From: Streptomyces sp. SCUT-3
Lineage (GTDB): Bacteria > Actinomycetota > Actinomycetes > Streptomycetales > Streptomycetaceae
Reading direction: 5' to 3'
DNA length: 64,000 nt
NCBI RefSeq assembly: GCF_014083985.1
Contig: NZ_CP046907.1
Location: 1,902,001-1,966,000, forward strand
Shown here one piece after another: positions 1 to 64,000 of the stretch. The position numbers and the translations under genes are program-made. Below the pieces are notes generated by a model. That model had not been told where the DNA came from. It saw only the letters and a program-made list of their open reading frames with translations, and ran no database searches. Position 1 is the stretch's first letter; each line of letters opens with the position of its first letter.

Positions 1-74
1 GCCCGTCTGTCGGTGGCCAGTATTTCGCACCGCCGGCGCCGGACGGAAAGGACACCCGGCGCCGGTGCGGCGCT

Positions 75-114
75 CCCGGGACGGCCTCCGGCCCGGGCCG
101 GAGGCCGTCCCGGG
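75..114. terminator. Terminator stem downstream of lon
   Basis: Perfect 19-bp inverted repeat (75-93 with 96-114) with a 2-base loop, lying 33 bases beyond the lon stop codon. There is no T-tract, as is usual for Streptomyces stems. No gene is visible in bases 1-146. Confidence 0.8.
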
Positions 115-146
115 CCGGTTGCGTCCCGCCGTGTCCCCGTCCGGTG

Positions 147-2558
147 TCAGGCGGCCTCGGCCCCGCCCTCCGTGCGGGCGGCCGCGCCGGCCGGCTCCAG
201 GGCCAGTTCCAGCACCTGCCGCACGTCCGAGACGGGGTGGACGGTCAGCCGCTCCAGGACCTCGGCGGGCACGTCGTCCAGGTCCGGCTCGTTGCGCTGC
301 GGGATCAGCACCGTGGTCACCCCGGCCCGGTGGGCGGCGAGCAGCTTCTGCTTCACCCCGCCGACGGGCAGGACGCGGCCGGTCAGCGACACCTCGCCGG
401 TCATCGCCACGTCCGGGCGCACCCGGCGCCCCGACAGCAGGGAGGCCAGCGCGGTGGTCATGGTGACGCCGGCGCTGGGTCCGTCCTTGGGCACGGCCCC
501 GGCGGGGACGTGCAGGTGGACGCCGCGGTCCTTCAGCTCGCCGGCCGGCAGCTCCAGTTCGGTGCCGCGGCTGCGCAGGAACGACAGGGCGATCTGCGCG
601 GACTCCTTCATGACGTCGCCGAGCTGGCCGGTCAGGGACAGCCCGCTGCCGCCGGTGCCGGGACCGGCCAGCGACGCCTCGACGTAGAGGACGTCGCCGC
701 CCGCGCCGGTCACGGCCAGGCCGGTGGCCACGCCCGGCACCGCGGTGCGGCGCACGGCGGGGTCCTGCGCGGACTCGGGGGTGTGGTGTGGCCGGCCGAT
801 CAGGTCGCGCAGGGCGTCCGCGCCGACGGTCACCGGCAGTTCCTGCTCGCCGAGTTCGTGGCGGGCGGCGACCTTGCGCAGGATGCGGGAGACCGCGCGT
901 TCCAGGGAGCGCACGCCCGCCTCGCGGGTGTACTCGCCGGCCAGCCTGCGCAAGGCGTCGTCGTCGACCGCGACCTCCTCGGCCGTCAGCCCGGCCCGCT
1001 CCAGCTGGCGGGGCAGCAGGTGGTCGCGGGCGATGACGACCTTCTCGTCCTCGGTGTAGCCGTCGAGGCGCACCAGTTCCATGCGGTCCAGCAGCGGCTG
1101 CGGGATCGACTCCAGGACGTTGGCGGTGGCGAGGAAGACCACGTCGGACAGGTCGAGCTCCACCTCCAGGTAGTGGTCGCGGAAGGTGTGGTTCTGGGCC
1201 GGGTCGAGGACCTCCAGCAGGGCGGCGGCCGGGTCGCCGCGGTAGTCGGAGCCGACCTTGTCGATCTCGTCGAGCAGCACGACCGGGTTCATCGACCCGG
1301 CCTCCCTGACCGCGCGGACGATGCGGCCGGGCAGGGCGCCGACGTAGGTGCGGCGGTGGCCGCGGATCTCCGCCTCGTCGCGCACGCCGCCCAGCGCCAC
1401 CCGGACGAACTTCCGCCCCATGGCGCGGGCCACGGACTCGCCCAGCGAGGTCTTGCCGACGCCCGGGGGCCCGACCAGGGCCAGCACGGCCCCGCCGCGC
1501 CGCCCGCCGACGACGCCCAGACCGCGGTCGGAGCGGCGCTTGCGCACCGCCAGGTACTCGACGATGCGGTCCTTGACGTCCTCCAGGCCGGCGTGGTCGG
1601 CGTCGAGGACGGCGCGGGCGCCGGGGATGTCGTAGGCGTCCTCGGTGCGCACCGTCCAGGGCAGTTCCAGCACGGTGTCCAGCCAGGTGCGGATCCAGCC
1701 GTTCTCCGGGCTCGCGTCCGGGGCGCGCTCGAGCCGGTCGACCTCCTTCAGGGCGGCGGTGCGCACCGCCTCGGGCAGGTCGGCGGCCTCGACGCGGGCG
1801 CGGTAGTCGCCGGTCTCGTCCTCGGGGTCGCCGTTGAGCTCGGCCAGCTCCTTGCGGACCGCCTCGAGCTGGCGGCGCAGCAGGAACTCGCGCTGCTGCT
1901 TGTCCATGCCCTCCTGGACGTCCTTGGCGATGGTCTCGGCCACGTCCTGCTCGGCGAGGTGGTCGCGCAGGTCGGACAGGGCCAGCCTCAGCCGCTCGGC
2001 CGGGTCCTCGGTCTCCAGCAGCCGCAGGCGCTGCTCGGCGGTGAGGAACGGCGAGTAGCCGGCGTTGTCGGCGAGGCGGGAGACGTCGTCGATCTGCTGG
2101 ATGCGGTCCACGACCTGCCAGGCGCCGCGCTTGGTGAGCCAGACGGTGGCGAGGGCCTTGTACTCCTTCATCAGCTCGGCCAGTGCGCCGGGAAGGGGGT
2201 CGGGGACGTTCTCGACGACCTCGGTCGCCTCGACCCACAGGGCGGCTCCGGGGCCGGTGGTGCCGGCGCCGATGCGGCAGCGGCTCTCGCCGCGTATGAC
2301 GGCGGCCCGCTCGCCGTCGGCGAGGCGGCCCACCTGCTCGACGCTGCCGAGCGTGCCGACGGCCGCGTACCGGCCGTCCACGCGGGGAACCAGCAGTACC
2401 CGCGGTTTGCGGGAACCGGGGGCGGCGGACTGCGCGGCCTCGACCGCGGCGCGCACCTCGTTGTCGGAAAGGTCCAGCGGCACCACCATGCCCGGCAGCA
2501 CGACGCTGTCGTCCAGCGGCAGCAGGGGCAGGGTGAGCGTCGACGGAACCGAAGCCAT
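147..2558 (-). CDS. lon: ATP-dependent Lon protease
   Basis: Cytosolic AAA+ serine protease (endopeptidase La) that degrades misfolded and some regulatory proteins. The 803-residue product has the N-terminal LON substrate domain (opening LPLLPLDDSVVLPGMVVPL), a Walker A motif GPPGVGKTS near residue 362, Walker B ALLEVLDPAQN further on, and the C-terminal protease domain with KDGPSAGVTM (catalytic Ser about 695) and GGVKQKLLAAH (catalytic Lys about 736-738). The ATG at 2558 was chosen over an upstream in-frame codon because GAGGGAGAG lies 3 bases before it. It is monocistronic, with a stem terminator behind it and a HAIR operator just upstream, so heat-shock control by HspR is expected. Intact and of full family length. 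Confidence 0.97.
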   Translation of the reverse strand: MASVPSTLTLPLLPLDDSVVLPGMVVPLDLSDNEVRAAVEAAQSAAPGSRKPRVLLVPRVDGRYAAVGTLGSVEQVGRLADGERAAVIRGESRCRIGAGTTGPGAALWVEATEVVENVPDPLPGALAELMKEYKALATVWLTKRGAWQVVDRIQQIDDVSRLADNAGYSPFLTAEQRLRLLETEDPAERLRLALSDLRDHLAEQDVAETIAKDVQEGMDKQQREFLLRRQLEAVRKELAELNGDPEDETGDYRARVEAADLPEAVRTAALKEVDRLERAPDASPENGWIRTWLDTVLELPWTVRTEDAYDIPGARAVLDADHAGLEDVKDRIVEYLAVRKRRSDRGLGVVGGRRGGAVLALVGPPGVGKTSLGESVARAMGRKFVRVALGGVRDEAEIRGHRRTYVGALPGRIVRAVREAGSMNPVVLLDEIDKVGSDYRGDPAAALLEVLDPAQNHTFRDHYLEVELDLSDVVFLATANVLESIPQPLLDRMELVRLDGYTEDEKVVIARDHLLPRQLERAGLTAEEVAVDDDALRRLAGEYTREAGVRSLERAVSRILRKVAARHELGEQELPVTVGADALRDLIGRPHHTPESAQDPAVRRTAVPGVATGLAVTGAGGDVLYVEASLAGPGTGGSGLSLTGQLGDVMKESAQIALSFLRSRGTELELPAGELKDRGVHLHVPAGAVPKDGPSAGVTMTTALASLLSGRRVRPDVAMTGEVSLTGRVLPVGGVKQKLLAAHRAGVTTVLIPQRNEPDLDDVPAEVLERLTVHPVSDVRQVLELALEPAGAAARTEGGAEAA

Positions 2559-2579
2559 GATCTCTCCCTCGGCAGGCAA

Positions 2580-2600
2580 ATTGAGCTACGTGGACTCAAT
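2580..2600. promoter_or_regulatory. HAIR-type HspR operator of lon
   Basis: The inverted repeat TTGAG-C-N7-A-CTCAA sits 22 bases upstream of the lon ATG. The known HAIR consensus for the repressor HspR is CTTGAGT-N7-ACTCAAG, so the arms match except for one base. HspR control of lon is established in Streptomyces, and the operator lies where it would block the lon promoter. Confidence 0.85.
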
Positions 2601-2736
2601 GCTTCTGCTGCCCCGGGTGTTCCCCCGCCCTGTTCGCTCTGAGCGATCAGCCGTTCACCTCTCCGTGGCGGGAGCCGCGATTCCGGGCGGGGCAATGCGC
2701 GCGCTTCTTCTTCCTTCCCCTGTACCTGGAGGCCTC

Positions 2737-3324
2737 GTGGGCACGGAGCTCACGGTGGACACGGAGCTCGTGCGGGCATGGGTCGAGGGCTGGGCCGTCT
2801 CCCGCGGGGCCGCGCCCCCGGCGGAGCGGGCCTGGGGCCTGACGACCGACGTGGGGGTGCCCGGGCACGTCACCCGGCACGTGCTGTACCGGGCCGACGA
2901 GGAGCTGGTGCGCGACCTCACAGCCACGAACACCGCACCGGGCACCTGGCTCAAGGTGTTCGCGCCGCCGGAGACCGTCTCCGCCCGGGCGGCCCCCGGC
3001 TGGTCCCTCGACGTCCCCTGCTTCCTGATGTCGGCCCCCCTGCGCCCGGCCCCGGTGACCGTCCCCGACGGCTACCGGCTGCGCACCCGGGCCCGGGGCG
3101 GCGTCGTCCGCACGGTCGTCCTCGCCGCGGACGGCGCCCTCGCCGCCCGCGGGCAGATCGCCTTCCCCGCCGCGGGCGCCGCAGGAATCAGCCGGAACCG
3201 CCCGGATGGCCGGCGAGAACGCCCTCCCCGCCCGTCGCGCCCCGGCGGCCGGGACCGCCGCCGGGCGGGCGGTGGGCGGCTCCGGCGCGGTGGGCGCTCG
3301 GGCTCACACCCCGGAGCCGCTTGA
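2737..3324 (+). pseudogene. GNAT acetyltransferase, truncated
   Basis: The GTG at 2737 follows CTGGAGG. The first 140 or so codons (starting VGTELTVDTELVRAWVEGW, running to ALAARGQIAF) look like the N-terminal half of the actinobacterial GNAT often found beside lon. From about 3180 the family likeness stops: the acetyl-CoA-binding loop (R-x-x-G-x-G/A region) and the rest of the GNAT fold are missing, and the frame runs on through arginine/glycine-rich sequence antisense to the next gene before stopping at 3324. The last 137 bases overlap the 3' end of the convergent AraC-type gene. A deletion that fused the two 3' ends is the simplest reading. The product is unlikely to be active. Confidence 0.6.
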
Positions 3325-4219
3325 AGGCCGCGCTGAAACCGAACGCGTCCGCGTACCCGACGCGGCGCGCCACCTCCGCGACCGTCACCGCGGGGTCCTC
3401 CAGCAGGTCGGCGGCGAGCGCCATCCGCCACTGGGCCAGGTAGGCGAGAGGCGGCTCACCCACCAGTTCGCGGAAGCGCTTGGCCAGCGTGCTGCGGGAC
3501 ACCGCCGCCTCCGCGGCCAGCGAGGCGAGCGTCCACGGCCTGCCCGGCTCCCGGTGCACGGCACGCAGCACCGGCCCCACGACGTCGTCGCCCAGCGCCC
3601 GGTACCACGCGGGCGGATCCGCCTCCGGACGGTCGAACCACTCCCGCAGCGTGCACACCAGCAGCCAGTCCAGCAGCCGGTCCAGCACGACCTGCCTGTC
3701 CGGCCGCTCCGTGTCCAGCAGGGCCTGCAGGTGCAGGTACTCGCGCACGGCCGTGCAGTCGTCGTCGGGCACGACGGCCACCGGGGGCAGCAGCCCCAGC
3801 AGCCGCTGCGCCCCCGTCGCCCCCGAAGCGGTACGAACCGACCAGCACCACCGCGTCGCCGACCGGGTCGACGGCGAGGTCGTCGGCAAGGGCACCGACG
3901 GGGTCACCGGCGGGTGGGGCGTCCGCCCCCGGGCCCCCGCCGCGGACATCGCGCACCAGGTCCGGCCGCGCCGCCGTCGCGGGGTCGTCGGCGAACACGA
4001 ACGGCCCAGGGCCGCGCAGGACCGCCGTCTCGCCCTCCTCCAGCCGCCGCGGGGGCTCCCGGAGCCCCGGACGATCCAGCCCCGGCCGCGTAGCGGCGCG
4101 CACAGCGTCAAGGACGCGGCGCCGTCGAACCGCAGCGCCCAGGGCGCCGACAGCACCCGCCGGTCGAACTCGGCGCCGTGGGCGCGCACCTGCCGCAGGA
4201 GATCGTCCAACGGGTCCAT
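3188..4219 (-). pseudogene. AraC-family regulator with two frameshifts
   Basis: An AraC/XylS-type regulator with an N-terminal cupin-like sensor and a C-terminal double helix-turn-helix. It reads MDPLDDLLRQVRAHGAEF from the ATG at 4219. Near 4050 the family sequence moves to another frame (RRLEEGETAVLRGPGPFVF through AVVLVGSYRFGGDGG), then returns near 3820 to the first frame (QRLLGLLPPVAVVPDDD), which carries the intact DNA-binding end (WTLASLAAEAAVSRSTLAKR, VAEVARRVGYADAFGFSAAF). One missing and one extra base, about 230 bases apart, would explain it. It is divergent from the NmrA-like gene across 89 bases, the usual arrangement for a regulator and its target. The shifts may be sequencing errors or real decay. 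Confidence 0.75.
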
Positions 4220-4308
4220 GGCGCCACGATAAGGGCGCGTACGGACGGACATGCCCTCCGGACGCCCGTCCATGGGCGGGACCGTCCGCGGCGGGTTGAC
4301 TCCGTGGC

Positions 4309-5142
4309 ATGACGACACACGGGAACAACATCCTGGTCCTGGGCTCCACCGGCAAGACCGGACGGCGGCTGGTGCGCCGGCTGCGCGCGGAGGGCAGGCC
4401 GGTGCGGCCCGCCTCCCGCTCCGGCGAGGTGCCCTTCGACTGGTTCCGGCCCGACACCTGGCAGCCCGCGCTGGACGGCGCCTCGGCGGTGTACCTCGTG
4501 GCACCCGAGGACCCGGCCCCCGTGCAGGGCTTCGTCGAGCAGGCCGAGGCCTCGGGCGTCGGCCGCTTCGTGGTGCTGTCCGGGCGCGGCGTCGAGCACG
4601 TCGGCGAGGACTTCGGGCGGGGCATGGCCGCCGCGGAGCGCGCCGTGCGCCGCTCCGGCGCCGAGTGGACGATCGTCCGCCCGAACAACTTCGACCAGAA
4701 CTTCGACGAGGACCTGTGGCTCCCGCCGCTGCGGGCCGGCCGTCTCGCCCTGCCCACGGGCGGTGTGCCCGAGCCGTTCGTCGACGTCGAGGACGTGGCC
4801 GAGGTCGCCGCGGCCCTGCTCACCCGGGACGGCCACGCCGGGCGGGTGTACGAGCTGTCCGGCCCCCGCGCGCTGACCTTCGGATCGGCCGTCGCCGTGA
4901 TCGCGCGGGCCTCGGGCCGGCGGATCGAGCACGTGGAGCTGACGCCGCAGGAGTACCACGCCGAACTGCTCGCCGACGGCCTGACGGAGGCCGACGCACG
5001 CGGCCTCGGAGCGATGTTCGCCATGATGCGCGCCGGGCACTCCGCCGAGCCCGCCGACGGCGTGCAGCGGGTCCTCGGCCGCGAGCCGGCGGACTTCGCC
5101 TCCTACGCCGCCCGGGCCGCCGCGGCCGGCGCCTGGTCGTGA
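4309..5142 (+). CDS. NmrA-like NAD(P)-binding oxidoreductase
   Basis: A 277-residue atypical short-chain dehydrogenase/NmrA-type protein. The N-terminus has the Rossmann motif VLGSTGKTGRRLV (G-x-x-G-x-x-G), followed by a NAD(P)-reductase core (FVVLSGRGVEHVG, EWTIVRPNNFDQNF) and a C-terminal substrate lobe. The family includes azoreductase and quinone-oxidoreductase-like enzymes and NADP-sensing proteins; the substrate cannot be read from sequence. The ATG follows GGTTGACTCCGTGGC with only a weak ribosome-binding site, so it may be translated from a short leader. It is divergent from the broken AraC-type regulator, which probably controlled it. Unlike its neighbours on either side, its frame is clean. 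Confidence 0.85.
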   Translation: MTTHGNNILVLGSTGKTGRRLVRRLRAEGRPVRPASRSGEVPFDWFRPDTWQPALDGASAVYLVAPEDPAPVQGFVEQAEASGVGRFVVLSGRGVEHVGEDFGRGMAAAERAVRRSGAEWTIVRPNNFDQNFDEDLWLPPLRAGRLALPTGGVPEPFVDVEDVAEVAAALLTRDGHAGRVYELSGPRALTFGSAVAVIARASGRRIEHVELTPQEYHAELLADGLTEADARGLGAMFAMMRAGHSAEPADGVQRVLGREPADFASYAARAAAAGAWS

Positions 5143-5144
5143 CC

Positions 5145-5178
5145 CCGCGGGGCCCGGGCGCGTGCCCGGGCCCCGCGG
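5145..5178 (+). terminator. Stem-loop terminator after the NmrA-like gene
   Basis: Perfect 15-bp stem (5145-5159 with 5164-5178) with a 4-base loop, starting 2 bases after the stop codon of the NmrA-like gene. Confidence 0.75.
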
Positions 5179-5276
5179 CCCCGGCTCCTCCGCCGGGGCG
5201 GGATTGCGCCCCGGACCGGGACGCGCCGCGGAGACACGCGTGAACCGTCCGGCGGGCCCCGGACGAGAGAGGGGGC

Positions 5277-6124
5277 GTGAGACTCTTCCGCCCCGTGGGG
5301 GCACGAGACGGGACCCGCACCGCCCGGACGGCGGACGCGCCGGCCGGTGGCACGGCCGCACCGGCCGGCGGCGGTGCCCCGGGCCGCGGCGGGGAAACCC
5401 CGGACAGCGGCGGCGACACGGCGCTGATGCGCGCCGTCGCGGCCGGCGACGCACAGGCGCTGGCCGAGCTGTACGACCGCAACGCCGGCTGGCTGCACGC
5501 CCGGCTGGCCCGGCGCTGCGACGACCCGGAGACGGTGCGGGAGGTCCTGCAGGACACCTTCCTGACCGCCTGGCGCTCCGCCGGGGCGTTCGCCGACGGC
5601 CCGTCGGCGGCTGGCTGTGGACGATCGCTGCGCGCCGGCTGGTGGACGCGCGGCGCGCAGGCCCGCTCGGCGCGGGACCGGGCGGAGCACGTCCGGCAGG
5701 AGCGGGCGGCGCTGGCCGTCCCCGCCCCGTCGGCCGAGGCACGGGTCCTGGAGGGGCTGGAGCACGGGGAGCTCGGCGCCGCCCTGGAACGGCTGCCGTC
5801 GGAACTGGGGCGGTGGTCCGGACGACGGTGGTCGACGGGCTGACGGTGCGGGAGGCCGCTCGGCTGCTCGGCGTGCCCGAGGGCACCGTGAAGACCCGGG
5901 CGCGGCGCGCCCGCCGCCTGCTGCGGGCGGCCCTGTCCGGGGGCGGCGGAGACGGCCCCGCAGTCGGCCCCGGCGCCGGTCCCGGCCCCGGCCCCGTTCC
6001 CGATGCAGGTGCAGACGCAGGCGCCGGGCTCGCGGCCGGTGCCGGTCGTGCGGCCGGCGCCGTCACCGGGTTCGCTCCCTCCCCTTCCCCCGCACGGCCA
6101 GTACCTGCCGGAGGCACTGCATGA
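5277..6124 (+). pseudogene. ECF sigma factor with three frameshifts
   Basis: Sigma-70 family ECF factor, starting at the GTG at 5277 behind GAGAGAGGGGGC. Region 2 is readable in the first frame (AGDAQALAELYDRNAGWLHA, VREVLQDTFLTAWRSAG). The family sequence then continues in a second frame (GGWLWTIAARRLVDARR), returns to the first (RDRAEHVRQERAALA to LERLPSELG), and moves again to the second (VVRTTVVDGLTVREAARLL, GVPEGTVKTRARRARRLLRA), which carries the region 4 helix-turn-helix and stops at 6124. The shifts fall near 5597, 5655 and 5812. The final stop overlaps the start of the next gene by 4 bases, as in an intact coupled sigma/anti-sigma pair, so the original frame clearly ended there. The shifts are either indel errors or decay. 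Confidence 0.75.
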
Positions 6125-7194
6125 GCCGCCCCGCCGACCCGTCCGCCGCACACGGGCTCCGCCGGGTCCCCGGACCCCGCCACGTCCACGCCCGGGACGC
6201 CGACGCCTACGCGGGTGGCGGGCTGCCGGAGGCGGACGCCTGGAGGCTGGAGAAGCACCTGGAGTCCTGCGGGGAGTGCGCTCTGCTGGTCTCCGACGCC
6301 GTCCGCGCCACCTCCGTCGCGCCCGTGCTGGCGGATCTGCGCGCCGCGCTCCTGGCCGCAGTCCCCGTGGCCCCGGCGGAGGAGCGCCCGCCCGCCGCCC
6401 CGGCGGCAGAACCCGCCCGGCCCGCGGGTCCGGGCCGAACGGCACCCGCCCGGCACGCCCCGCGCCGGCCCCGTCCCCGGCTCCGGCTCCGCCGTCCGGT
6501 CGCGGGCTCCGCGCGGACCGGCCCCGCGGCCCGGGCGGGGCGTGCGGCGGCGGCCTCGTTCGGCGCGGTGCCGGCGCTGCGGGCGGCCTGGGCCGCGTCG
6601 CTGGCCGTGGCCGCCGTGGCGGCCGTGGTCTCCGCCCGGCTGGCCGGCTTCGACGGGGCGCGTCCGCTGCTGCTTGCCGTGGCGCCGCTGCTCCCGGTGG
6701 CCGGGGTCGCGGTGAGCTACGGCCGGGCCGACCCGATGCACGAGACCGTCGCCGCGACGCCCTCGGGCGGCCTGCGGCTGCTGCTGGTCCGCACGGCGGG
6801 CGTGCTCGCCGTCTGCGTACCGCTGCTGACCGCGGCGGGACTGCTCCTGCCGGACGGGGTGGGCGGCCCCGGGGCGGCCGCCTGGCTGCTGCCGGGCCTG
6901 GCGCTCACCGTGGCGACCCTGCTGCTGGGCTCGTTCACCGGCTGCGCCGCGGCATCCGCCGCGACCTCGGCCCTCTGGCTGCTCGGACTGGCCTGCCTCG
7001 GCGCGCCCTCGGTGCCCGGCGCGGCGGCCGCGCCGGGCGGGTCCGCCGCAGTCCTGCGCACCGCCCTGGAGACCTCCCTCGGAACCGTCCTGTCCGGCCC
7101 CGGCGCGCAGGCCGCGTGGGCGGCCTGCGGCGCCGTGTGCGCCGTCCTGCTGGCCGCGCGCCGCACCGCCTTCGACCGTCTGGAGCGCATGTGA
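6121..7194 (+). CDS. Zinc-finger (zf-HC2) anti-sigma-like membrane protein
   Basis: A 357-residue protein with an N-terminal zf-HC2 motif (KHLESCGECALLV, H-x3-C-x2-C, near residues 43-55) typical of ZAS anti-sigma factors. A long Pro/Ala/Arg linker of about 100 residues follows, then about six hydrophobic segments from residue 150 on (for example AAWAASLAVAAVAAVVSA, LLLAVAPLLPVAGVAV, AWLLPGLALTVATLLLG). It should hold the adjacent ECF sigma factor at the membrane. Its ATG overlaps the sigma stop (ATGA), and its own stop overlaps the GTG of the ABC ATPase, so all four genes form one coupled operon. The multi-span C-terminus is larger than in a simple one-pass anti-sigma factor and may serve transport. 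Confidence 0.75.
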   Translation: MSRPADPSAAHGLRRVPGPRHVHARDADAYAGGGLPEADAWRLEKHLESCGECALLVSDAVRATSVAPVLADLRAALLAAVPVAPAEERPPAAPAAEPARPAGPGRTAPARHAPRRPRPRLRLRRPVAGSARTGPAARAGRAAAASFGAVPALRAAWAASLAVAAVAAVVSARLAGFDGARPLLLAVAPLLPVAGVAVSYGRADPMHETVAATPSGGLRLLLVRTAGVLAVCVPLLTAAGLLLPDGVGGPGAAAWLLPGLALTVATLLLGSFTGCAAASAATSALWLLGLACLGAPSVPGAAAAPGGSAAVLRTALETSLGTVLSGPGAQAAWAACGAVCAVLLAARRTAFDRLERM

Positions 7195-8048
7195 ACCCCT
7201 CCTCCGCGACCCCGCCCGCCGTGCGGGTCGAGAACCTGACGGTGCGCCGTCGCCGCGCCGTCCTGCTCGACTCCCTCGACCTGACCGCGGACCGGGGCGT
7301 GCACGGCCTCCTCGGCCCCAACGGGGCGGGCAAGACGACCCTGCTGCGGGTCCTGGCGACGGTCGCGGCACCGTCCTCGGGCACCGTGGAACTCCTCGGC
7401 CGGACTCCCTCCTCGCCCTCCGCCCGCACCGCCGTGCGCCGCCGCCTGGGCTACCTCCCCCAGCAGTTCGGCCACTACCCCCGCTTCACCGTCCGCGAGC
7501 TGGTCGCCCACCTGGCCTGGCTGAAGGAGGTGCCGGCGGCGCGGGTCCCCGCCGCGGTGGAGCGCGCGGTGGACCGGGTCGGGCTGGCCGACCTCCTCGA
7601 CCGCAGGATGCGCACCCTCTCCGGGGGCCAGGTGCGGCGGGTGGGGATCGCCCAGGCGATCGTCAACGACCCGGAGCTGCTCGTGCTCGACGAGCCGACC
7701 GCCGGGCTCGACCCGGAGCACCGGGCGGAGTTCCGCGCCCTGCTGCGCGAGCTCGGCCGGGAGGCCGCCGTGCTGGTCGCCACCCACCACGTGGACGACG
7801 TGGCCGCGGCCTGCGACCGGGTCACCGTCCTGGAGCGGGGCCGCCGGGTCGTGGAGTGCACCCCGGCCGAGCTGGCCGCGGCCGCGGGCGCGGAAACCGG
7901 CGGGGACGACCACGGGGGCGGCCCCGCCGAGCGCGGCTACACCGGCGTGCTGCACCGCTTCCGCCGGGACGGCGCCGTCACCCCCGTCCCCTCCCCTGCC
8001 GACGCCGGGGCCACCGGAACCACCGAAACCGAAGGAGCGAGCGCATGA
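7191..8048 (+). CDS. ABC transporter ATP-binding protein
   Basis: A 285-residue nucleotide-binding subunit of an ABC-2-type exporter. It shows Walker A (GPNGAGKTT), the Q-loop (LGYLPQQFGHYP), signature LSGGQVRR, Walker B (LLVLDEPTAGLD) and the H-loop (VATHHVDDV). The C-terminus carries about 60 extra polar residues of unknown role. The GTG start at 7191 overlaps the preceding stop (GTGA), and its own stop overlaps the permease ATG. It belongs to the CcmA/BcrA-like group that works with the multispan protein encoded next. Substrate unknown; antibiotic or peptide export is common for the group. Confidence 0.9.
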   Translation: MNPSSATPPAVRVENLTVRRRRAVLLDSLDLTADRGVHGLLGPNGAGKTTLLRVLATVAAPSSGTVELLGRTPSSPSARTAVRRRLGYLPQQFGHYPRFTVRELVAHLAWLKEVPAARVPAAVERAVDRVGLADLLDRRMRTLSGGQVRRVGIAQAIVNDPELLVLDEPTAGLDPEHRAEFRALLRELGREAAVLVATHHVDDVAAACDRVTVLERGRRVVECTPAELAAAAGAETGGDDHGGGPAERGYTGVLHRFRRDGAVTPVPSPADAGATGTTETEGASA

Positions 8049-9427
8049 GCGCCCCCGCGAGTCCGTCCGCCGATCCGTCCGCCGACCCGTCCGCAAGTCC
8101 GCCCGCGGCTCCGTCCGCGGGCCTCCTGCCCGTCCTCCGCACGGAGCTGCGCCGCGGGCGCTTCCTGTGGTGGTGGGCCGCGCTGGTGGCCGTCCAGCTG
8201 GCCGGGCTGTACGTCTACCGGTGGGTGTGGCAGGAGAGTTGGGCGGACCTCGCCCAGTACGTGCGCAACCTGGCGTTCCTCACCGGTCCCCTGCTGGCCG
8301 CGCTGGCCGCCCGGCACGGCGGCCGAGACCGTCGCCTCGGTGCGGAGCAGCTGGCCGCCTCGGTGCCCCGCTCCCGGTTGCAGCGGACGGTGGCCGGGCT
8401 GCTCCCGGTCCTGGTGTGCGGGACGGCGGCGTACCTGACGGTGTGGCTGGTCACCCTCGCCGCCGCGTGGCCGTCGGCCTCCGCGTACGGCCGCCCGCTC
8501 GTCGGACCGGTGGTCGGCGACCTGGGGGCGGTGGCCCTGTTCGCCTCGGCCGGGTACGTCCTGGGCCGGCTCTCGGGGGGCGCGCTCCTGGCGCCCTTGA
8601 CCGCCGTGTGCGGCTACGCGGTGCTGCTGGTGTGGGACGTGCCGCACAGCAGCGGCTGGGCGCAGCTGGTCCCGGTGACGTTCGAGCGGCACGAGGGGCG
8701 GTTCCCGGCGTGGTGGACCGGCCCCGCGCAGCTGGCCTGGTTCGGCGGGCCGGCCGTCGCGCTGGTGCTGGCGGCCGCCGCCCGCCGCCGGTGGGCGGCG
8801 GTGGTGCCGCTGGTGGTGGCGGTGGCGGGCGCGGTGCCGCTGCAGGCCGCGGCGGCTGACGGGGTGTGGCGCCCTGATCCGGACGCCGACCGGCTGGTGT
8901 GCAGGGGCAGCGCGCCCGAACTGTGCATGAGGGCGGTGCACGAGGGACGGCGGGACGAGGTCGCCGGTTACGTCCGCAGGGCTGCGGAACTGCTGGAGGA
9001 CGTGCCCGGGGCTCCCGTCCGTTTCGAGGAGGCCTCCGTCTCCTGGGCCGGGTCGGCCGGGCCGGGGACGGCCGTCTTCCAGCTCGTCGACGGCCCGGGA
9101 GCGTCCTGGGAGTCCTCGGAGCGGAATGTCGAGGGGCTGCGCCGGGACGCGGTGCTGCGGCCGCTACTGGGCTGGGGGTGCTCGGAGGACGTCCCGGAGG
9201 ACGTCCCGATCTGGTCGGAGGGGGTGCTGCGGTGGGCGCACGGCCGGCTCCCGGGGGGCGGCGGGGACGCCGCGTCCATGGGATACGTCGCGGAGGCCGA
9301 CCCGGCCGCCGCGGCGGAGGCCGCCGCCGTGCTGGAGCGGATGGGCGGGGCCGAGCGCCGGGAGTGGCTGGGCGGCTACCTTGCCGCGCGCGACGCCTGC
9401 GACCCGTCGGCGGTGGACGCCCCGTAG
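8045..9427 (+). CDS. ABC-2-type permease-like protein with large soluble tail
   Basis: A 460-residue membrane partner of the preceding ATPase. After a Ser/Ala/Pro-rich start (repeated SADPSADPSA) there are six or seven transmembrane segments within residues 40-275 (for example WWWAALVAVQLAGLYVY, LLPVLVCGTAAYLTVWLV, AVVPLVVAVAGAVPLQAA). The last 180 residues form a hydrophilic domain with two cysteines (LVCRGSAPELCMRAVHEG) that I do not recognise; it may lie outside the membrane. The ATG overlaps the ATPase stop, giving tight coupling. A stem terminator follows directly. Confidence 0.75.
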   Translation: MSAPASPSADPSADPSASPPAAPSAGLLPVLRTELRRGRFLWWWAALVAVQLAGLYVYRWVWQESWADLAQYVRNLAFLTGPLLAALAARHGGRDRRLGAEQLAASVPRSRLQRTVAGLLPVLVCGTAAYLTVWLVTLAAAWPSASAYGRPLVGPVVGDLGAVALFASAGYVLGRLSGGALLAPLTAVCGYAVLLVWDVPHSSGWAQLVPVTFERHEGRFPAWWTGPAQLAWFGGPAVALVLAAAARRRWAAVVPLVVAVAGAVPLQAAAADGVWRPDPDADRLVCRGSAPELCMRAVHEGRRDEVAGYVRRAAELLEDVPGAPVRFEEASVSWAGSAGPGTAVFQLVDGPGASWESSERNVEGLRRDAVLRPLLGWGCSEDVPEDVPIWSEGVLRWAHGRLPGGGGDAASMGYVAEADPAAAAEAAAVLERMGGAERREWLGGYLAARDACDPSAVDAP

Positions 9428-9432
9428 CGGGT

Positions 9433-9465
9433 GCCGCTCCCGTGCTGCGCCGGCACGGGAGCGGC
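9433..9465 (+). terminator. Terminator of the ABC exporter operon
   Basis: Perfect 13-bp stem (9433-9445 with 9453-9465), starting 5 bases after the permease stop. The rest of the gap to 9665 shows only a GAGGAGAGG ribosome-binding site for the next gene. Confidence 0.75.
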
Positions 9466-9665
9466 GGGCGCCCGTGCCGCGGCCGGGTACCGCCCGGTGG
9501 CCGAGTACCGCCCCTGCCGCCGGGGACGCCGTTAGCCTGTGGGCGACCGCCGCAGTGTGCCGAGGTGCTGTGCGCCGAGGCGCGGGGCGGCGGGGCGTGC
9601 GGCGGGGCGCGCACACCGTGCACCGCCGTACCAGCGTGTACCGCACCGCACGAGGAGAGGCCCGA

Positions 9666-10385
9666 ATGCTGCCGCCGAACGCCGCCGACGCCACCGCCGA
9701 CGCCACCGCCGTTGCCGAGTACGCCGCCCCGGTCGTCGTGGACCGCCGCGAGGGCCCGTACGGCGAGGTGGTGCTGCGGCGGCGCGGCCGGCACTTCGAG
9801 ATCATCGCCAACGGCTGCTTCCTGATGGACACCCGCGACGGCCGCTCGGAGCGGCTGCTGGTGCGGGCCGCGTTGGAGGAGCTGCCGGAGGGGACCGCCG
9901 CCCCGTCGGTGCTGATCGGCGGGCTGGGGGTGGGCTTCTCGCTGGCCGAGGCCGCGGCCGAGCCCCGCTGGGGGGCGATCTCGGTGGTGGAGCGGGAGGA
10001 CGCGGTGGTGGACTGGCACCGGGCGGGCCACCTGGCGCCGTTCTCCGCGGGGGCGCTGGACGACCCGCGCACCAGGATCGTCCGGGCCGACCTGCTGGAG
10101 CACCTGTCGGACGCCGGCGAGGGCTACGACGCACTGTGCCTGGACATCGACAACGGCCCGGACTGGACGGTGACCGAGGGCAACAGCGGCCTGTACGGGC
10201 CGGCCGGGCTCGCCGCCTGCCGGGCGCGGCTCAACCCGGGCGGGGTGCTGGCGGTGTGGAGCGCGAAGCCGTCGGAGGCGTTCGAGGAGCGGCTGCGGCA
10301 GGCGGGGTTCTCGCGGGTGCGCAGCCTGCCCGTCGAGGTCTCCCGGGGTGTGCCGGACGTGGTCCACCTCGCGGTCAACGGCTGA
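9666..10385 (+). CDS. Spermidine-synthase-like enzyme
   Basis: A 239-residue protein with the spermidine synthase/methyltransferase fold: nucleotide-binding loop LIGGLGVGFSLAEAA, acidic strand end VVEREDAVVDWHR and YDALCLDIDNGPDW. It lacks the clear full-length N-terminal beta domain of true spermidine synthases, so an aminopropyl- or methyltransferase role on an unknown substrate is as far as the sequence goes. The ATG at 9666 follows GAGGAGAGG. It lies 58 bases before the response regulator gene and may be co-transcribed with it. Confidence 0.75.
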   Translation: MLPPNAADATADATAVAEYAAPVVVDRREGPYGEVVLRRRGRHFEIIANGCFLMDTRDGRSERLLVRAALEELPEGTAAPSVLIGGLGVGFSLAEAAAEPRWGAISVVEREDAVVDWHRAGHLAPFSAGALDDPRTRIVRADLLEHLSDAGEGYDALCLDIDNGPDWTVTEGNSGLYGPAGLAACRARLNPGGVLAVWSAKPSEAFEERLRQAGFSRVRSLPVEVSRGVPDVVHLAVNG

Positions 10386-10443
10386 ACCACCGTAACCTTG
10401 CGCGGGACGCCGACAGGACCAGCGGGGCGGGGATGACACCGAC

Positions 10444-11178
10444 ATGACATTCGCACCATCCACTGGCACGGTCTCTCCCACCCCCGGCGCACAGCGCCGG
10501 ATCCTGGTGGTCGAGGACGAGCCGACCATAGCCGAGGCCATCGCGACACGCCTGCGCGCCGAGGGGTTCGCGGTCTCCACCGCCGGCGACGGGCCGTCGG
10601 CGGTGGAGACCGCGCAGACCTGGCAGCCGGACCTGCTGGTGCTGGACGTGATGCTGCCCGGGTACGACGGCCTGGAGGTGTGCCGCCGGGTGCAGGCGCA
10701 CCGGCCGGTGCCCGTGCTGATGCTCACCGCCCGCGACGACGAGACGGACATGCTGGTCGGGCTCGGCGTGGGCGCGGACGACTACATGACCAAGCCGTTC
10801 TCCATGCGGGAGCTGGCGGCCCGGGTCCACGTGCTGCTGCGCCGGGTCGAGCGGGCGGTGCTCGCCGCGCGGGTGCCCGCCTCGGCCTCGCTGCACCTGG
10901 GCGACCTGGAGATCGACCACGCGCAGCGCCGGGTGCGGGTGCGGGGCGAGGACGTGCACCTGACGCCCACCGAGTTCGACCTGCTGGTGTGCCTGGCGCA
11001 GACGCCCAGGGCGGTGCTCTCCCGGGAGCAGCTGCTCGCCGAGGTCTGGGACTGGGCCGACGCCTCCGGCACTCGTACTGTGGACAGCCACGTCAAGGCG
11101 CTGCGCCGCAAGATCGGTGCGGAGCGCATCCGCACGGTCCACGGGGTGGGCTACGCCTTGGAGACTCCCGTGCGGTAG
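10444..11178 (+). CDS. OmpR-family response regulator
   Basis: A 244-residue two-component response regulator. The receiver domain starts ILVVEDEPTIAEAIA, with the phospho-acceptor Asp68 in LLVLDVMLPGYDG and the conserved Lys in DDYMTKPFSMREL. The C-terminal winged helix (LTPTEFDLLVCLAQTP, TRTVDSHVKALRRKIG) binds DNA. The histidine kinase gene follows after 43 bases, so the two form a pair. From memory the position next to kgd matches SCO5283/SCO5282 of S. coelicolor. Target genes and signal are unknown. Confidence 0.93.
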   Translation: MTFAPSTGTVSPTPGAQRRILVVEDEPTIAEAIATRLRAEGFAVSTAGDGPSAVETAQTWQPDLLVLDVMLPGYDGLEVCRRVQAHRPVPVLMLTARDDETDMLVGLGVGADDYMTKPFSMRELAARVHVLLRRVERAVLAARVPASASLHLGDLEIDHAQRRVRVRGEDVHLTPTEFDLLVCLAQTPRAVLSREQLLAEVWDWADASGTRTVDSHVKALRRKIGAERIRTVHGVGYALETPVR

Positions 11179-11221
11179 GTCCTCTGCCGCACGGCCGGCC
11201 GCTACGCCCTGGGGGGCTCCC

Positions 11222-12439
11222 ATGACCTCGACGGCACCCGCATCCGTCCGACCGCCGCGCCGGGACGGGCCCGGCGGGAACGGGCCGGACCGGGACGGCG
11301 CCGCGCCGGGCGCGGACGGGACCGCGGAGGACGGGACCGCGGAGGACGAAACAGGGAAGAACGGGGCGGCCCGCCCGGGAAGGTGGCGGGGGGCCGTGGC
11401 CGCCACCCGGCCGTTCTCGATCAAGACGAAGCTGAACACCCTGGTCGTGGTGTCGGTGCTGATCACCACCGGCCTGGTGATCGTGGCCTTCCGCACCGAG
11501 ACCCAGCTGCGGATCATCACCGTCTTCTCGATCATCGCCTCGATGCTGCTGACGCAGCTGATCGCGCACAGCCTGACGGCGCCGCTGCGCGAGATGACGG
11601 CGGCCTCGCGGGCGATGGCGAACGGGGACTACAGCCGCCGGGTCCGCGCGGGCCGCCGGGACGAGCTGGGCGACCTCGCGGTGGCCTTCAACCGCATGGC
11701 CGCCGACCTGGAGGCGGTGGACCGCCACCGCAAGGAGCTGGTCGCCAACGTCTCGCACGAGCTGCGCACCCCGATCGCCGCGCTGCGGGCGGTGCTGGAG
11801 AACGTGGTCGACGGGGTCTGCGAGCCCGATTCGGAGACGCTGCGCACGGCCCTGGGGCAGACCGAGCGGCTGGGCCGGCTGGTGGAGCACCTGCTGGACC
11901 TGTCGCGGCTGGACAACGGCGTGGTGCCGCTGAACGCCAGGCCCTTCGAGGTGTGGCCGTACCTGTCGGCGGTGCTCCGGACGGCGCAGATGGACGCGAT
12001 GGCCGCGGGGTCGCGCAGCCGCACCGACGTCCACCTGCACCTGGCCGTCTCGCCGTCGGGGCTGACGGCCTGCGCGGACACCGAGCGGCTGCACCAGGTG
12101 GTGTCCAACCTGATCGACAACGCGGTCAAGCACAGCCCGCCCGGGGGCCGGGTCACGGTCAGCGCCCGGCCCGGCGCGGCGCCGCTGAGCCTGGAACTGG
12201 AGGTGCTGGACGAGGGCCCGGGCATTCCGAAGGCGGAGCACGACCGGATCTTCGACCGTTTCAACCGCGGCTCGGCGCCTTCCCAGAAGGGGAAGAGCGG
12301 CGACGGCGGCACCGGGCTGGGGCTGGCGATCGCCCGGTGGGCGGTGGACCTGCACGGCGGCCGGATCCGGGTCGTGGAGTCCCCGCGGGGCTGCCGCATA
12401 CGTGTCAGCCTTCCGGGCAGGGGCCGACTGCGCAGTTGA
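11222..12439 (+). CDS. Sensor histidine kinase
   Basis: A 405-residue membrane kinase paired with the preceding regulator. The first 60 residues are polar and Gly/Asp-rich; two transmembrane segments follow (about 72-92 and 97-116) with almost no extracellular loop, so the signal is probably sensed in or at the membrane. Next come a HAMP domain (SLTAPLREMTAASRAMANGD), the HisKA box VSHELRTPIAAL (His179), the N box (VSNLIDNAVKHSPPGG) and the G boxes (DEGPGIP, GGTGLGLAIA). The only plausible start is the ATG at 11222, preceded by GGGGGG. Confidence 0.92.
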   Translation: MTSTAPASVRPPRRDGPGGNGPDRDGAAPGADGTAEDGTAEDETGKNGAARPGRWRGAVAATRPFSIKTKLNTLVVVSVLITTGLVIVAFRTETQLRIITVFSIIASMLLTQLIAHSLTAPLREMTAASRAMANGDYSRRVRAGRRDELGDLAVAFNRMAADLEAVDRHRKELVANVSHELRTPIAALRAVLENVVDGVCEPDSETLRTALGQTERLGRLVEHLLDLSRLDNGVVPLNARPFEVWPYLSAVLRTAQMDAMAAGSRSRTDVHLHLAVSPSGLTACADTERLHQVVSNLIDNAVKHSPPGGRVTVSARPGAAPLSLELEVLDEGPGIPKAEHDRIFDRFNRGSAPSQKGKSGDGGTGLGLAIARWAVDLHGGRIRVVESPRGCRIRVSLPGRGRLRS

Positions 12440-12687
12440 CGTAGGGTTCCATCGAGGCAGACCCCGCGGCAACGCGGTGGAGTGGATGTGTTGTCCGCGG
12501 CCGGGCTGCAGCGTACGCGAAACAGCCCAAAGACACGCCATTTCCCGTCAACGATGGGGTTGAAACCAGCCTTACGGTGTGACTTACGCGACGACTGCCC
12601 CCCGGGCCTGCGGGAAGCCCGGTCAGGGGCGTAGCCTTTATTCCCGCTGTCCATCACCCAAGGAAGCGGAAGAGGGCGGTTCTCGCC

Positions 12688-15600
12688 GTGTCGCCACAGT
12701 CCCCCAATACCTCGAGTGTCTCGACCGAGTCCGACGGAGCGGGCAAGAGTCCCTCCGCCGCGGGTTTCGGCCCCAACGAGTGGCTCGTCGACGAGATCTA
12801 CCAGCAGTACCTCCAGGACCCGAACTCGGTGGACCGGGCCTGGTGGGACTTCTTCGCCGACTACAAGCCCGGCAAGGACGCCGCCGAGGCGGCCTCCCCG
12901 CAGCCCGCGCAGGGCTCGGCGGCCGCCCCCGCCCGTCCCAAGGCCGTGCCGACCCCGGTGCCGGACGGGGCGGGCCCGCAGGCCGCCGCCCCGGCCGCCC
13001 CCGCTCCCGAGGCAGCGAAGGCCGCCCCCGCGGCGAAGCCCGCGGCCGCCGCGCCCGCCCCGGCAAAGGCCGAGCCCGCCAAGGCCGAGCCCGCCAAGCC
13101 GGCCGCCGCGAAGCCCGCCGCCAAGGCCGAGCCCGCCAAGGCGGAGCCCGCCGGCGCCGAGTACGTGACGCTGCGCGGCCCGTCCGCCGCCGTCGCGCGC
13201 AACATGAACGCCAGCCTGGAGCTGCCCACCGCCACCTCGGTGCGCGCGGTCCCGGTCAAGCTGCTGATCGACAACCGCATCGTCATCAACAACCACCTCA
13301 AGCGCGCCCGCGGCGGGAAGGTCTCCTTCACGCACCTGATCGGGTTCGCGATGGTGCAGGCGCTCAAGGCGATGCCGTCGATGAACCACTCCTTCACGGA
13401 GAGGGACGGCAAGCCGACCCTGGTCAAGCCCGAGCACGTCAACCTGGGCCTGGCCATCGACCTGGTCAAGCCCAACGGCGACCGCCAGCTCGTCGTCGCG
13501 GCCATCAAGAAGGCCGAGACGCTCAGCTTCTTCGAGTTCTGGCAGGCCTACGAGGACATCGTCCGCCGCGCCCGCGCGAACAAGCTGACGATGGAGGACT
13601 TCACCGGCGTCACCGCCTCCCTGACCAACCCCGGCGGCATCGGCACCGTGCACTCCGTGCCGCGGCTGATGCCCGGCCAGGGCCTGATCATGGGCGTCGG
13701 CGCCATGGAGTACCCGGCCGAGTTCCAGGGCACCGCCCAGGACACCCTCAACCGCCTGGGCATCTCCAAGGTCATGACGCTGACCTCGACCTACGACCAC
13801 CGCGTCATCCAGGGCGCCGCCTCCGGCGAGTTCCTGCGCACGGTCAGCCGGCTGCTGCTGGGCGAGAACGACTTCTACGACGAGGTCTTCAAGTCCCTGC
13901 GGATCCCCTACGAGCCGGTCCGCTGGCTCCAGGACATCGACGCCACCCACGACGACGACGTCAACAAGGCCGCCCGCGTCTTCGAGCTGATCCACTCCTA
14001 CCGGGTCCGCGGCCACGTCATGGCCGACACCGACCCGCTGGAGTACAGCCAGCGCAAGCACCCCGACCTGGACATCATCGAGCACGGCCTGACCCTGTGG
14101 GACCTCGAGCGCGAGTTCGCGGTCGGCGGGTTCGCCGGCAAGTCGATGATGAAGCTGCGCGACGTCCTCGGCGTGCTGCGCGACTCGTACTGCCGCACCG
14201 TGGGCATCGAGTTCATGCACATCCAGGACCCCAAGCAGCGCAAGTGGGTCCAGGACCGGGTCGAGCGCCCGCACGACAAGCCCGAGCGCGACGAGCAGCT
14301 GCGCATCCTGCGCCGCCTCAACGCCGCCGAGGCGTTCGAGACCTTCCTGCAGACCAAGTACGTCGGCCAGAAGCGCTTCTCGCTGGAGGGCGGCGAGTCC
14401 GTCATCCCGCTGCTGGACGCGGTCCTGGACGCGGCCGCCGAGTCGCGCCTGGACGAGGTCGTCATCGGCATGCCGCACCGCGGCCGCCTCAACGTGCTGG
14501 CGAACATCGTCGGCAAGCCGTACGCGCAGATCTTCCGCGAGTTCGAGGGCAACCTCGACCCGAAGTCGATGCACGGCTCCGGCGACGTGAAGTACCACCT
14601 GGGCGCCGAGGGCACCTTCACCGGCCTGGACGGCGAGCAGATCAAGGTCTCGCTCACCGCCAACCCCTCGCACCTGGAGGCGGTGGACCCGGTCCTGGAG
14701 GGCGTGGTCCGCGCCAAGCAGGACATCATCAACAAGGCCGGCACGGACTTCACCGTCCTGCCCGTGATGCTGCACGGCGACGCGGCGTTCGCCGGCCAGG
14801 GCGTGGTCGCCGAGACCCTGAACATGTCGCAGCTGCGCGGCTACCGCACCGGCGGCACCGTGCACGTGGTGATCAACAACCAGGTCGGCTTCACCGCCGC
14901 CCCCGAGTCGTCCCGCTCCTCCATGTACGCCACCGACGTGGCGCGGATGATCGAGGCGCCGATCTTCCACGTCAACGGCGACGACCCCGAGGCCGTGGTC
15001 CGCGTGGCGCGGCTGGCCTTCGAGTTCCGCCAGGCGTTCAACAAGGACGTCGTGATCGACCTCGTCTGCTACCGCCGCCGCGGCCACAACGAGAGCGACA
15101 ACCCCGGCTTCACCCAGCCGCTGATGTACGACCTGATCGACAAGAAGCGCTCGGTGCGCAAGCTCTACACCGAGTCGCTGATCGGCCGGGGCGACATCAC
15201 CCTGGAGGAGGCCGAGCAGGCGCTCAAGGACTACCAGGACCAGCTGGAGAAGGTCTTCACCGAGGTCCGCAACGCCGCCTCCCAGCCGGCCCCGGCCGAG
15301 CCCCGGGCGGCGGAGGGGGCCCCGCGGGCCGAGGACTTCCCCGTCGCGGTCGACACCGCCGTCAGCGCGGAGGTCGTCAAGCGGATCGCCGAGTCCCAGG
15401 TCAACGTGCCCGACCGGGTCACCGTGCACCCGCGCCTGCTGCCGCAGCTGCAGCGCCGCATGAGCATGGTCGAGGAAGGCACGATCGACTGGGGCATGGG
15501 CGAGACCCTGGCCATCGGCTCCCTGCTGATGGAGGGCACCCCCGTCCGCCTGGCCGGCCAGGACTCGCGCCGCGGCACCTTCGGCCAGCGCCACGCGGTG

Positions 15601-16533
15601 CTGGTGGACCGGGCCACCGGCGAGGACTACACCCCGCTGCTCTACCTGTCCGAGGGCCAGGCCCGCTACAACGTCTACGACTCGCTGCTGAGCGAGTACG
15701 CGGCGATGGGCTTCGAGTACGGCTACTCGCTGGCCCGCCCGGACGCGCTGGTGATGTGGGAGGCGCAGTTCGGCGACTTCGTCAACGGCGCCCAGACCGT
15801 GGTGGACGAGTTCATCACCTCCGCCGAGCAGAAGTGGGGCCAGACCTCCGGCGTCACCCTGCTCCTGCCGCACGGCTACGAGGGCCAGGGCCCGGACCAC
15901 TCCTCGGCCCGCATCGAGCGCTTCCTCCAGCTGTGCGCGCAGAACAACATGACGGTCGCCATGCCGACCCTGCCGTCGAACTACTTCCACCTGCTGCGCT
16001 GGCAGGTCCACAACCCGCACCACAAGCCGCTCATCGTCTTCACCCCGAAGTCGATGCTGCGCCTGAAGGCCGCGGCGTCGAAGGCGGAGGAGTTCACCTC
16101 CGGCGGCTTCCGTCCGGTGATCGGCGACGACACCGTGGAGCCGGAGGCCGTGCGCAAGGTCGTCTTCTGCTCCGGCAAGGTCTACTACGACCTGGCCGCC
16201 GAGCGTAAGGCGCGCGGCGTCACCGACACGGCGCTCGTCCGCCTGGAGCGGCTGTACCCGCTGCCGGCCCAGGAGATCCAGGACGAGCTGGCGAAGTTCA
16301 CCAAGGCCCAGAAGTACGTGTGGGCCCAGGAGGAGCCGGCCAACCAGGGCGCCTGGCCGTTCATCGCCCTGAACCTGATCGACCACCTGGACCTGGTCCT
16401 GGGTGCCGCCCCGGACAACGCGGACCGGCTGCGGCGCGTCTCGCGCCCGTCGTCCTCGTCCCCGGCGGTGGGCTCGGCCAAGCGCCACCAGGCCGAGCAG
16501 GAGCAGCTGGTCCGCGAGGTCTTCGAGATCTGA
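12688..16533 (+). CDS. kgd: Multifunctional 2-oxoglutarate decarboxylase/dehydrogenase (Kgd/SucA)
   Basis: A 1281-residue TCA-cycle enzyme that combines the thiamin-diphosphate E1o component with an N-terminal succinyltransferase-like (E2o) domain, as in actinobacteria. The N-terminus [20 protein letters not shown] is the E1-type helix; an Ala/Pro/Lys/Glu linker (about residues 65-157) follows; the acyltransferase core ends with the active-site motif DHRVIQGA (about 370). The E1 part shows [13 protein letters not shown] (His597) and [10 protein letters not shown] (about 697), then the C-terminal transketolase-like part. The protein makes succinyl-CoA or succinic semialdehyde from 2-oxoglutarate; control by GarA/OdhI-type FHA proteins is known for the family. 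GTG start preceded by GGAAGAGGG. It has its own promoter space (12440-12687) and two stem terminators behind it. Confidence 0.96.
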
Positions 16534-16546
16534 CGCGACGAGCAGC

Positions 16547-16612
16547 GGTGCCCGGCCGTCCGGCCGGGCACCCGGCGAGGGGCCCCGCGGATTCCGTCCG
16601 CGGGGCCCCTCG
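16547..16612 (+). terminator. Double terminator after kgd
   Basis: Two perfect stems in a row: 12 bp (16547-16558 with 16561-16572) and 15 bp (16576-16590 with 16598-16612), beginning 13 bases after the kgd stop. The remaining gap to 16821 shows nothing further except GGAG before the next ATG. Confidence 0.8.
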
Positions 16613-16821
16613 CGCCGTCCCGCCCCCGGCTGATCAAGCAAGTTGTGGCGGCGAACCGCAACGAAAAAGCGGCAAAACGGGCACGAATCCTACGCTTTGC
16701 CGACCCGGTTCCGGCGCTCTCCCCCACCCCTCGGGTTCGGGGCGGGCGCGGCGGGGGGCGAGGCGGGGTGGGCCTATCCTGAGCCGCAGGAATCCGTCCG
16801 TTTCCCCTCCGGAGCGTCATC

Positions 16822-17001
16822 ATGTACTTCACCGACCGCGGCATCGAGGAGCTGCAGGACCGTCGCGGCGAGGAGGAGGTCTCCCTCGACTGGGTCGCCG
16901 AGCGGCTGCGCGAGTTCGTCGACCTCAACCCCGAGTTCGAGATCCCGGTCGAGCGGCTGGCCACCTGGCTGGCCCGGCTGGACGACGAGGACGAGGAGTA
17001 G
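16822..17001 (+). CDS. Small DUF6104-type acidic protein
   Basis: A 59-residue acidic protein beginning MYFTDRGIEELQDRRGEE and ending WLARLDDEDEE. This small actinobacterial family (DUF6104) has no known function; its position after kgd is common in Streptomyces as far as I recall. The ATG follows CCGGAGCGTCATC (GGAG). It is predicted to be helical, without cysteines or membrane segments. A strong stem terminator follows. Confidence 0.85.
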   Translation: MYFTDRGIEELQDRRGEEEVSLDWVAERLREFVDLNPEFEIPVERLATWLARLDDEDEE

Positions 17002-17027
17002 CCCCGGGCGCCCGCACGCCTCCACGG

Positions 17028-17078
17028 CCGTGGGCCGGGCCCCGCCGCCGGTCGTCCGGCGCGGGGCCCGGCCCACGG
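17028..17078. terminator. Bidirectional terminator
   Basis: Perfect 17-bp inverted repeat (17028-17044 with 17062-17078) between the convergent DUF6104 gene and the oxidoreductase gene. Confidence 0.85.
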
Positions 17079-17097
17079 TCCCGTTCGGCGCGGGGCC

Positions 17098-18060
17098 TCA
17101 GACGGTGAGGACGACCTTGCCGAAGAGGTCGCCGCCGGCCATCTTCTCGAAGCCCTCGCGGGCGCGGTCCAGCGGCAGCACGCTGTCGATCACCGGGCGC
17201 ACCCCGGTCAGGGCGCAGAAGCTCAGCAGGTCCTCCAGCTCGTCCTTGCTGCCCATGGTGGAGCCGACGACCTTCAGCTGGCGGAAGAAGATGTGGGCGA
17301 GCTCGCCCGACGGCGGGTTGGTGCCGCTGGTGGCCCCGGAGATGACCAGGGTGCCGCCCGGCCGCAGCGACTTCACCGAGTGGGACCAGGTGGCGGCGCC
17401 GACGGTCTCCATGACCGCGTCGACCCGGGTGGGCAGCCGCGCCCCGGACTCGAACACCTCGTCGGCGCCCAGCTCCAGGGCCCGTGCCCGCTTGGCCTCG
17501 TCGCGGCTGGTGGCGTACACGCGCAGGCCCGCGGCCTTGGCGAGGACGATCGCGGCCGTGGCCACACCGCCGCCCGCGCCCTGCACCAGCACCGTGTCGC
17601 CGGGGCGCACCCCGCCGTTGGTGAACAGCATGCGGTAGGCGGTCAGCCAGGCGGTGGGCAGGCAGGCGGCCTCCTCGAAGGACAGCTCCTTCGGCTTGGG
17701 CAGCACGTTCCACACCGGCACGGTCACCTTCTCCGCGAAGGTGCCCTGGTAACGCTCCGTGAGGATGGTGGGCCTCTCCTTCGGCCCCACGCCGTGGCCG
17801 CTCTCCCCGATCACCGAGTGGAGCACGACCTCGTTGCCGTCCTCGTCGACGCCGGCCGCGTCGCAGCCGAGGATCATCGGGAAGCTCTCCTCGGTGATCC
17901 CCACCCCGCGCAGCGACCACAGGTCGTGGTGGTTGAGGGAGGCAGCCTTGACGGTGACGGTGGTCCACCCGGGCCGGGCCTCCGGCTCCGGGCGCTCCCC
18001 CAGCTCCAGTCCGTTCAGCGGCTGGTCGCGGTCGATGCGTGCGGCGTAGGCGGCGAACAT
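17098..18060 (-). CDS. MDR-superfamily quinone-oxidoreductase-like protein
   Basis: A 320-residue medium-chain dehydrogenase/reductase. The N-terminal GroES-like catalytic domain (SLNHHDLWSLRGVGI, MILGCDAAGVDEDGN) is followed by a Rossmann NAD(P)H domain (VLVQGAGGGVATAAIVLAKA). It lacks the paired Cys-x2-Cys structural zinc lobe of alcohol dehydrogenases, so it belongs with zinc-free quinone reductases/enoyl reductases. The cofactor is probably NADPH; the substrate is unknown. The ATG at 18060 is the first Met of the family-conserved N-terminus. Confidence 0.85.
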   Translation of the reverse strand: MFAAYAARIDRDQPLNGLELGERPEPEARPGWTTVTVKAASLNHHDLWSLRGVGITEESFPMILGCDAAGVDEDGNEVVLHSVIGESGHGVGPKERPTILTERYQGTFAEKVTVPVWNVLPKPKELSFEEAACLPTAWLTAYRMLFTNGGVRPGDTVLVQGAGGGVATAAIVLAKAAGLRVYATSRDEAKRARALELGADEVFESGARLPTRVDAVMETVGAATWSHSVKSLRPGGTLVISGATSGTNPPSGELAHIFFRQLKVVGSTMGSKDELEDLLSFCALTGVRPVIDSVLPLDRAREGFEKMAGGDLFGKVVLTV

Positions 18061-18142
18061 GATCAGAACCCTAGGCCGTGGGGGCCCCGCGGGGAACCGG
18101 GCATCAGTGTGATGCGTGCCGCGTCCGGGCCGTACGGCACCC

Positions 18143-18679
18143 TCATCCGCCGTCGGCCCCCGCCGAGGGGCCCGAAGGGCCCGAAGGGCCCGCGGGCCGG
18201 TCGCGGGCGGCCCAGACGCAGGTGCCCAGGGGGTGGGCGAGGTGCCCCCACCGGTCGCTCAGCCCCGCGACGATGTACAGCCCGCGTCCGCTGCAGGCGG
18301 TGTCGTCGGGCGTCCTCGGCCGCAGGGGCCCCGGGTCGTACACCCCGTTGTCGACCACGGCGACCAGGACGGCCCCGGGGTGGCGTCCGACCACGACCCA
18401 CAGCCGCCTTCCCCCGGCCTGCGGCGGCACCGCGTGCGTCAGGGCGTTCGCCGCCAGCTCGCCGGTGATCAGCACCAGGTCGTCGGCCGGCTCCCCGGGG
18501 ACCCCCCACACCGCCAGGCGGTGCCGGACGATCCGCCGCGCCGCGCGGGCACTCGCCGGATCGTCCCCCGGCAGCGGCACGGCCACCCGCCGGCCCCCGG
18601 CCACCGGCCGGACGGCGAGCCGGGCGTCGAGCCCGTGCGGACGGGCGGGCCGAAGCCGTCCCTTGAACGGGATGTACAC
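18143..18679 (-). CDS. RsbW/SpoIIAB-like ATP-binding protein
   Basis: A 178-residue GHKL ATPase of the anti-sigma/serine kinase type. Its N box is ITGELAANALTHAV, with VAVVDNGVYDPGP and SGRGLYIVAGLSDRWG forming the G boxes. Streptomyces genomes carry many such genes next to an XRE regulator and a DUF397 protein (the whiJ/abaA-type loci that affect development and antibiotics), and that is what is found here, divergent across 254 bases. GTG start at 18679 preceded by GGGGGACCTCC. The last 25 residues are Gly/Pro/Ser-rich. Confidence 0.85.
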   Translation of the reverse strand: MYIPFKGRLRPARPHGLDARLAVRPVAGGRRVAVPLPGDDPASARAARRIVRHRLAVWGVPGEPADDLVLITGELAANALTHAVPPQAGGRRLWVVVGRHPGAVLVAVVDNGVYDPGPLRPRTPDDTACSGRGLYIVAGLSDRWGHLAHPLGTCVWAARDRPAGPSGPSGPSAGADGG

Positions 18680-18933
18680 GGAGGTCCCCCTGTGGTTCGC
18701 GCGACTGGACGCCGGAGCAGCACCGTCACCCGGCAGAGCACCGGGGCGGCCCGTCGCAAAGAGTGTTCTTCCAACCCCATGGAGTCACTGCGCGCACATG
18801 CGACGCAAGTGCGTCGCGCATTCACCACTCGAACGAGCTACCCGTTTCCCGAACAGCCGCAACGAACAGCCGGTTTTGACAGCATGCGGCGGAGACAACA
18901 TGCACGTTCGTACACATGTGGGGGGTGCGGCCG

Positions 18934-19794
18934 ATGTCCCGTAAGAGCGGACCTGCGGTCAACCGGCGCCAGCTCGGCGCGGAGCTGCGACGCCTGCGGG
19001 AGAAGGCCGGGCTGCGCAGCGAAGCGGTGGCCCGGGAGCTGGGGTGTTCGATGACCCGCATCTCCCGCATCGAGACCGGCAAGGGCGGAGCGGTCGCGAA
19101 ACCCGACGACGTACGACGCCTGTGCGCCCTGTACGGCGTGACGGCCGAGCACCAGGTCGAGATGCTGCTCGACATGCTCGCCGGATCACAGCAGCCAGGC
19201 TGGTGGGAGAGCTACGGGGACGTGCTGCCCTCCGGTCTGGAGGTCTACGTGGGCCTGGAGACGGACGCCCTGGCGGAGAAGGCTTGGGAGCCCTTGCTGG
19301 TCCACGGGCTGCTGCAGACACCGGAGTACGCACGCGCGGTGATCGAGTCCTGGAACGACCACCGGCCGAGTGACATCGATGCCCTGGTGGAGTTGAGGAC
19401 CCAACGGCAGGAAGTGCTGTTCAGGACCGCCGATCCGCTGGAGTTGTGGATCGTCCTGGACGAGGCGGCCGTCAGGCGTCCGATCGGCGGCGCCTCCGTG
19501 ATGCGGGAGCAGTTGCTCCGCGTGGTGGAGGTCTCGGCCCTGCCCAACGTGACCGTGCAGGTCCTGCCGTACGCCAAGGGAGGCCACCCCGGCCTGGGCG
19601 GTGCGTTCAGCCTGATGGAGTTCGAGGCCGACGACCCGGTGGTCTACGTCGAGTCGCAGGCCGGGAACCTCTATCTGCAGAAGAGGCCGGAGGTGCGGCG
19701 GTTCGTCAGTACGCTCGACCTGCTGAGGGCCATGGCCCTGGCCCCCGACGACACGAGGGCCTTGCTGCGCGACGCCGCCGAGGAGATGCGATGA
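18934..19794 (+). CDS. XRE-family regulator with DUF5753 domain (WhiJ-like)
   Basis: A 286-residue DNA-binding protein. The N-terminal helix-turn-helix (RRQLGAELRRLREKAGLRSE, ARELGCSMTRISRIETGKG) is followed by the DUF5753 domain typical of the WhiJ group (AWEPLLVHGLLQTPEYARAV, LRTQRQEVLFR, TVQVLPYAKGGHPGL). Such proteins usually work with the small DUF397 protein encoded directly downstream and are tied to development. I prefer the ATG at 18934 (G-rich GTGGGGGG 8 bases upstream) over an in-frame ATG at 18916. The stop overlaps the DUF397 start (ATGA). Confidence 0.9.
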   Translation: MSRKSGPAVNRRQLGAELRRLREKAGLRSEAVARELGCSMTRISRIETGKGGAVAKPDDVRRLCALYGVTAEHQVEMLLDMLAGSQQPGWWESYGDVLPSGLEVYVGLETDALAEKAWEPLLVHGLLQTPEYARAVIESWNDHRPSDIDALVELRTQRQEVLFRTADPLELWIVLDEAAVRRPIGGASVMREQLLRVVEVSALPNVTVQVLPYAKGGHPGLGGAFSLMEFEADDPVVYVESQAGNLYLQKRPEVRRFVSTLDLLRAMALAPDDTRALLRDAAEEMR

Positions 19795-20021
19795 ACCGTG
19801 ACACCCGACCGACCCGGGAAGACCTCACCGCCGCCCACTGGTTCAAAGCCGCGGCCAGCGGGGGCAACGGTGGCTGTCTGGAGGTGTGCCGCGACTTCCC
19901 CGGCTGGGTCGCGATACGGGACAGCGAGGACCCGGCCAACCCGCCGTTCGTGGTCACCGAGCACGTCTGGCGATGCTTCCTCGACGGGGCCCGCAAGGGC
20001 GAGTTCGACGCCGCGGGCTGA
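19791..20021 (+). CDS. DUF397 protein
   Basis: A 76-residue DUF397 protein, the usual small partner of WhiJ-like XRE regulators. It shows the family core HWFKAAASGGNGGCLEVC, WVAIRDSEDP and the closing strand FVVTEHVW. It is coupled to the regulator through ATGA. In characterised loci the DUF397 protein is thought to modulate the DNA-binding partner; a direct role here is inference. A strong terminator follows. Confidence 0.92.
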   Translation: MNRDTRPTREDLTAAHWFKAAASGGNGGCLEVCRDFPGWVAIRDSEDPANPPFVVTEHVWRCFLDGARKGEFDAAG

Positions 20022-20059
20022 GGCCCACCGCCGTGGCGGAAACCGCCCGGAGCGGCCGG

Positions 20060-20100
20060 AAGGCCGCCCGGCACCCCTTGCGGGGGTGCCGGGCGGCCTT
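20060..20100. terminator. Bidirectional terminator
   Basis: Perfect 18-bp stem (20060-20077 with 20083-20100) with a 5-base loop, between the convergent DUF397 and malic enzyme genes. Confidence 0.88.
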
Positions 20101-20159
20101 CGTCGGCTTCCGTCCTGGGCCCGGCGGCACGGCGCGGCCCGGCCGGGCGACCGGGGGCG

Positions 20160-21356
<1,197 letters not shown>

Positions 21357-21733
21357 TGTGACTGACCCCTTTTTGTCTTGTGCGGGTACGCGCTTCGGCG
21401 TCCCGCGGTGAGGGTTGACGGGTACGCGCCTGCACGGCTGGTCAGGCGCCGGGCACGCCGCACGCGCGCCCACTCCCCAGGTTCCGGGGTAAGGGTCCGT
21501 TCTACCGGATGACTGCTTCCTCCGACGAGCCGATTGGTTGCGTCGTGGTGAAGATGACGTACGCACGGTGCTCGGTCGGTGGTCAGGGGATCGCCCGTTA
21601 TCCGATTTTGACACACGAGGGACTCTGCCGGGGCGGTCCGGATGGCAAGATGCCGACAATCACACACACTGGCGAATCCTTTTGCCGTGTGCACACTGGT
21701 TCCGCCACCCCCGTCCGCAGGAGGAAACCCAGC
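21357..21733. promoter_or_regulatory. Divergent promoter region, malic enzyme / ABC importer
   Basis: 377 bases without a gene. It holds an 11-bp direct repeat CGGGTACGCGC (21383-21393 and 21419-21429), 36 bases apart on the malic enzyme side, and a more AT-rich stretch around 21590-21700 that probably contains the importer promoter. A TTGACA hexamer at 21608-21613 has no well-placed -10 partner. GAGGAAA precedes the importer ATG. Confidence 0.5.
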
Positions 21734-22690
21734 ATGACCGCACGTACCGCCCGCCGCTCCGCCGCCTTCTCCCGCTCCGTGGGGATCGGCGCCATCGCGG
21801 TGACCGGCGCCCTCCTCCTGACCGCCTGCGGCGACCAGACCGAGAGCGCGGGTGCGGGAGACAAAACCGCCAAATCCGACGCGCCGCTGTTCGACAAGTT
21901 GCCGAAGAAGGTCCAGGAAGCCGGCGTGATCAAGGTCGGCTCCGACATCGCCTACGCCCCGGTGGAGTTCAAGGACGGCGGCAAGACCGTCGGCATCGAC
22001 CCCGACATCGCCGCCGCCATGGGCAAGCAGCTCGGCGTGGAGTTCCAGTTCAACAACGGCACCTTCGACGGCCTGCTCACCTCGCTGCGCGCCAAGCGCT
22101 ACGACATGGTGATGTCGGCGATGAGCGACACCAAGGACCGGCAGGAGGGCGTCGACTCCGAGACCGGCAAGAAGGTCGGCGAGGGCGTCGACTTCGTCGA
22201 CTACTTCACCGCGGGCGTCTCGATCTACACCGAGAAGGGCAACCCGAAGAAGATCGAGGACTGGGACGACCTGTGCGGCAAGAAGATGGTGGTGCAGCGC
22301 GGCACCGTCTCGCACGACCTGGCCAAGGCGCAGTCCAAGGAGTGCGAGAAGGACGACAAGGGCAAGATCACCGTCGAGGCCTTCGACAACGACGCCGAGG
22401 CCCAGACCCGGCTGCGCGGCGGCGGCGCGGTGGCCGGCTCCAGTGACTTCCCGGTGGCCGCCTACGCCGTGAAGACCTCCGGCGGCGGCAAGGACTTCGA
22501 GCTGGTCGGCGAGCAGGTCGAGGCCGGCCCGTACGGCATCGCGGTGAGCAAGGGCAACACCGAGCTGCGCGACGCGCTCAAGGCCGCCCTCGAGGCGATC
22601 ATCGAGAACGGCGAGTACGACAAGATCCTGAAGAAGTGGGGCGTCGAGGACGGCGCGGTCACCGAGGTCAAGATCAACGGCGGCTCCTGA
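21734..22690 (+). CDS. Amino-acid ABC transporter substrate-binding lipoprotein
   Basis: A 318-residue extracytoplasmic solute-binding protein of family 3 (glutamate/glutamine/polar amino acids). The signal peptide ends in the lipobox LLLTAC (Cys32), so it is a lipoprotein. The mature part begins with GVIKVGSDIAYAPVEFKD and shows the typical IDPDIAAAMGKQLGVEF and DGLLTSLRAKRYDMVMSAMS. First gene of a three-gene importer. The ligand is not certain; family 3 suggests a polar amino acid. Confidence 0.93.
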   Translation: MTARTARRSAAFSRSVGIGAIAVTGALLLTACGDQTESAGAGDKTAKSDAPLFDKLPKKVQEAGVIKVGSDIAYAPVEFKDGGKTVGIDPDIAAAMGKQLGVEFQFNNGTFDGLLTSLRAKRYDMVMSAMSDTKDRQEGVDSETGKKVGEGVDFVDYFTAGVSIYTEKGNPKKIEDWDDLCGKKMVVQRGTVSHDLAKAQSKECEKDDKGKITVEAFDNDAEAQTRLRGGGAVAGSSDFPVAAYAVKTSGGGKDFELVGEQVEAGPYGIAVSKGNTELRDALKAALEAIIENGEYDKILKKWGVEDGAVTEVKINGGS

Positions 22691-22724
22691 CCCGGCGGAG
22701 CACGTCCCCGAAAGGCAACATCCT

Positions 22725-23659
22725 GTGACTAATCCCGTCGACAAGACGGAGGGGCCCACCGGCCCCTCCGCGACGAGCCCGCCGCCCGCGGCCATCAAGG
22801 CGATCCCTGTGCGCCACTACGGGCGCTGGGTCTCCGCCGTCGTCGTGTTCGCCCTGCTGGCGATGGTGGTCTACGCCTTCAGCCAGGGAGACATCAACTA
22901 CACGGCCATCCCGGACTACTTCTTCGACCCGAGCATCCTCGAGGGCGTCCGCAACACCCTGTGGCTGACCGTGGCCTCCATGGTCCTCGGTGTCGTCCTG
23001 GGCGCGATCCTGGCCGTGATGCGGCTGTCGAAGAACCCGGTGACCTCCTCCGTCGCGTGGGGGTACATCTGGTTCTTCCGCGGCACCCCGGTCTACGTGC
23101 AGCTGCTGCTGTGGTTCAACCTGGGCCTGGTCTTCCCCTACATCAACCTGGGCTTCTACCGGGACGAGTGGGCCGACTTCATGACCCCGTTCATGGCGGC
23201 CCTGCTGGGCCTGGGCCTGAACGAGGCCGCCTACATGTCGGAGATCGTCCGGGCCGGCATCCAGTCGGTGGACGAGGGGCAGACCGAGGCCGCCCACGCG
23301 CTGGGCATGAGCCACGGCAAGACCCTGCGCCGGGTCGTGCTGCCGCAGGCGATGCGGGTGGTCGTGCCGCCCACCGGCAACGAGGTCATCAACATGCTCA
23401 AGACCACCTCGCTGGTGGTCGTGGTGCAGTACTTCGACCTGCTGCGGGCGGGGCAGAACATCGCCCAGACCTCCGGCGCCACGGTGGAGATGCTCTTCCT
23501 GGTCGCCGTGTGGTACCTGATCCTGACCACGGTCCTGAGCATCGGCCAGTTCTACCTGGAGCGCCGGTACGCCCGCGGCTCGACCCGCAACCTGCCGCCC
23601 ACCCCGTGGCAGAAGGTCAGGGCGAACCTGATCTCGCTCCGCCGTCCGGAGGTGGCCAA

Positions 23660-23663
<4 letters not shown>
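22725..23663 (+). CDS. Amino-acid ABC transporter permease
   Basis: A 312-residue inner-membrane permease of the HisMQ type with a cytoplasmic N-terminal extension. Hydrophobic spans include [35 protein letters not shown] and [18 protein letters not shown]. The coupling (EAA) loop reads [23 protein letters not shown] start at 22725 after GAAAGGCAAC. The stop overlaps the GTG of the ATPase gene. A single permease gene implies a homodimeric channel. Confidence 0.93.
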
Positions 23664-24427
<764 letters not shown>

Positions 24428-24453
24428 CACCCGCGGGACGCGTGCGTACACAC

Positions 24454-24526
24454 GGGAGCGGTGGGGCCCCCGCCACCATCGCCGGCACAGGTGCCGGCCG
24501 GTGGCGGCGGGGGCCCCACCGCTCCC
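24454..24526. terminator. Bidirectional terminator
   Basis: Perfect 21-bp outer stem (24454-24474 with 24506-24526), with an inner CCGGCAC/GTGCCGG stem in the loop, between the ABC importer operon and the convergent methyltransferase gene. Confidence 0.9.
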
Positions 24527-24534
24527 GTCCCGCG

Positions 24535-25338
24535 TCAGCGCAGCGCGGCGACCATCGCGTCCGGCACCGAGCACCACACCGTGCGCGCCTCGCGGAAGCC
24601 GGCCTCGCGCAGCGTCCGCGCGTGCCACTCCTGCGGCTGGAAGTCGCCGTTCGAGTGGTCGCCGAAGACCTCGGAGCGGCGGGCCACCGCGTCCGCCAGC
24701 ACCGGGTCCCGCCCGGCCAGCTCCCACCAGGCCCGCCAGTCGGGCGTCCCGGCCGCCTTCTGCTCCTCCTGGCGGCGCAGGCGCAGGGCCCGCTCCGCCG
24801 CGTCGATCAGCGGGGTGCCCTCCTGCGGCATGTGGTCGGCGTTCACGAACAGCCCGCCGGGCCGCACCAGCGACGCCACCGCCCGGTACACGCCGCTCAG
24901 CGCCTCGGTGTCCATCCAGTGCAGGGCGGTCGCGGTGAGCACCGCGTCGAAGTCGCGGCGGGGCAGCTTCCGCGTCCAGTCGTCGTCCCTGAGGTCTGCG
25001 GTGACGAACTCCGCCCGGTCGTCGCCGGCGAAGGTGCCGCGGGCGATCGTGAGCAGCGCCGGGTCCAGGTCGACGCCCACGCTGCGGGCGCCGGGGAGGC
25101 GGCGCAGCAGGCGGTCCGTGATGCTGCCGGTGCCGCAGGCCAGGTCGAGCACCACCGGTTCGGGCCCGGCGACGGCCTCGACCAGGTCGGTCATGACCCG
25201 GAAGCGCTCCTCGCGGTCGGGCAGGTACCACTCCTGCTGCCGGTCCCAGCTGTCCTGCCAGGCCCTCCAGTCGTCCCCGTGGCCGGTGATGCCGGTGGTG
25301 CCGGTGATCCCGGTCGTGCCGGTCGTCGCGCTGGTCAT
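24535..25338 (-). CDS. Class I SAM-dependent methyltransferase
   Basis: A 267-residue methyltransferase. SAM-binding motif I is VVLDLACGTGSITDRLL, with the acidic end of strand 2 in SVGVDLDPALL and motif IV-like DAVLTATALHWM. The start at 25338 is set by GGGGAGG 6 bases upstream; the first 20 residues are an odd Thr/Gly/Ile repeat (TTGTTGITGTTGITG). The acceptor is unknown. It is divergent from the CGNR regulator across 80 bases. Confidence 0.87.
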   Translation of the reverse strand: MTSATTGTTGITGTTGITGHGDDWRAWQDSWDRQQEWYLPDREERFRVMTDLVEAVAGPEPVVLDLACGTGSITDRLLRRLPGARSVGVDLDPALLTIARGTFAGDDRAEFVTADLRDDDWTRKLPRRDFDAVLTATALHWMDTEALSGVYRAVASLVRPGGLFVNADHMPQEGTPLIDAAERALRLRRQEEQKAAGTPDWRAWWELAGRDPVLADAVARRSEVFGDHSNGDFQPQEWHARTLREAGFREARTVWCSVPDAMVAALR

Positions 25339-25418
25339 CCTGGGCCTCCCCTGTCGTAATACCCTCGTACCAAGCCGAGCCATTACCGACCCTAACCCGC
25401 GCCAAGTAAGGATCTCAA

Positions 25419-26045
25419 GTGGAACTGGCCTCTTACGCGGATTTCGCCGTGCGCCTGGTCAACAGCGAGCAACCGGGGCGCGGGGAGGACTCGCTCACCT
25501 CCGTGGAGGCGGTGCGCGAGCTCTTCGGGGCCCACCGGCAGACGGCCCGCCGGACGGGCGAGGCGGACGTGACCCGGCTGCGGGCGGTGCGCTCCCGCCT
25601 GCGCGCGGTCTTCAGCGCCGCGGCGTCCGGCGACGAGGTCCTCGCGGTCGACCTGCTCAACGGCCTGCTGATCGAGTTCCCGGTCAGCCCCCAGATCTCC
25701 GGCCACGGGCACCTGGACGAGCGGGGGCGGCCCCAGTGGCACATGCACCTGGCCGACCACGCGGCCAACGCCACCGCCGGCTACGCCGCGCTCGCCTGCA
25801 TGGGCCTGGCCTGGCAGCTGACCGAGACGGGCGTGGACCGGCTGGGGATCTGCCAGGCCGACCCGTGCCGCAACGCCTACGTGGACACCTCCACCAACCG
25901 CTCCCGGCGGTACTGCTCCGACCGCTGCGCCACCCGGGCGAACGTCGCCGCCTACCGGGCCCGGAAGAAGCGCCTGGAGAACACGGAGGCCGCCGCCGGG
26001 ACCACCGCGGAGGCCGCCCCCGGGACCACCGCCGAGGTGAACTGA
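25419..26045 (+). CDS. CGNR zinc-finger regulator-like protein
   Basis: A 208-residue protein of the ABATE/CGNR family. The N-terminal stress-response-like domain (residues 1-130, VRLVNSEQ, RLRAVRSRLRAVF) is followed by the zinc finger with Cys pairs in CQADPCRNAY and RRYCSDRCATRANVAAYRAR; the namesake CGNR is CATR here. Such proteins are putative transcription regulators. GTG start after AAGGATCTCAA. The C-terminal tail repeats TTAEAAPGTTAE. Confidence 0.85.
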   Translation: MELASYADFAVRLVNSEQPGRGEDSLTSVEAVRELFGAHRQTARRTGEADVTRLRAVRSRLRAVFSAAASGDEVLAVDLLNGLLIEFPVSPQISGHGHLDERGRPQWHMHLADHAANATAGYAALACMGLAWQLTETGVDRLGICQADPCRNAYVDTSTNRSRRYCSDRCATRANVAAYRARKKRLENTEAAAGTTAEAAPGTTAEVN

Positions 26046-26109
26046 GACGGCGCCCCCGCCGCCGGGCGCTCCGGCGCCGCAGCCCGCCCGTCCCCGCTGC
26101 CGCGCGCCG

Positions 26110-26646
26110 TCACCCCGCCCGGCCGCTCTTCCCCGCGCCTGCCCCCGTTCCCGTCCCCGTTCCGGGCGCGGGGCGCGGGCGCAGTACCGCGATGCGCACG
26201 GGCAGTGCCCGCACCGCGCGGTCCACCGCCCGCAGCACCGCCGCGAACAGCCCGCGTCCCCCCGTTCCCGGGCGGCCCCGGCCCGGGCCGGCCGGGCCGA
26301 GACCGGCCGGGCCGGTCCCCGGGCCGCCGAGCAGCCGCCAGCGCAGCACGGCCCGCCCCAGCACCAGTTCCTCCGGCACGGCGCCGAACTGGCGGCTGTC
26401 CGGTTCGGCGTACGGGTTGTCCCCCAGCACCCACCAGCCGCCGTCCCGCCGTCCGGTCGCCCGCTTGACGATCAGCAGGTCCTGCTGGAGCGGGTGCCGC
26501 AGCACCACCACGTCCCCGGCCCGGACGGGCACCCCGTAACGCACGAGCAGCCGGTCGCCGTGGCGCAGCGTCGGCACCATCGAGGGGCCCACCACCTCCG
26601 CCACCCCGAGCGGCGGCCCGGCGGCCGCCCGTCCCGGATCACCCAT
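26110..26646 (-). CDS. sodX: Nickel-type superoxide dismutase maturation protease
   Basis: A 178-residue S26 (signal-peptidase-like) protease that removes the propeptide of NiSOD so that nickel can bind the new N-terminal His. The Ser/Lys dyad is visible as VVGPSMVPTL (Ser22) and DLLIVKRATG (Lys61), with the GDNPYAEPDSRQFG box after it. The start at 26646 follows GAGGAGG. It is divergent from sodN across 147 bases, the standard arrangement. The last 75 residues are Gly/Pro/Arg-rich and longer than I would expect. Confidence 0.93.
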   Translation of the reverse strand: MGDPGRAAAGPPLGVAEVVGPSMVPTLRHGDRLLVRYGVPVRAGDVVVLRHPLQQDLLIVKRATGRRDGGWWVLGDNPYAEPDSRQFGAVPEELVLGRAVLRWRLLGGPGTGPAGLGPAGPGRGRPGTGGRGLFAAVLRAVDRAVRALPVRIAVLRPRPAPGTGTGTGAGAGKSGRAG

Positions 26647-26793
26647 CGCAGGCCTCCTCACGACCTCGTCGTCCTCCCGTCCCGTCCGCCCGTCGGACTT
26701 TTGGCCCAGACCTCCGGGGGCAGGCGGGAAAACACGTCCCCCGGGGAGTAACCTCCCCCTGAGAAGACGATCACGTACCGAGGAAGGACAGTA

Positions 26794-27189
26794 ATGTTCT
26801 CTCGCCTGTTCGCCCCGAAGGTCAAGGTCAGCGCCCACTGCGACCTCCCCTGCGGCGTGTACGACCCGGCCCAGGCCCGCATCGAGGCCGAGTCGGTCAA
26901 GGCCATCCAGGAGAAGTACCAGGGCAACGACGACCCGCACTACCGGGCGCGTGCCGTGGTCATCAAGGAGCAGCGCGCCGAGCTGGCCAAGCACCACATC
27001 TCGGTGCTGTGGAGCGACTACTTCAAGGCTCCGCACTTCGAGAAGTACCCGCAGCTGCACCAGCTGGTCAACGACGCGCTGAAGGCCGCCTCCGCGGCCA
27101 AGGCCTCGACCGACCCGGCCACCGGCCAGAAGCTGCTCGACCTCATCGCCGAGATCGACAAGATCTTCTGGGAGACCAAGAAGGCCTGA
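26794..27189 (+). CDS. sodN: Nickel superoxide dismutase
   Basis: A 131-residue NiSOD precursor that removes superoxide in the cytoplasm. A 14-residue propeptide (MFSRLFAPKVKVSA) precedes the nickel hook HCDLPCGVYD; after cleavage His1, Cys2 and Cys6 bind nickel and the mature enzyme has 117 residues, the standard length. It forms a hexamer of four-helix bundles in known structures. ATG preceded by GAGGAAGGACAGTA. The divergent sodX encodes its protease. The 3' UTR may yield a regulatory RNA. Confidence 0.98.
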   Translation: MFSRLFAPKVKVSAHCDLPCGVYDPAQARIEAESVKAIQEKYQGNDDPHYRARAVVIKEQRAELAKHHISVLWSDYFKAPHFEKYPQLHQLVNDALKAASAAKASTDPATGQKLLDLIAEIDKIFWETKKA

Positions 27190-27300
27190 TCTTCGATCAG
27201 ACCTTTTGACCTGCGATTTTCTTGATTGCAGTGTCTCCGGGTCCGCACCCGGTCCGCAGGCCGCCGAGCACGGCGTCCACAGCGGACCGGGTGCGGTTTT
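27190..27300 (+). ncRNA. Candidate s-SodN-like RNA in the sodN 3' UTR
   Basis: In S. coelicolor a roughly 90-nt RNA processed from the sodN 3' UTR represses the iron SOD mRNA. Here the sodN stop is followed by about 110 bases of leader-like sequence with a small stem (TGATCTTCGATCA) and a T-rich single-stranded stretch (27205-27230), closed by a strong terminator. The layout fits such an RNA; pairing with sodF cannot be tested because sodF is not in the window. Confidence 0.45.
27243..27300 (+). terminator. sodN intrinsic terminator
   Basis: Perfect 15-bp stem (27243-27257 with 27282-27296) followed by TTTT, one of the few stems here with a T-run. Confidence 0.9.
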
Positions 27301-27374
27301 CCGTACCCGGCCGACGGCGGGCGGACGTTCGCGATGCGGTGGTCACGGACGCGACGAGGACGGCCGGTACCGGC

Positions 27375-27587
27375 TCAGGTCAGCCGCTGCACCACTTCCA
27401 GCGCAACCGGGATCGCCGCGCCGGAGAAGAGAACGAGGACGCAGCCGCCTCCGGACTTCTTTTCCTCACTCATCCTCCTGACGGCGTCGATCCCTCCCTC
27501 GTGGTACGCCACGCCTGCCGCCAACCCCCAGCAGTACCCGCACCAGTCGCCTTGCTTGGAGCGTCCGCAGTCCGAGCACGTTTCCAT
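27375..27587 (-). CDS. Small two-CxxC membrane-anchored protein
   Basis: A 70-residue protein I cannot assign. It begins METCSDCGRSKQGDWCGYCW, with two Cys-x2-Cys pairs (Cys4/7 and Cys16/19) that could bind one zinc, and ends with a hydrophobic span (about residues 48-66, CVLVLFSGAAIPVALEVV) after a Lys-rich turn, so a C-terminally anchored zinc ribbon is likely. GGAGGAA lies 4 bases before the ATG, which supports it as a real gene. It is 151 bases downstream of the 85-aa gene on the same strand and convergent with sodN. It may belong to the accessory cluster that follows. Confidence 0.65.
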   Translation of the reverse strand: METCSDCGRSKQGDWCGYCWGLAAGVAYHEGGIDAVRRMSEEKKSGGGCVLVLFSGAAIPVALEVVQRLT

Positions 27588-27738
27588 ACCGTTCCTCCGC
27601 TTCCAGGGGGATTTTCCTCAGGTCTCACGGGATCGGGGCGGCTTCGCCCGTCGGCCGCGGGTGCGCGAGGCCCACGGCCGGGCGCTTCGGTCGAAGTCGA
27701 CTCGGCGGTCCCGGCGCACGTGTGCGCCGGCGACGTCC

Positions 27739-27996
27739 CTACTGCGGCGCCGGGCCGCCGTTGTTGTTGTGGATGTGCAGTTCGCCGTTCATGACGGTGT
27801 AGAGGCTTGCGTCGTCCTTCGCGACGTTCTTCTGGGTCGCCCCGGCCGCGCGGTCTTCCCGGGCCGGCGCGTCGGTGGCCGGCGCGTCGAGCCGGTCCCT
27901 GCCGACCTCGACGTGGTTCCTGTGACCGGCCACGACCGTGCCGGAGACGTCACCGCCGATGCTGATCGAGAACCGGTCGCCCTGGGAATTCGCCAT
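27739..27996 (-). CDS. 85-aa protein with two different interaction-like motifs
   Basis: No known family. Two short motifs are joined by a charged Ala/Asp/Arg linker. The N-terminal one (IGGDVSGTVVAGHRNHVEV, residues 13-31) matches residues 33-51 of the NTPase encoded just upstream at 11 of 19 positions. The C-terminal one (NVAKDDASLYTVMNGELHIH, residues 57-76) matches the C-terminal motif of the 151-aa protein at 32582-33037 and that of the cyclase-like protein. It therefore resembles an adaptor that could bring both modules together; that is inference. The start at 27996 follows AAGGGA. It sits 41 bases downstream of the NTPase gene and is probably co-transcribed with it. Confidence 0.7.
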   Translation of the reverse strand: MANSQGDRFSISIGGDVSGTVVAGHRNHVEVGRDRLDAPATDAPAREDRAAGATQKNVAKDDASLYTVMNGELHIHNNNGGPAPQ

Positions 27997-28037
27997 GGTG
28001 GGTAATCCCTTCGTCCGTGGTGGAAAGTCGAGGAGGA

Positions 28038-30548
28038 CTAGGACACACGGGTCCAGGTTTCGGCTTCGCAGTCGAGGCACGTCCAGGAGCCGTCGGACTG
28101 CGCGGTTTTCTGAACCTCGACGGTGCTCCCGTCCTGAGCAACGGCAAAGGTCACGTCGACCTTTCTGTCGGTCACTCCGCAGGAGCCCTCTTCCTGCATC
28201 GGTTCCGAGGCGCTGTAGCTGCCGTCGCTGCCGGTGACCTCCACGGTCACGGTCTCGCCACAGGAGCCTCGAAGCATGTACGTGTACGAGCCGTCCCCCG
28301 AATCGACGATCTCGTGGCCGTTGCCCTGGGCGTCCTCCCACACCCCCGCGAGGTCGTTCCCCGGCCCGGTCGAGGTGTCGGGCTCCGACTCCCACGTGTC
28401 GGTCCCCGAGTCCCCCGTGTCGGTCCCCGAGCCCCACGGGTCCGTCCACGCCGTCTCCGAGGGCTGGGACACCACCGTCGGCGGGCTGTTGTCCGACTCC
28501 TGGTTCTGGTAGACGCCGACACCGATGCCGATCGCGGCGACCGCGGCGACCAGGGTCATGACCCCGCTCGCCACCACCGTGCCCGCGGCGACGCCACCGC
28601 CCGTCCCGGCGGTGGTGCCCGTGGTGGCCGCGCCCCAGGAGTGGGCGGTGCTCTGCACGCCCGGGTTCATCACCTGCGCCGCGGCGTCGGGCCCGGGCGG
28701 AGCGGGTGCGGCCAGTGACGTCGGGTCCGCCGCCACGTCGGGCCCCGGGCCCTGGGGAGTGAAGTCGGCTCCCGCGGTCGTGGCGTCCCCGCCGTGCGGG
28801 ACGGAACCGGCGGTGCCGTCCGGGACGGACGGCGCCGTGCCTGCATCGGGCCCCGGGACCGTGCCGGCATCGGGCCCCGGGACCGGGCCTGCGTCGGACG
28901 GAAGTGTCGTAGTCGTTGTCGTGTCGGCGCCCGGGACCGTGCCGCCGTCGGCCGGGGACGGTGCCGTGCCGGTGTCGGCGCCCGGGAGCGCGCCGCCGTC
29001 CGGGGCGGGCTGCGACGGTACCTGGGGCTGCGGCGGCGGTGTGTACTGCTGGGCGTTGAGCGCGGCGTCGACGCCGTCGGTGTCGCCCAGTTCCCGCCAC
29101 AGCACCACTGCCTCGGCCAGGAGGGTCGCGGCCACCACGCGTTGGCCGACCAGGAGGCACCGGACGGCTTTCTCGTGGGTGAAGTAGGCCTCGGCCGTCC
29201 TGTCGCCCGCCCGCCGGGCGGCGTCCTGGCCCTGGTCGAGCAGCCGGCCCCACACGCCGAACCGCAGTGAGTGCGCCAGCGCGGGCGACACGGCCCGTGC
29301 GACCCGCACGGCGAGGTCCGGCCGTCCCTGGTGCTCGGCCAGTTCGGCCGCCAGCTCCAACGCCCGCCCGTGGTCGGCGACCTGGGCCGGGGTGGTGGAC
29401 GGCAGCGCGGCCCAGCCCGCGAAGTGGTCGCACAGCCGGTCGGCGGGGAACGCCCGGGGGTTCCGGCGCCGGACTTCCGGCACGGCGTCCGGGGCGCACC
29501 GGTACCCGCGCTCCGTGGCCAGGGCCAGTCCCAGGCCGGCCAGGTCGCCGCAGAGCGCCGCCGGGTCCGCGACCCGGCACAGTGCACCGATGTGCGCCGG
29601 GGCCAGCTCCGCGTCGCCCAGCGTCGCGAGGAGGTGCAGGGCGCTCGTCGCCGCCGCGTCGAGTCTGTCGAGCAGCAGCGGCAGCAGGCCCTTGACCTGG
29701 GCCGGGCGGGGCAGCCTGACCGCGTCCGGCGCGTCGAGCCGGGCCAGTCCGGCCGCGCGCAGCAGCAGCAGGGGCCGTCCGAGCGACAGCATGCACAACT
29801 CGCCGGCGGCCGCCCGTTCGCCCTCGGGCAGCGGGCGGCCCAGCTCCCGGGCCAGCAGCTCCAGTCCCGCCTCGCGGCGCAGTCCCTGCAGCTCCAGCGG
29901 CGTTCCCTCGCCGAGCAGGGTCCGCTCGCGGCCGGCGAGGACGAACGTCGCGTCAGGGGCCGCGTCCGCGAGCAGGTCCAGCTGCTCGGGGGGCAGGTCC
30001 GCGTCGTCGAGGTACACCGTCACCCGGACCCCGGCCATCAGCCGCCGCAGTTCCGGGCCCGTCGGCGCGTATCCGGGGGCCTCGTAGCAGGCCTCGAATA
30101 TCTCCTGGGCGAGGTCTCCGGCCTCCCGGTGGGCCGCGTTCAGGAACAGCGCGCCGTCCGGTCCGGGCTCCAGGCAGCGTGCCGCGTACCGCAGGAGTGT
30201 GCTCTTGCCCACCCCGGGCGGCCCCCACAGCTGCACCGGGCCGCCCGCCCGCACGGCTTCCTCCAGGGCGGCCAGGTCGGCGTCCCGGCCCACGGGTTCG
30301 CGCCGGCGCCGGGGCAGCAGTGCGACCCGGTCGCGGCGCACCGGCCGCGGGCGCTCCTGCGGCGCGAGCAGGGTCACGGTGGACCCGTGCTGGGCGTCGA
30401 TCACGACGTTGTGGTTGCCGGCGACCACGGGCCCCGACACGTTGCCGTCGATGTCCACGCGGTACTCGTTGTGCGCCTGCCCGGCCGCCGCGTCCCGGCC
30501 GGGCCCGTCCGGGGCGCCCACGGCGCCGTCCGTCTCTTCCATCGCCAC
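28038..30548 (-). CDS. STAND/NLR-like NTPase with membrane anchor
   Basis: An 836-residue multidomain protein. An N-terminal motif (VDIDGNVSGPVVAGNHNVVI, residues 31-50) precedes a P-loop NTPase (Walker A GPPGVGKS 109-116, Walker B VYLDDAD 178-184, ATFVLAGRERTLL near 200) and a helical region to about 505. Then comes a Pro/Gly/Thr-rich stalk (about 508-640, with DAGTVPGPDAGT repeats), one transmembrane segment (about 657-681) and a beta-rich C-terminal domain of about 150 residues with paired cysteines (RGSCGETV, GSCGVTD, TCLDCEAE). The NTPase half should be cytoplasmic and the tail outside. GTG at 30548 (GGGA upstream) or ATG at 30542 are both possible starts. The role is unknown; the architecture suggests a signal-transducing switch ATPase. 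Confidence 0.75.
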   Translation of the reverse strand: MAMEETDGAVGAPDGPGRDAAAGQAHNEYRVDIDGNVSGPVVAGNHNVVIDAQHGSTVTLLAPQERPRPVRRDRVALLPRRRREPVGRDADLAALEEAVRAGGPVQLWGPPGVGKSTLLRYAARCLEPGPDGALFLNAAHREAGDLAQEIFEACYEAPGYAPTGPELRRLMAGVRVTVYLDDADLPPEQLDLLADAAPDATFVLAGRERTLLGEGTPLELQGLRREAGLELLARELGRPLPEGERAAAGELCMLSLGRPLLLLRAAGLARLDAPDAVRLPRPAQVKGLLPLLLDRLDAAATSALHLLATLGDAELAPAHIGALCRVADPAALCGDLAGLGLALATERGYRCAPDAVPEVRRRNPRAFPADRLCDHFAGWAALPSTTPAQVADHGRALELAAELAEHQGRPDLAVRVARAVSPALAHSLRFGVWGRLLDQGQDAARRAGDRTAEAYFTHEKAVRCLLVGQRVVAATLLAEAVVLWRELGDTDGVDAALNAQQYTPPPQPQVPSQPAPDGGALPGADTGTAPSPADGGTVPGADTTTTTTLPSDAGPVPGPDAGTVPGPDAGTAPSVPDGTAGSVPHGGDATTAGADFTPQGPGPDVAADPTSLAAPAPPGPDAAAQVMNPGVQSTAHSWGAATTGTTAGTGGGVAAGTVVASGVMTLVAAVAAIGIGVGVYQNQESDNSPPTVVSQPSETAWTDPWGSGTDTGDSGTDTWESEPDTSTGPGNDLAGVWEDAQGNGHEIVDSGDGSYTYMLRGSCGETVTVEVTGSDGSYSASEPMQEEGSCGVTDRKVDVTFAVAQDGSTVEVQKTAQSDGSWTCLDCEAETWTRVS

Positions 30549-30857
30549 GTCTCATTCCCGGTCGCGGAGAGTGCGACCGCCCCCTGGCGGGACGCCTGGG
30601 CGCCCGTCGGTTCCGAAGTTCTCCGTGCAGCCGGGCGGTTCGGCGGCACGTCCGCCCCGTCCGCCCGTCGGCCTTCCGGGTTTCACGCTAGCGAGGACCG
30701 CGGCGGGCAATACCGTCGTACGACTGCTTCTGCTCATTTGCTCCACAGCTCGCGCCCCGGCGGGCGACGGCGGTCCGTCCCGCCGGTCCGTCCCGCCGGT
30801 GCGTCCCGCCGGTGCCGCGCGGCCGCCGCGGTCACGGCGGACGCGGCGGACGCCGTG
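30549..30857 (-). promoter_or_regulatory. Upstream region of the NTPase gene
   Basis: 309 bases without a gene between the Crp-like gene and the NTPase gene (same strand). The stretch 30680-30750 is locally AT-richer and contains a TAGCGT -10-like hexamer on the minus strand near 30690, so the NTPase/85-aa pair probably has its own promoter here. No repeat or hairpin of note. Confidence 0.4.
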
Positions 30858-31589
30858 TCACCGGTGGTCGAAGGCGATGCTGTTCAGACGGGTGAGGTCC
30901 TCGACCCGGATGGTGCGGTAGCCCGTGGAGACCACGCCCGCCTCGCGGAACCTGCGCAGCGCCTTCTGCACGGTGGGTTCCGCCGCGCCGGCCAGGGTCG
31001 CCAGTTCCGGCTGGGTGATCGGCCAGCGGATCACGACCCCCGCGCCGGAACGCTCTCCGTGGGTCATCGCGATCTGGTGGAGGACCCGGGCCAGCCGGGT
31101 GGTGGCGTCGCACCCCGTGAAGTCGATGCGGTGGGTGTTGGCGGCGCGGAGCTTGGAGACGACGGACGCGTTGACCGCGTGCGCGATCCCGGGGTCGTCG
31201 CGCATGCGGGCGAGGAATTCGTCGCGGCCGACGACCCTGGCGGCCACCGGCCCGCAGGCCGTGGCCGTCGCCGACCGGGGCTTCCCGTCCAGCGCCGCGA
31301 ACTCGCCGACCAGGTCCCCGCCCATGCGGACGGCCAGCAGGGCGTCCCGGCCGTCGTGGGTGCGTCCGGTCACCTTGACCACGCCGCCGAGGAGCACCAG
31401 GACGAAGGTGGTCGGATCCGATTCGCGCACGAGCACGCGGCCCGCCTCGTACCGTTTCCGCACGCCCAGCGCGAGGAGCCGGTCCCGGGCGGGCCGGGGG
31501 AGGCCGCCGAGCAGGCTCGCCGGGGGCCAGGTCCGTTCCTCCCGCGCCGGTCCGCCGTCCGCGCCCCGGCCCTGCGGTGTGCCACCCAT
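30858..31589 (-). CDS. Crp/Fnr-family regulator
   Basis: A 243-residue protein with an N-terminal cyclic-nucleotide-binding fold (RYEAGRVLVRESDPTTFVLV, LLGGVVKVT, GGDLVGEFAALDGKPRSAT with the phosphate-binding-cassette-like GEFAALDGKPRSA) and a C-terminal Crp-type winged helix (PITQPELATLAGAAEPTVQK). The cassette resembles Crp but the ligand is not certain. The start at 31589 follows GGGGAGCGC. It is divergent from a nucleotidyl-cyclase-like gene across 238 bases, which suggests that the cyclase product, if any, or the protein itself acts on this regulator. Confidence 0.85.
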   Translation of the reverse strand: MGGTPQGRGADGGPAREERTWPPASLLGGLPRPARDRLLALGVRKRYEAGRVLVRESDPTTFVLVLLGGVVKVTGRTHDGRDALLAVRMGGDLVGEFAALDGKPRSATATACGPVAARVVGRDEFLARMRDDPGIAHAVNASVVSKLRAANTHRIDFTGCDATTRLARVLHQIAMTHGERSGAGVVIRWPITQPELATLAGAAEPTVQKALRRFREAGVVSTGYRTIRVEDLTRLNSIAFDHR

Positions 31590-31827
31590 GCGCTCCCCGC
31601 CTCCTGCCGACGCGGGGTCCGTCGCCGGGACCCGTGCGGCCCCGGGACCCGCTTCGGCGTCTTCTTCGCCGGAGCCCGCTCCTGCGGCTTCGGGCCGATC
31701 CAGTATTGCGACGGGATCCGCCCCTTTCAATCGGGGCACAGTGGGAGCACGGACGTGGCAGGGTACGGCCACGCCCCGCTTCGAGGACCACCCGTGCCGG
31801 GGCCCGTCCCGCCGTCAGGAGGAGCGC

Positions 31828-32571
31828 ATGGAAGAAGAACCGGAGTACCGGGCCCTGTTCGCCGCGGACATCGAGGGCTCGGCGGGGCGCGGCGACGTGG
31901 CGCTCCGGCAGATCCGCGAGGTGCTCCGGGCGGCGCTCCGCGAGTCGTTCGGGCGGAGCGGGATCGAGTGGGAGGAGTGCCTGCGCGACGACCTTGGCGA
32001 CGGCGTGCGGGTGACGGCTCCGGCCGGGGTCCGGAAGGCCCGGCTGATCCACCCGCTGGTCCACGAGCTCGCGGTCCGCCTCCGCGCCCACAACGAGCTC
32101 GCCGGGCCGCTCGCCCGGGTGCGTGTCCGGGTCGCGCTGCACGCGGGGGACGTCCGCATCACCCCGGACGGCAGGGCCGTCGGCCGGCCGCTCGAGGTCC
32201 TCGCCAGGATGCTCGACGCCTCACCCGCCCGGGACGCCCTGGCCCGGACCCCCGGGGCCGCGGTGGCGCTGCTCGTCTCGCGGCACTTCCACGAGGAGAC
32301 GGTCTGCCACGGCTCCCCCGGGATCGACCCCGCCGCCTTCCGCGAAGTCACCTTCACCGAGAAGGAGTACACCGCGTCCGCCTGGCTCCACGTGCCGGAG
32401 TACAAGGTGCTCGCCCCGGGGCCCGCCGGGCGGGCGCCGGGCGGCGGAGGGGCGTCCGGCGGCGGAGGGGCGTCCGGCGGCGTGAGGATGATCAGCAGGG
32501 CTTCGGGCAACGGGACCGTCTACGCGCTCGGGAACGGCACACAGAACATCCACATCAACGGCAAGGCGTGA
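31828..32571 (+). CDS. Nucleotidyl-cyclase-like protein with C-terminal motif
   Basis: A 247-residue protein whose first 190 residues resemble a class III cyclase homology domain: FAADIEGSAGRGD (Asp14), GDGVRVTAPAGV (Asp58), VRVALHAGDVRI and GRPLEVLARMLDASPARDAL. Both metal-binding Asp positions appear present, but I see no clear transition-state Asn/Arg pair, so catalysis is doubtful. A Gly/Ala linker (GGGGASGGGGASGG, 206-219) leads to a terminal motif SRASGNGTVYALGNGTQNIH (222-242) like those of the 151-aa and 85-aa proteins. GGAGGAGCGC precedes the ATG. Streptomyces carry many such cyclase-like proteins of unknown role. The next gene starts 10 bases on. Confidence 0.7.
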   Translation: MEEEPEYRALFAADIEGSAGRGDVALRQIREVLRAALRESFGRSGIEWEECLRDDLGDGVRVTAPAGVRKARLIHPLVHELAVRLRAHNELAGPLARVRVRVALHAGDVRITPDGRAVGRPLEVLARMLDASPARDALARTPGAAVALLVSRHFHEETVCHGSPGIDPAAFREVTFTEKEYTASAWLHVPEYKVLAPGPAGRAPGGGGASGGGGASGGVRMISRASGNGTVYALGNGTQNIHINGKA

Positions 32572-32581
32572 AGGGGCCCGG

Positions 32582-33037
32582 GTGACCGAGGAACTGACCC
32601 TGCTGGCGGAAGCAGGCGCCGCGGCAGTGGTCGCGGCGATGGCGACGGACCTGTGGCAGAGCACGAGGGAGGCCGTCCTCGGTCTCTTCCGCCGGGGCGA
32701 CCCGGACCGCAGTGCCTCGGTCGAGGCCCGGCTCGACGGGAACGCCTCCATGGTGCGGGGGACCGCGTCCCCCGACGACGTCCGGCAGGCGCTGCTCGGG
32801 GCCTGGGCCCTGGAGCTGGAGGCGCTGCTGCGCCGGGCCCCCTCCTGCCGCACGTCCCTGGCCCGGCTGGTCGCCGAGGTCGACGGCGCCCTCCGGGACG
32901 GCCGCGGGAGGCCCGTCCTGGAGCAGACCAACACCGCCCGCGACTCCGGCACCGTCTTCGCCGTCCAGTACGGCGACCTGCACGCGTACGGGCCGGACCG
33001 GACCGGGGCCCCGCCCGGCGCCGACCGGTCGTCGTGA
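32582..33037 (+). CDS. 151-aa partner protein with GTVFAV motif
   Basis: No assigned function. The N-terminal 25 residues are hydrophobic and Ala-rich (LLAEAGAAAVVAAMATDLW); the middle (30-110) is helical and charged (STREAVLGLFRRGDPDRSAS, LLGAWALELEALLRRAP); the end carries NTARDSGTVFAVQYGDLHAY (117-136), which aligns without gaps to the C-terminal motif of the 85-aa protein and, in its core, to that of the cyclase-like protein. GTG start after AAGGGGCCCGG, 10 bases after the cyclase-like gene, so the two form an operon. Similar two-gene units occur in other Streptomyces, from memory. Confidence 0.65.
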   Translation: MTEELTLLAEAGAAAVVAAMATDLWQSTREAVLGLFRRGDPDRSASVEARLDGNASMVRGTASPDDVRQALLGAWALELEALLRRAPSCRTSLARLVAEVDGALRDGRGRPVLEQTNTARDSGTVFAVQYGDLHAYGPDRTGAPPGADRSS

Positions 33038-33245
33038 CGGAACGCGAGCCGCCCACCCGGTGGCCGAAAACAGCCGTCGGGGGCGTGCCCGCGGGGCCGC
33101 CGGGCGGCGGCCGTGAGGTAAAAGACCTTGCACGGAAGGGGCGTTCACCTGCATATACGCGCTTTTTGATGATCGATACACCTAGACCTGACGGTGTGGC
33201 AGTCATAGCCTTCACACAGCGTCCACATATCGCTGAAGGAGCGTC

Positions 33246-34466
33246 ATGACCGCTACAGCGCAAGCGCCCGACATCGTGTCCCCGGAGTTCGAGGCCGACC
33301 CCTACTCCGCGTACCGCACCCTGCGCAAGGACTTCCCGCTCCTGTGGCACGAGCCGACCAAGAGCTACATCATCTCGCGTTACGAGGACGTCGAACGCGC
33401 CTTCAAGGACCAGGTGTTCACCACCGAGAACTACGACTGGCAGCTGGAGCCGGTGCACGGGCGCACCATCCTGCAGATGAGCGGCCGGGAACACTCGGTG
33501 CGCCGGGCACTGGTCGCCCCGGCCTTCCGCGGCAGCATGCTGGAGGAGAAGTTCCTGCCGGTGATCGAGCGCAACTCGCGCGAGCTCATCGACGCCTTCC
33601 GCGGCGCCGGCAGCGCCGACCTGGTCGCGGACTACGCCACCCGCTTCCCGGTGAACGTCATCGCCGACATGCTGGGCCTGGACAAGGCGGACCACCCGAA
33701 GTTCCACCGCTGGTACACGGCGATCATCAAGTTCCTGGGCAACCTCACCCAGGACCAGCAGATCATCGAGGACGGCCTGCGCACCCGCGACGAGTTCGCG
33801 GCGTACATGCTGCCGATCATCCGCGAGCGCCGCGCAGACCCCGGCGACGACCTGCTGTCGGTGCTGTGCGAGGCCGAGATCGACGGCACGCGGATGAGCG
33901 ACGAGGACATCAAGGCGTTCTGCAGCCTGCTGCTGACCGCCGGCGGCGAGACCACCGACAAGGCCATCGCCAGCATGTTCCGCCTCCTGCTCGCCCACCC
34001 CGAGCAGCTCGCCGCGGTGCGCGAGGACCGCAGCCTGATCCCCCGGGCGTTCGCCGAGACGCTGCGGTACGCGCCGCCGGTGCACATGATCATGCGGCAG
34101 CCGGCCGAGGACGTCACCCTCAGCGGCGGCACGATCCCCGCCGGCTCCACCGTCACCTGCCTGATCGGGGCCGCCAACCGCGACGAGAACCGCTTCGCCG
34201 ACCCCGACTCGTTCAACATCCTCCGCGAGGACCTGGCGGCGAAGAACGCCTTCACCGCCGCCGCGGACCACCTGGCGTTCGCCCTCGGGCGGCACTTCTG
34301 CGTCGGCGCGCTGCTCTCCAAGACCGAGATCGAGGTCGGCGTGGGCCAGCTGCTGGACGCCTTCCCCGACATGCGGCTCAAGGAGGGCTTCACCCCCACC
34401 GAGGGCGGCGTGTTCACCCGCGGACTGGACGCCCTGCCGGTCGAGTTCACCCCGCACACCGCGTGA
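33246..34466 (+). CDS. Cytochrome P450, CYP154-like
   Basis: A 406-residue soluble bacterial P450. I-helix TAGGETTDKA (231-240), K-helix ETLR (271-274), and heme-binding FALGRHFCVG with Cys352 as the thiolate ligand. The overall sequence (SYIISRYEDVERAFKD, DMLGLDKADHPKFH) fits the CYP154 family, whose members often lie beside conservons together with a CYP157, as here. It needs ferredoxin partners encoded elsewhere. The substrate is unknown; CYP154 enzymes hydroxylate macrolides, steroids or small aromatics. ATG preceded by GAAGGAGCGTC. It is convergent with the CYP157-like gene. Confidence 0.92.
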   Translation: MTATAQAPDIVSPEFEADPYSAYRTLRKDFPLLWHEPTKSYIISRYEDVERAFKDQVFTTENYDWQLEPVHGRTILQMSGREHSVRRALVAPAFRGSMLEEKFLPVIERNSRELIDAFRGAGSADLVADYATRFPVNVIADMLGLDKADHPKFHRWYTAIIKFLGNLTQDQQIIEDGLRTRDEFAAYMLPIIRERRADPGDDLLSVLCEAEIDGTRMSDEDIKAFCSLLLTAGGETTDKAIASMFRLLLAHPEQLAAVREDRSLIPRAFAETLRYAPPVHMIMRQPAEDVTLSGGTIPAGSTVTCLIGAANRDENRFADPDSFNILREDLAAKNAFTAAADHLAFALGRHFCVGALLSKTEIEVGVGQLLDAFPDMRLKEGFTPTEGGVFTRGLDALPVEFTPHTA

Positions 34467-34482
34467 CCGCGGCCGCGTGAGC

Positions 34483-34521
34483 GTCCCGGTGCGGCCCCCC
34501 TCCGCAGGGCCGCGCCGGGAC
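34483..34521. terminator. Bidirectional terminator between the two P450 genes
   Basis: 15-bp stem with one G-U pair (34483-34497 with 34507-34521) in the 74-base gap between convergent P450 genes. Confidence 0.75.
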
Positions 34522-34540
34522 TCCCCCGCCCGGAGGCCGC

Positions 34541-35806
34541 CTAGAAGCCCGCGTCTCCGGCCACGTACGCCGGGCTGAACTCGACCGGGACGGACACCGG
34601 GCCGCGCATCCACAGCGACGCCTGCCAGCGGACCTCCTCGGGCTCCACCGCCAGGGCCACGTCGGGGAGGCGGTCCAGGAGCACCTCGACCGTCGCCCTG
34701 GCGATGATCTCGGCGATCTCCGGCCCCGGGTACAGGCAGCTGTGCTCGCCGTGGCTGAAGGACATGTGGGCCTGGTTGCCGCGGGAGCCCTCGCTGAAGT
34801 CGGGGCGCACCTGCGGGTCGGTGTTGGCGGCGGCGAAGCTGAGCACCAGCAGGTCGCCCGCCTGGATCCGCTGCCCGCCCAGCTGGGTGTTGCGGGTCGC
34901 CCAGCGGCCGATGAAGTTCTGGGTCGGGGTGTCCTCCCACAGCACCTCGTTGAGCGCCTGGCCGACGCTGCGCCGCCCGCCCGAGAGGGTGACGGCGAAC
35001 CGGGGGTCGGTCAGCATCAGCCGCAGCGTGTTGCCGATCCAGTTGGCGGTGGGCTGGTGGGCCGCGGCGAGCACCACCAGGAGGTCCTTGGTGATCTCGT
35101 CGTCGGTCAGGCCCGCCGGGTGGGCGAGCAGGTGCGAGGGCAGGTCGTGGCCGGGGTTGGCGCGGCTGCGCTGCAGCAGGGCGGCCATCCGCTCGACGAC
35201 GCGCTGGTACGCCGCCATGGGCTCGACGTCCTCCAGCGAGGCGGCCACGTCCCGCACCAGGTGGGGGATCTCGTCCTCGTCGAAGCCGAAGAGCATGGCC
35301 ATGACGCGGATCGGGACCTGGGTGGCGTACTCGGCCATCAGTTCGGCCTCGCCGCGGCCGACGAAGGCGTCGATCAGCTCGTCGGCGACCTTCTCGCTGT
35401 ACTTGTGCAGCTCGAGCTGGTCGACGCCGGCGAGGAACTCGCTGATGGCCCCGGCCCGCCGCTGGTGCTCGGCGCCCTCCGCGAACATCAGCGACGGCTG
35501 GTAGCCGACGTAGGGCATCAGCGGCCAGTCGGCGGGGATGTGCTCCCAGGCGTTCCAGCGGCGCGAGTCCCGGGCGAACAGGTCGGAGTTGGCGGTGACG
35601 TAGTGCACCTCGCGGTAACCGAGGACCAGCCAGGCGGGGATGTCCCCGTCGAGCAGGATCGGGGCCACCGTGCCGTGCTCGCGCCGCATGTCCCGGTACA
35701 TCTGGGAGGGGTCGCGCTGGAACCGCGGCATGTACACGGGCACCGCGCCGGGGTGGGCGGGGCAGCCCGGCGGCGGTGTGCCGGGGGTGTGGGGCTGACT
35801 GGTCAC
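34541..35806 (-). CDS. cvnE: Conservon-linked cytochrome P450, CYP157-like, lacking ExxR
   Basis: A 421-residue P450-fold protein that ends the conservon operon. The heme-binding segment is SFSHGEHSCLYPGPE (Cys357). The K-helix motif that is ExxR in almost all P450s reads E287-V-L-W290, and the I-helix reads AAAHQPTAN instead of AGGxxT. The CYP157 family is known for an E-x-x-W type replacement, so this is a family trait and not damage; catalytic ability of the family is unclear. The GTG at 35806 follows AGGAGG and overlaps the cvnD stop. Confidence 0.88.
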   Translation of the reverse strand: MTSQPHTPGTPPPGCPAHPGAVPVYMPRFQRDPSQMYRDMRREHGTVAPILLDGDIPAWLVLGYREVHYVTANSDLFARDSRRWNAWEHIPADWPLMPYVGYQPSLMFAEGAEHQRRAGAISEFLAGVDQLELHKYSEKVADELIDAFVGRGEAELMAEYATQVPIRVMAMLFGFDEDEIPHLVRDVAASLEDVEPMAAYQRVVERMAALLQRSRANPGHDLPSHLLAHPAGLTDDEITKDLLVVLAAAHQPTANWIGNTLRLMLTDPRFAVTLSGGRRSVGQALNEVLWEDTPTQNFIGRWATRNTQLGGQRIQAGDLLVLSFAAANTDPQVRPDFSEGSRGNQAHMSFSHGEHSCLYPGPEIAEIIARATVEVLLDRLPDVALAVEPEEVRWQASLWMRGPVSVPVEFSPAYVAGDAGF

Positions 35807-36408
35807 GATGCCGCCTCCTGCGAGGACAGTGCGTAGAGGTGGTTGACGAGGGCGATCAGCACGGCCTTGCTGGACTCGCGCTGCCGTGCGTCGCAGTCGA
35901 TCAGCGGGACCTCGGGCGGGAGGGAGAGCGCCTCGCGCACCTGCTCGAGGGTGTACGCGTCGTCGCCGAAGTTGTTGCGGGCGACGATGAACGGCGTCCC
36001 GTGGTGCTCCAGGCGGTCGATGGCGTACCAGGAGTCGGCCAGGCGGCGGGTGTCGACCAGCACGACGGCGCCCAGGGTGCCGGAGAACAGCCGGTCCCAC
36101 AGGAACCAGAACCGCTCCTGGCCCGGGGCGCCGAACAGGTAGAGCACCATCTGCTCGTTGAGGCTGATGCGGCCGAAGTCGAAGGCCACCGTGGTGGTGG
36201 TCTTGTCCTGCACGGCCTGGGCGTCGTCTATGCCGACGCCCGCCTGGGTCATGGTCTCCTCGGTGTTCAGCGGACGGATCTCGCTGACGGACCGGACCAT
36301 CGTCGTCTTGCCCACGCCGAACCCGCCGACGATGACGATCTTCAGGCCTTCGGTGGCGGTCTCCCTCAGCGGGGTGACGGTGGACGGCTCAGAGCCTCTG
36401 GAGTCCAA
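35803..36408 (-). CDS. cvnD: Conservon GTPase CvnD
   Basis: A 201-residue small Ras-like GTPase. G1 reads GGFGVGKTTMV, the switch region TTTTVAFDFGRI, G3 LFGAPGQERFWF and G4-like FIVARNNFGDD. In S. coelicolor CvnA-D form a membrane-associated complex compared with eukaryotic GPCR systems. It starts at TTG (36408), not ATG: AAGGAGG lies exactly 6 bases upstream and no other start fits. The first 20 bases overlap the end of cvnC; the stop overlaps the P450 GTG. Confidence 0.93.
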   Translation of the reverse strand: MDSRGSEPSTVTPLRETATEGLKIVIVGGFGVGKTTMVRSVSEIRPLNTEETMTQAGVGIDDAQAVQDKTTTTVAFDFGRISLNEQMVLYLFGAPGQERFWFLWDRLFSGTLGAVVLVDTRRLADSWYAIDRLEHHGTPFIVARNNFGDDAYTLEQVREALSLPPEVPLIDCDARQRESSKAVLIALVNHLYALSSQEAAS

Positions 36409-36760
36409 GGAGCACCTCCTTCAGGATTTCGGGACGGGGCAGCCTGGCTGCCCCGGGCCGGCCGGTGCCGGTGTGCTGCGGGTGGCGGGCCGTGACCTTC
36501 CCCGTGTCGAGCAGGTCGCCCAGGAGGATCTTGACGACGCTGACCGGCATGCCCAGGTTCGCGGAGACCTCGACGACCGCGGTGGGCCGCCGGCACATCT
36601 CCAGGATCCTGACGTGCTCGGACTGCATGCCGGGCGCGGGTTCGCACTCGCTGACGATCAGCGTGACCAGGTCCAGCCTGCTCTCGTCGGCGCGGCTGCG
36701 GCCGCCGGTGACGATGTAGAGCCGGTCGGGGTCCTCGGAGTGGAGCGGCCTTCTGATCAT
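36389..36760 (-). CDS. cvnC: Conservon DUF742 protein CvnC
   Basis: A 123-residue DUF742 protein, a winged-helix-like component of conservons (RPLHSEDPDRLYIVTGGRSR, EHVRILEMCRRPTAVVEVSA, LGMPVSVVKILLGDLLDTG). It is thought to link the kinase-like CvnA with the GTPase. The ATG at 36760 overlaps the cvnB stop (ATGA). Confidence 0.93.
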   Translation of the reverse strand: MIRRPLHSEDPDRLYIVTGGRSRADESRLDLVTLIVSECEPAPGMQSEHVRILEMCRRPTAVVEVSANLGMPVSVVKILLGDLLDTGKVTARHPQHTGTGRPGAARLPRPEILKEVLLGLQRL

Positions 36761-37176
36761 GCTGTCCAGCCGCTTTCGCCGGGCCGTCGCGGCGGGGCGC
36801 TCAGGTACTCGCCGATCTGCTCGACCATCTCGTTCATGTTGTGGCCGATGATGCCGACGTCGGCCTCGTCGTCCGCGACGACCGCGAGGTGGGCCCCCTC
36901 GCCGGCCTCCACGATGAACAGGATTCCGCCGTGGAACTCGGTCATGGACTGCCGCACGCCGCCGCTGCCGTCGCCGAACTCCATGGACGCGCCGTGCGAC
37001 AGGCTCTGGATGCCCGAGGCGATGGCGGCCAGCTGGTCGGCCTGGTCGACGCTCAGCCCGTTGGACCGGCACAGCTTGAGGCCGTCCTTGGACAGCACCA
37101 GGGCGTGCCGGGTGCCCGGCGTCCTGGCCAGGAGGTTCTCCAACAACCAGTCGAGGTTGTGGTCGGTGATGTTCAT
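36757..37176 (-). CDS. cvnB: Conservon roadblock/LC7 protein CvnB
   Basis: A 139-residue roadblock/LC7 domain protein (LDWLLENLLARTPGTRHALV, QLAAIASGIQSLSHGASM, LFIVEAGEGAHLAVVADDEA). Roadblock proteins of this group act as GTPase-interacting regulators (MglB-like). The start at 37176 gives the family N-terminus MNITDHNLDWLL but its ribosome-binding site is weak (CGGAAC). It is separated from cvnA by 196 bases containing a strong stem-loop. Confidence 0.93.
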   Translation of the reverse strand: MNITDHNLDWLLENLLARTPGTRHALVLSKDGLKLCRSNGLSVDQADQLAAIASGIQSLSHGASMEFGDGSGGVRQSMTEFHGGILFIVEAGEGAHLAVVADDEADVGIIGHNMNEMVEQIGEYLSAPPRRPGESGWTA

Positions 37177-37337
37177 CGGGGTTCCGGGGCAAAGGTCCGG
37201 GGTCGGTGCCGGACGGTGGGCCCCTGCCTCCATTCTGTTGTCCTGTCCGTTCCGGGCGGGGGAAGCGGCCGGAGCGGATCCTCCGCCGGGCCGACGCGGG
37301 CGGCCCGTACGGCTTCGTGCTGGGGTGGGGCGGGTGG

Positions 37338-37371
37338 CCGTGGCGCCCCCTCCTGGGAGGGGGCGCCACGG
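37338..37371 (-). terminator. Stem-loop directly after cvnA
   Basis: Perfect 16-bp stem (37338-37353 with 37356-37371) with a 2-base loop, one base after the cvnA stop and inside the conservon. It may end part of the cvnA transcripts or protect the upstream mRNA end, giving different levels of cvnA and cvnBCD. Confidence 0.65.
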
Positions 37372-37372
37372 G

Positions 37373-39136
37373 TCAGGAGGTCCCGTCCTCGAAGGGGTTC
37401 GTGCCGGTGCCGCTTCCGGTGCCGGCGCCGCTTCCGGTGTCGCCGTCGCCGGCGGTGTCGCTGCCGGTTCCGGTGGCCGCGGCCCTGTGGCGGCCGGCCT
37501 GGTGGAAGGCGCCGAGCCGGGACGCGTCGGGGCGGGGGCGGGCCGGCTTCTCCTCCGGGTCGGCGGCGGGGGCCTGCCGGGACGCCTGGGCGAGCGTCTC
37601 GCCACGGCGCCGCTTCGGCAGTCCGTACACCTCCGCGCCCGGGGCGGCGGCGGGACCTGCCGGGGCGGCGGGCGCGGTGTGCCCCGTCGGCGCGGCGGGG
37701 GCGGCCGGCGCGGCCGGGGCCTCGTAACCCGTCGGCGCGGCCGGCGCGGCCGGGGCGGCGGGCGCCTCGGGCAGCGGGGCCGGGGCGGCGGGCCGGGAGG
37801 ACGGGCTCACCGGGCGCGGGGCGGAGTGCATGGAGTCCTGCCTGGTCTCGGTGATCAGCTGCCGGGGAATCATGACCACGACTCCGGTGCCGCCGCGGGA
37901 GGAGGGCCTGAAGGACACGGTCAGTCCGTGCTTGCGGGCCAGGCAGCCCACCACGGCCAGGCCGAGCCGGGTGCCGGACAGGGTCGTCAGGTCCAGTTCC
38001 CTGGCGGAGACGGCCTCCTCGGCGCGGCGCAGGGCCGCGGGGCTCATCACGAGACCGCCGTCCTCGATGGTGACGACGACGCCCGCGTGGACCTCCTCCA
38101 CGTACACCTGCACCTCCTCCGTGGGAGGCGAGAAGCTGGTGGCGTTGTCCATCAGCTCGGCGAGGGCGTGCATGACGCCCTCGGCCGCGTACCCGGCGAC
38201 AGCGGCGGTGCTGGTCGAGTGCAGCCGCACCCGCTGGTAGGAGCTGATGCGGCCGACGGCGCCGCGCAGGACGCTCTCCATGACGATCGGCTTGGTCCAG
38301 CGACGGCCGGAGCGGGCGCCGGTGAGCACGGCGATGCTGTCCGCCAGCCGCCCGGCCTGGGCGGTGCTGTGGTCCAGCTTCAGCAGGTCGCCGAGGACCT
38401 CCTCGCCGTGGCGCCCCTGCATCTCGCGCAGGTCGGCGAGCATGCTGGTGGCCAGGGCCTGGACGCGGCCGGCGGCGTTGGCGCAGGCGGACATCGCGGA
38501 GGCGCGCATGCGCTCGCTGCGGCCGACCTCCCGGGCCAGGATCTGCAGGATGCGCCGGTGCGCGGGGAGGGCGGGGCGGGCGGTCCTGGCGAGGGCGGTG
38601 TCGGCGGAGGCGCCGTCGCGCAGCTGCTTCACCAGGGCGGGCAGCGTCTCCTCGGCCAGGCGGTTGGTCTCCTCGGCCAGCCGGGCGCTCTCCTCGATGC
38701 GGCGGGCGGCCTCGGCCTGCGTCTCCTCGATGCGGCGGGACGCCTCGGCCTCCACGGCCGCCATCTGCTCGCGGTAGTGGCGGGCGGTCTCGGAGGCGCG
38801 GCGGTTGGCCTCCGCGTCCATCGCGGCCATCTGCTCGCGGTAGTGGCGGGCCGCGTCGGCGGCGCGGCGGTCGGCCTCGGCCTCGGCCGTCCGGATCCGG
38901 TGGCGCAGCTGCTCGGCGGCCTGCGCGCCCCGGGCGGCGACCGCCGCGGCGATGCTCACCAGGGCCGCCGCCACCCCCGTGGACCAGGCCACGAACGTGC
39001 GGCTCCCGGTGGGTGCCGCGGCCGTCAGCCACAGACACGCCCCGGCGGTGACCACCCCCGTGACCAGCAGAACGAGCAGGGCCCGCCCCTCGGACGGCCT
39101 GCGCACCTGTTGGCGGGTGGGTATGTGTGCTGACAT
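37373..39136 (-). CDS. cvnA: Conservon sensor kinase-like protein CvnA
   Basis: A 587-residue membrane protein. Two transmembrane segments (about 18-39 and 48-68) are followed by a long coiled coil (71-170) with a 21-residue repeat (RHYREQMAA at 98 and 119), then a GHKL ATPase with N box ELMDNATSFSPP (327-338), TIEDGGLVMSP and SGTRLGLAVVG. There is no canonical HisKA phospho-acceptor box; the family is nitrate-sensor-like. The last 150 residues are an Ala/Pro/Gly-rich tail with APAAPAAPTG repeats. The ATG at 39136 follows GAGGACCTGATTG. First gene of the cvnABCD-P450 operon. Confidence 0.93.
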   Translation of the reverse strand: MSAHIPTRQQVRRPSEGRALLVLLVTGVVTAGACLWLTAAAPTGSRTFVAWSTGVAAALVSIAAAVAARGAQAAEQLRHRIRTAEAEADRRAADAARHYREQMAAMDAEANRRASETARHYREQMAAVEAEASRRIEETQAEAARRIEESARLAEETNRLAEETLPALVKQLRDGASADTALARTARPALPAHRRILQILAREVGRSERMRASAMSACANAAGRVQALATSMLADLREMQGRHGEEVLGDLLKLDHSTAQAGRLADSIAVLTGARSGRRWTKPIVMESVLRGAVGRISSYQRVRLHSTSTAAVAGYAAEGVMHALAELMDNATSFSPPTEEVQVYVEEVHAGVVVTIEDGGLVMSPAALRRAEEAVSARELDLTTLSGTRLGLAVVGCLARKHGLTVSFRPSSRGGTGVVVMIPRQLITETRQDSMHSAPRPVSPSSRPAAPAPLPEAPAAPAAPAAPTGYEAPAAPAAPAAPTGHTAPAAPAGPAAAPGAEVYGLPKRRRGETLAQASRQAPAADPEEKPARPRPDASRLGAFHQAGRHRAAATGTGSDTAGDGDTGSGAGTGSGTGTNPFEDGTS

Positions 39137-39675
39137 CAATCAGGTCCTCGTGGACGGTCGGTGGCGCGGGGAGCGGGATCGTCGTGGGCCGGGGCACTGC
39201 TCGGCCGGGCGGATCACGCAGGCTTCGAGCCGTGGGGGCGGACGGTTCGTCCGGCCGGTCGAGGCGCGGGGTGAGGGGGCAGCGGCGGGCGCGGCGCCGG
39301 GGGCTCCGCCGCCCGGGCTCTTCCCACTGTCCTGCCGAGACCTCGTTCCACCTGCGGTTTCTCCGCCCTGGGCTCCGTGCGGGCACGGATACGAGCCGCC
39401 CTGCGATGAAGATCTTAGTACCGGACTGACACCCGCTCTTATTGGGCGGGCGTCAAATTAACTCAACGAGCGAGAAGTTTTCACCCCGCGGGAACGCGCT
39501 CCGCGCCGGGATGCCGCCTTCGCCCGGCATCGGGGCGGTTTTTCGGGCGCGAACCTGTGAGCAAATCCTCGACCGGAACCCAACTCTCTTCAAAAATAAA
39601 GTAGTTGGTTGCCGAAGGCGACCGGAGTGCCTTCCGGTCCAGGAACACGGGCACGGGCCGGTCCGCGGCGCGGGG
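39137..39675. promoter_or_regulatory. Region between cvnA and the MBL-fold gene
   Basis: 539 bases without a convincing gene. The stretch 39400-39610 is clearly more AT-rich than its surroundings (TTAAC, AAAAATAAAG) and probably carries the conservon promoter on the minus strand. Small inverted repeats lie at about 39430-39455 (CCCGC...GCGGG) and 39507-39535 (GGGATGCCG...CGGCATC followed by a T-run). Confidence 0.45.
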
Positions 39676-40308
39676 TCAGTGGCCCCGGGCGATCCACTCG
39701 TCCAGGTGGGGCGCCTCGTCCCCGACGGTCGTCGGGTCCCCGTGGCCGGTGCGCACCACGGTGCCCGCCGGGAGGGTCAGGAGCCGGTCCCGGACGGAGG
39801 CGACGATCGTCGGGAAGTCCGAGAAGGAACGCCCGGTGGCGCCCGGCCCGCCCTTGAACAGGGTGTCCCCCGTGAAGACGGTGCCCAGGTCCGGCGCGTA
39901 CAGGCAGACCGCGCCCGGGGCGTGGCCGGGGGTGTGCAGGACGGTCAGCTCCGTGCCCGCCACGGTCAGGACCTGCCCGTCGGCCAGTTCCCCGTCCGGG
40001 GAGCGCTCGGGGTGGGTCATCCTCCACAGCGGCAGGTCGTCCGGGTGCAGCAGGACCGGCGCACCGGTGCGGTCCGCCAGGGCCGGGGCGGCGTCGACGT
40101 GGTCGTCGTGGGCGTGGGTGCACACGATCGCGACCACCCGGCGCCCGCCGACCGCCCCGGCGATCGCATCGGCGTCGTGGGCGGCGTCGACCACGAGCAC
40201 CTCGGTGTCGTCGCCGACGATCCACACGTTGTTGTCGACGTCCCACGTGCCGCCGTCGAGGGAGAACGTGCCGGAGGTGACGAGGTGCTCGACGCGGGCG
40301 GCCGTCAC
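39676..40308 (-). CDS. MBL-fold metallo-hydrolase
   Basis: A 210-residue metallo-beta-lactamase-fold protein with the metal motif CTHAHDDHVDAA, HTPGHAPGAV and FTGDTLF. In actinobacteria this gene usually follows mscR directly, and its glyoxalase II-like product may hydrolyse the formyl-mycothiol made by MscR. Here the two are separated by an inserted tnpB element. The GTG at 40308 uses a ribosome-binding site (GGAGGAA, 5 bases upstream) that belongs to the element. It would be transcribed either through the element or from a promoter inside it. Confidence 0.9.
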   Translation of the reverse strand: MTAARVEHLVTSGTFSLDGGTWDVDNNVWIVGDDTEVLVVDAAHDADAIAGAVGGRRVVAIVCTHAHDDHVDAAPALADRTGAPVLLHPDDLPLWRMTHPERSPDGELADGQVLTVAGTELTVLHTPGHAPGAVCLYAPDLGTVFTGDTLFKGGPGATGRSFSDFPTIVASVRDRLLTLPAGTVVRTGHGDPTTVGDEAPHLDEWIARGH

Positions 40309-40313
40309 AGGAC

Positions 40314-41566
40314 TTCCTCCAGGAGGCTTCGGCCTTCAGGCCGGGGAGGAATGAGGCCTTGCTGCGAAGCCGCGAAGCGGCGGATTTCTGTGCGCATCTG
40401 TTCCAACCTGGTCTTTCTTCCGGTGTCAGTGGGAGTGGATAGATTTCTGGCGGTGATGACAACAGCAGCGGTGGCCGGTGAAGTGGCGAGGTGTGCCCGG
40501 TACACGTACCGGTTGCGGGTGTCGTCGACCGCGTGCGCCCGGTTGGAGGCGGAGTGGGCGCGGTGCCGGTGGGTGTGGAACGAGTGCGTGGCCGTCTCCC
40601 GCAGGATCCACGCCCTGAACCGGGCCTCCGGCGAGAAGGCCGCGTGCGGCGCAGGGCCGGGCTGCCGCGGCACAGGAAGAAGCGCGACGCCGACCCCACC
40701 TTGAACTACACCGTCCGGGGCTTCCGGCTCAAGGACGGCCGGCTGCACCTCGCGGGCGGCATTGTGCTGACCGTGGTGTGGTCCCGGGAGCTGCCCGCCG
40801 ACCCGACGAGCGTGCGCATCTACCGGGACGGTCTGGGCCACTGGTACGCCTCGTTCGTCGTGGCTGCCGCGGTGCAGCCGCTGCCCGCCACCGGCCGGGT
40901 GATCGGCGTCGACTGGGGCGTGCGGGAGATCGCCACCACCACCTCCGACGCGCACGACCTGCCGCACCCCGGGCACGGCATGGCCGCGGCGCAGCGGCTG
41001 GCCCGCTATCAGCGGATGATGGCCCGGCGCCGCCCGGCGCGCGGGCAGGCCGCCTCCGCCGGATACCGGGAGGCACGGCGCCGGACCGCGAAACTGCACA
41101 AGAAGGTGGCACGGCAGCGCCAGGACACCGCCCGCAAGTGGGCCAAGACCGTCGTCCGGGACCATGACGCGGTCGCGGTGGAGGACTTCCGCCCGAAGTT
41201 CCTCGCCAGGACCACGATGGCCCGGAAGGCGGCCGACGCCGCGATCGGCGCGACGAAGGCGGCGCTGGTGGAGATGGGCCGCAAGCACGGCCAGGACATC
41301 CGTCTGGTGCATCCCGCGCACACCACCATGGACTGCGCCCGGTGCGGAGCGAGAACCAAGCACGCACTCCCGCTGTCCGAGCGAACGTACCCGTGCACCG
41401 CGTGCGGAGCCGTCTCCCCCAGGGACAAGAACTCCGCCCGCGTGATGCTCGTCCGGGCCGGTCTCGCCCCGGCCGGCGCTGATCTCGTAAGACCTGCCAC
41501 CTGCTAGGTGCCGGGCGGAGTGAGCCAGAAATCCACCTCGGTCACGAGGAGGAGGAGTCAAAGGAC
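40314..41566 (+). mobile_element. IS605/IS1341-type element with tnpB only
   Basis: About 1253 bases inserted between mscR and its partner gene. AGGAC is present at both edges (40309-40313 and 41562-41566); joining the flanks at one copy recreates the overlapping stop/start GTGA of the two genes, which fixes the insertion to within these 5 bases. The left end begins TTCCTCCAGGAGG and contains a hairpin (GGCCTTCAGGCC); the right end ends GAGGAGGAGTCAA. No tnpA (HUH transposase) is present, so it depended on a helper. Confidence 0.8.
40456..41507 (+). pseudogene. tnpB: tnpB (RNA-guided nuclease family) with out-of-frame deletion
   Basis: The reading frame opens at the ATG at 40456 (CARYTYRLRVSSTA, RCRWVWNECVAVSRRIHALN) and leaves the family sequence near 40650. 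It resumes in another frame at AGLPRHRKKRDADPTLNYT and runs to 41507. Compared with the roughly 400-residue family, about 55-60 codons are missing at the join and the frame is shifted. The C-terminal part keeps the RuvC-type residues (IGVDWGVREIATT; VAVEDFRPKF; SPRDKNSARV) and the zinc ribbon (CARCGAR, CTACGAV). Without the N-terminal linkage it should not give an active TnpB. Confidence 0.85.
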
Positions 41567-42643
41567 CACCACCGAGCGGAGCACGTCGCCGGCGTGCATG
41601 CGGTCGAACGCCTCCTCCACCGCGTCCAGCCCGATCGTCTCCGTCACGAAGGCGTCCAGGTCGAGCCGGCCCTGCAGGTACAGGTCGATCAGCATGGGGA
41701 AGTCCCGGGAGGGCAGGCAGTCGCCGTACCAGGAGGACTTCAGCGCGCCGCCCCGGCCGAAGACGTCCAGCAGCGGCAGCTCCAGCTTCATCTCCGGCGT
41801 GGGCACGCCAACCAGGACCACCGTGCCCGCCAGGTCGCGGGCGTAGAACGCCTGCCGGTACGTCTCGGGGACGCCGACCGCGTCGATGACGACGTCCGCG
41901 CCGAAGCCGCCGGTCAGCTCGCGGACCGCCTCGACGGGGTCGGCGGAGCGGGAGTCGACGGTGTGGGTGGCGCCCAGCTTCCGGGCGGTCTCCAGCTTGC
42001 GCCCGTCGACGTCGACGGCGATGACCCGCGAGGCCCCGGCCAGGTTGGCGCCCATCACCGCCGCCCCGCCGACGCCGCCGCAGCCGATGACGGCCACCGT
42101 GTCGCCGCGCTGCACGTTCCCGGTGTTGAGCGCGGCCCCGAGCCCGGCCATCACCCCGCAGCCCAGCAGTCCCGCGACGGCCGGGGAGGCGGCCGGGTCG
42201 ACCTTGGTGCACTGCCCGGCGTGGACCAGGGTCTTGTCCGCGAAGGCGCCGATGCCCAGCGCGGCGGTCAGCCCGGTCCCGTCCGCGAGCGTCATCCGCT
42301 GCGCGGCGTTGTGGGTGTCGAAGCAGTACCAGGGACGGCCGCGCCGGCAGGCGCGGCACTGCCCGCACACCGCGCGCCAGTTGAGGATCACGAAGTCGCC
42401 GGGTGCCACCTCGGTCACCCCCTCGCCGACCGACTCCACCACTCCGGCCGCCTCGTGGCCGAGCAGGAACGGGAAGTCGTCGGTGATCCCGCCCTCCCGG
42501 TAGTGCAGGTCGGTGTGGCACACCCCGCACGCCTGGATCTTCACCACGGCCTCGCCCGGCCCGGGGTCGGGGACGACGATCGTCTCCACCCGCACCGGTT
42601 CGCCCTTGCCCCGCGCGACGACGCCGCGCACTTCCTGCGCCAT
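41558..42643 (-). CDS. mscR: S-(hydroxymethyl)mycothiol dehydrogenase
   Basis: A 361-residue zinc-dependent MDR enzyme that oxidises the formaldehyde-mycothiol adduct with NAD, and can also act on S-nitrosomycothiol. Catalytic zinc ligands lie in [15 protein letters not shown] and [12 protein letters not shown]; the structural zinc lobe is [15 protein letters not shown]; the NAD motif is [19 protein letters not shown]. The start at 42643 gives the family N-terminus [16 protein letters not shown]. The last Leu codon and the stop (CTT TGA) are partly provided by the inserted element; before insertion they would have read CTG TGA. Full length and apparently functional. Confidence 0.95.
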
Positions 42644-42725
42644 GAGGCAGCCTTTCCACTCGATCACGTGGATTCCACTGTGCTGCGCCGGAGAGCGGGC
42701 GTCCAACACCGGAACGCGATCGGAT

Positions 42726-43712
42726 TCAGCAGTCGGAGTGATCAATCGACGCCAGCAGGGCCCGGGCCGCCGCTCCCCGCCGTCCGCCCGCGGGTTCGAC
42801 CACGCCGACCTTCCACACGGTGCCGTCCGCCAGCGGCAGCGCGCACAGCCCCCGCGCCTGCTCCTTCAGCGTGACCGGGCGGGGCACCACCGCGGCCCCC
42901 AGGCCGCGCGAGACCAGGTCGAGGAGGGTGTAGACGTCGTTGACCTGCATGGCGACCTTGCGCGACACACCGGCCGCGGCGAAGGCCGAGTCGGCGGCCT
43001 GCCGCGCGCCCCAGTCGGGGTGCAGGTCGACGAAGGCCTCGTCGGCCAGCAGGTCGAGCGGCAGCGGCGCGGGGCCGGCCGTCGACCCTGCCCGTGCCGC
43101 CCCCGTCCCGTCCGCCCGGCCCGTCCCGTCCGCCCGGCCCGTTCCGCCGACCGCTGCCGCCGTCGCGCCCGTCCCTGCTCTCGCCGCCAGCGGGTGGTCG
43201 GGCCTGCACAGGAGCATCATCGGCTCCCCGGCCACCGGGTGCAGCCGCACCCCCTCCGGCGTCCCGTCGTAGACCACGAACGCCAGGTCCAGGACGCCTC
43301 GGCGCACCTCCTCCAGCAGCCGGGCCGAGCCCGCCTGCACCATGTGCACCTCGACCCCGGGGTGCCGGGTGCGGAACTCCGCGAGCAGCGAGACCGCGTC
43401 CACGGTGCCCATGCACTGCTCGGTGCCGACCGCCAGGGTGCCGCGCAGCAGCCCGCGCACGGCGGCCACCGCCTCCCGCGCCGCGGCGGCCGAGGCCAGA
43501 GTCCGCCGGGCCTCGACCAGCAGCGCCCGGCCGGCCTCGGTCAGCCGCACCTGGCGGGTGGTGCGGGTGAACAGGTCCGCGCCCAGTTCCCGCTCCAGCG
43601 ACCGCACCGAGGCGGACAGCCCGGACTGGGCGATGTGCAGCCGCTCCGCGGCCCGGGTGAAGTGCTGCTCCTCGGAAACGGCGACGAAGTGCTCGAGGTG
43701 CCTGAGTTCCAC
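42726..43712 (-). CDS. LysR-family transcriptional regulator
   Basis: A 328-residue LysR regulator. The N-terminal winged helix reads [20 protein letters not shown] and [19 protein letters not shown]; the periplasmic-binding-protein-like effector domain follows ([20 protein letters not shown]). The effector domain carries an unusual low-complexity insert around residues 185-212 (GRADGT twice, then [13 protein letters not shown]) encoded by an 18-bp tandem repeat near 43105-43145. GTG start at 43712. It lies 82 bases upstream of mscR on the same strand and 93 bases from the divergent PLP-enzyme gene; the latter is the more likely target. Confidence 0.9.
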
Positions 43713-43805
43713 GATTCAGCAGCCTACGTGCTGACTCACCCGTCGTCGCCCGATCGGGCGGATTCGGGGCGGGGCCGGGGCGGGGCCGGGCGGGAGAATG
43801 GGCGG

Positions 43806-44699
43806 ATGCCGCACGCAGCCCTCCCCTTCGACGCCCTGAACCCCCGCCTGCCGTCCCCGCTGCAGGAGATCGAGGACGAGCGGTGGTCCCGGCACGGTGT
43901 GCGCCTGCTGCTCAAGCGCGACGACCTGATCCACCCGGACCTGCCGGGCAACAAGTGGCGCAAGCTGCGGCTGAACCTGCAGGCCGCGGCCGACGCCGGG
44001 CACGACACCCTGCTGACCTTCGGCGGCGCGTACTCCAACCACCTGCGGGCCACCGCGGCGGCGGGCCGGCACTTCGGCTTCTCCACGATCGGGGTGGTCC
44101 GCGGCGAGGAGCACCTGCCGCTGAACGAGTCGCTGGCCGCCGCGGCCGCCGACGGCATGCGGCTGACCTACCTCGACCGCACGACCTACCGGCGCAAGAC
44201 CTCCCCCGAGGTGGTCGGGGGCCTGCGGGAGCGGTTCGGGCGCTTCTACCTGGTCCCGGAGGGCGGCAGCAACGCCCTGGCCGCCCGCGGCTGCGCCGCG
44301 CTGGGCGAGGAGCTGCGGGGCGCGGCGGACGTGGTGGCCGTGGCCTGCGGCACGGGCGGGACGCTGGCCGGGCTGGCGGCCGGGCTCACCCCCGGGCAGC
44401 GGGCCGTGGGCTTCGCCGTCCTCAAGGGCGGCGCCTTCCTCGCCGGCGACGTCGAGCGCCTGCAGCGGGAGGCGTTCGGCGCCCGCACCGGCGACTGGGA
44501 GCTGGAGGACCGGTTCCACTTCGGGGGCTACGCCCGGCGCACCCCGGAGCTGGACGCGTTCGCCGCCGACTTCGGCGCCCGGCACGGGATCGTGCCCGAC
44601 CGGGTCTACGTGGCCAAGATGCTGGCCGGCCTGCTCGCCCTCACCGAGGAGGGGCGCTTCGCCCGGGGCACGGCCCTGGCCGCGGTGGTCACCGGTTGA
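43806..44699 (+). CDS. PLP-dependent ACC deaminase/D-cysteine desulfhydrase-like enzyme
   Basis: A 297-residue fold-type II PLP enzyme. The PLP lysine is in LPGNKWRKLRLN (Lys50); FGGAYSNHLRATAAAG and VACGTGGTLAGLAAGL bind the cofactor phosphate and substrate. The family deaminates 1-aminocyclopropane-1-carboxylate or D-cysteine/D-amino acids; the sequence alone does not decide which. It is divergent from the LysR gene, which may regulate it. Start at the ATG at 43806; the leader is very G-rich with GGGCGG. Confidence 0.88.
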   Translation: MPHAALPFDALNPRLPSPLQEIEDERWSRHGVRLLLKRDDLIHPDLPGNKWRKLRLNLQAAADAGHDTLLTFGGAYSNHLRATAAAGRHFGFSTIGVVRGEEHLPLNESLAAAAADGMRLTYLDRTTYRRKTSPEVVGGLRERFGRFYLVPEGGSNALAARGCAALGEELRGAADVVAVACGTGGTLAGLAAGLTPGQRAVGFAVLKGGAFLAGDVERLQREAFGARTGDWELEDRFHFGGYARRTPELDAFAADFGARHGIVPDRVYVAKMLAGLLALTEEGRFARGTALAAVVTG

Positions 44700-44738
44700 C
44701 CGGACCGGTCGTCGGCGGCCTCGTCTAGCCTGGTGCGC

Positions 44739-45230
44739 ATGATTCGACCCGCCACCGCCGACGACGTCCCCGCCATCCACACGATGATCCGCGAGCTCGC
44801 CGACTACGAGAAGGCCCTCCACGAGGCGAAGGCCACCGAGGAACAGCTGCGGGAGGTGCTGTTCGGCGACCACCCGGCGGCCTTCGCGCACATGGCGGTG
44901 GACGACACGACGGGCGAGCCGGTCGGCTTCGCCCTGTGGTTCCGCAACTTCTCCACCTGGACCGGGACCCACGGGATCTACCTCGAGGACCTGTACGTGC
45001 GGCCGGCCGCGCGCGGCGGGGGCCACGGCAAGGCGCTGCTCACCGAGCTGGCGCGGATCTGCACCGAGCGCGGATACCATCGTTTCGAGTGGTCCGTGCT
45101 CGACTGGAACGAGCCCTCGATCGGCTTCTACAAGTCGCTCGGCGCGGAACCGATGGACGAGTGGACGGTCTACCGGCTCTCCGGCGAGCCGCTGCGCGAG
45201 CTCGCCGCCCCCGCACCGCGACCGAATTGA
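44739..45230 (+). CDS. GNAT family N-acetyltransferase
   Basis: A 163-residue GNAT enzyme close to the diamine/thialysine acetyltransferase group: IRPATADDVPAIHTMIREL, the conserved YLEDLYVRPAARGGGHGKAL with the acetyl-CoA loop, and WSVLDWNEPSIGFYKSLGA. Full length for the group. A -10-like TAGCCT about 8 bases before the ATG suggests a leaderless or near-leaderless transcript; a GTG two codons upstream is an alternative start. The substrate is probably a small amine (inference). Confidence 0.9.
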   Translation: MIRPATADDVPAIHTMIRELADYEKALHEAKATEEQLREVLFGDHPAAFAHMAVDDTTGEPVGFALWFRNFSTWTGTHGIYLEDLYVRPAARGGGHGKALLTELARICTERGYHRFEWSVLDWNEPSIGFYKSLGAEPMDEWTVYRLSGEPLRELAAPAPRPN

Positions 45231-45415
45231 GACGACCGGACCTCTGCCACGTTGAGTGTCCGAGGACCTACCATCGGTGACGGAGGGTGCGGGCCGCCCC
45301 GGCGACAGCGGGGCGCGGATCGCGATACCGTCGCTGGCGGTGCGCAACCGCCCCGCGACAGCGGGCGAGGCGCCGTGAACCTGCTGAACCACCGTGTGCC
45401 ACCTTGGAGGTGAGG

Positions 45416-45829
45416 GTGTCCCAGTTCGAAGGCGAGCCCGGGACGAAGGACTTCGTCGAAGTCCGCCTGCCCGCGGCGGGGGCCTACCTGTCGGTGCTGC
45501 GTACGGCGACCGCCGGTCTCGCGGCCCGGTTGGACTTCACCCTCGACGAGATCGAAGACCTGCGCATCGCCGTCGACGAGGCGTGCGCCATCCTGCTTCA
45601 GCAGGCCGTGCCGGGCAGCGTGCTGTCCTGCGTGTTCCGGCTGGTCGGCGACTCCCTGCGGGTCACCGTCTCCGCACCGACCACGGACGGCCGGGCGCCG
45701 GAGCGCGACACCTTCGCCTGGACGGTGCTCTCCGCGCTGGCCGGCGAGGTGGAGTCCACCGTCGACGACGACAAGACGGTCGGCATCAGCCTGCACAAGA
45801 AGCGCGGTGCGGGTCCGGGGCAGGGTTGA
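45416..45829 (+). CDS. prsH: Anti-sigma factor of SigH (RsbW-like)
   Basis: A 137-residue GHKL-fold anti-sigma factor. It starts VSQFEGEPGTKDFVEVRLP at a GTG with GGAGGTGAGG in front. The N-box region reads RIAVDEACAILLQQAV: the Asn usual for Mg-ATP binding in SpoIIAB/RsbW is not evident, so kinase activity is uncertain. It lies 41 bases upstream of the sigma factor gene. In S. coelicolor the same pair (ushX/prsH and sigH) governs osmotic stress response and septation; the symbol is assigned by synteny and similarity. Confidence 0.8.
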   Translation: MSQFEGEPGTKDFVEVRLPAAGAYLSVLRTATAGLAARLDFTLDEIEDLRIAVDEACAILLQQAVPGSVLSCVFRLVGDSLRVTVSAPTTDGRAPERDTFAWTVLSALAGEVESTVDDDKTVGISLHKKRGAGPGQG

Positions 45830-45870
45830 GGAGCCGAGTCCGTGCGACCGTATGGGAACGGGGGATCGCC

Positions 45871-46893
45871 GTGAGTGACGTGGAAGGCAGCGCACCGGTG
45901 GTGCGGAGCCGCACCGTGCCCGCCCAGCCCCCCGCGGCCGGGGAGGCGTCGCGGCCCCGGCCCCGCCCGTCGGAGCCCAGGAGCCCGGTGGACCCGGTGG
46001 ACCCGATGGAGCTGATCGAACCGGTGGAAGCCGTGGACGACACGATCCCCGCGGAGCCGGCGGAGGAGCACGGGGCCGACGACGGGCACCACGCCCCCGA
46101 GGTGCGGGCCGGGCACGACGGGCGCGCGGACCGGGCCGCCGCGGAGCGGGCCAGGGCGCGCGAGCTGTTCGTGGAACTGGCCTCGCTGCCCCCGGGCTCC
46201 CCCGAGCGGGCCGAGGTGCGCGACCGCCTGGTGCGCATGCACCTGCCGCTGGTGGAGCACCTGGCCCGCCGCTTCCGCAACCGGGGCGAGCCGCTGGACG
46301 ACCTGACCCAGGTCGCCACCATCGGGCTGATCAAGTCGGTGGACCGGTTCGACGTGGACCGGGGCGTGGAGTTCTCGACCTACGCCACCCCCACCGTGGT
46401 CGGCGAGATCAAGCGGCACTTCCGCGACAAGGGCTGGGCGGTGCGGGTGCCGCGCCGCCTCCAGGAGCTGCGGCTGTCGCTGACCAACGCCACCGGCGAG
46501 CTGTCCCAGCGCCACGGCCGCGCGCCGACCGTGCACGAGCTGGCCGAGCACCTGCACATCTCCGAGGAGGAGGTGCTCGAGGGCCTGGAGTCGGCGAACG
46601 CCTACAGCACGCTGTCGCTGGACGTGCCGGACACCGACGACGAGTCGCCGGCCGTGGCCGACACCCTGGGCGCGGAGGACGACGCCCTGGAGGGCGTGGA
46701 GTACCGCGAGTCGCTCAAGCCGCTGCTGGAGCAGCTGCCGCCGCGGGAGAAGAAGATCCTGCTGCTGCGCTTCTTCGGCAACATGACCCAGTCGCAGATC
46801 GCCCAGGAGGTGGGCATCTCGCAGATGCACGTCTCCCGGCTGCTGGCCCGCACCCTGGCCCAGCTGCGGGACAGGCTGCTGGTCGACGAGTAG
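45871..46893 (+). CDS. sigH: Stress/development sigma factor SigH (SigB/SigF family)
   Basis: A 340-residue group 3 sigma factor with an N-terminal Pro/Glu-rich extension of about 100 residues. Region 2 reads LVEHLARRFRNRGEPLDD, LTQVATIGLIKSVDRFD; region 3 is TGELSQRHGRAPTVHELAEH; region 4 has the helix-turn-helix QSQIAQEVGISQMHVSRLL. S. coelicolor SigH is made in several forms by alternative starts and proteolysis, and the long extension here allows the same. GTG start at 45871 after GGGGGATCGCC. The flanking anti-sigma gene and wblE support the identity. Confidence 0.88.
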   Translation: MSDVEGSAPVVRSRTVPAQPPAAGEASRPRPRPSEPRSPVDPVDPMELIEPVEAVDDTIPAEPAEEHGADDGHHAPEVRAGHDGRADRAAAERARARELFVELASLPPGSPERAEVRDRLVRMHLPLVEHLARRFRNRGEPLDDLTQVATIGLIKSVDRFDVDRGVEFSTYATPTVVGEIKRHFRDKGWAVRVPRRLQELRLSLTNATGELSQRHGRAPTVHELAEHLHISEEEVLEGLESANAYSTLSLDVPDTDDESPAVADTLGAEDDALEGVEYRESLKPLLEQLPPREKKILLLRFFGNMTQSQIAQEVGISQMHVSRLLARTLAQLRDRLLVDE

Positions 46894-46912
46894 CCGGCCG
46901 GCCGCGGCCGGG

Positions 46913-47443
46913 TCACCGGTCGCGGCGGCGGGGGTCCCCGGACCTCCCCGGCTTCCCGGGCTTCCCGGAGGAGCCGGACCTCCCCCGCGAGCCGGAGGCC
47001 CCGGAGTCCCCGGACGCGGCGGAGGCCCTGGCCGCCTCGGACTCGTCCAGCGCCTGTGTGGTCGCCGGGTGCATCAGCAGTACGAGGCCGGCCACGGCGG
47101 CGACGCCGAGCACGATCCCGCCGGACGCCATGGCGCCGCCCGCGGTGAACAGGGTCCAGGCGACCGGCAGGGCCATCAGCTGGACGATCAGGGCCGGGCC
47201 CCGGCCCCAGCGGCGGCACTTCCACAGTCCGGCGCAGGCGAGCAGCGGCAGCACCGCCAGGGCCAGCGCGGTCAGTCCGCCGGCCTCGGCCTGGGCGGGG
47301 CGGTCGGGGTGGCCGATCAGCCCCATCACCAGCATCCACACGCCCCACGCGGCGAGCACCGCGCCCTCGGCCGCGGCGAGCAGCACCACTGCGGTCAGCG
47401 TGGCGGGACGGGGCCTGGGCTGCTGTCTCTGCGTAGCGCTCAC
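46913..47443 (-). CDS. Integral membrane protein
   Basis: A 176-residue protein with four transmembrane segments (AVVLLAAAEGAVLAAWGVWM, LTALALAVLPLLACAGLW, LIVQLMALPVAWTLFTAG, GGIVLGVAAVAGLVLLM) and a 40-residue Ser/Gly/Lys/Arg-rich cytoplasmic tail. It is a conserved hypothetical of Streptomyces and I know of no function. It is convergent with sigH, 19 bases from its stop, and divergent from the lipid kinase gene across 59 bases. GTG start. Confidence 0.85.
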   Translation of the reverse strand: MSATQRQQPRPRPATLTAVVLLAAAEGAVLAAWGVWMLVMGLIGHPDRPAQAEAGGLTALALAVLPLLACAGLWKCRRWGRGPALIVQLMALPVAWTLFTAGGAMASGGIVLGVAAVAGLVLLMHPATTQALDESEAARASAASGDSGASGSRGRSGSSGKPGKPGRSGDPRRRDR

Positions 47444-47502
47444 GTCCGAAAGCGTAGCCCGGTTCCACGGGGTGGGCCGTCCGGGTGGTTACCCTTCCTG
47501 TC

Positions 47503-48483
47503 ATGCGTGCCCTCCTTGTGGTCAACCCGGCAGCCACCACCACCAGTGCGCGGACCCGCGACGTGCTCATCCACGCGCTCGCCAGCGACCTCAAGCTGGA
47601 GGTGGCCGCGACCGAGCACCGGGGGCACGCCAGGGAGCTGGCCCGCAGGGCGGCGCAGGACCGGGACGTCGAGCTGGTCGTCGCGCTCGGCGGCGACGGC
47701 ACCGTCAACGAGGTGGCCAACGGGCTGCTGCACGACGGGCCGGACCCGGAGGGACTGCCGCGGCTGGCCGTGGTCCCGGGGGGCAGTACCAACGTCTTCG
47801 CCCGCGCCCTGGGCCTGCCGAACCACCCGGTGGAGGCGACCGGGGTCCTCCTGGACGCCCTGCGGGAGGGGCGCGAGCGCACGGTCGGCCTGGGCCTGGC
47901 CTCGGGGACCCCCGGCTCCGAGGACGAAGGGGTGCCCGCCCGCTGGTTCACCTTCTGTGCGGGCCTGGGGTTCGACGCCGGGGTGGTGGGGCGCGTGGAG
48001 CAGCAGCGCGAGCGCGGCAGGCGTTCGACGCACGCCCTCTACGTGCGCCAGGTGCTGCGGCAGTTCGCCGGGGAGGAGCACCGCCGGCACGGCACGATAT
48101 CGGTGCACCGCCCGGGCGGGTCGGGGGGTGCGGAGGTGGTTCCCGACCTGGCGCTGGCGGTGGTCTGCAACACCTCGCCGTGGACGTTCCTGGGCAACCG
48201 GCCGATCTACGCGACCCCCAGGGCCTCCTTCGACACCGGCCTCGACCTGCTGGGACTCACCCGCCTGTCCCCCACTGCGGTGGCCCGGTACGGCACCCAG
48301 TTGCTGATGTCCTCGCCGGAGCGGGGGCCGCACGGCCGGCACGCTCTTTCCCTGCACGACCTGAGCGAGTTCACCTTGCAATCGCAGGTGCCACTGCCCT
48401 TTCAGGTGGACGGTGACCACCTGGGACTGCGAACCAGCGTGAACTTCACAGGCGTACGCCGTGCACTGCGTGTGATTGTGTAA
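47503..48483 (+). CDS. Diacylglycerol kinase-family lipid kinase
   Basis: A 326-residue DAGK catalytic-domain protein (DgkB/YegS group). It shows LLVVNPAATTTSARTRDVL, the nucleotide motif VVALGGDGTVNEVANGLL and LAVVPGGSTNVFARALGLP, then the C-terminal beta-sandwich. It probably phosphorylates diacylglycerol or a related lipid at the membrane surface. The ATG at 47503 was chosen; TACCCT lies about 10 bases upstream, so the mRNA may be leaderless. Confidence 0.9.
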   Translation: MRALLVVNPAATTTSARTRDVLIHALASDLKLEVAATEHRGHARELARRAAQDRDVELVVALGGDGTVNEVANGLLHDGPDPEGLPRLAVVPGGSTNVFARALGLPNHPVEATGVLLDALREGRERTVGLGLASGTPGSEDEGVPARWFTFCAGLGFDAGVVGRVEQQRERGRRSTHALYVRQVLRQFAGEEHRRHGTISVHRPGGSGGAEVVPDLALAVVCNTSPWTFLGNRPIYATPRASFDTGLDLLGLTRLSPTAVARYGTQLLMSSPERGPHGRHALSLHDLSEFTLQSQVPLPFQVDGDHLGLRTSVNFTGVRRALRVIV

Positions 48484-48785
48484 GTAGAAGGGCCGAAAGT
48501 CCTTCCACTCGAACGCATAGTCTGTCCTCCACCCCATGGAAGTATGGCTGTGACCTAAGCGACACCAATGAATCCAAAAAAACTTCCTGGAAGGGGTTGT
48601 ATCCAACACCCAGGTTTGCGAGTCTCTTCTTGGCGATCGGAGCGGCCCGCAGGACAGGGCCCCGAGAGAGCCGATCCTCCTCAATCAAGCGGGACCACAC
48701 CCGGATTTCCGGGCGTCGGCCCCTCTCTTCGTGGAGGATTCGTGAAAGCGTTCACATTCACAAGCAACTAGGAGTTGGAGCAGTT
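48484..48785 (+). promoter_or_regulatory. Long upstream region of wblE
   Basis: 302 bases without a convincing gene, less GC-rich than the average here. It starts with a short imperfect hairpin (GAAGG...CCTTC) that may end the lipid kinase transcript, and includes an AAAAAAA run near 48574. GGAG sits 7 bases before the wblE ATG. Multiple wblE promoters are plausible but no hexamer pair stands out. Confidence 0.45.
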
Positions 48786-49043
48786 ATGGACTGGCGCCAC
48801 CGCGCTGTTTGCCGCGAGGAAGACCCCGAGCTCTTCTTCCCCATCGGCAACACCGGTCCTGCACTGCTGCAGATCGAGGAAGCCAAGGCCGTCTGCCGGC
48901 GTTGCCCGGTGATGGACCAGTGCCTGCAGTGGGCGTTGGAGACCGGACAGGACGCCGGTGTGTGGGGTGGCCTCAGCGAGGACGAGCGTCGCGCCATGAA
49001 GCGCCGCGCCGCCCGCAACCGGGCGCGCAACGCCACCGCCTGA
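48786..49043 (+). CDS. wblE: WhiB-family iron-sulfur regulator WblE
   Basis: An 85-residue WhiB-like protein with the four [4Fe-4S] cysteines (Cys9, Cys37, Cys40, Cys46), the G-V-W-G-G turn (residues 58-62) and a basic C-terminal tail (RRAMKRRAARNRARN) for DNA contact. The short N-terminus MDWRHRAVCREEDPELFFP is that of WblE/WhiB1-type proteins, which bind region 4 of the principal sigma factor and respond to NO or oxygen. The position beside the lipid kinase and the PdtaS-like kinase matches the S. coelicolor wblE locus. Confidence 0.93.
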   Translation: MDWRHRAVCREEDPELFFPIGNTGPALLQIEEAKAVCRRCPVMDQCLQWALETGQDAGVWGGLSEDERRAMKRRAARNRARNATA

Positions 49044-49161
49044 TCCACAGGCTTTCCGGGCAGGGCCCCGGGGGTGACGGGAGACCGTCGCCGCCGCCGC
49101 GGCCCCGCCCGCCCCGAGCCGCAGCGCGCAGGTCCCCCGCCGCGCAGCATTCGACACCGCA

Positions 49162-49198
49162 CGGAACGCCCCCGGCCCCACAGGCCGGGGGCGTTCCG
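49162..49198. terminator. Bidirectional terminator between wblE and the kinase gene
   Basis: Perfect 16-bp stem (49162-49177 with 49183-49198). Two exact tandem copies of the 14-mer GCATTGCGGGGGCC follow at 49198-49211 and 49212-49225. Confidence 0.85.
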
Positions 49199-49275
49199 CA
49201 TTGCGGGGGCCGCATTGCGGGGGCCGCTGGGGACGTCGCAGGGGGCCGCCGCGGGGGCTTGTCCCCGCGCCCGGG

Positions 49276-50790
49276 TCACTGCTTCTGCTTCGTGGCCCCC
49301 GCCGGGATGTCCAGGAGCACCTGGGTGCCGCCGGACTCCGCACGGCGCATGTCGAAGGTGCCGCCCAGCTCCCCCACCACCAGGGTCCGCACGATCTGCA
49401 GGCCGAGGTTGCCGGCCCGCTGCGGGTCGAACTCCTCCGGCAGCCCGCGGCCGTCGTCGGTGACCGTGATCAGCAGCCGCTCCTGGGACGGCCCGCGCCC
49501 GTCCCGGGGGCTGATGTCGCGGCCCGGCACCCGGCTGCGCACCGCTCCTATCTCCACCGCCCCGCTCTCCCCCGGGCGGAACCCGTGCTCGAGGGCGTTC
49601 TGCAGCAGCTCGGTGAGGACCATCGACAGCGGGGTGGCGGTCTCGGCCGTCAGGATCCCGAAGTGGCCGACCCGGCGTCCGACGACCCGGCCGCCGGGCG
49701 AGAGCTCGGCGACCATCGCCAGCACCCGGTCGGCGATGTCGTCGAACTCCACCCGCTCGTCGAGGTTCTGCGACAGGGTCTCGTGCACGATCGCGATGGA
49801 CCCCACCCGGCGCACCGCCTCCTCCAGGGCCGACCGGGCCCGGTCGTCGTCCATGCGGCGCGCCTGCAGGCGCAGCAGCGCGGCGACGGTCTGGAGGTTG
49901 TTCTTCACCCGGTGGTGGATCTCCCGGATGGTGGCGTCCTTGGTCATCAGCTCGCGCTCGCGGCGCCGCAGTTCGGTGACGTCCCGCAGCAGCACCAGGG
50001 AACCGATGCGGGTGCCCCTCGGCTTGAGCGGGATGGCCCGCAGCTGGATGACGCCGCCGGCCCCCTCCACCTCGGTCTGCCGGGGCGCCCAGCCGCTGGC
50101 GAGCTTGGCCAGCCCCTCGTCCACCGGCCCCCGGGCGGGAGCCAGCTCCGCGGTGGTGTCGCCCAGGTGGTGGCCCACCAGGTCCGAGGCGAGGCCGAGC
50201 CGGTGGTAGGCGGAGAGCGCGTTGGGGCTGGCGTACTGCACGACGCCGTCGGCGTCCAGGCGGATGAGCCCGTCGCCGACCCGCGGGGAGACGTCCATGT
50301 CGGTCTGCTCGGCCGGGTACGGGAAGGCCCCGGCGGCGATCATCTGCGCCAGGTCGGAGGCGCTCTGCAGGTACGTCAGCTCCAGCCGGCTGGGGGTGCG
50401 GACGGTCAGCAGGTTGGTGTTGCGGGCGATGACGCCCAGCACCCGGCCCTCGCGGCGCACCGGGATCGACTCGACCCGCACCGGCACCTCCTCCCGCCAC
50501 TCCGGGTCGCCCTCCCGGACGATCCGCCCCTCGTCGAGGGCGGTGTCCAGCATGGGGCGCCGGCCCCGGGGGACCATGTGGCCGACCATGTCGTCCTGGT
50601 AGGAGGTGGGCCCGGTGTTGGGCCGCATCTGGGCCACCGAGACGTACCGCGTCCCGTCGCTGGTCGGCACCCACAGCACGAGGTCCGCGAAGGACAGGTC
50701 CGAGAGCAGCTGCCACTCCGAGACGAGCAGGTGCAGCCACTCCAGGTCGGATTCGGACAGATCGGTGTGCTGGTGCACGAGATCGTTCAT
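49276..50790 (-). CDS. PdtaS-like sensor histidine kinase
   Basis: A 504-residue soluble kinase. An N-terminal GAF-like domain (LVSEWQLLSDLSFADLVLWV) and a PAS domain (GLIRLDADGVVQYASPNAL, RIGSLVLLRDVTELRRRER) are followed by a HisKA_2 phospho-acceptor (REIHHRVKNNLQTVAALLRL) and a GHKL domain (LTELLQNALEHGFRPGE, TDDGRGLPEEF). This is the architecture of mycobacterial PdtaS, which pairs with an ANTAR-type RNA-binding regulator encoded elsewhere. No transmembrane segment. Start at the ATG at 50790; a GTG three codons upstream is possible. Confidence 0.9.
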   Translation of the reverse strand: MNDLVHQHTDLSESDLEWLHLLVSEWQLLSDLSFADLVLWVPTSDGTRYVSVAQMRPNTGPTSYQDDMVGHMVPRGRRPMLDTALDEGRIVREGDPEWREEVPVRVESIPVRREGRVLGVIARNTNLLTVRTPSRLELTYLQSASDLAQMIAAGAFPYPAEQTDMDVSPRVGDGLIRLDADGVVQYASPNALSAYHRLGLASDLVGHHLGDTTAELAPARGPVDEGLAKLASGWAPRQTEVEGAGGVIQLRAIPLKPRGTRIGSLVLLRDVTELRRRERELMTKDATIREIHHRVKNNLQTVAALLRLQARRMDDDRARSALEEAVRRVGSIAIVHETLSQNLDERVEFDDIADRVLAMVAELSPGGRVVGRRVGHFGILTAETATPLSMVLTELLQNALEHGFRPGESGAVEIGAVRSRVPGRDISPRDGRGPSQERLLITVTDDGRGLPEEFDPQRAGNLGLQIVRTLVVGELGGTFDMRRAESGGTQVLLDIPAGATKQKQ

Positions 50791-51272
50791 CGAGGGCACA
50801 CCCGGAGCGTACCCGGGGAAGCCGCGCCCCCTCACACCTCGGGCCCGGGGGCTGTAGGTTGTACCGCGACCTGGACAACCGGAAATGGTCCAGTCCACAA
50901 TGGTCGGACAACTCCATGGACTTCCGTTCCCACCGCACATGGGGGCGGAGACGAGGCCCGCGACGCTCTCTGCCCTGACTGCGCCCGCGGACCTCATGGT
51001 CGGTCCGGACGGGCCCGGGGACCGCACGCCCCGCCGCCGACGTCCCCCGACGGCAGTCCGGGCTGCGGTGCCGGAAGGGCTGAGGGTCCCTCGCCGGCGC
51101 CGCGGCCCGTGGCACTTCCCCGCCCGTGGCACCTCCCCCGCCCGTGGCTCCCCTCCTCCCCGCAGCGCCGCGCGAGCACGGCACACCCGCGCACCGGCAC
51201 ACCCGCGCCTCCGTCGGCCATGACGCACACGGCGCACACGACTCACACGGCAGCCGTCCACGACGCGCACGA
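50791..51272. promoter_or_regulatory. Intergenic region upstream of the PdtaS-like gene
   Basis: About 480 bases without a convincing gene. Bases 50850-50945 are less GC-rich and hold AATGGTCCAGTCCACA (50884-50899), which agrees with the DasR operator consensus ACTGGTCTAGACCACT at 12 of 16 positions. Bases 51150-51260 are a low-complexity CACGG/ACAC-rich stretch. No other structure seen. Confidence 0.4.
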
Positions 51273-51319
51273 CGGAGGCGGGCGCCGCCGGTGTCCCGCA
51301 CCGGCGGCGCCCGCCTCCG
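51273..51319 (-). terminator. Terminator of the das cluster
   Basis: Perfect 21-bp stem (51273-51293 with 51299-51319) with a 5-base loop, 18 bases beyond the stop of the SIS-domain gene, the last gene of the das transcript. Confidence 0.9.
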
Positions 51320-51337
51320 CGTCCCTGCCCTGCTGCC

Positions 51338-52429
51338 TCAGTGCGTCTCGGTGACCTTGGCCAGGGCGCGCGGCGCGTCGGGGTCCTGGCCGCGGGCCAC
51401 GGTGACCTCGTACGCCAGCCGCTGGAGCGGCAGGATCTCCAGCACCGGCTGGAGCTCCTCGGGTACCCCCGGGGGCAGGACGAAGCCGGCCGACGCGGCC
51501 TCCACCTGTTCGCGCGGGCCGAGGACCACCAGGTCCGCCCCGCGCCCGCGCAGCCTGTCGAGCACCGGCCGGAGGGCCCGGCCGCCCCTGCCGTCGGGGA
51601 CGATCGCGATCACCGGGGAGACGTTGTCCACCATGGCCAGCGGGCCGTGGAGCAGGTCCGCGCCGGAGAACGGGGTGGCCGGGATGTAGGTGGTCTCCAT
51701 CAGCTTCAGCGCCGCCTCGCGGGCGGTCGGATAGCCGTAGCCGCGCGAGGTGAGGACCAGTCGCTGGGCGAAGCGGTAGCGTCCGGCCAGTTCGCGGACC
51801 TCGTCCCGGCGGTCCAGTACCTGCGCGGCCAGTTCCGGGAGCGCCGCGGCGGCCGCGGTGCCGTCCCTGCCGCGCAGGCCCTGCACGAGCAGGTAGAGGG
51901 CGAGCAGCTCGGCGGTGTAGGTCTTGGTGGCCGGCAGCGCCTTCTCCTCGCCGGCCAGGACGTCGACGTGGAACTCGCAGGCCGCGGCCAGCGGCGAGGC
52001 CGGGTTGTTGGTCACCGCGAGGGTGACCGCCCCGGCCCGGCGCGCCGCCTCGGCGGAGGCCACCAGGTCGGGCGAGCCGCCGGACTGGCTGACCGCGACG
52101 AACAGGCAGTCGGTCAGGTCGGGCTCGGCGCCGTACGCGGTGGTGGTGGACATCGAGGCCAGGCCGGCGGGCCTGCCGAGTTCCACCTCGACGAGGTACT
52201 TCGCGTACAGGGCGGCGTTGTCGGAGGTGCCGCGGGCGGCGAACAGGACGAAGCGGGGCCTGCGGGCTGCGATCGCCTCCGCGGTGCGGCGGATCGCGGG
52301 CGCGCCCTCGGTGAGGATGCGGTGCAGCACGGCGGGCTGCTCGGCCATCTCCCCGGCCATGATCCGGCCCGGGCGCGCCCGGTGCGGGTCCGGGCCGGCG
52401 GTCTGCCGGTGCGGGTCGGTTGCGGACAT
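51338..52429 (-). CDS. SIS-domain sugar isomerase/deaminase-like protein
   Basis: A 363-residue protein with two SIS domains, like the isomerase half of glucosamine-6-phosphate synthase (FVLFAARGTSDNAALYAKYL, CLFVAVSQSGGSPDLVA, LVLTSRGYGYPTAREAALKL, PFSGADLLHGPLAMV) and without the glutaminase domain. It most likely acts on amino-sugar phosphates made from imported chitobiose/GlcNAc. Two starts are possible: ATG at 52429 (GAGGAGA upstream) and an in-frame GTG at 52459 that overlaps the preceding stop as GTGA. Last gene of the das operon. Confidence 0.85.
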   Translation of the reverse strand: MSATDPHRQTAGPDPHRARPGRIMAGEMAEQPAVLHRILTEGAPAIRRTAEAIAARRPRFVLFAARGTSDNAALYAKYLVEVELGRPAGLASMSTTTAYGAEPDLTDCLFVAVSQSGGSPDLVASAEAARRAGAVTLAVTNNPASPLAAACEFHVDVLAGEEKALPATKTYTAELLALYLLVQGLRGRDGTAAAAALPELAAQVLDRRDEVRELAGRYRFAQRLVLTSRGYGYPTAREAALKLMETTYIPATPFSGADLLHGPLAMVDNVSPVIAIVPDGRGGRALRPVLDRLRGRGADLVVLGPREQVEAASAGFVLPPGVPEELQPVLEILPLQRLAYEVTVARGQDPDAPRALAKVTETH

Positions 52430-52455
52430 GCCGGTCTCCTCGGGTCGTCGGTCGG

Positions 52456-54039
52456 TCACCGCGGTTCTCCTTCGCCGCCGTGCGGCTGTCCGGTGCGGCC
52501 GGTGATCACCTCGGCCGCCGCGCGCCCGCACACGCGGGCCGCGCCGTGGGTGGCGATGTGCAGGGCGCCCGCGGGCGCGGCCCGGGGCACCCCCATCTCG
52601 ACCACGATCGTGTCGGGGCGCTCCCGCAGCAACGCGGCCACCGTGCGGGCCATCCACCGGTGGCGGTGCAGGTCGCGCACCACGGCCACGGTCCTGCGGC
52701 CCGACGCGGCGGGCAGCACCTGCGCCATCAGGCCGGGCAGGGCTTCCGGCTCCGCCTCCTCGGCGCCGACCCGGCGCACCTCGGTGCCGGGCAGGAGGCG
52801 GTCCAGTTCGGCGGCCACCCCCCAGGGGGTGCCGTCGCCGACGGCGATGTTGGTCACCGGGGTCAGCGCCAGGACGTAGGGGGCGGACCGGACCGGTTCG
52901 AACGGCCGCGCGGCCGTGATCCGCAGGGCCCGCCGGGCGGCGGCCAGGCCGATCCCCTCCCCGTCGCCCTCCTCGGCGCCGTCCCCGGGGTGCGCGGCAG
53001 CCTGCGCGGCGGCCTGCGCGGCGCTCCAGGCGCCCAGGTCACGGACGCGGGCGGCGGCGTCGGCCAGCCGCTCCTCGGCCAGTTCGCCGGTCCGTACCGC
53101 CCGCACCACCGCGTCGCGCAGCCGCAGGACGGTGGCCTCGTCGGCCAGGCCCCCTCCGACGCAGATCGCGTCGGCGCCGGCGGCCAGGGCCAGGACGGTT
53201 CCTCGTTCGATGCCCCAGGTGGCGGAGACCGCCTTCATCTCCATGCCGTCGGTGACGATCAGCCCGTCGTGGCCGAGGCCTCCCTCGGCGACGGGGCGGC
53301 GCAGCAGGTCGTGCAGGACGGCGGGGCTGAGGGTGGCGGGGCGCCCGGGGTCGAGGGCGGGCACGAGGATGTGCGCGCTCATCACCGCCTTGGCGCCGGC
53401 CGCGACCGCGGCGGCGAAGGGGACGAGCTCGCGCGAGCGCAGGGTCTCCGGGTCGGCGAGGACGCTCGGCAGGGCGTGGTGGGAGTCCACCGAGGTGTCG
53501 CCGTGGCCGGGGAAGTGCTTGGCGCAGGCGGCCACGCCCGCCGCCTGGAGTCCCTCGACCCAGGCGGCGGTGTGCCGGGCGACCAGTTGCGGGTCGGAGC
53601 CGAAGGAGCGCACGCCGATCACCGGGTTGCGCGGGTCGGAGTTGACGTCGGCCGAGGGGGCCCAGTCGAGGGTGACGCCGCAGGCCGCGAGCATGCGGCC
53701 GAGCTCGCGGGCCACGGCGCGGGTCAGGTGGGGGTCGTCGACGGCGCCCAGGGCGAGGTTGCCGGGGAAGGAGGAGCCGGTGCCGGCCTCCAGCCGGGTG
53801 ACGTCACCGCCCTCCTCGTCGGCGGCGACGATGAGTTCGGGCTGTTCGGCGCGCAGCCGCGCGGTGAGGGCGGCCAGCTGCTCGGGGCGGTCGATGTTGC
53901 GGGCGAACAGGGCGACGGCGCCCAGGCCCTCGCCGATCCGCCGCAGCAGCCAGTCCGGGGCGGTGGTGCCGTGGAAGCCGGGCTGCAGGACGGTGAGCGC
54001 GTCGCGGGTGAGTGTGTCGACGGGTGCGGTGGTGGTCAT
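52456..54039 (-). CDS. GH3 beta-N-acetylhexosaminidase
   Basis: A 527-residue glycoside hydrolase family 3 enzyme of the NagZ type. It shows LIVAADEEGGDVTRLE, the catalytic motif AKHFPGHGDTSVDSH and the nucleophile segment GLIVTDGMEMKAVS. No signal peptide is visible, so it should cleave imported N,N'-diacetylchitobiose or muropeptide-derived GlcNAc in the cytoplasm. A C-terminal extension of about 150 residues follows the catalytic domain. It starts 7 bases after dasC. In S. coelicolor the gene in this position is known as dasD. Confidence 0.9.
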   Translation of the reverse strand: MTTTAPVDTLTRDALTVLQPGFHGTTAPDWLLRRIGEGLGAVALFARNIDRPEQLAALTARLRAEQPELIVAADEEGGDVTRLEAGTGSSFPGNLALGAVDDPHLTRAVARELGRMLAACGVTLDWAPSADVNSDPRNPVIGVRSFGSDPQLVARHTAAWVEGLQAAGVAACAKHFPGHGDTSVDSHHALPSVLADPETLRSRELVPFAAAVAAGAKAVMSAHILVPALDPGRPATLSPAVLHDLLRRPVAEGGLGHDGLIVTDGMEMKAVSATWGIERGTVLALAAGADAICVGGGLADEATVLRLRDAVVRAVRTGELAEERLADAAARVRDLGAWSAAQAAAQAAAHPGDGAEEGDGEGIGLAAARRALRITAARPFEPVRSAPYVLALTPVTNIAVGDGTPWGVAAELDRLLPGTEVRRVGAEEAEPEALPGLMAQVLPAASGRRTVAVVRDLHRHRWMARTVAALLRERPDTIVVEMGVPRAAPAGALHIATHGAARVCGRAAAEVITGRTGQPHGGEGEPR

Positions 54040-54046
54040 CGGCGCG

Positions 54047-54928
54047 TCATCCCTTCACGGCGCCGGAGGTCAGTCCGGCCGCCACCTTGCGCTGCACGAT
54101 CAGGAAGAAGACGACCACCGGGAGGGCCATCAGGGTGGAGCCGGCCATCATCGGCGCGTAGTCGGTGCCGCGCGAGGTGACGAAGTTGCCGAGCCAGACC
54201 GTGGCCGTCTGGTTGTCCTGGCTCATGATCAGCATGGCGTACAGGTACTCGTTCCAGGCCTGGACGAGCGCGTAGATCGAGGTGGCCACCAGCCCGGGGG
54301 CGAGGAGGGGCAGGACGACGCGCAGGAAGGCGCCGGTGCGGGTGCAGCCGTCGACCATCGCGGCCTCCTCCAGCTCCTTGGGGATGTTCACGATGAAACC
54401 GCGCAGCGTCCAGACCGTGAAGGGGAGCACGAAGGTGAGGTAGGTCAGGACCAGGCCGGTGATCCTGTCGACCTGGCCGATCTCGTTGAGCAGCAGGAAG
54501 ACCGGGATGATCATGGCGACCAGGGGGACCATCTGCACGGCGAGGACGGCGACGATCACCGCCCTGCGGCCCCGGAAGGCGAAGCGGGAGACGGCGACGG
54601 CCGCGAGCAGGCCGACGACCAGGCCGATGCCGACGGTGGCGCCGGCCACGGTCGCGCTGCGGCCGACCGACCCCCAGAAGTCGCCGACCTCCAGGGCGTC
54701 GCGGAAGTTCTCCAGGGTGGGGGCGGCGGGCAGGAACTTCGGCTCCGGGGCGAGGGCGTCCCGGGCCGGCTTGAACGCCGTGTTGACCATCCAGTAGAGG
54801 GGGAATCCCGCCGTGACGGCGAACACCAGGGCCAGCAGGTTCGGGACCGTCCTGCGCCCCCCGTCCGCTCCCCCGCGGCGGGCCGGGGGCAGGGACCGCC
54901 TGCCGGCGGTCGTGCCGGGCACGCTCAC
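54047..54928 (-). CDS. dasC: Chitobiose ABC transporter permease DasC
   Basis: A 293-residue MalG-type permease with six transmembrane segments (for example NLLALVFAVTAGFPLYWMV, IGLVVGLLAAVAVSRFAF, LMALPVVVFFLIVQRKV) and the EAA loop EEAAMVDGCTRTGAFLRVV. With DasB it forms the channel for N,N'-diacetylchitobiose; the ATPase (MsiK in Streptomyces) is encoded elsewhere. The GTG at 54928 overlaps the dasB stop (GTGA). Confidence 0.93.
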   Translation of the reverse strand: MSVPGTTAGRRSLPPARRGGADGGRRTVPNLLALVFAVTAGFPLYWMVNTAFKPARDALAPEPKFLPAAPTLENFRDALEVGDFWGSVGRSATVAGATVGIGLVVGLLAAVAVSRFAFRGRRAVIVAVLAVQMVPLVAMIIPVFLLLNEIGQVDRITGLVLTYLTFVLPFTVWTLRGFIVNIPKELEEAAMVDGCTRTGAFLRVVLPLLAPGLVATSIYALVQAWNEYLYAMLIMSQDNQTATVWLGNFVTSRGTDYAPMMAGSTLMALPVVVFFLIVQRKVAAGLTSGAVKG

Positions 54929-55941
54929 TCGACCTCTCCGATCTTGAGCATCTGACGCATGTAGACGGCCATGACCCCGAGCAGCAGCAGGACGGTGACC
55001 ACGGCGATGGCGGCGCCGGCGTCGTAGTCGTTGACCACGAACGCCTGGTCGTACGAGTAGGTGGTGAGCACCTGGTACTCGGGCTCGGGGTGGCCGTCGC
55101 GCATGAGGAAGACCTGCGGGAAGACGCCCATGTCCCAGATGACCGACAGCGTGGTCAGCATGACGATGACCGGCTTGAGGACCGGCACGGTGACGTGCCG
55201 GAAGACCTTGACCGGGCCCGCGCCGTCGAGGCGGGCCGCCTCCTCCAGCTCCTTGGGGACCTGGGTGAGGCCGGCGTGCAGGGTGATGGCGACGAAGGGC
55301 ACGGCGCCCCAGACGACCAGCAGCACGATCACGGCGAGGCCCTGGGTGCTGTCGGTGAACCAGTTGTGGCCCTCCAGGTCGACGCCGGGGATGCGGCTGA
55401 ACAGCCAGTTCAGCACGCCGTAGTCGCTGTCGAACATCCACTTGAAGACGGTGATCGCCACGACCACCGGCATCGACCAGCTCGCCACCAGCACGATGTT
55501 GACCAGGACCTTCACCCACGTGGAGACCCGCTGCAGCAGCAGGGCGACCGCCATGCCGACCGTCATGGTGAGGGTGACGGCGGCCAGGGTGAACAGCAGG
55601 GTCCGCAGGACGACGGACCAGAAGGCGCCGTCGGTGAGGATGTGCGTGTAGTTGGCGAGGCCCTGCCAGTCGCCGGGCAGGCCCTGCCACAGCTCCGCCT
55701 GCCCGTACTGCCTGAAGGAGATCACCAGCAGCCGCACCAGCGGGTAGCCCAGGACCAGGGCCAGCACCAGGAGGGTGGGCGCCAGCAGCAGCCAGGGGGC
55801 CCAGGCGGGGTCGCGGCGCGGTCCGCGTCCGCGTCCGCCTCCGTGGGGCTTGCCGGGCGGCGCCTTTCCGGGGTCGGGCCCCGGGGCGGGCGAGGGCCGC
55901 CCGGCCGGCGCCCTGGCTATGGATGTGTCAGCGGCACTCAT
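54925..55941 (-). CDS. dasB: Chitobiose ABC transporter permease DasB
   Basis: A 338-residue MalF-type permease. A Pro/Gly-rich cytoplasmic N-terminus of about 45 residues is followed by six membrane spans (WLLLAPTLLVLALVLGYPL, TLLFTLAAVTLTMTVGMAVA, AAIAVVTVLLLLGVMAVYM) and the EAA loop EEAARLDGAGPVKVFRHV. ATG with GAGGAGCACGCACG in front. It is separated from dasA by 176 bases that contain a large hairpin. Confidence 0.93.
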   Translation of the reverse strand: MSAADTSIARAPAGRPSPAPGPDPGKAPPGKPHGGGRGRGPRRDPAWAPWLLLAPTLLVLALVLGYPLVRLLVISFRQYGQAELWQGLPGDWQGLANYTHILTDGAFWSVVLRTLLFTLAAVTLTMTVGMAVALLLQRVSTWVKVLVNIVLVASWSMPVVVAITVFKWMFDSDYGVLNWLFSRIPGVDLEGHNWFTDSTQGLAVIVLLVVWGAVPFVAITLHAGLTQVPKELEEAARLDGAGPVKVFRHVTVPVLKPVIVMLTTLSVIWDMGVFPQVFLMRDGHPEPEYQVLTTYSYDQAFVVNDYDAGAAIAVVTVLLLLGVMAVYMRQMLKIGEVE

Positions 55942-55991
55942 CGTGCGTGCTCCTCAACTGTCCTGCTGTCCTGCGGGCTGCTGCCCCGGGC

Positions 55992-56053
55992 GGGGCTGGT
56001 CCGTCCCGGGGATGGTCCGTCCCGGGGATGCCGTCCCGGGACGGACCAGCCCC
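55992..56053 (-). promoter_or_regulatory. Large stem-loop between dasA and dasB
   Basis: Perfect 19-bp stem (55992-56010 with 56035-56053). The 5' arm and loop contain two exact tandem copies of a 16-mer (GGTCCGTCCCGGGGAT at 55998-56013 and 56014-56029), so a second, shorter pairing of the arm with the loop copy is possible. As an intercistronic structure it probably makes dasA mRNA more abundant than dasBC. Confidence 0.7.
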
Positions 56054-56117
56054 GGGGGAAGCGGGGCCCGGGGCGCCGCGGGGGCGCGCCCGGGCCCGGG
56101 GGCGGGGGCGGGGAGGG

Positions 56118-57392
56118 TCAGCCTCCGTTGATCACCGCGTTGATCTGCGCGTCCGCGTCCTTCGCCGCGGCCTCGACGGACTTCTTGCCGACCGCGATGT
56201 CGTTGAGCATGTTCTGCAGGACCTGCTTCTTCTCCACCTGGAGCCAGCCCGGGGCCATGGGGACGAACCAGGTGTTCTCGTTGGCCCTGGCCGCGGCGGC
56301 GGTCTCGGGGTCGTCGGCGAGCGGGGCGAGCAGCGACTTGGCGTTGGGCAGGTTGCCCTTCTCGATCAGGCCCCGCTGCGCCTTGGTGTCGGTGAAGCCC
56401 TTGATCCAGTCGGCGGCCATCTCCTTCGCGTCCGACTTGGCGGGTATGACGAGGTCGGACCCGCCGATGAAGTTCGGCATGAGGCCGCCCTTCGTGCCGG
56501 GCAGTGCGAAGGACTCCAGGTTCTCGGCGAGCTTGCCGCCGGTCTTGTCGAACTTCGGGTCGGCGGCGGTGGCGCCCTCCCAGCTGTTCGCGTAGATCAT
56601 GGCCGACCTGCCCTGGCCGTAGACGATGTACCGGTCGGCGTCGTCCTTGTTCTTGTCGCCGTGCATGTACGCGTCGATGACGGCCTTCCAGTTCTTCAGG
56701 CCCTTCACCGACTCGGGGGTGGAGAGGGTGGCGGTCCACTTGCCGCCCTCCAGTTCGGCGATGTCGCCGCCCGCGTCCTTGACGAAGGCCATGCCCGTGT
56801 ACCAGTCGCGGGTGGGCTGGTACCAGGCGGAGAACTTGTCGCCCTTCTTCTTCTGGATCTTGTCGAGGGCGGCGGTGAGCTCCTTCCAGTCGGCGGGGGG
56901 CTCGTCGACGCCGACCTCCTCGGCGATGTCCGTCCGCCAGGTCGCGGTGCGGGCCCCGGCGTAGTAGGGGACGCCGTAGAGCTTGCCGTTCCAGGTGACG
57001 GACTCCCGCAGGGCGTCGAGCCACTGCTCGGAGTTCTCGAAGCGCGACGGGTCGATCTCGGCGAAGGCGCCCTTGGCGAGGTAGCCCAGGGTCTCGGAGT
57101 TGCCCATCTCCACCACGTCGGGCACCTTGTCGGTGGCCAGGACGGCGTCCAGCTTCTGGTTCTTGGCCGTCCACTCGAAGTACTCGTGCTTGACCTTGAC
57201 GCCCTTGTGCCGGGCCGCGAACGCCTGGTCGGCCTGCTTCACCAGCTCCGGCCAGTTCTTCTGCGCGTCCACGGTCAGCCAGACCGTGATCTCCCGGGCG
57301 GCGGCCTCCTCGCCCCCGCCGTCCGCCCCGCAGCCGGCGATACCGGCCGTCATCGCCGCCACGCAGACCGCGGCCATGAGTCCTCGCTTCAC
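56118..57392 (-). CDS. dasA: Chitobiose-binding lipoprotein DasA
   Basis: A 424-residue family 1 solute-binding lipoprotein. The signal peptide ends in the lipobox GIAGC (Cys21); the mature protein shows EITVWLTVDAQKNWPEL, DVVEMGNSETLGYLAKG and NSWEGATAADPKFDKTG. In S. coelicolor DasA binds N,N'-diacetylchitobiose. The GTG at 57392 is set by GGAGGG 4 bases upstream. A DasR operator lies 64 bases before the start and dasR is divergent, so GlcNAc-responsive repression is expected. Confidence 0.95.
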   Translation of the reverse strand: MKRGLMAAVCVAAMTAGIAGCGADGGGEEAAAREITVWLTVDAQKNWPELVKQADQAFAARHKGVKVKHEYFEWTAKNQKLDAVLATDKVPDVVEMGNSETLGYLAKGAFAEIDPSRFENSEQWLDALRESVTWNGKLYGVPYYAGARTATWRTDIAEEVGVDEPPADWKELTAALDKIQKKKGDKFSAWYQPTRDWYTGMAFVKDAGGDIAELEGGKWTATLSTPESVKGLKNWKAVIDAYMHGDKNKDDADRYIVYGQGRSAMIYANSWEGATAADPKFDKTGGKLAENLESFALPGTKGGLMPNFIGGSDLVIPAKSDAKEMAADWIKGFTDTKAQRGLIEKGNLPNAKSLLAPLADDPETAAAARANENTWFVPMAPGWLQVEKKQVLQNMLNDIAVGKKSVEAAAKDADAQINAVINGG

Positions 57393-57455
57393 AACACCCT
57401 CCTCATGGGATGCCGACACTTCCCCCCACTGCCCACGAGACGGGGAGTGGTCTTT

Positions 57456-57471
57456 AATGGTTTAGACCAGT
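57456..57471. promoter_or_regulatory. DasR operator (dre) upstream of dasA
   Basis: On the minus strand the site reads ACTGGTCTAAACCATT, 14 of 16 positions matching the known dre consensus ACTGGTCTAGACCACT. A second, weaker candidate (57481-57496, 10 of 16) lies next to it. Both fall between dasA and the divergent dasR. Confidence 0.88.
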
Positions 57472-57618
57472 TGCCGCGAGCTTGGACCAGACCTTTGAGA
57501 GTGTCAAGGGGCGGGAGGGGACACGGGAAGCCCCGTGCACGACGGGGCGGCACCGCCCCGGCCCCGGCAAGCGGTGCACGGGCCGTGCCACGATGGGACC
57601 CACGACGGGGAGGAACCG

Positions 57619-58395
57619 GTGACGACAGCGGAAGCGGGAACGACGACTGTGCACGACGGGGAGGAGGGGGCCGGCGGCACCACCGCCCGGGTGCCGAAGT
57701 ACTACCGGCTCAAACGCCACCTGCAGGAGATGACCGAGCAGCTGCCCCCCGGCAGCCCGGTGCCGCCGGAGCGCACCCTGGCCGTCGAGTTCGACACCTC
57801 CCGCACCACCGTGCGCCAGGCCCTGCAGGAGCTGGTCGTCGAGGGCCGCCTGGAGCGCATCCAGGGCAAGGGCACCTTCGTCGCCAAGCCCAAGGTCGCC
57901 CAGACCCTCCAGCTCACCTCCTACACCGAGGACATGAGGGCGCAGGGGCTGGAGCCCGCCTCCCGGCTGCTGGACACCGGGTACGTCACCGCCGACGAGC
58001 GGCTGGCGGGCCTGCTCGGCATACGCGCCGGCGGGCAGGTGCTGCGCATCGAGCGCCTGCGGCTGGCCGACGGCGAGCCCATGGCCATCGAGGCCACCCA
58101 CCTGTCCGCCGAGCGGTTCCCCGGGCTGCGCGGCAGCCTGGACCGGTACGCCTCCCTGTACGCGGCCCTCGCCGAGGCCCACGGCGTGCGGCCGGCCGAG
58201 GCGGAGGAGACGATCGAGACGTCGCTGGCCACCCCCCGCGAGGCCGGGCTGCTGGGCACCGACGTGGGGCTGCCGATGCTGATGCTCTCCCGGCACTCGT
58301 TCGACGCCTCCGGGCAGCCGGTGGAGTGGGTGCGCTCGGTCTACCGCGGCGACCGCTACAAGTTCGTCGCCCGGCTCCGGCGCCCCGCCCCGTGA
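57619..58395 (+). CDS. dasR: GntR/HutC-family global regulator DasR
   Basis: A 258-residue regulator of chitin/GlcNAc use, development and antibiotic production. The N-terminal winged helix reads [38 protein letters not shown] and [14 protein letters not shown]; the C-terminal UTRA domain binds GlcN-6-P or GlcNAc-6-P in S. coelicolor. The GTG at 57619 follows GGGGAGGAACCG. Full length and intact. Confidence 0.96.
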
Positions 58396-58653
58396 GCACG
58401 GTGAGCGCCGCGTGACCGCTGCGGGTCGGCCCGTTCCGCACCGTCACGGCGGCGCCCCGACAGTTTCCGTGCCGCAACAGCAGGGATCCGACTGATTCCG
58501 CACCGTTGCTCCACGGGTAAACGAGTCCTAACCGATATCTCCCGGGTGGTGCCGGAGGAGGTGAACTGCTCTAGATTCCAGCACGCCAGGGACCTGTGAA
58601 GAAAGGTCCGACAAAGCACCGGTGGTACCGGTCGCACGACAGGAGGAAGCCCG

Positions 58654-60798
58654 GTGCGCAGGGCGAATCCGAAGAGCATCGTCATATGGGCGCTGGTCGC
58701 GCTGGTGGGGGCGGCCGGCTGGACCATCCTCGCGGTGTCGCGTGGCGAGGAGGTGTCGGCTGCCTGGATGGTGGCGGCCGCCCTCGGCTCGTACGCCATC
58801 GCCTACCGCTTCTACTCCCGGTTCATCGCCGACCGGGTCCTCAAGGTCGACAAGGACCGGGCCACCCCGGCCGAGCGGCTCAACAACGGCGTCGACTACC
58901 ACCCGACCGACCGCCGTGTGCTGCTCGGCCACCACTTCGCCGCGATCGCCGGCGCGGGCCCGCTGGTCGGCCCGGTCCTCGCGGCCCAGATGGGCTACCT
59001 GCCGGGGACCATCTGGATCATCGTCGGCGTGATCTTCGCCGGGGCCGTCCAGGACATGGTCACCCTGTTCTTCTCGATGCGCCGGGACGGCAAGTCCCTG
59101 GGACAGATGGCGCGCGAGGAGATCGGCCCGGTCGGCGGCGTCGCCGCCCTGGTCGCGGTCCTCCTGATCATGATCATCCTGCTGGCGGTGCTGGCCCTGG
59201 TCGTGGTCAACGCCCTGGCGTCCTCGCCGTGGGGCACCTTCTCCATCGCGATGACCATCCCGATCGCCCTGCTGATGGGCTTCTACCTGCGCGTCCTGCG
59301 CCCGGGCCGGGTCATCGAGGTCTCGGTGATCGGCGTCGCGCTGCTGCTGCTGGCGATCGTCTCCGGCAGCTGGGTCGCCGAGTCCTCCTGGGCCGGCACC
59401 TTCACCCTCTCCCCCGGCACCCTGGTGATCTGGCTGGTCGTCTACGGCTTCCTCGCCTCGATCCTGCCGGTGTGGATGCTCCTGGCCCCGCGCGACTACC
59501 TGTCGACCTTCATGAAGATCGGCACCATCGCGCTGATGGCGCTGGGCGTCTTCCTCACCCTGCCGACGCTGAAGGCCGACGCGATCACCGAGTTCGCCAC
59601 CAGCGGCACCGGCCCGGTCTTCGCCGGATCGCTGTTCCCGTTCGTCTTCATCACCATTGCCTGCGGCGCGCTCTCCGGCTTCCACGCCCTGGTCTCCTCG
59701 GGCACCACCCCGAAGATGATCCAGAAGGAGACCCAGGTCCGGATGATCGGCTACGGCGCCATGCTGATGGAGTCGTTCGTCGCCATCATGGCCCTGGTCG
59801 CGGCCTCCATCATCGACCCCGGCCTGTACTTCGCGATGAACGCCCCGGCCGGCGTCATGGGCGAGACCGTGCAGTCGGCCTCCCAGGCCGTGGCCAACCT
59901 CGGCTACACCATCTCCCCCGACGACCTGGCGGCCGCCGCGAAGGCCGTCGAGGAGGAGAGCCTGGTCTCGCGCACCGGCGGCGCGCCGACCCTGGCGGTC
60001 GGCATCGCGGAGATCTTCTCCTCGGTGATCGGCGGCGCCGGCATGAAGGCCTTCTGGTACCACTTCGCGATCATGTTCGAGGCCCTGTTCATCCTCACCA
60101 CGGTGGACGCCGGCACCCGCGTCGGGCGCTTCATGCTGCAGGACATGCTGGGCAACGTCGTCAAGCCGTTCAAGGACGTCAGCTGGAAGCCCGGCGTGTG
60201 GTTCGCCAGCGCGGTCGTGGTCGGCGGCTGGGGCTACTTCCTGTGGGTCGGCGTGCACGACCCGCTGGGCGGCATCAACCAGCTCTTCCCGCTGTTCGGC
60301 ATCGCCAACCAGCTGCTGGCCGCGATCGCCCTGACCGTGTGCACCACGCTGCTGATCAAGTCCGGCCGCCTGAAGTGGGCCTGGGTCACCGGCGTCCCGC
60401 TGGCCTGGGACCTGATCGTCACCCTGACCGCCAGCTGGCAGAAGATCTTCTCCTCCGACCCCAAGGTCGGCTTCTTCGCCCAGCGCGGGGTCTACCAGGA
60501 CGCCATCGAGCGCGGAGAGGTCCGGCCCCCGGCCAAGACCATGGAGGACATGCACACGGTGGTCACCAACTCCACCGTCGACGGTGTGATCCAGGCGGTC
60601 TTCGTCATCCTGGTGCTCATCGTCCTGGCCGACGCAATCCGGGTGTGCGTCAGGGCGGTCCGCCGCCCGGCCGCCACCGCCCTGGCCGAGGTCCCCTACG
60701 TGAAGTCCGAGCTGGTCGCCCCGGCCGGCCTGATCACCACCCGCGAGGAGAAGACCGAGCTGGCCGCGGCCGGCGCGGCCCCGGGCGCGGGGAGCTGA
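58654..60798 (+). CDS. cstA: Carbon starvation protein CstA (pyruvate/peptide transporter family)
   Basis: A 714-residue membrane protein of the CstA family with about 16-18 transmembrane spans. Family motifs: FAAIAGAGPLVGPVLAAQMG, LPGTIWIIVGVIFAGAVQDM, SGFHALVSSGTTPK and GGINQLFPLFGIANQLLAA. CstA-type proteins import pyruvate (and, in some bacteria, peptides). GTG start at 58654 after AGGAGGAAGCCCG. The small YbdD-type partner follows 10 bases downstream. The 258-base upstream gap contains a -10-like TAGATT near 58572. Confidence 0.95.
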   Translation: MRRANPKSIVIWALVALVGAAGWTILAVSRGEEVSAAWMVAAALGSYAIAYRFYSRFIADRVLKVDKDRATPAERLNNGVDYHPTDRRVLLGHHFAAIAGAGPLVGPVLAAQMGYLPGTIWIIVGVIFAGAVQDMVTLFFSMRRDGKSLGQMAREEIGPVGGVAALVAVLLIMIILLAVLALVVVNALASSPWGTFSIAMTIPIALLMGFYLRVLRPGRVIEVSVIGVALLLLAIVSGSWVAESSWAGTFTLSPGTLVIWLVVYGFLASILPVWMLLAPRDYLSTFMKIGTIALMALGVFLTLPTLKADAITEFATSGTGPVFAGSLFPFVFITIACGALSGFHALVSSGTTPKMIQKETQVRMIGYGAMLMESFVAIMALVAASIIDPGLYFAMNAPAGVMGETVQSASQAVANLGYTISPDDLAAAAKAVEEESLVSRTGGAPTLAVGIAEIFSSVIGGAGMKAFWYHFAIMFEALFILTTVDAGTRVGRFMLQDMLGNVVKPFKDVSWKPGVWFASAVVVGGWGYFLWVGVHDPLGGINQLFPLFGIANQLLAAIALTVCTTLLIKSGRLKWAWVTGVPLAWDLIVTLTASWQKIFSSDPKVGFFAQRGVYQDAIERGEVRPPAKTMEDMHTVVTNSTVDGVIQAVFVILVLIVLADAIRVCVRAVRRPAATALAEVPYVKSELVAPAGLITTREEKTELAAAGAAPGAGS

Positions 60799-60808
60799 GG
60801 AGGAGACG

Positions 60809-61045
60809 ATGACGACGACGGCGCCGGCGAACGCGGCACGGAGCCCCCTGCGGGCCCTGCGCAGGGCGGGCCGCACCCTGTGGTGGTACCTGCGCGAGGT
60901 CTCCGGGGAGGCCGACTACGAGCGCTACGTCGCCCACGTGCGCCGGCACTCGCCGGACGCGCCGGTGAAGTCCCGCCGGGAGTTCGAGCGCTGCCGCACC
61001 GACGAGCAGGAGGCGGACCCCCGCAAGGGCTTCCGCTGCTGCTGA
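60809..61045 (+). CDS. YbdD/YjiX-family CstA partner
   Basis: A 78-residue YbdD-type protein (LWWYLREVSGEADYERYVAH, SPDAPVKSRREFERCRTDEQ, ending RKGFRCC). In E. coli the YbdD/YjiX proteins are needed for pyruvate uptake with their CstA-type partner. It is encoded 10 bases after cstA with GAGGAGACG before the ATG. The C-terminal Cys-Cys pair is typical of the family. Confidence 0.93.
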   Translation: MTTTAPANAARSPLRALRRAGRTLWWYLREVSGEADYERYVAHVRRHSPDAPVKSRREFERCRTDEQEADPRKGFRCC

Positions 61046-61090
61046 GGCCGCCGCGGACCGCCGCCGCACGGCACGGCCCCGCACGGCACC

Positions 61091-61140
61091 GCCGACGCCC
61101 CCCGGCCCCGCGCACCCGCGCGGGGCCGGGGGGCGTCGGC
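61091..61140 (+). terminator. Terminator of the cstA operon
   Basis: Perfect 23-bp stem (61091-61113 with 61118-61140) with a 4-base loop, 45 bases after the YbdD-type gene. It is the longest perfect stem in the window. Confidence 0.9.
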
Positions 61141-61239
61141 GTCCGGCCGGGGCGGCCCGCGGCGGGAACCCGCTGGTCGGCGCAGTGGGGCGGGGTGTGC
61201 GAGGATCCCGGAAAACACCGTGGGACAAGGGGACTTCGC

Positions 61240-61521
61240 ATGCTGCCCAGCCGTCTTGATCCGGAGCGGGCCGCCCGCCTGTCCGCCCTCGTGGCCGAGT
61301 ACCGGCCGCAGGCCGTGGACGCCGCCGCCGTGGTGCGGATCCAGGAGGACCTGTACGGGCGGGGGCTCAACACCATGGACGCGATCCTCGTCACCCGCGA
61401 GCTGATCGGCGCCGGCCCCGGCGGGCTGGGCCGGGCCCAGGAGATCGTCCTGGCGCACCCGTCGCGGGCCGCCGAGTGGCAGGCGCAGCAGGAACTGATC
61501 GAGGGGCTGGAGCGGAGCTGA
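61240..61521 (+). CDS. Hypothetical 93-aa protein
   Basis: A conserved-looking small acidic helical protein (MLPSRLDPERAARLSALVAE, VRIQEDLYGRGLNTMDAILV, ending QQELIEGLERS). I know of no domain or function. It starts 27 bases after GGAAAAC-rich sequence, with ACAAGGGGAC before the ATG as a usable ribosome-binding site. It lies between cstA/ybdD and nrdA on the same strand. Codon use is like its neighbours, which supports coding. Confidence 0.7.
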   Translation: MLPSRLDPERAARLSALVAEYRPQAVDAAAVVRIQEDLYGRGLNTMDAILVTRELIGAGPGGLGRAQEIVLAHPSRAAEWQAQQELIEGLERS

Positions 61522-61632
61522 GCCGCCCGCCGCCCGCCGCGCCGCGGCCGCCCGCGCCACGGGGCCCGGCCCAGGGCGGCCGTGGCCCGCGGGCTCCCGC
61601 AGCCGCAGGCCCGGAGGACCGGCCGGTCCCGG

Positions 61633-61679
61633 CACAACATATGGGGGTGCGCGAGCCGAGCACCACAAGATGTATGCTC
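61633..61679 (+). promoter_or_regulatory. Pair of NrdR boxes upstream of nrdA
   Basis: Two related sequences, CACAACATATGGGGGT (61633-61648) and CACAAGATGTATGCTC (61664-61679), start exactly 31 bases apart, three helical turns. NrdR boxes occur in such pairs in front of ribonucleotide reductase genes, also in Streptomyces. They sit just before the riboswitch, where the promoter should be. Confidence 0.7.
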
Positions 61680-61845
61680 GGTCCGCTGTCGAGCAGGGGA
61701 ATCCGGTGCGAGTCCGGAACTGCCCCGCAACGGTGAGCGGGCGCCGCGTGCGCCCGTGAGTCCGAGGACCTGCCGGCGGTGCACCCGGCATGCGTCCGCG
61801 CCCGGGTGCCCGACGTCCGGGCCTCGTGGATTGGGCCGGCGGACG
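61675..61845 (+). promoter_or_regulatory. Cobalamin (adenosyl-B12) riboswitch
   Basis: Conserved segments appear in the right order: GGGGAATCCGGTGCGAGTCC, CTGCCCCGCAACGGTGAG, and the B12 box GAGTCCGAGGACCTGCC (61758-61774), then the peripheral P-stems and CTCGTGGATTGG. In Streptomyces a B12 riboswitch turns off the class Ia reductase (nrdAB) when cobalamin allows the class II enzyme to work. The exact ends are estimated. Confidence 0.93.
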
Positions 61846-61931
61846 CGCGCCGCGGCGTGCCCACGACACGGGCCCGTGCCGGCGGCGCGCCCTGCCCTCC
61901 CCGAGGCCCTGCCATCGAGGGAGAAGAGCAC

Positions 61932-64000
61932 GTGACGATCGCACCGGCCGAATCCGCCCCGTCCGACGGGGCCGCCACCGGCGGCCCGCCGTCCGCGTCC
62001 CCCGCCGGGGAGACGGCCGCCGGCGAGGGGCCCGGCAGCCGCCGGGAGGAGACCGGCGCCGCGCTGCTGCGCACGCTGACCGGTCTGGCCGCCGACCTGC
62101 CCGACACCGACCCGGGCCGGGTCGCCGCCGCCGCGCTGCGCGGCCGGCACGCCGGGGCGACCGCCTCCGACCTGCGGGACCTCGCCGTCGAGGCGGCCGC
62201 GGGCCTGATCGTCGAGGACCCCCAGTACTCGCGGCTCGCCGCCCGCCTGCTGACCGGCGCGATCGCCGAGGAGGCGGCCGGGCAGGGCGCCGTCTCGTTC
62301 TCCGCCTCGGTCGCGGTCGGGCACCGCGAGGGCCTGGTGGCCGACGCGACCGCCGCGCTGGTGCGCGCCCACGCCGCCCGCCTGGACACCCTCGTCGAAC
62401 AGGCCCTGGCCGACGGGGCCGACGACCGCTTCGGCTACTTCGGGCTGCGCACCCTCCAGGGCCGCTACCTGCTGCGGCACCCGGTCACCCGCAAGGTGGT
62501 CGAGACCCCGCAGCACTTCCTGCTGCGGGTCGCCTGCGGCCTGGCCGAGGACGGCTCGGCCCGGGCGGTCGACGAGGTGGCGTCGCTGTACGGGCTGATG
62601 AGCCGGCTGGACTACCTGCCCAGCTCCCCCACCCTGTTCAACTCCGGCACCCGGCACCCGCAGATGTCCTCCTGCTACCTGCTGGACTCGCCGAAGGACG
62701 AGCTGGACTCGATCTACGAGCGGTACGCGCAGGTCGCCCGGCTGTCCAAGCACGCCGGCGGCATCGGCCTGTCCTGGAGCCGGGTGCGCTCCCGCGGTTC
62801 GCTGATCCGCGGCACCAACGGCCACTCCAACGGCATCGTGCCGTTCCTGCGGACCCTGGACGCCTCGGTGGCCGCGGTCAACCAGGGCGGCCGCCGCAAG
62901 GGCGCGGCCTGCGTCTACCTGGAGACCTGGCACGCCGACGTCGAGGAGTTCCTGGAGCTGCGGGACAGCACCGGCGAGGAGGCCCGCCGCACCCACAACC
63001 TCAACCTGGCGCACTGGATCCCGGACGAGTTCATGCGGCGCGTCGAGGCGGACGGCACATGGTCGCTGTTCTCCCCCTCCGAGGTGCCCGAGCTGGTGGA
63101 CCTGTGGGGCGAGGAGTTCGACGCCGCCTACCGCGCGGCCGAGGCGGACGGCCGGTTCGTCCGGCAGGTGCCGGCCCGGCAGCTGTACGCGCGGATGATG
63201 CGCACCCTGGCGCAGACCGGCAACGGCTGGATGACGTTCAAGGACGCGGCCAACCGCACCGCCAACCAGACCGCCGAGCCGGGGAACGTCGTCCACTCCT
63301 CCAACCTGTGCACCGAGATCCTGGAGGTCACCGACGACGGCGAGACCGCCGTGTGCAACCTCGGCTCGGTCAACCTGGCCGCCCACCTGGGCGAGGACGG
63401 ACAGATGGACTGGGAGCGGCTGGACGCCACGGTGCGCACGGCGGTCGTCTTCCTGGACCGTGTGGTGGACGTCAACTTCTACCCGACCGGGCAGGCCGCG
63501 GCCTCCAACAGCCGCTGGCGGCCGGTGGGCCTGGGCGTGATGGGCCTGCAGGACGTGCTGTTCCGGATGCGCCTGCCCTTCGACTCGCCGGAGGCGGTGC
63601 GGGTCTCCACCCGGATCGCCGAGCGGATCATGCTGGCCGCCTACGCGACCTCCGCCGACCTGGCGGAGCGCCACGGGCCGCTGCCCGCGTGGGAGTCCAC
63701 CCGCACCGCCCGCGGCGTGCTGCACCCCGACCACTACGGGGCCGGGACGCACTGGCCGGAGCGCTGGGCCGCGCTGCGCGAGCGGATCGCGGCGGTCGGC
63801 ATGCGCAACTCGCTGCTGCTGGCGATCGCCCCGACCGCCACCATCGCCTCGATCGCCGGGGTGTACGAGTGCGTCGAGCCACAGGTGTCCAACCTGTTCA
63901 AGCGCGAGACCCTCTCCGGCGAGTTCCTCCAGGTCAACGCCTACCTGGTGCGGGACCTGAAGGAGCGCGGGCTGTGGACGGCCGCCACCCGCGACGCGCT
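61932..64000 (+). CDS. nrdA: Class Ia ribonucleotide reductase large subunit, 3' end beyond window
   Basis: The first 690 residues of an NrdA. After a Pro/Gly/Ser-rich start and an ATP-cone-like or short N-terminal part come the 10-stranded barrel features: MSSCYLLDSPKDELDSIYER (Cys248, redox pair), HSSNLCTEILEV (Asn458/Cys460/Glu462, radical site) and AVCNLGSVNLAAH (Cys475), then PTATIASIAGVYECVEP. It reduces ribonucleoside diphosphates together with NrdB, whose gene should follow. GTG at 61932 after GAGGGAGAAGAGCAC. Expression is expected to depend on the riboswitch and NrdR boxes upstream. The gene runs past base 64000. Confidence 0.96.
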   Translation, partial: MTIAPAESAPSDGAATGGPPSASPAGETAAGEGPGSRREETGAALLRTLTGLAADLPDTDPGRVAAAALRGRHAGATASDLRDLAVEAAAGLIVEDPQYSRLAARLLTGAIAEEAAGQGAVSFSASVAVGHREGLVADATAALVRAHAARLDTLVEQALADGADDRFGYFGLRTLQGRYLLRHPVTRKVVETPQHFLLRVACGLAEDGSARAVDEVASLYGLMSRLDYLPSSPTLFNSGTRHPQMSSCYLLDSPKDELDSIYERYAQVARLSKHAGGIGLSWSRVRSRGSLIRGTNGHSNGIVPFLRTLDASVAAVNQGGRRKGAACVYLETWHADVEEFLELRDSTGEEARRTHNLNLAHWIPDEFMRRVEADGTWSLFSPSEVPELVDLWGEEFDAAYRAAEADGRFVRQVPARQLYARMMRTLAQTGNGWMTFKDAANRTANQTAEPGNVVHSSNLCTEILEVTDDGETAVCNLGSVNLAAHLGEDGQMDWERLDATVRTAVVFLDRVVDVNFYPTGQAAASNSRWRPVGLGVMGLQDVLFRMRLPFDSPEAVRVSTRIAERIMLAAYATSADLAERHGPLPAWESTRTARGVLHPDHYGAGTHWPERWAALRERIAAVGMRNSLLLAIAPTATIASIAGVYECVEPQVSNLFKRETLSGEFLQVNAYLVRDLKERGLWTAATRDA

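What the first reader, a model, noticed from the sequence alone, without database searches (positions are those of the whole stretch)
27739..33037. Four neighbouring proteins share two kinds of short terminal motif; an 85-aa protein carries both
Motif A: NTPase residues 33-51 (IDGNVSGPVVAGNHNVVID) and 85-aa residues 13-31 (IGGDVSGTVVAGHRNHVEV) agree at 11 of 19 positions without gaps. Motif B: the 85-aa C-terminus (LYTVMNGELHIH), the 151-aa C-terminus (VFAVQYGDLHAY) and the cyclase-like C-terminus (VYALGNGTQNIH) share the pattern [YF]-[AT]-[VL]-x-[NY]-G-x-x-[HN]-[IA]-[HY]; upstream, a conserved Ala lies five residues before the [TS]-[VL] pair in all three. The 85-aa protein thus joins a module-A partner (membrane-anchored NTPase) to module-B partners (cyclase-like protein and its neighbour, divergent from a Crp regulator). 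Short motifs shared between a STAND-type NTPase and small neighbours are the hallmark of bacterial amyloid signalling (NLR-associated) systems, but these are not assigned to a named motif family here.
Basis: partly seen in the sequence, partly recalled or inferred. Interest (0 to 1): 0.85.

Follow-up and report, generated by a model that had tools for sequence, protein, structure and literature searches.

The report
Two-motif adaptor linking NTPase to effectors
A tiny Streptomyces-family protein carries one short tag matching a neighbouring sensor ATPase and another matching two likely effector proteins, so it probably works as a plug adaptor in a bacterial immune-type signalling complex.

Summary
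The window carries a conserved five-gene locus: 85-aa protein, NTPase, Crp regulator, divergent from a class III cyclase-like protein and a 151-aa helical protein. A profile of the 85-aa family, run over the whole own genome, finds four places at E<=10: itself, the 151-aa C-end, the NTPase N-end and (weakly, 0.16) the cyclase C-end, all in this locus. In 33 loci analysed, the N-half of the small protein follows the NTPase of its locus through four motif types, one quite different, while its C-half stays motif B. Among 117 other family cyclases in 150 genomes, 34 loci were fetched; there the cyclase tail itself matches the adjacent STAND NTPase N-terminus (28 scored, 0 of 20,000 permutations as good), no adaptor was found, and 15 have PycTM-like Pycsar genes. 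Best reading: a bipartite adaptor bridging a receptor and effectors whose homotypic tags do not match, in an amyloid-signalling-like STAND system. Amyloid formation, cyclase activity and anti-phage function are untested; motif A lacks the RHIM/BASS3 core. New variant of a known kind.

The parts
27739..27996 (-). 85-aa bipartite adaptor (P0001)
   Evidence: Translation; no Pfam, PADLOC or NCBIfam match at E<=1; 20-row alignment A1, in which every invariant or near-invariant column lies in motif A or motif B
27904..27960 (-). motif A in the adaptor, residues 13-31
27763..27834 (-). motif B in the adaptor, about residues 55-78
28038..30542 (-). 834-aa STAND-like P-loop NTPase (P0002) with N-terminal motif A, one C-terminal hydrophobic stretch and a Cys-containing C-terminal part
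   Evidence: AAA_16 27.9 bits, below its cut-off 32.6; alignment A4
30396..30452 (-). motif A in the NTPase, residues 31-49
30198..30224 (-). Walker A GPPGVGKST of the NTPase, about residues 107-115
   Evidence: a GxxxxGK[ST] match in 30 of 33 loci
28503..28580 (-). hydrophobic, probably transmembrane stretch of the NTPase, about residues 655-680
   Evidence: read from the sequence; no topology program was run
30858..31589 (-). Crp-family regulator (P0004): cNMP-binding domain plus HTH_Crp_2
   Evidence: Pfam 1.5e-16 and 2.9e-14; Crp-like called gene in 31 of 33 adaptor loci
31828..32571 (+). 247-aa class III nucleotide-cyclase-like protein (P0005) with C-terminal motif B
32485..32559 (+). motif B at the C-end of the cyclase-like protein, about residues 220-244
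   Evidence: weak hit of the adaptor profile, 0.16
32582..33037 (+). 151-aa helical protein (P0003) with C-terminal motif B; Bell-like effector candidate
32921..32995 (+). motif B at the C-end of the 151-aa protein, about residues 114-138
   Evidence: hit by the adaptor profile in the whole genome at 4.3e-6

Best explanation
The locus encodes a STAND-type signalling system in which short homotypic tags, probably beta-arch or amyloid-like, pass the signal. (1) Inferred: the membrane-anchored NTPase senses a trigger and oligomerises. (2) Inferred from shown tag matching: its N-terminal motif A nucleates assembly of the 85-aa adaptor through the adaptor's own motif A. (3) Inferred from shown tag matching: the clustered adaptor C-halves present motif B and recruit the two proteins ending in motif B, the cyclase-like protein and the 151-aa helical protein, a likely membrane-acting executor. 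(4) Inferred: the cyclase raises or shapes a cyclic nucleotide signal read by the divergent Crp-family regulator, while the 151-aa protein damages or gates the membrane. The adaptor exists because receptor and effectors carry different tag types; in the paralogous systems examined, where NTPase and cyclase tags match, no adaptor was found. Shown: conservation of both motifs, linkage, matched tag pairs, class III cyclase homology. Not shown: amyloid, physical interaction, cyclase activity, biological trigger.
For: In the 33 loci analysed (four damaged loci dropped) cyclase 33, 151-aa 31, Crp 31. Adaptor N-half scores 55-60 with NTPases of its own motif type and 17-45 with the other types; in 31 loci with all parts the N-half scores 61 with the NTPase and 23 and 21 with the cyclase and 151-aa tails, the C-half 27, 52 and 62. 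L097/L098 carry an adaptor whose N-half is a different motif that again matches its own receptor, NACHT-containing in L098. Cyclase tail matches the adjacent NTPase N-terminus in 23 of 28 scored paralogous loci at z>5 (50 shuffles each); own-pair mean 70.3 vs 39.2 for other pairs, 0 of 20,000 permutations as good. Own genome: paralogous cyclase and nSTAND3 protein share a 26-residue segment (z 20). No adaptor-profile hit in 5857 six-frame stretches of the 34 paralogous loci, and no small ORF (1406 scanned, 28 loci) resembling the tags as well as the matched cyclase tails do. Adaptor profile in the whole own genome: only the four locus proteins. Cyclase profile A7 hits cyclases in the PDB (3mr7 1.1e-7, Ma1120 1.4e-5). 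PycTM-like genes in 15 of 34 paralogous loci and 0 of the 49 other loci; 151-like genes in 0 of the 34 (called genes).
Against: No amyloid, interaction or activity data exist here. Within one motif type the adaptor does not consistently single out its own NTPase (own NTPase ranks from 1 to 28 of 33), and the permutation tests do not correct for relatedness of loci. In eight close pairs uncorrected pN/pS is the same in motifs (0.36) and the rest (0.37) of the adaptor. Motif A lacks the RHIM core in 66 of 66. The transition-state Asn of class III cyclases is Glu123 in the window and the substrate-specifying Lys is not kept, so catalysis is doubtful. The Walker A lysine is lost in L038, L039 and L040. 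Five of 28 paralogous pairs did not match with the neighbour picked; with the other neighbour L137 and L142 reach only z 2.7 and 3.3, below the best shuffle, and L133 rescored without masking only equals it. 151-aa protein: no significant fold match. Cyclase model pLDDT 43.5.
Confidence: 0.62

Rival explanations
1. The motifs are ordinary docking peptides or small beta-augmentation modules that form a stoichiometric complex, with no amyloid or templating.
For: Nothing measured here distinguishes amyloid from other homotypic binding; motif A lacks the RHIM core; N- or C-terminal peptide docking would also give matched pairs.
Against: The tags match each other in sequence (like with like) across several unlike types, as homotypic assemblies do; ordinary docking pairs a peptide with an unlike pocket (general knowledge).
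Confidence: 0.25
2. The 85-aa protein is a decoy or brake: it caps NTPase and effector tags so that they do not assemble without a trigger.
For: It has two tags and no recognised further domain and lies 41 bases behind the NTPase gene, so both would be made together (inference).
Against: A brake would also be useful in the paralogous systems with matching tags, where none was found; its C-half keeps the effector motif through four receptor types.
Confidence: 0.13
3. The sharing is a relic: the 85-aa gene arose by fusion of an NTPase 5' end with an effector 3' end and has no function.
For: Its two halves look like copies of neighbouring ends; pN/pS is no lower in motifs than elsewhere.
Against: Kept across two families of one order, with invariant motif residues and a linker of variable length; uncorrected pN/pS about 0.36 suggests purifying selection; its N-half differs in step with the NTPase in L095-L098.
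Confidence: 0.05

Closest known systems
BASS systems (bacterial NLR/Bell amyloid signalling; Dyrka et al. 2020, not held; seen through PMC7889193 section 9 and passages of PMC8086366, PMC12261475 and PMC9815663)
   Same: Short tag before an NLR/STAND NTPase, tags at C-ends of small neighbouring effectors, adjacent genes, filamentous actinobacteria, small helical effector candidate
   Different: Two different tag families in one system joined by a tag-only adaptor; a cyclase-like effector and a Crp regulator; the adaptor's receptor-side tag is N-terminal; no match to the RHIM core of the RHIM-like type
RHIM adaptors of animal necroptosis such as TRIF (PMC9182532 seen only in the search listing with the start of its abstract; otherwise recalled)
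   Same: An adaptor uses an amyloid-type motif to bring receptor and executor together
   Different: TRIF joins a RHIM to a folded TIR domain (recalled); here both halves are short tags
Pycsar (PycC cyclase with PycTM or PycTIR effector; Pfam PF18967 and PADLOC models; mechanism recalled)
   Same: Paralogous loci with the same cyclase family carry PycTM-like genes (15 of 34; two confirmed by Pfam)
   Different: The five cyclases scanned match no PycC model; cyclases carry STAND-matching tails; the window locus has no PycTM-like gene
Effector-associated-domain conflict systems of multicellular bacteria (PMC7159879 and PMC8195603, passages read)
   Same: STAND or ternary ATPase systems paired with cNMP cyclases, the partners sharing N-terminal modules
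   Different: Those passages describe folded domains; here short tags, and an adaptor between unlike tags

Membership tests
BASS-type amyloid signalling system | Motif N-terminal to an NLR/STAND NTPase, repeated in a protein of a neighbouring gene | tested here: met
BASS-type amyloid signalling system | Repeat lies at the C-terminus of the effector | tested here: not met
   For motif A the partner is the N-half of the adaptor; C-terminal effector tags carry motif B instead
BASS-type amyloid signalling system | Sequence belongs to one of BASS1-10 | not testable with these tools
   Profiles and the original paper are not held
BASS-type amyloid signalling system | Motif forms seedable cross-beta fibrils | not testable with these tools
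   Needs peptides
BASS-type amyloid signalling system | Bell effector: small helical bundle with a hydrophobic helix | tested here: inconclusive
   151-aa model all helical, pLDDT 56.6, no significant PDB match; no Bell sequence or model was available
RHIM / PP / BASS3 motif | Core G-(I,V)-Q-(I,V)-G (PMC7885112, passage read) | tested here: not met
   0 of 66 N-terminal segments
Class III nucleotide cyclase | Sequence and fold homology | tested here: met
   Profile A7 vs PDB: all 11 listed hits are cyclases or receptors with a cyclase domain, E 1.1e-7 to 0.03; the narrower profile A3 found none and no Pfam cyclase model matched; fold matches weak
Class III nucleotide cyclase | Two metal-binding Asp | tested here: met
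   D14 and D58 invariant in 30 of 30 rows; role assigned through the alignment and recalled cyclase chemistry
Class III nucleotide cyclase | Transition-state Asn and Arg | tested here: not met
   Arg127 invariant in 30 of 30, but the Asn position is Glu123 in all 19 rows of A3; several paralogues keep Asn
STAND NTPase | P-loop (Walker A) | tested here: met
   Present in the window and in 30 of the 33 loci
STAND NTPase | Curated Pfam NTPase domain above its cut-off | tested here: inconclusive
   AAA_16 27.9 bits against 32.6; a paralogous NTPase of this genome is nSTAND3 at 28.5 against 27.2
Pycsar | PycC-type cyclase by family model | tested here: not met
   No PADLOC hit for the window cyclase (E<=1) or four relatives (E<=0.1); one PycC-labelled model matches the Crp protein instead, over its cNMP-binding region (4.1e-5)
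Pycsar | cNMP-gated PycTM or PycTIR effector in the locus | tested here: not met
   No PycTM-like called gene in the window or the 48 other non-paralogous loci; PycTIR hits of the Crp protein cover its cNMP-binding region only

The most novel reading that the evidence does not exclude
A bacterial adaptor made only of two different signalling-amyloid motifs converts one amyloid specificity into another, letting a STAND receptor with tag A drive a second-messenger cyclase and a membrane executor with tag B; the tags of receptor, adaptor and effectors form an exchangeable code across a large actinobacterial family of STAND-cyclase-Crp systems.
Probability: 0.42. Interest if true: 0.9.

Novelty: new variant of a known kind. 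Interest (0 to 1): 0.8.

Why it matters
If right, it shows how nature connects two orthogonal homotypic signalling polymers with a minimal heterobifunctional piece. It extends tag-mediated STAND signalling from killer proteins to nucleotide cyclases. It also supplies many natural matched and mismatched tag pairs, so specificity of amyloid-type signalling becomes directly testable with peptides of 20-30 residues.

Tried and rejected
Rejected: RHIM/BASS3 core membership of motif A (0 of 66). Rejected: unlinked occurrence in the own genome (the earlier one search gave the same three strong hits but had scored only 18 of 101 candidates). Motif B does occur in other genomes outside adaptor loci: (50 of 293 order genomes with a hit) mixes whole adaptors with motif-B-only hits, and of 12 such motif-B places opened (L083-L094) 11 hold a 151-like gene and one (L089) none. 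Not supported: different evolution of motifs and linker in close adaptor pairs (pN/pS 0.36 vs 0.37). By eye I thought motif B sits directly on NTPase N-termini in L084, L087, L088, L091 and L092. Shuffling supports at best L084 and L091 (z 3.9, 4.4; only L091 exceeds every shuffle) and not L087, L088 or L092. L083 looks convincing (E 0.0015; frame read) but was not shuffled. Two weak matches (L050, L054) showed none of the five genes among the called genes and were dropped; by my reading that leaves 21 of 297 genomes, G116 being the one removed. Four adaptor loci (L033 decayed, L042 at a contig end, L043 frameshifted adaptor, L044 rearranged) were dropped before the 33-locus counts. Of 34 paralogous loci 6 were not scored (3 without a called cyclase, 3 without an NTPase-sized neighbour); 83 of the 117 paralogous cyclases were not fetched. 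The groups I, II, A', C and D1-D6 were named by me after looking at the tags, so the group tables illustrate; the permutation tests do not use groups but do not correct for relatedness. Gene calls in neighbours come from my own simple caller (written, run), which missed or shortened some genes (NTPase starts in L051-L053, the adaptor in L037, the NTPase in L083). Pfam, PADLOC and NCBIfam gave no meaningful family for the 85-aa, 151-aa and cyclase proteins. The narrow cyclase profile found nothing in the PDB. In one search unrelated folds rank among the cyclases, so the fold match alone is weak. Paper searches on this point; no title or abstract listed describes a two-motif adaptor or a tag-sharing STAND-cyclase pair, but Dyrka et al. 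2020 is not held, so absence from print is not established. PMC4886424 (cyclase-like DUF2652 proteins; abstract and passages) is a different family by name; no direct comparison was made.
Full report
WHAT IS THERE. On the minus strand lie the 85-aa gene (27739-27996), 41 bases behind the 834-aa NTPase gene (28038-30542), and a Crp-family regulator (30858-31589). On the plus strand, divergent from the regulator, lie the 247-aa cyclase-like gene (31828-32571) and, 10 bases on, the 151-aa gene (32582-33037). Of the five, only the NTPase (AAA_16, below cut-off) and the Crp protein (cNMP_binding 1.5e-16, HTH_Crp_2 2.9e-14) have Pfam matches worth naming.

IS THE MOTIF SHARING REAL. Shuffling the window proteins alone supports 85-aa/NTPase (2 of 2000) and 85-aa/151-aa (3 of 5000) but not the cyclase pairs (781 and 1601 of 5000). 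With homologues the picture is clear. A motif-A profile built only from other genomes' NTPases hits 20 of 21 85-aa proteins among 404 proteins, with a gap from 1.4e-4 to 0.13 before the first unrelated one. A motif-B profile built only from other genomes' 151-aa C-ends hits 21 of 21 85-aa and 20 of 20 cyclase proteins, all but one ahead of the first unrelated protein (1.7), though the window's own two are weak (0.10, 0.13). A profile of the 85-aa family run over the whole 6.07 Mb genome, with 150 of 161 candidates scored, gives four hits at E<=10: itself (1.2e-29), the 151-aa C-end (4.3e-6), the NTPase N-end (1.4e-4) and the cyclase C-end (0.16).

CONSERVATION. A single-sequence search found 85-aa relatives in 22 of 297 Streptomycetaceae genomes at E<=0.01 (at most 18 candidates scored per genome); one genome (G116) looked spurious on inspection. 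The named S. avicenniae NRRL B-24776 has the whole locus in the same order (L031). The cyclase profile found 137 copies in 96 of 150 family genomes, 20 of them at E<1e-100. Thirteen of these 20 lie in loci already opened for their adaptor; the other seven were fetched and all seven carry NTPase, adaptor with both motifs, Crp, cyclase and 151-aa gene. In the 33 loci analysed (four damaged loci dropped), 33 have the cyclase, 31 the 151-aa gene and 31 the Crp gene. In the adaptor alignment the invariant and near-invariant residues all lie in the two motifs, and the spacer varies (22 to 51 residues in the 15 adaptors where both cores fitted a strict pattern). In eight close pairs, however, uncorrected pN/pS does not differ between motifs and the rest.

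THE ADAPTOR FOLLOWS ITS RECEPTOR. Four receptor-tag types occur. Types I and II are variants of motif A. Type A' (L095, L096) has (I/V)GRD(L/I/N)NG(A/V)(I/L)VVA in both NTPase and adaptor. Type C (L097, L098) is a different segment (adaptor VSNTVSGGNQYAAVVQSGEITNLTF; receptor VRNEAGGTSYGPLVQAGKIESIVFQG), on a receptor that has a NACHT domain in L098, the one scanned. Mean alignment scores of adaptor N-halves are 55-60 with NTPases of the same type and 17-45 with others; none of 20,000 permutations reaches own-locus pairing. The C-half stays motif B: in 31 complete loci it scores 62 with the 151-aa tail and 52 with the cyclase tail but 27 with the NTPase, while the N-half scores 61 with the NTPase and 23 and 21 with the cyclase and 151-aa tails. 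Inside a type the adaptor does not consistently prefer its own NTPase, and relatedness of loci is not corrected for.

THE WIDER FAMILY. The other 117 cyclase copies fall to E 3.6e-45 and weaker. I fetched 34 such loci, one of them in this genome. In 28 scored, the cyclase tail matches the N-terminal segment of the neighbouring NTPase: mean 70.3 for own pairs against 39.2 for others, 0 of 20,000 permutations, 23 of 28 at z>5. At least five tag types look unlike each other, for example GAGAGGDVVGGD in this very genome (L032), RN.FNV.GTN..FD.ST in L131 and GQTGGT...G.QHF in L138. These loci carry a Crp gene (30 of 34) and often a PycTM-like gene (15 of 34; 0 of the 49 other loci), and no 151-like gene (0 of 34) among called genes (Pfam PycTM confirmed for L032 and L135). 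A dedicated search found no adaptor-profile match in their 5857 six-frame stretches, and no small ORF among 1406 that resembles the tag as well as the cyclase tail does in the matched loci (best 22-44, the positive control in ten adaptor loci being 51-81). So adaptor systems have the 151-aa protein where many paralogous systems have a membrane Pycsar effector; this complementarity suggests, but does not show, that the 151-aa protein is the membrane executor.

THE CYCLASE. A 30-row profile of the family hits cyclases in the PDB (3mr7 1.1e-7; Ma1120 1.4e-5), and the low-confidence model (pLDDT 43.5) has cyclases as its first 12 Foldseek matches, at weak E-values. D14, D58 and R127 are invariant in 30 of 30. 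The aligned transition-state Asn is Glu123 in all 19 rows of the adaptor-clade alignment (Ile or Ala in L084 and L097), while several paralogues keep Asn; the substrate-specifying Lys position varies. Activity is therefore open. The Crp protein keeps a GE...RSA element that I recall as the cAMP phosphate-binding cassette.

MECHANISM. I take the system to be a tag-wired STAND signalosome. The NTPase oligomerises on a trigger, its motif A templates the adaptor, adaptor motif B collects cyclase and 151-aa protein, the cyclase branch reports to the Crp regulator and the 151-aa branch acts at the membrane. Tag matching is shown; each step is inferred. The adaptor makes sense as a converter between unlike tags, because none was found where receptor and cyclase tags already match.

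COMPARISON. It works like the BASS systems (PMC7889193 section 9): N-terminal tag on the NLR, C-terminal tags on neighbours, filamentous actinobacteria. It is not filed as a BASS member: the effector tags differ from the receptor tag, the partner of motif A is an adaptor N-terminus, the RHIM core is absent, and the BASS1-10 profiles and amyloid tests were out of reach. The BASS3 peptide printed in PMC8086366 section 13 resembles motif A by eye only. In the passages read, bacterial tags are reported with Bell, CHAT and TIR domains, not cyclases (the word cyclase does not occur in PMC7889193), and no two-tag adaptor is mentioned; the defining paper was not held.

VERDICT. New variant of a known kind, with high interest because the tag code is testable with short peptides.

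Noticed in passing
window 26110-27189: Nickel superoxide dismutase gene (PF09055, 1.7e-46) beside a divergent gene that looks by eye like a signal-peptidase-type protease, probably the usual Ni-SOD maturation pair (recalled).
   Followed up: no
L084 8979-9560, L085 5793-6314, L086 9107-9628, L098 9245-9796: A second, shorter protein of 173-193 aa with weak cyclase-core similarity (9e-4 to 3e-6) lies beside the full cyclase in one genus, possibly a partner for a heterodimer.
   Followed up: no
L045, L048, L049, L051-L053, L099-L102: Type II loci lie beside genes whose ends look alike and which are PP2C phosphatase in L045 and vWA in L049 (the two checked), and near a gene that looks like a Ser/Thr kinase, recalling the ternary conflict systems of PMC7159879.
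   Followed up: partly
L038, L039, L040 NTPases: The Walker A lysine is replaced (GTGTS / GSGTS) although the neighbours and motifs are kept, so ATP use may be dispensable in this branch.
   Followed up: partly
L090 8188-9996, L093 5491-7293, L094 5631-7439: A 600-aa protein with a motif-B match at residues 123-138 (1e-6) beside a 151-like gene; L090's copy has no Pfam match at E<=0.01.
   Followed up: partly
L087, L088, L091, L092: Large proteins beginning with a segment like GYAYGVIGGDIHVFGDG lie next to 151-like genes; a possible further receptor tag, not significant against the 151-like tails in L087, L088 and L092.
   Followed up: partly
L033 (G030): A decayed copy of the locus: fragments of NTPase and 151-aa genes beside an intact-looking adaptor gene.
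   Followed up: no
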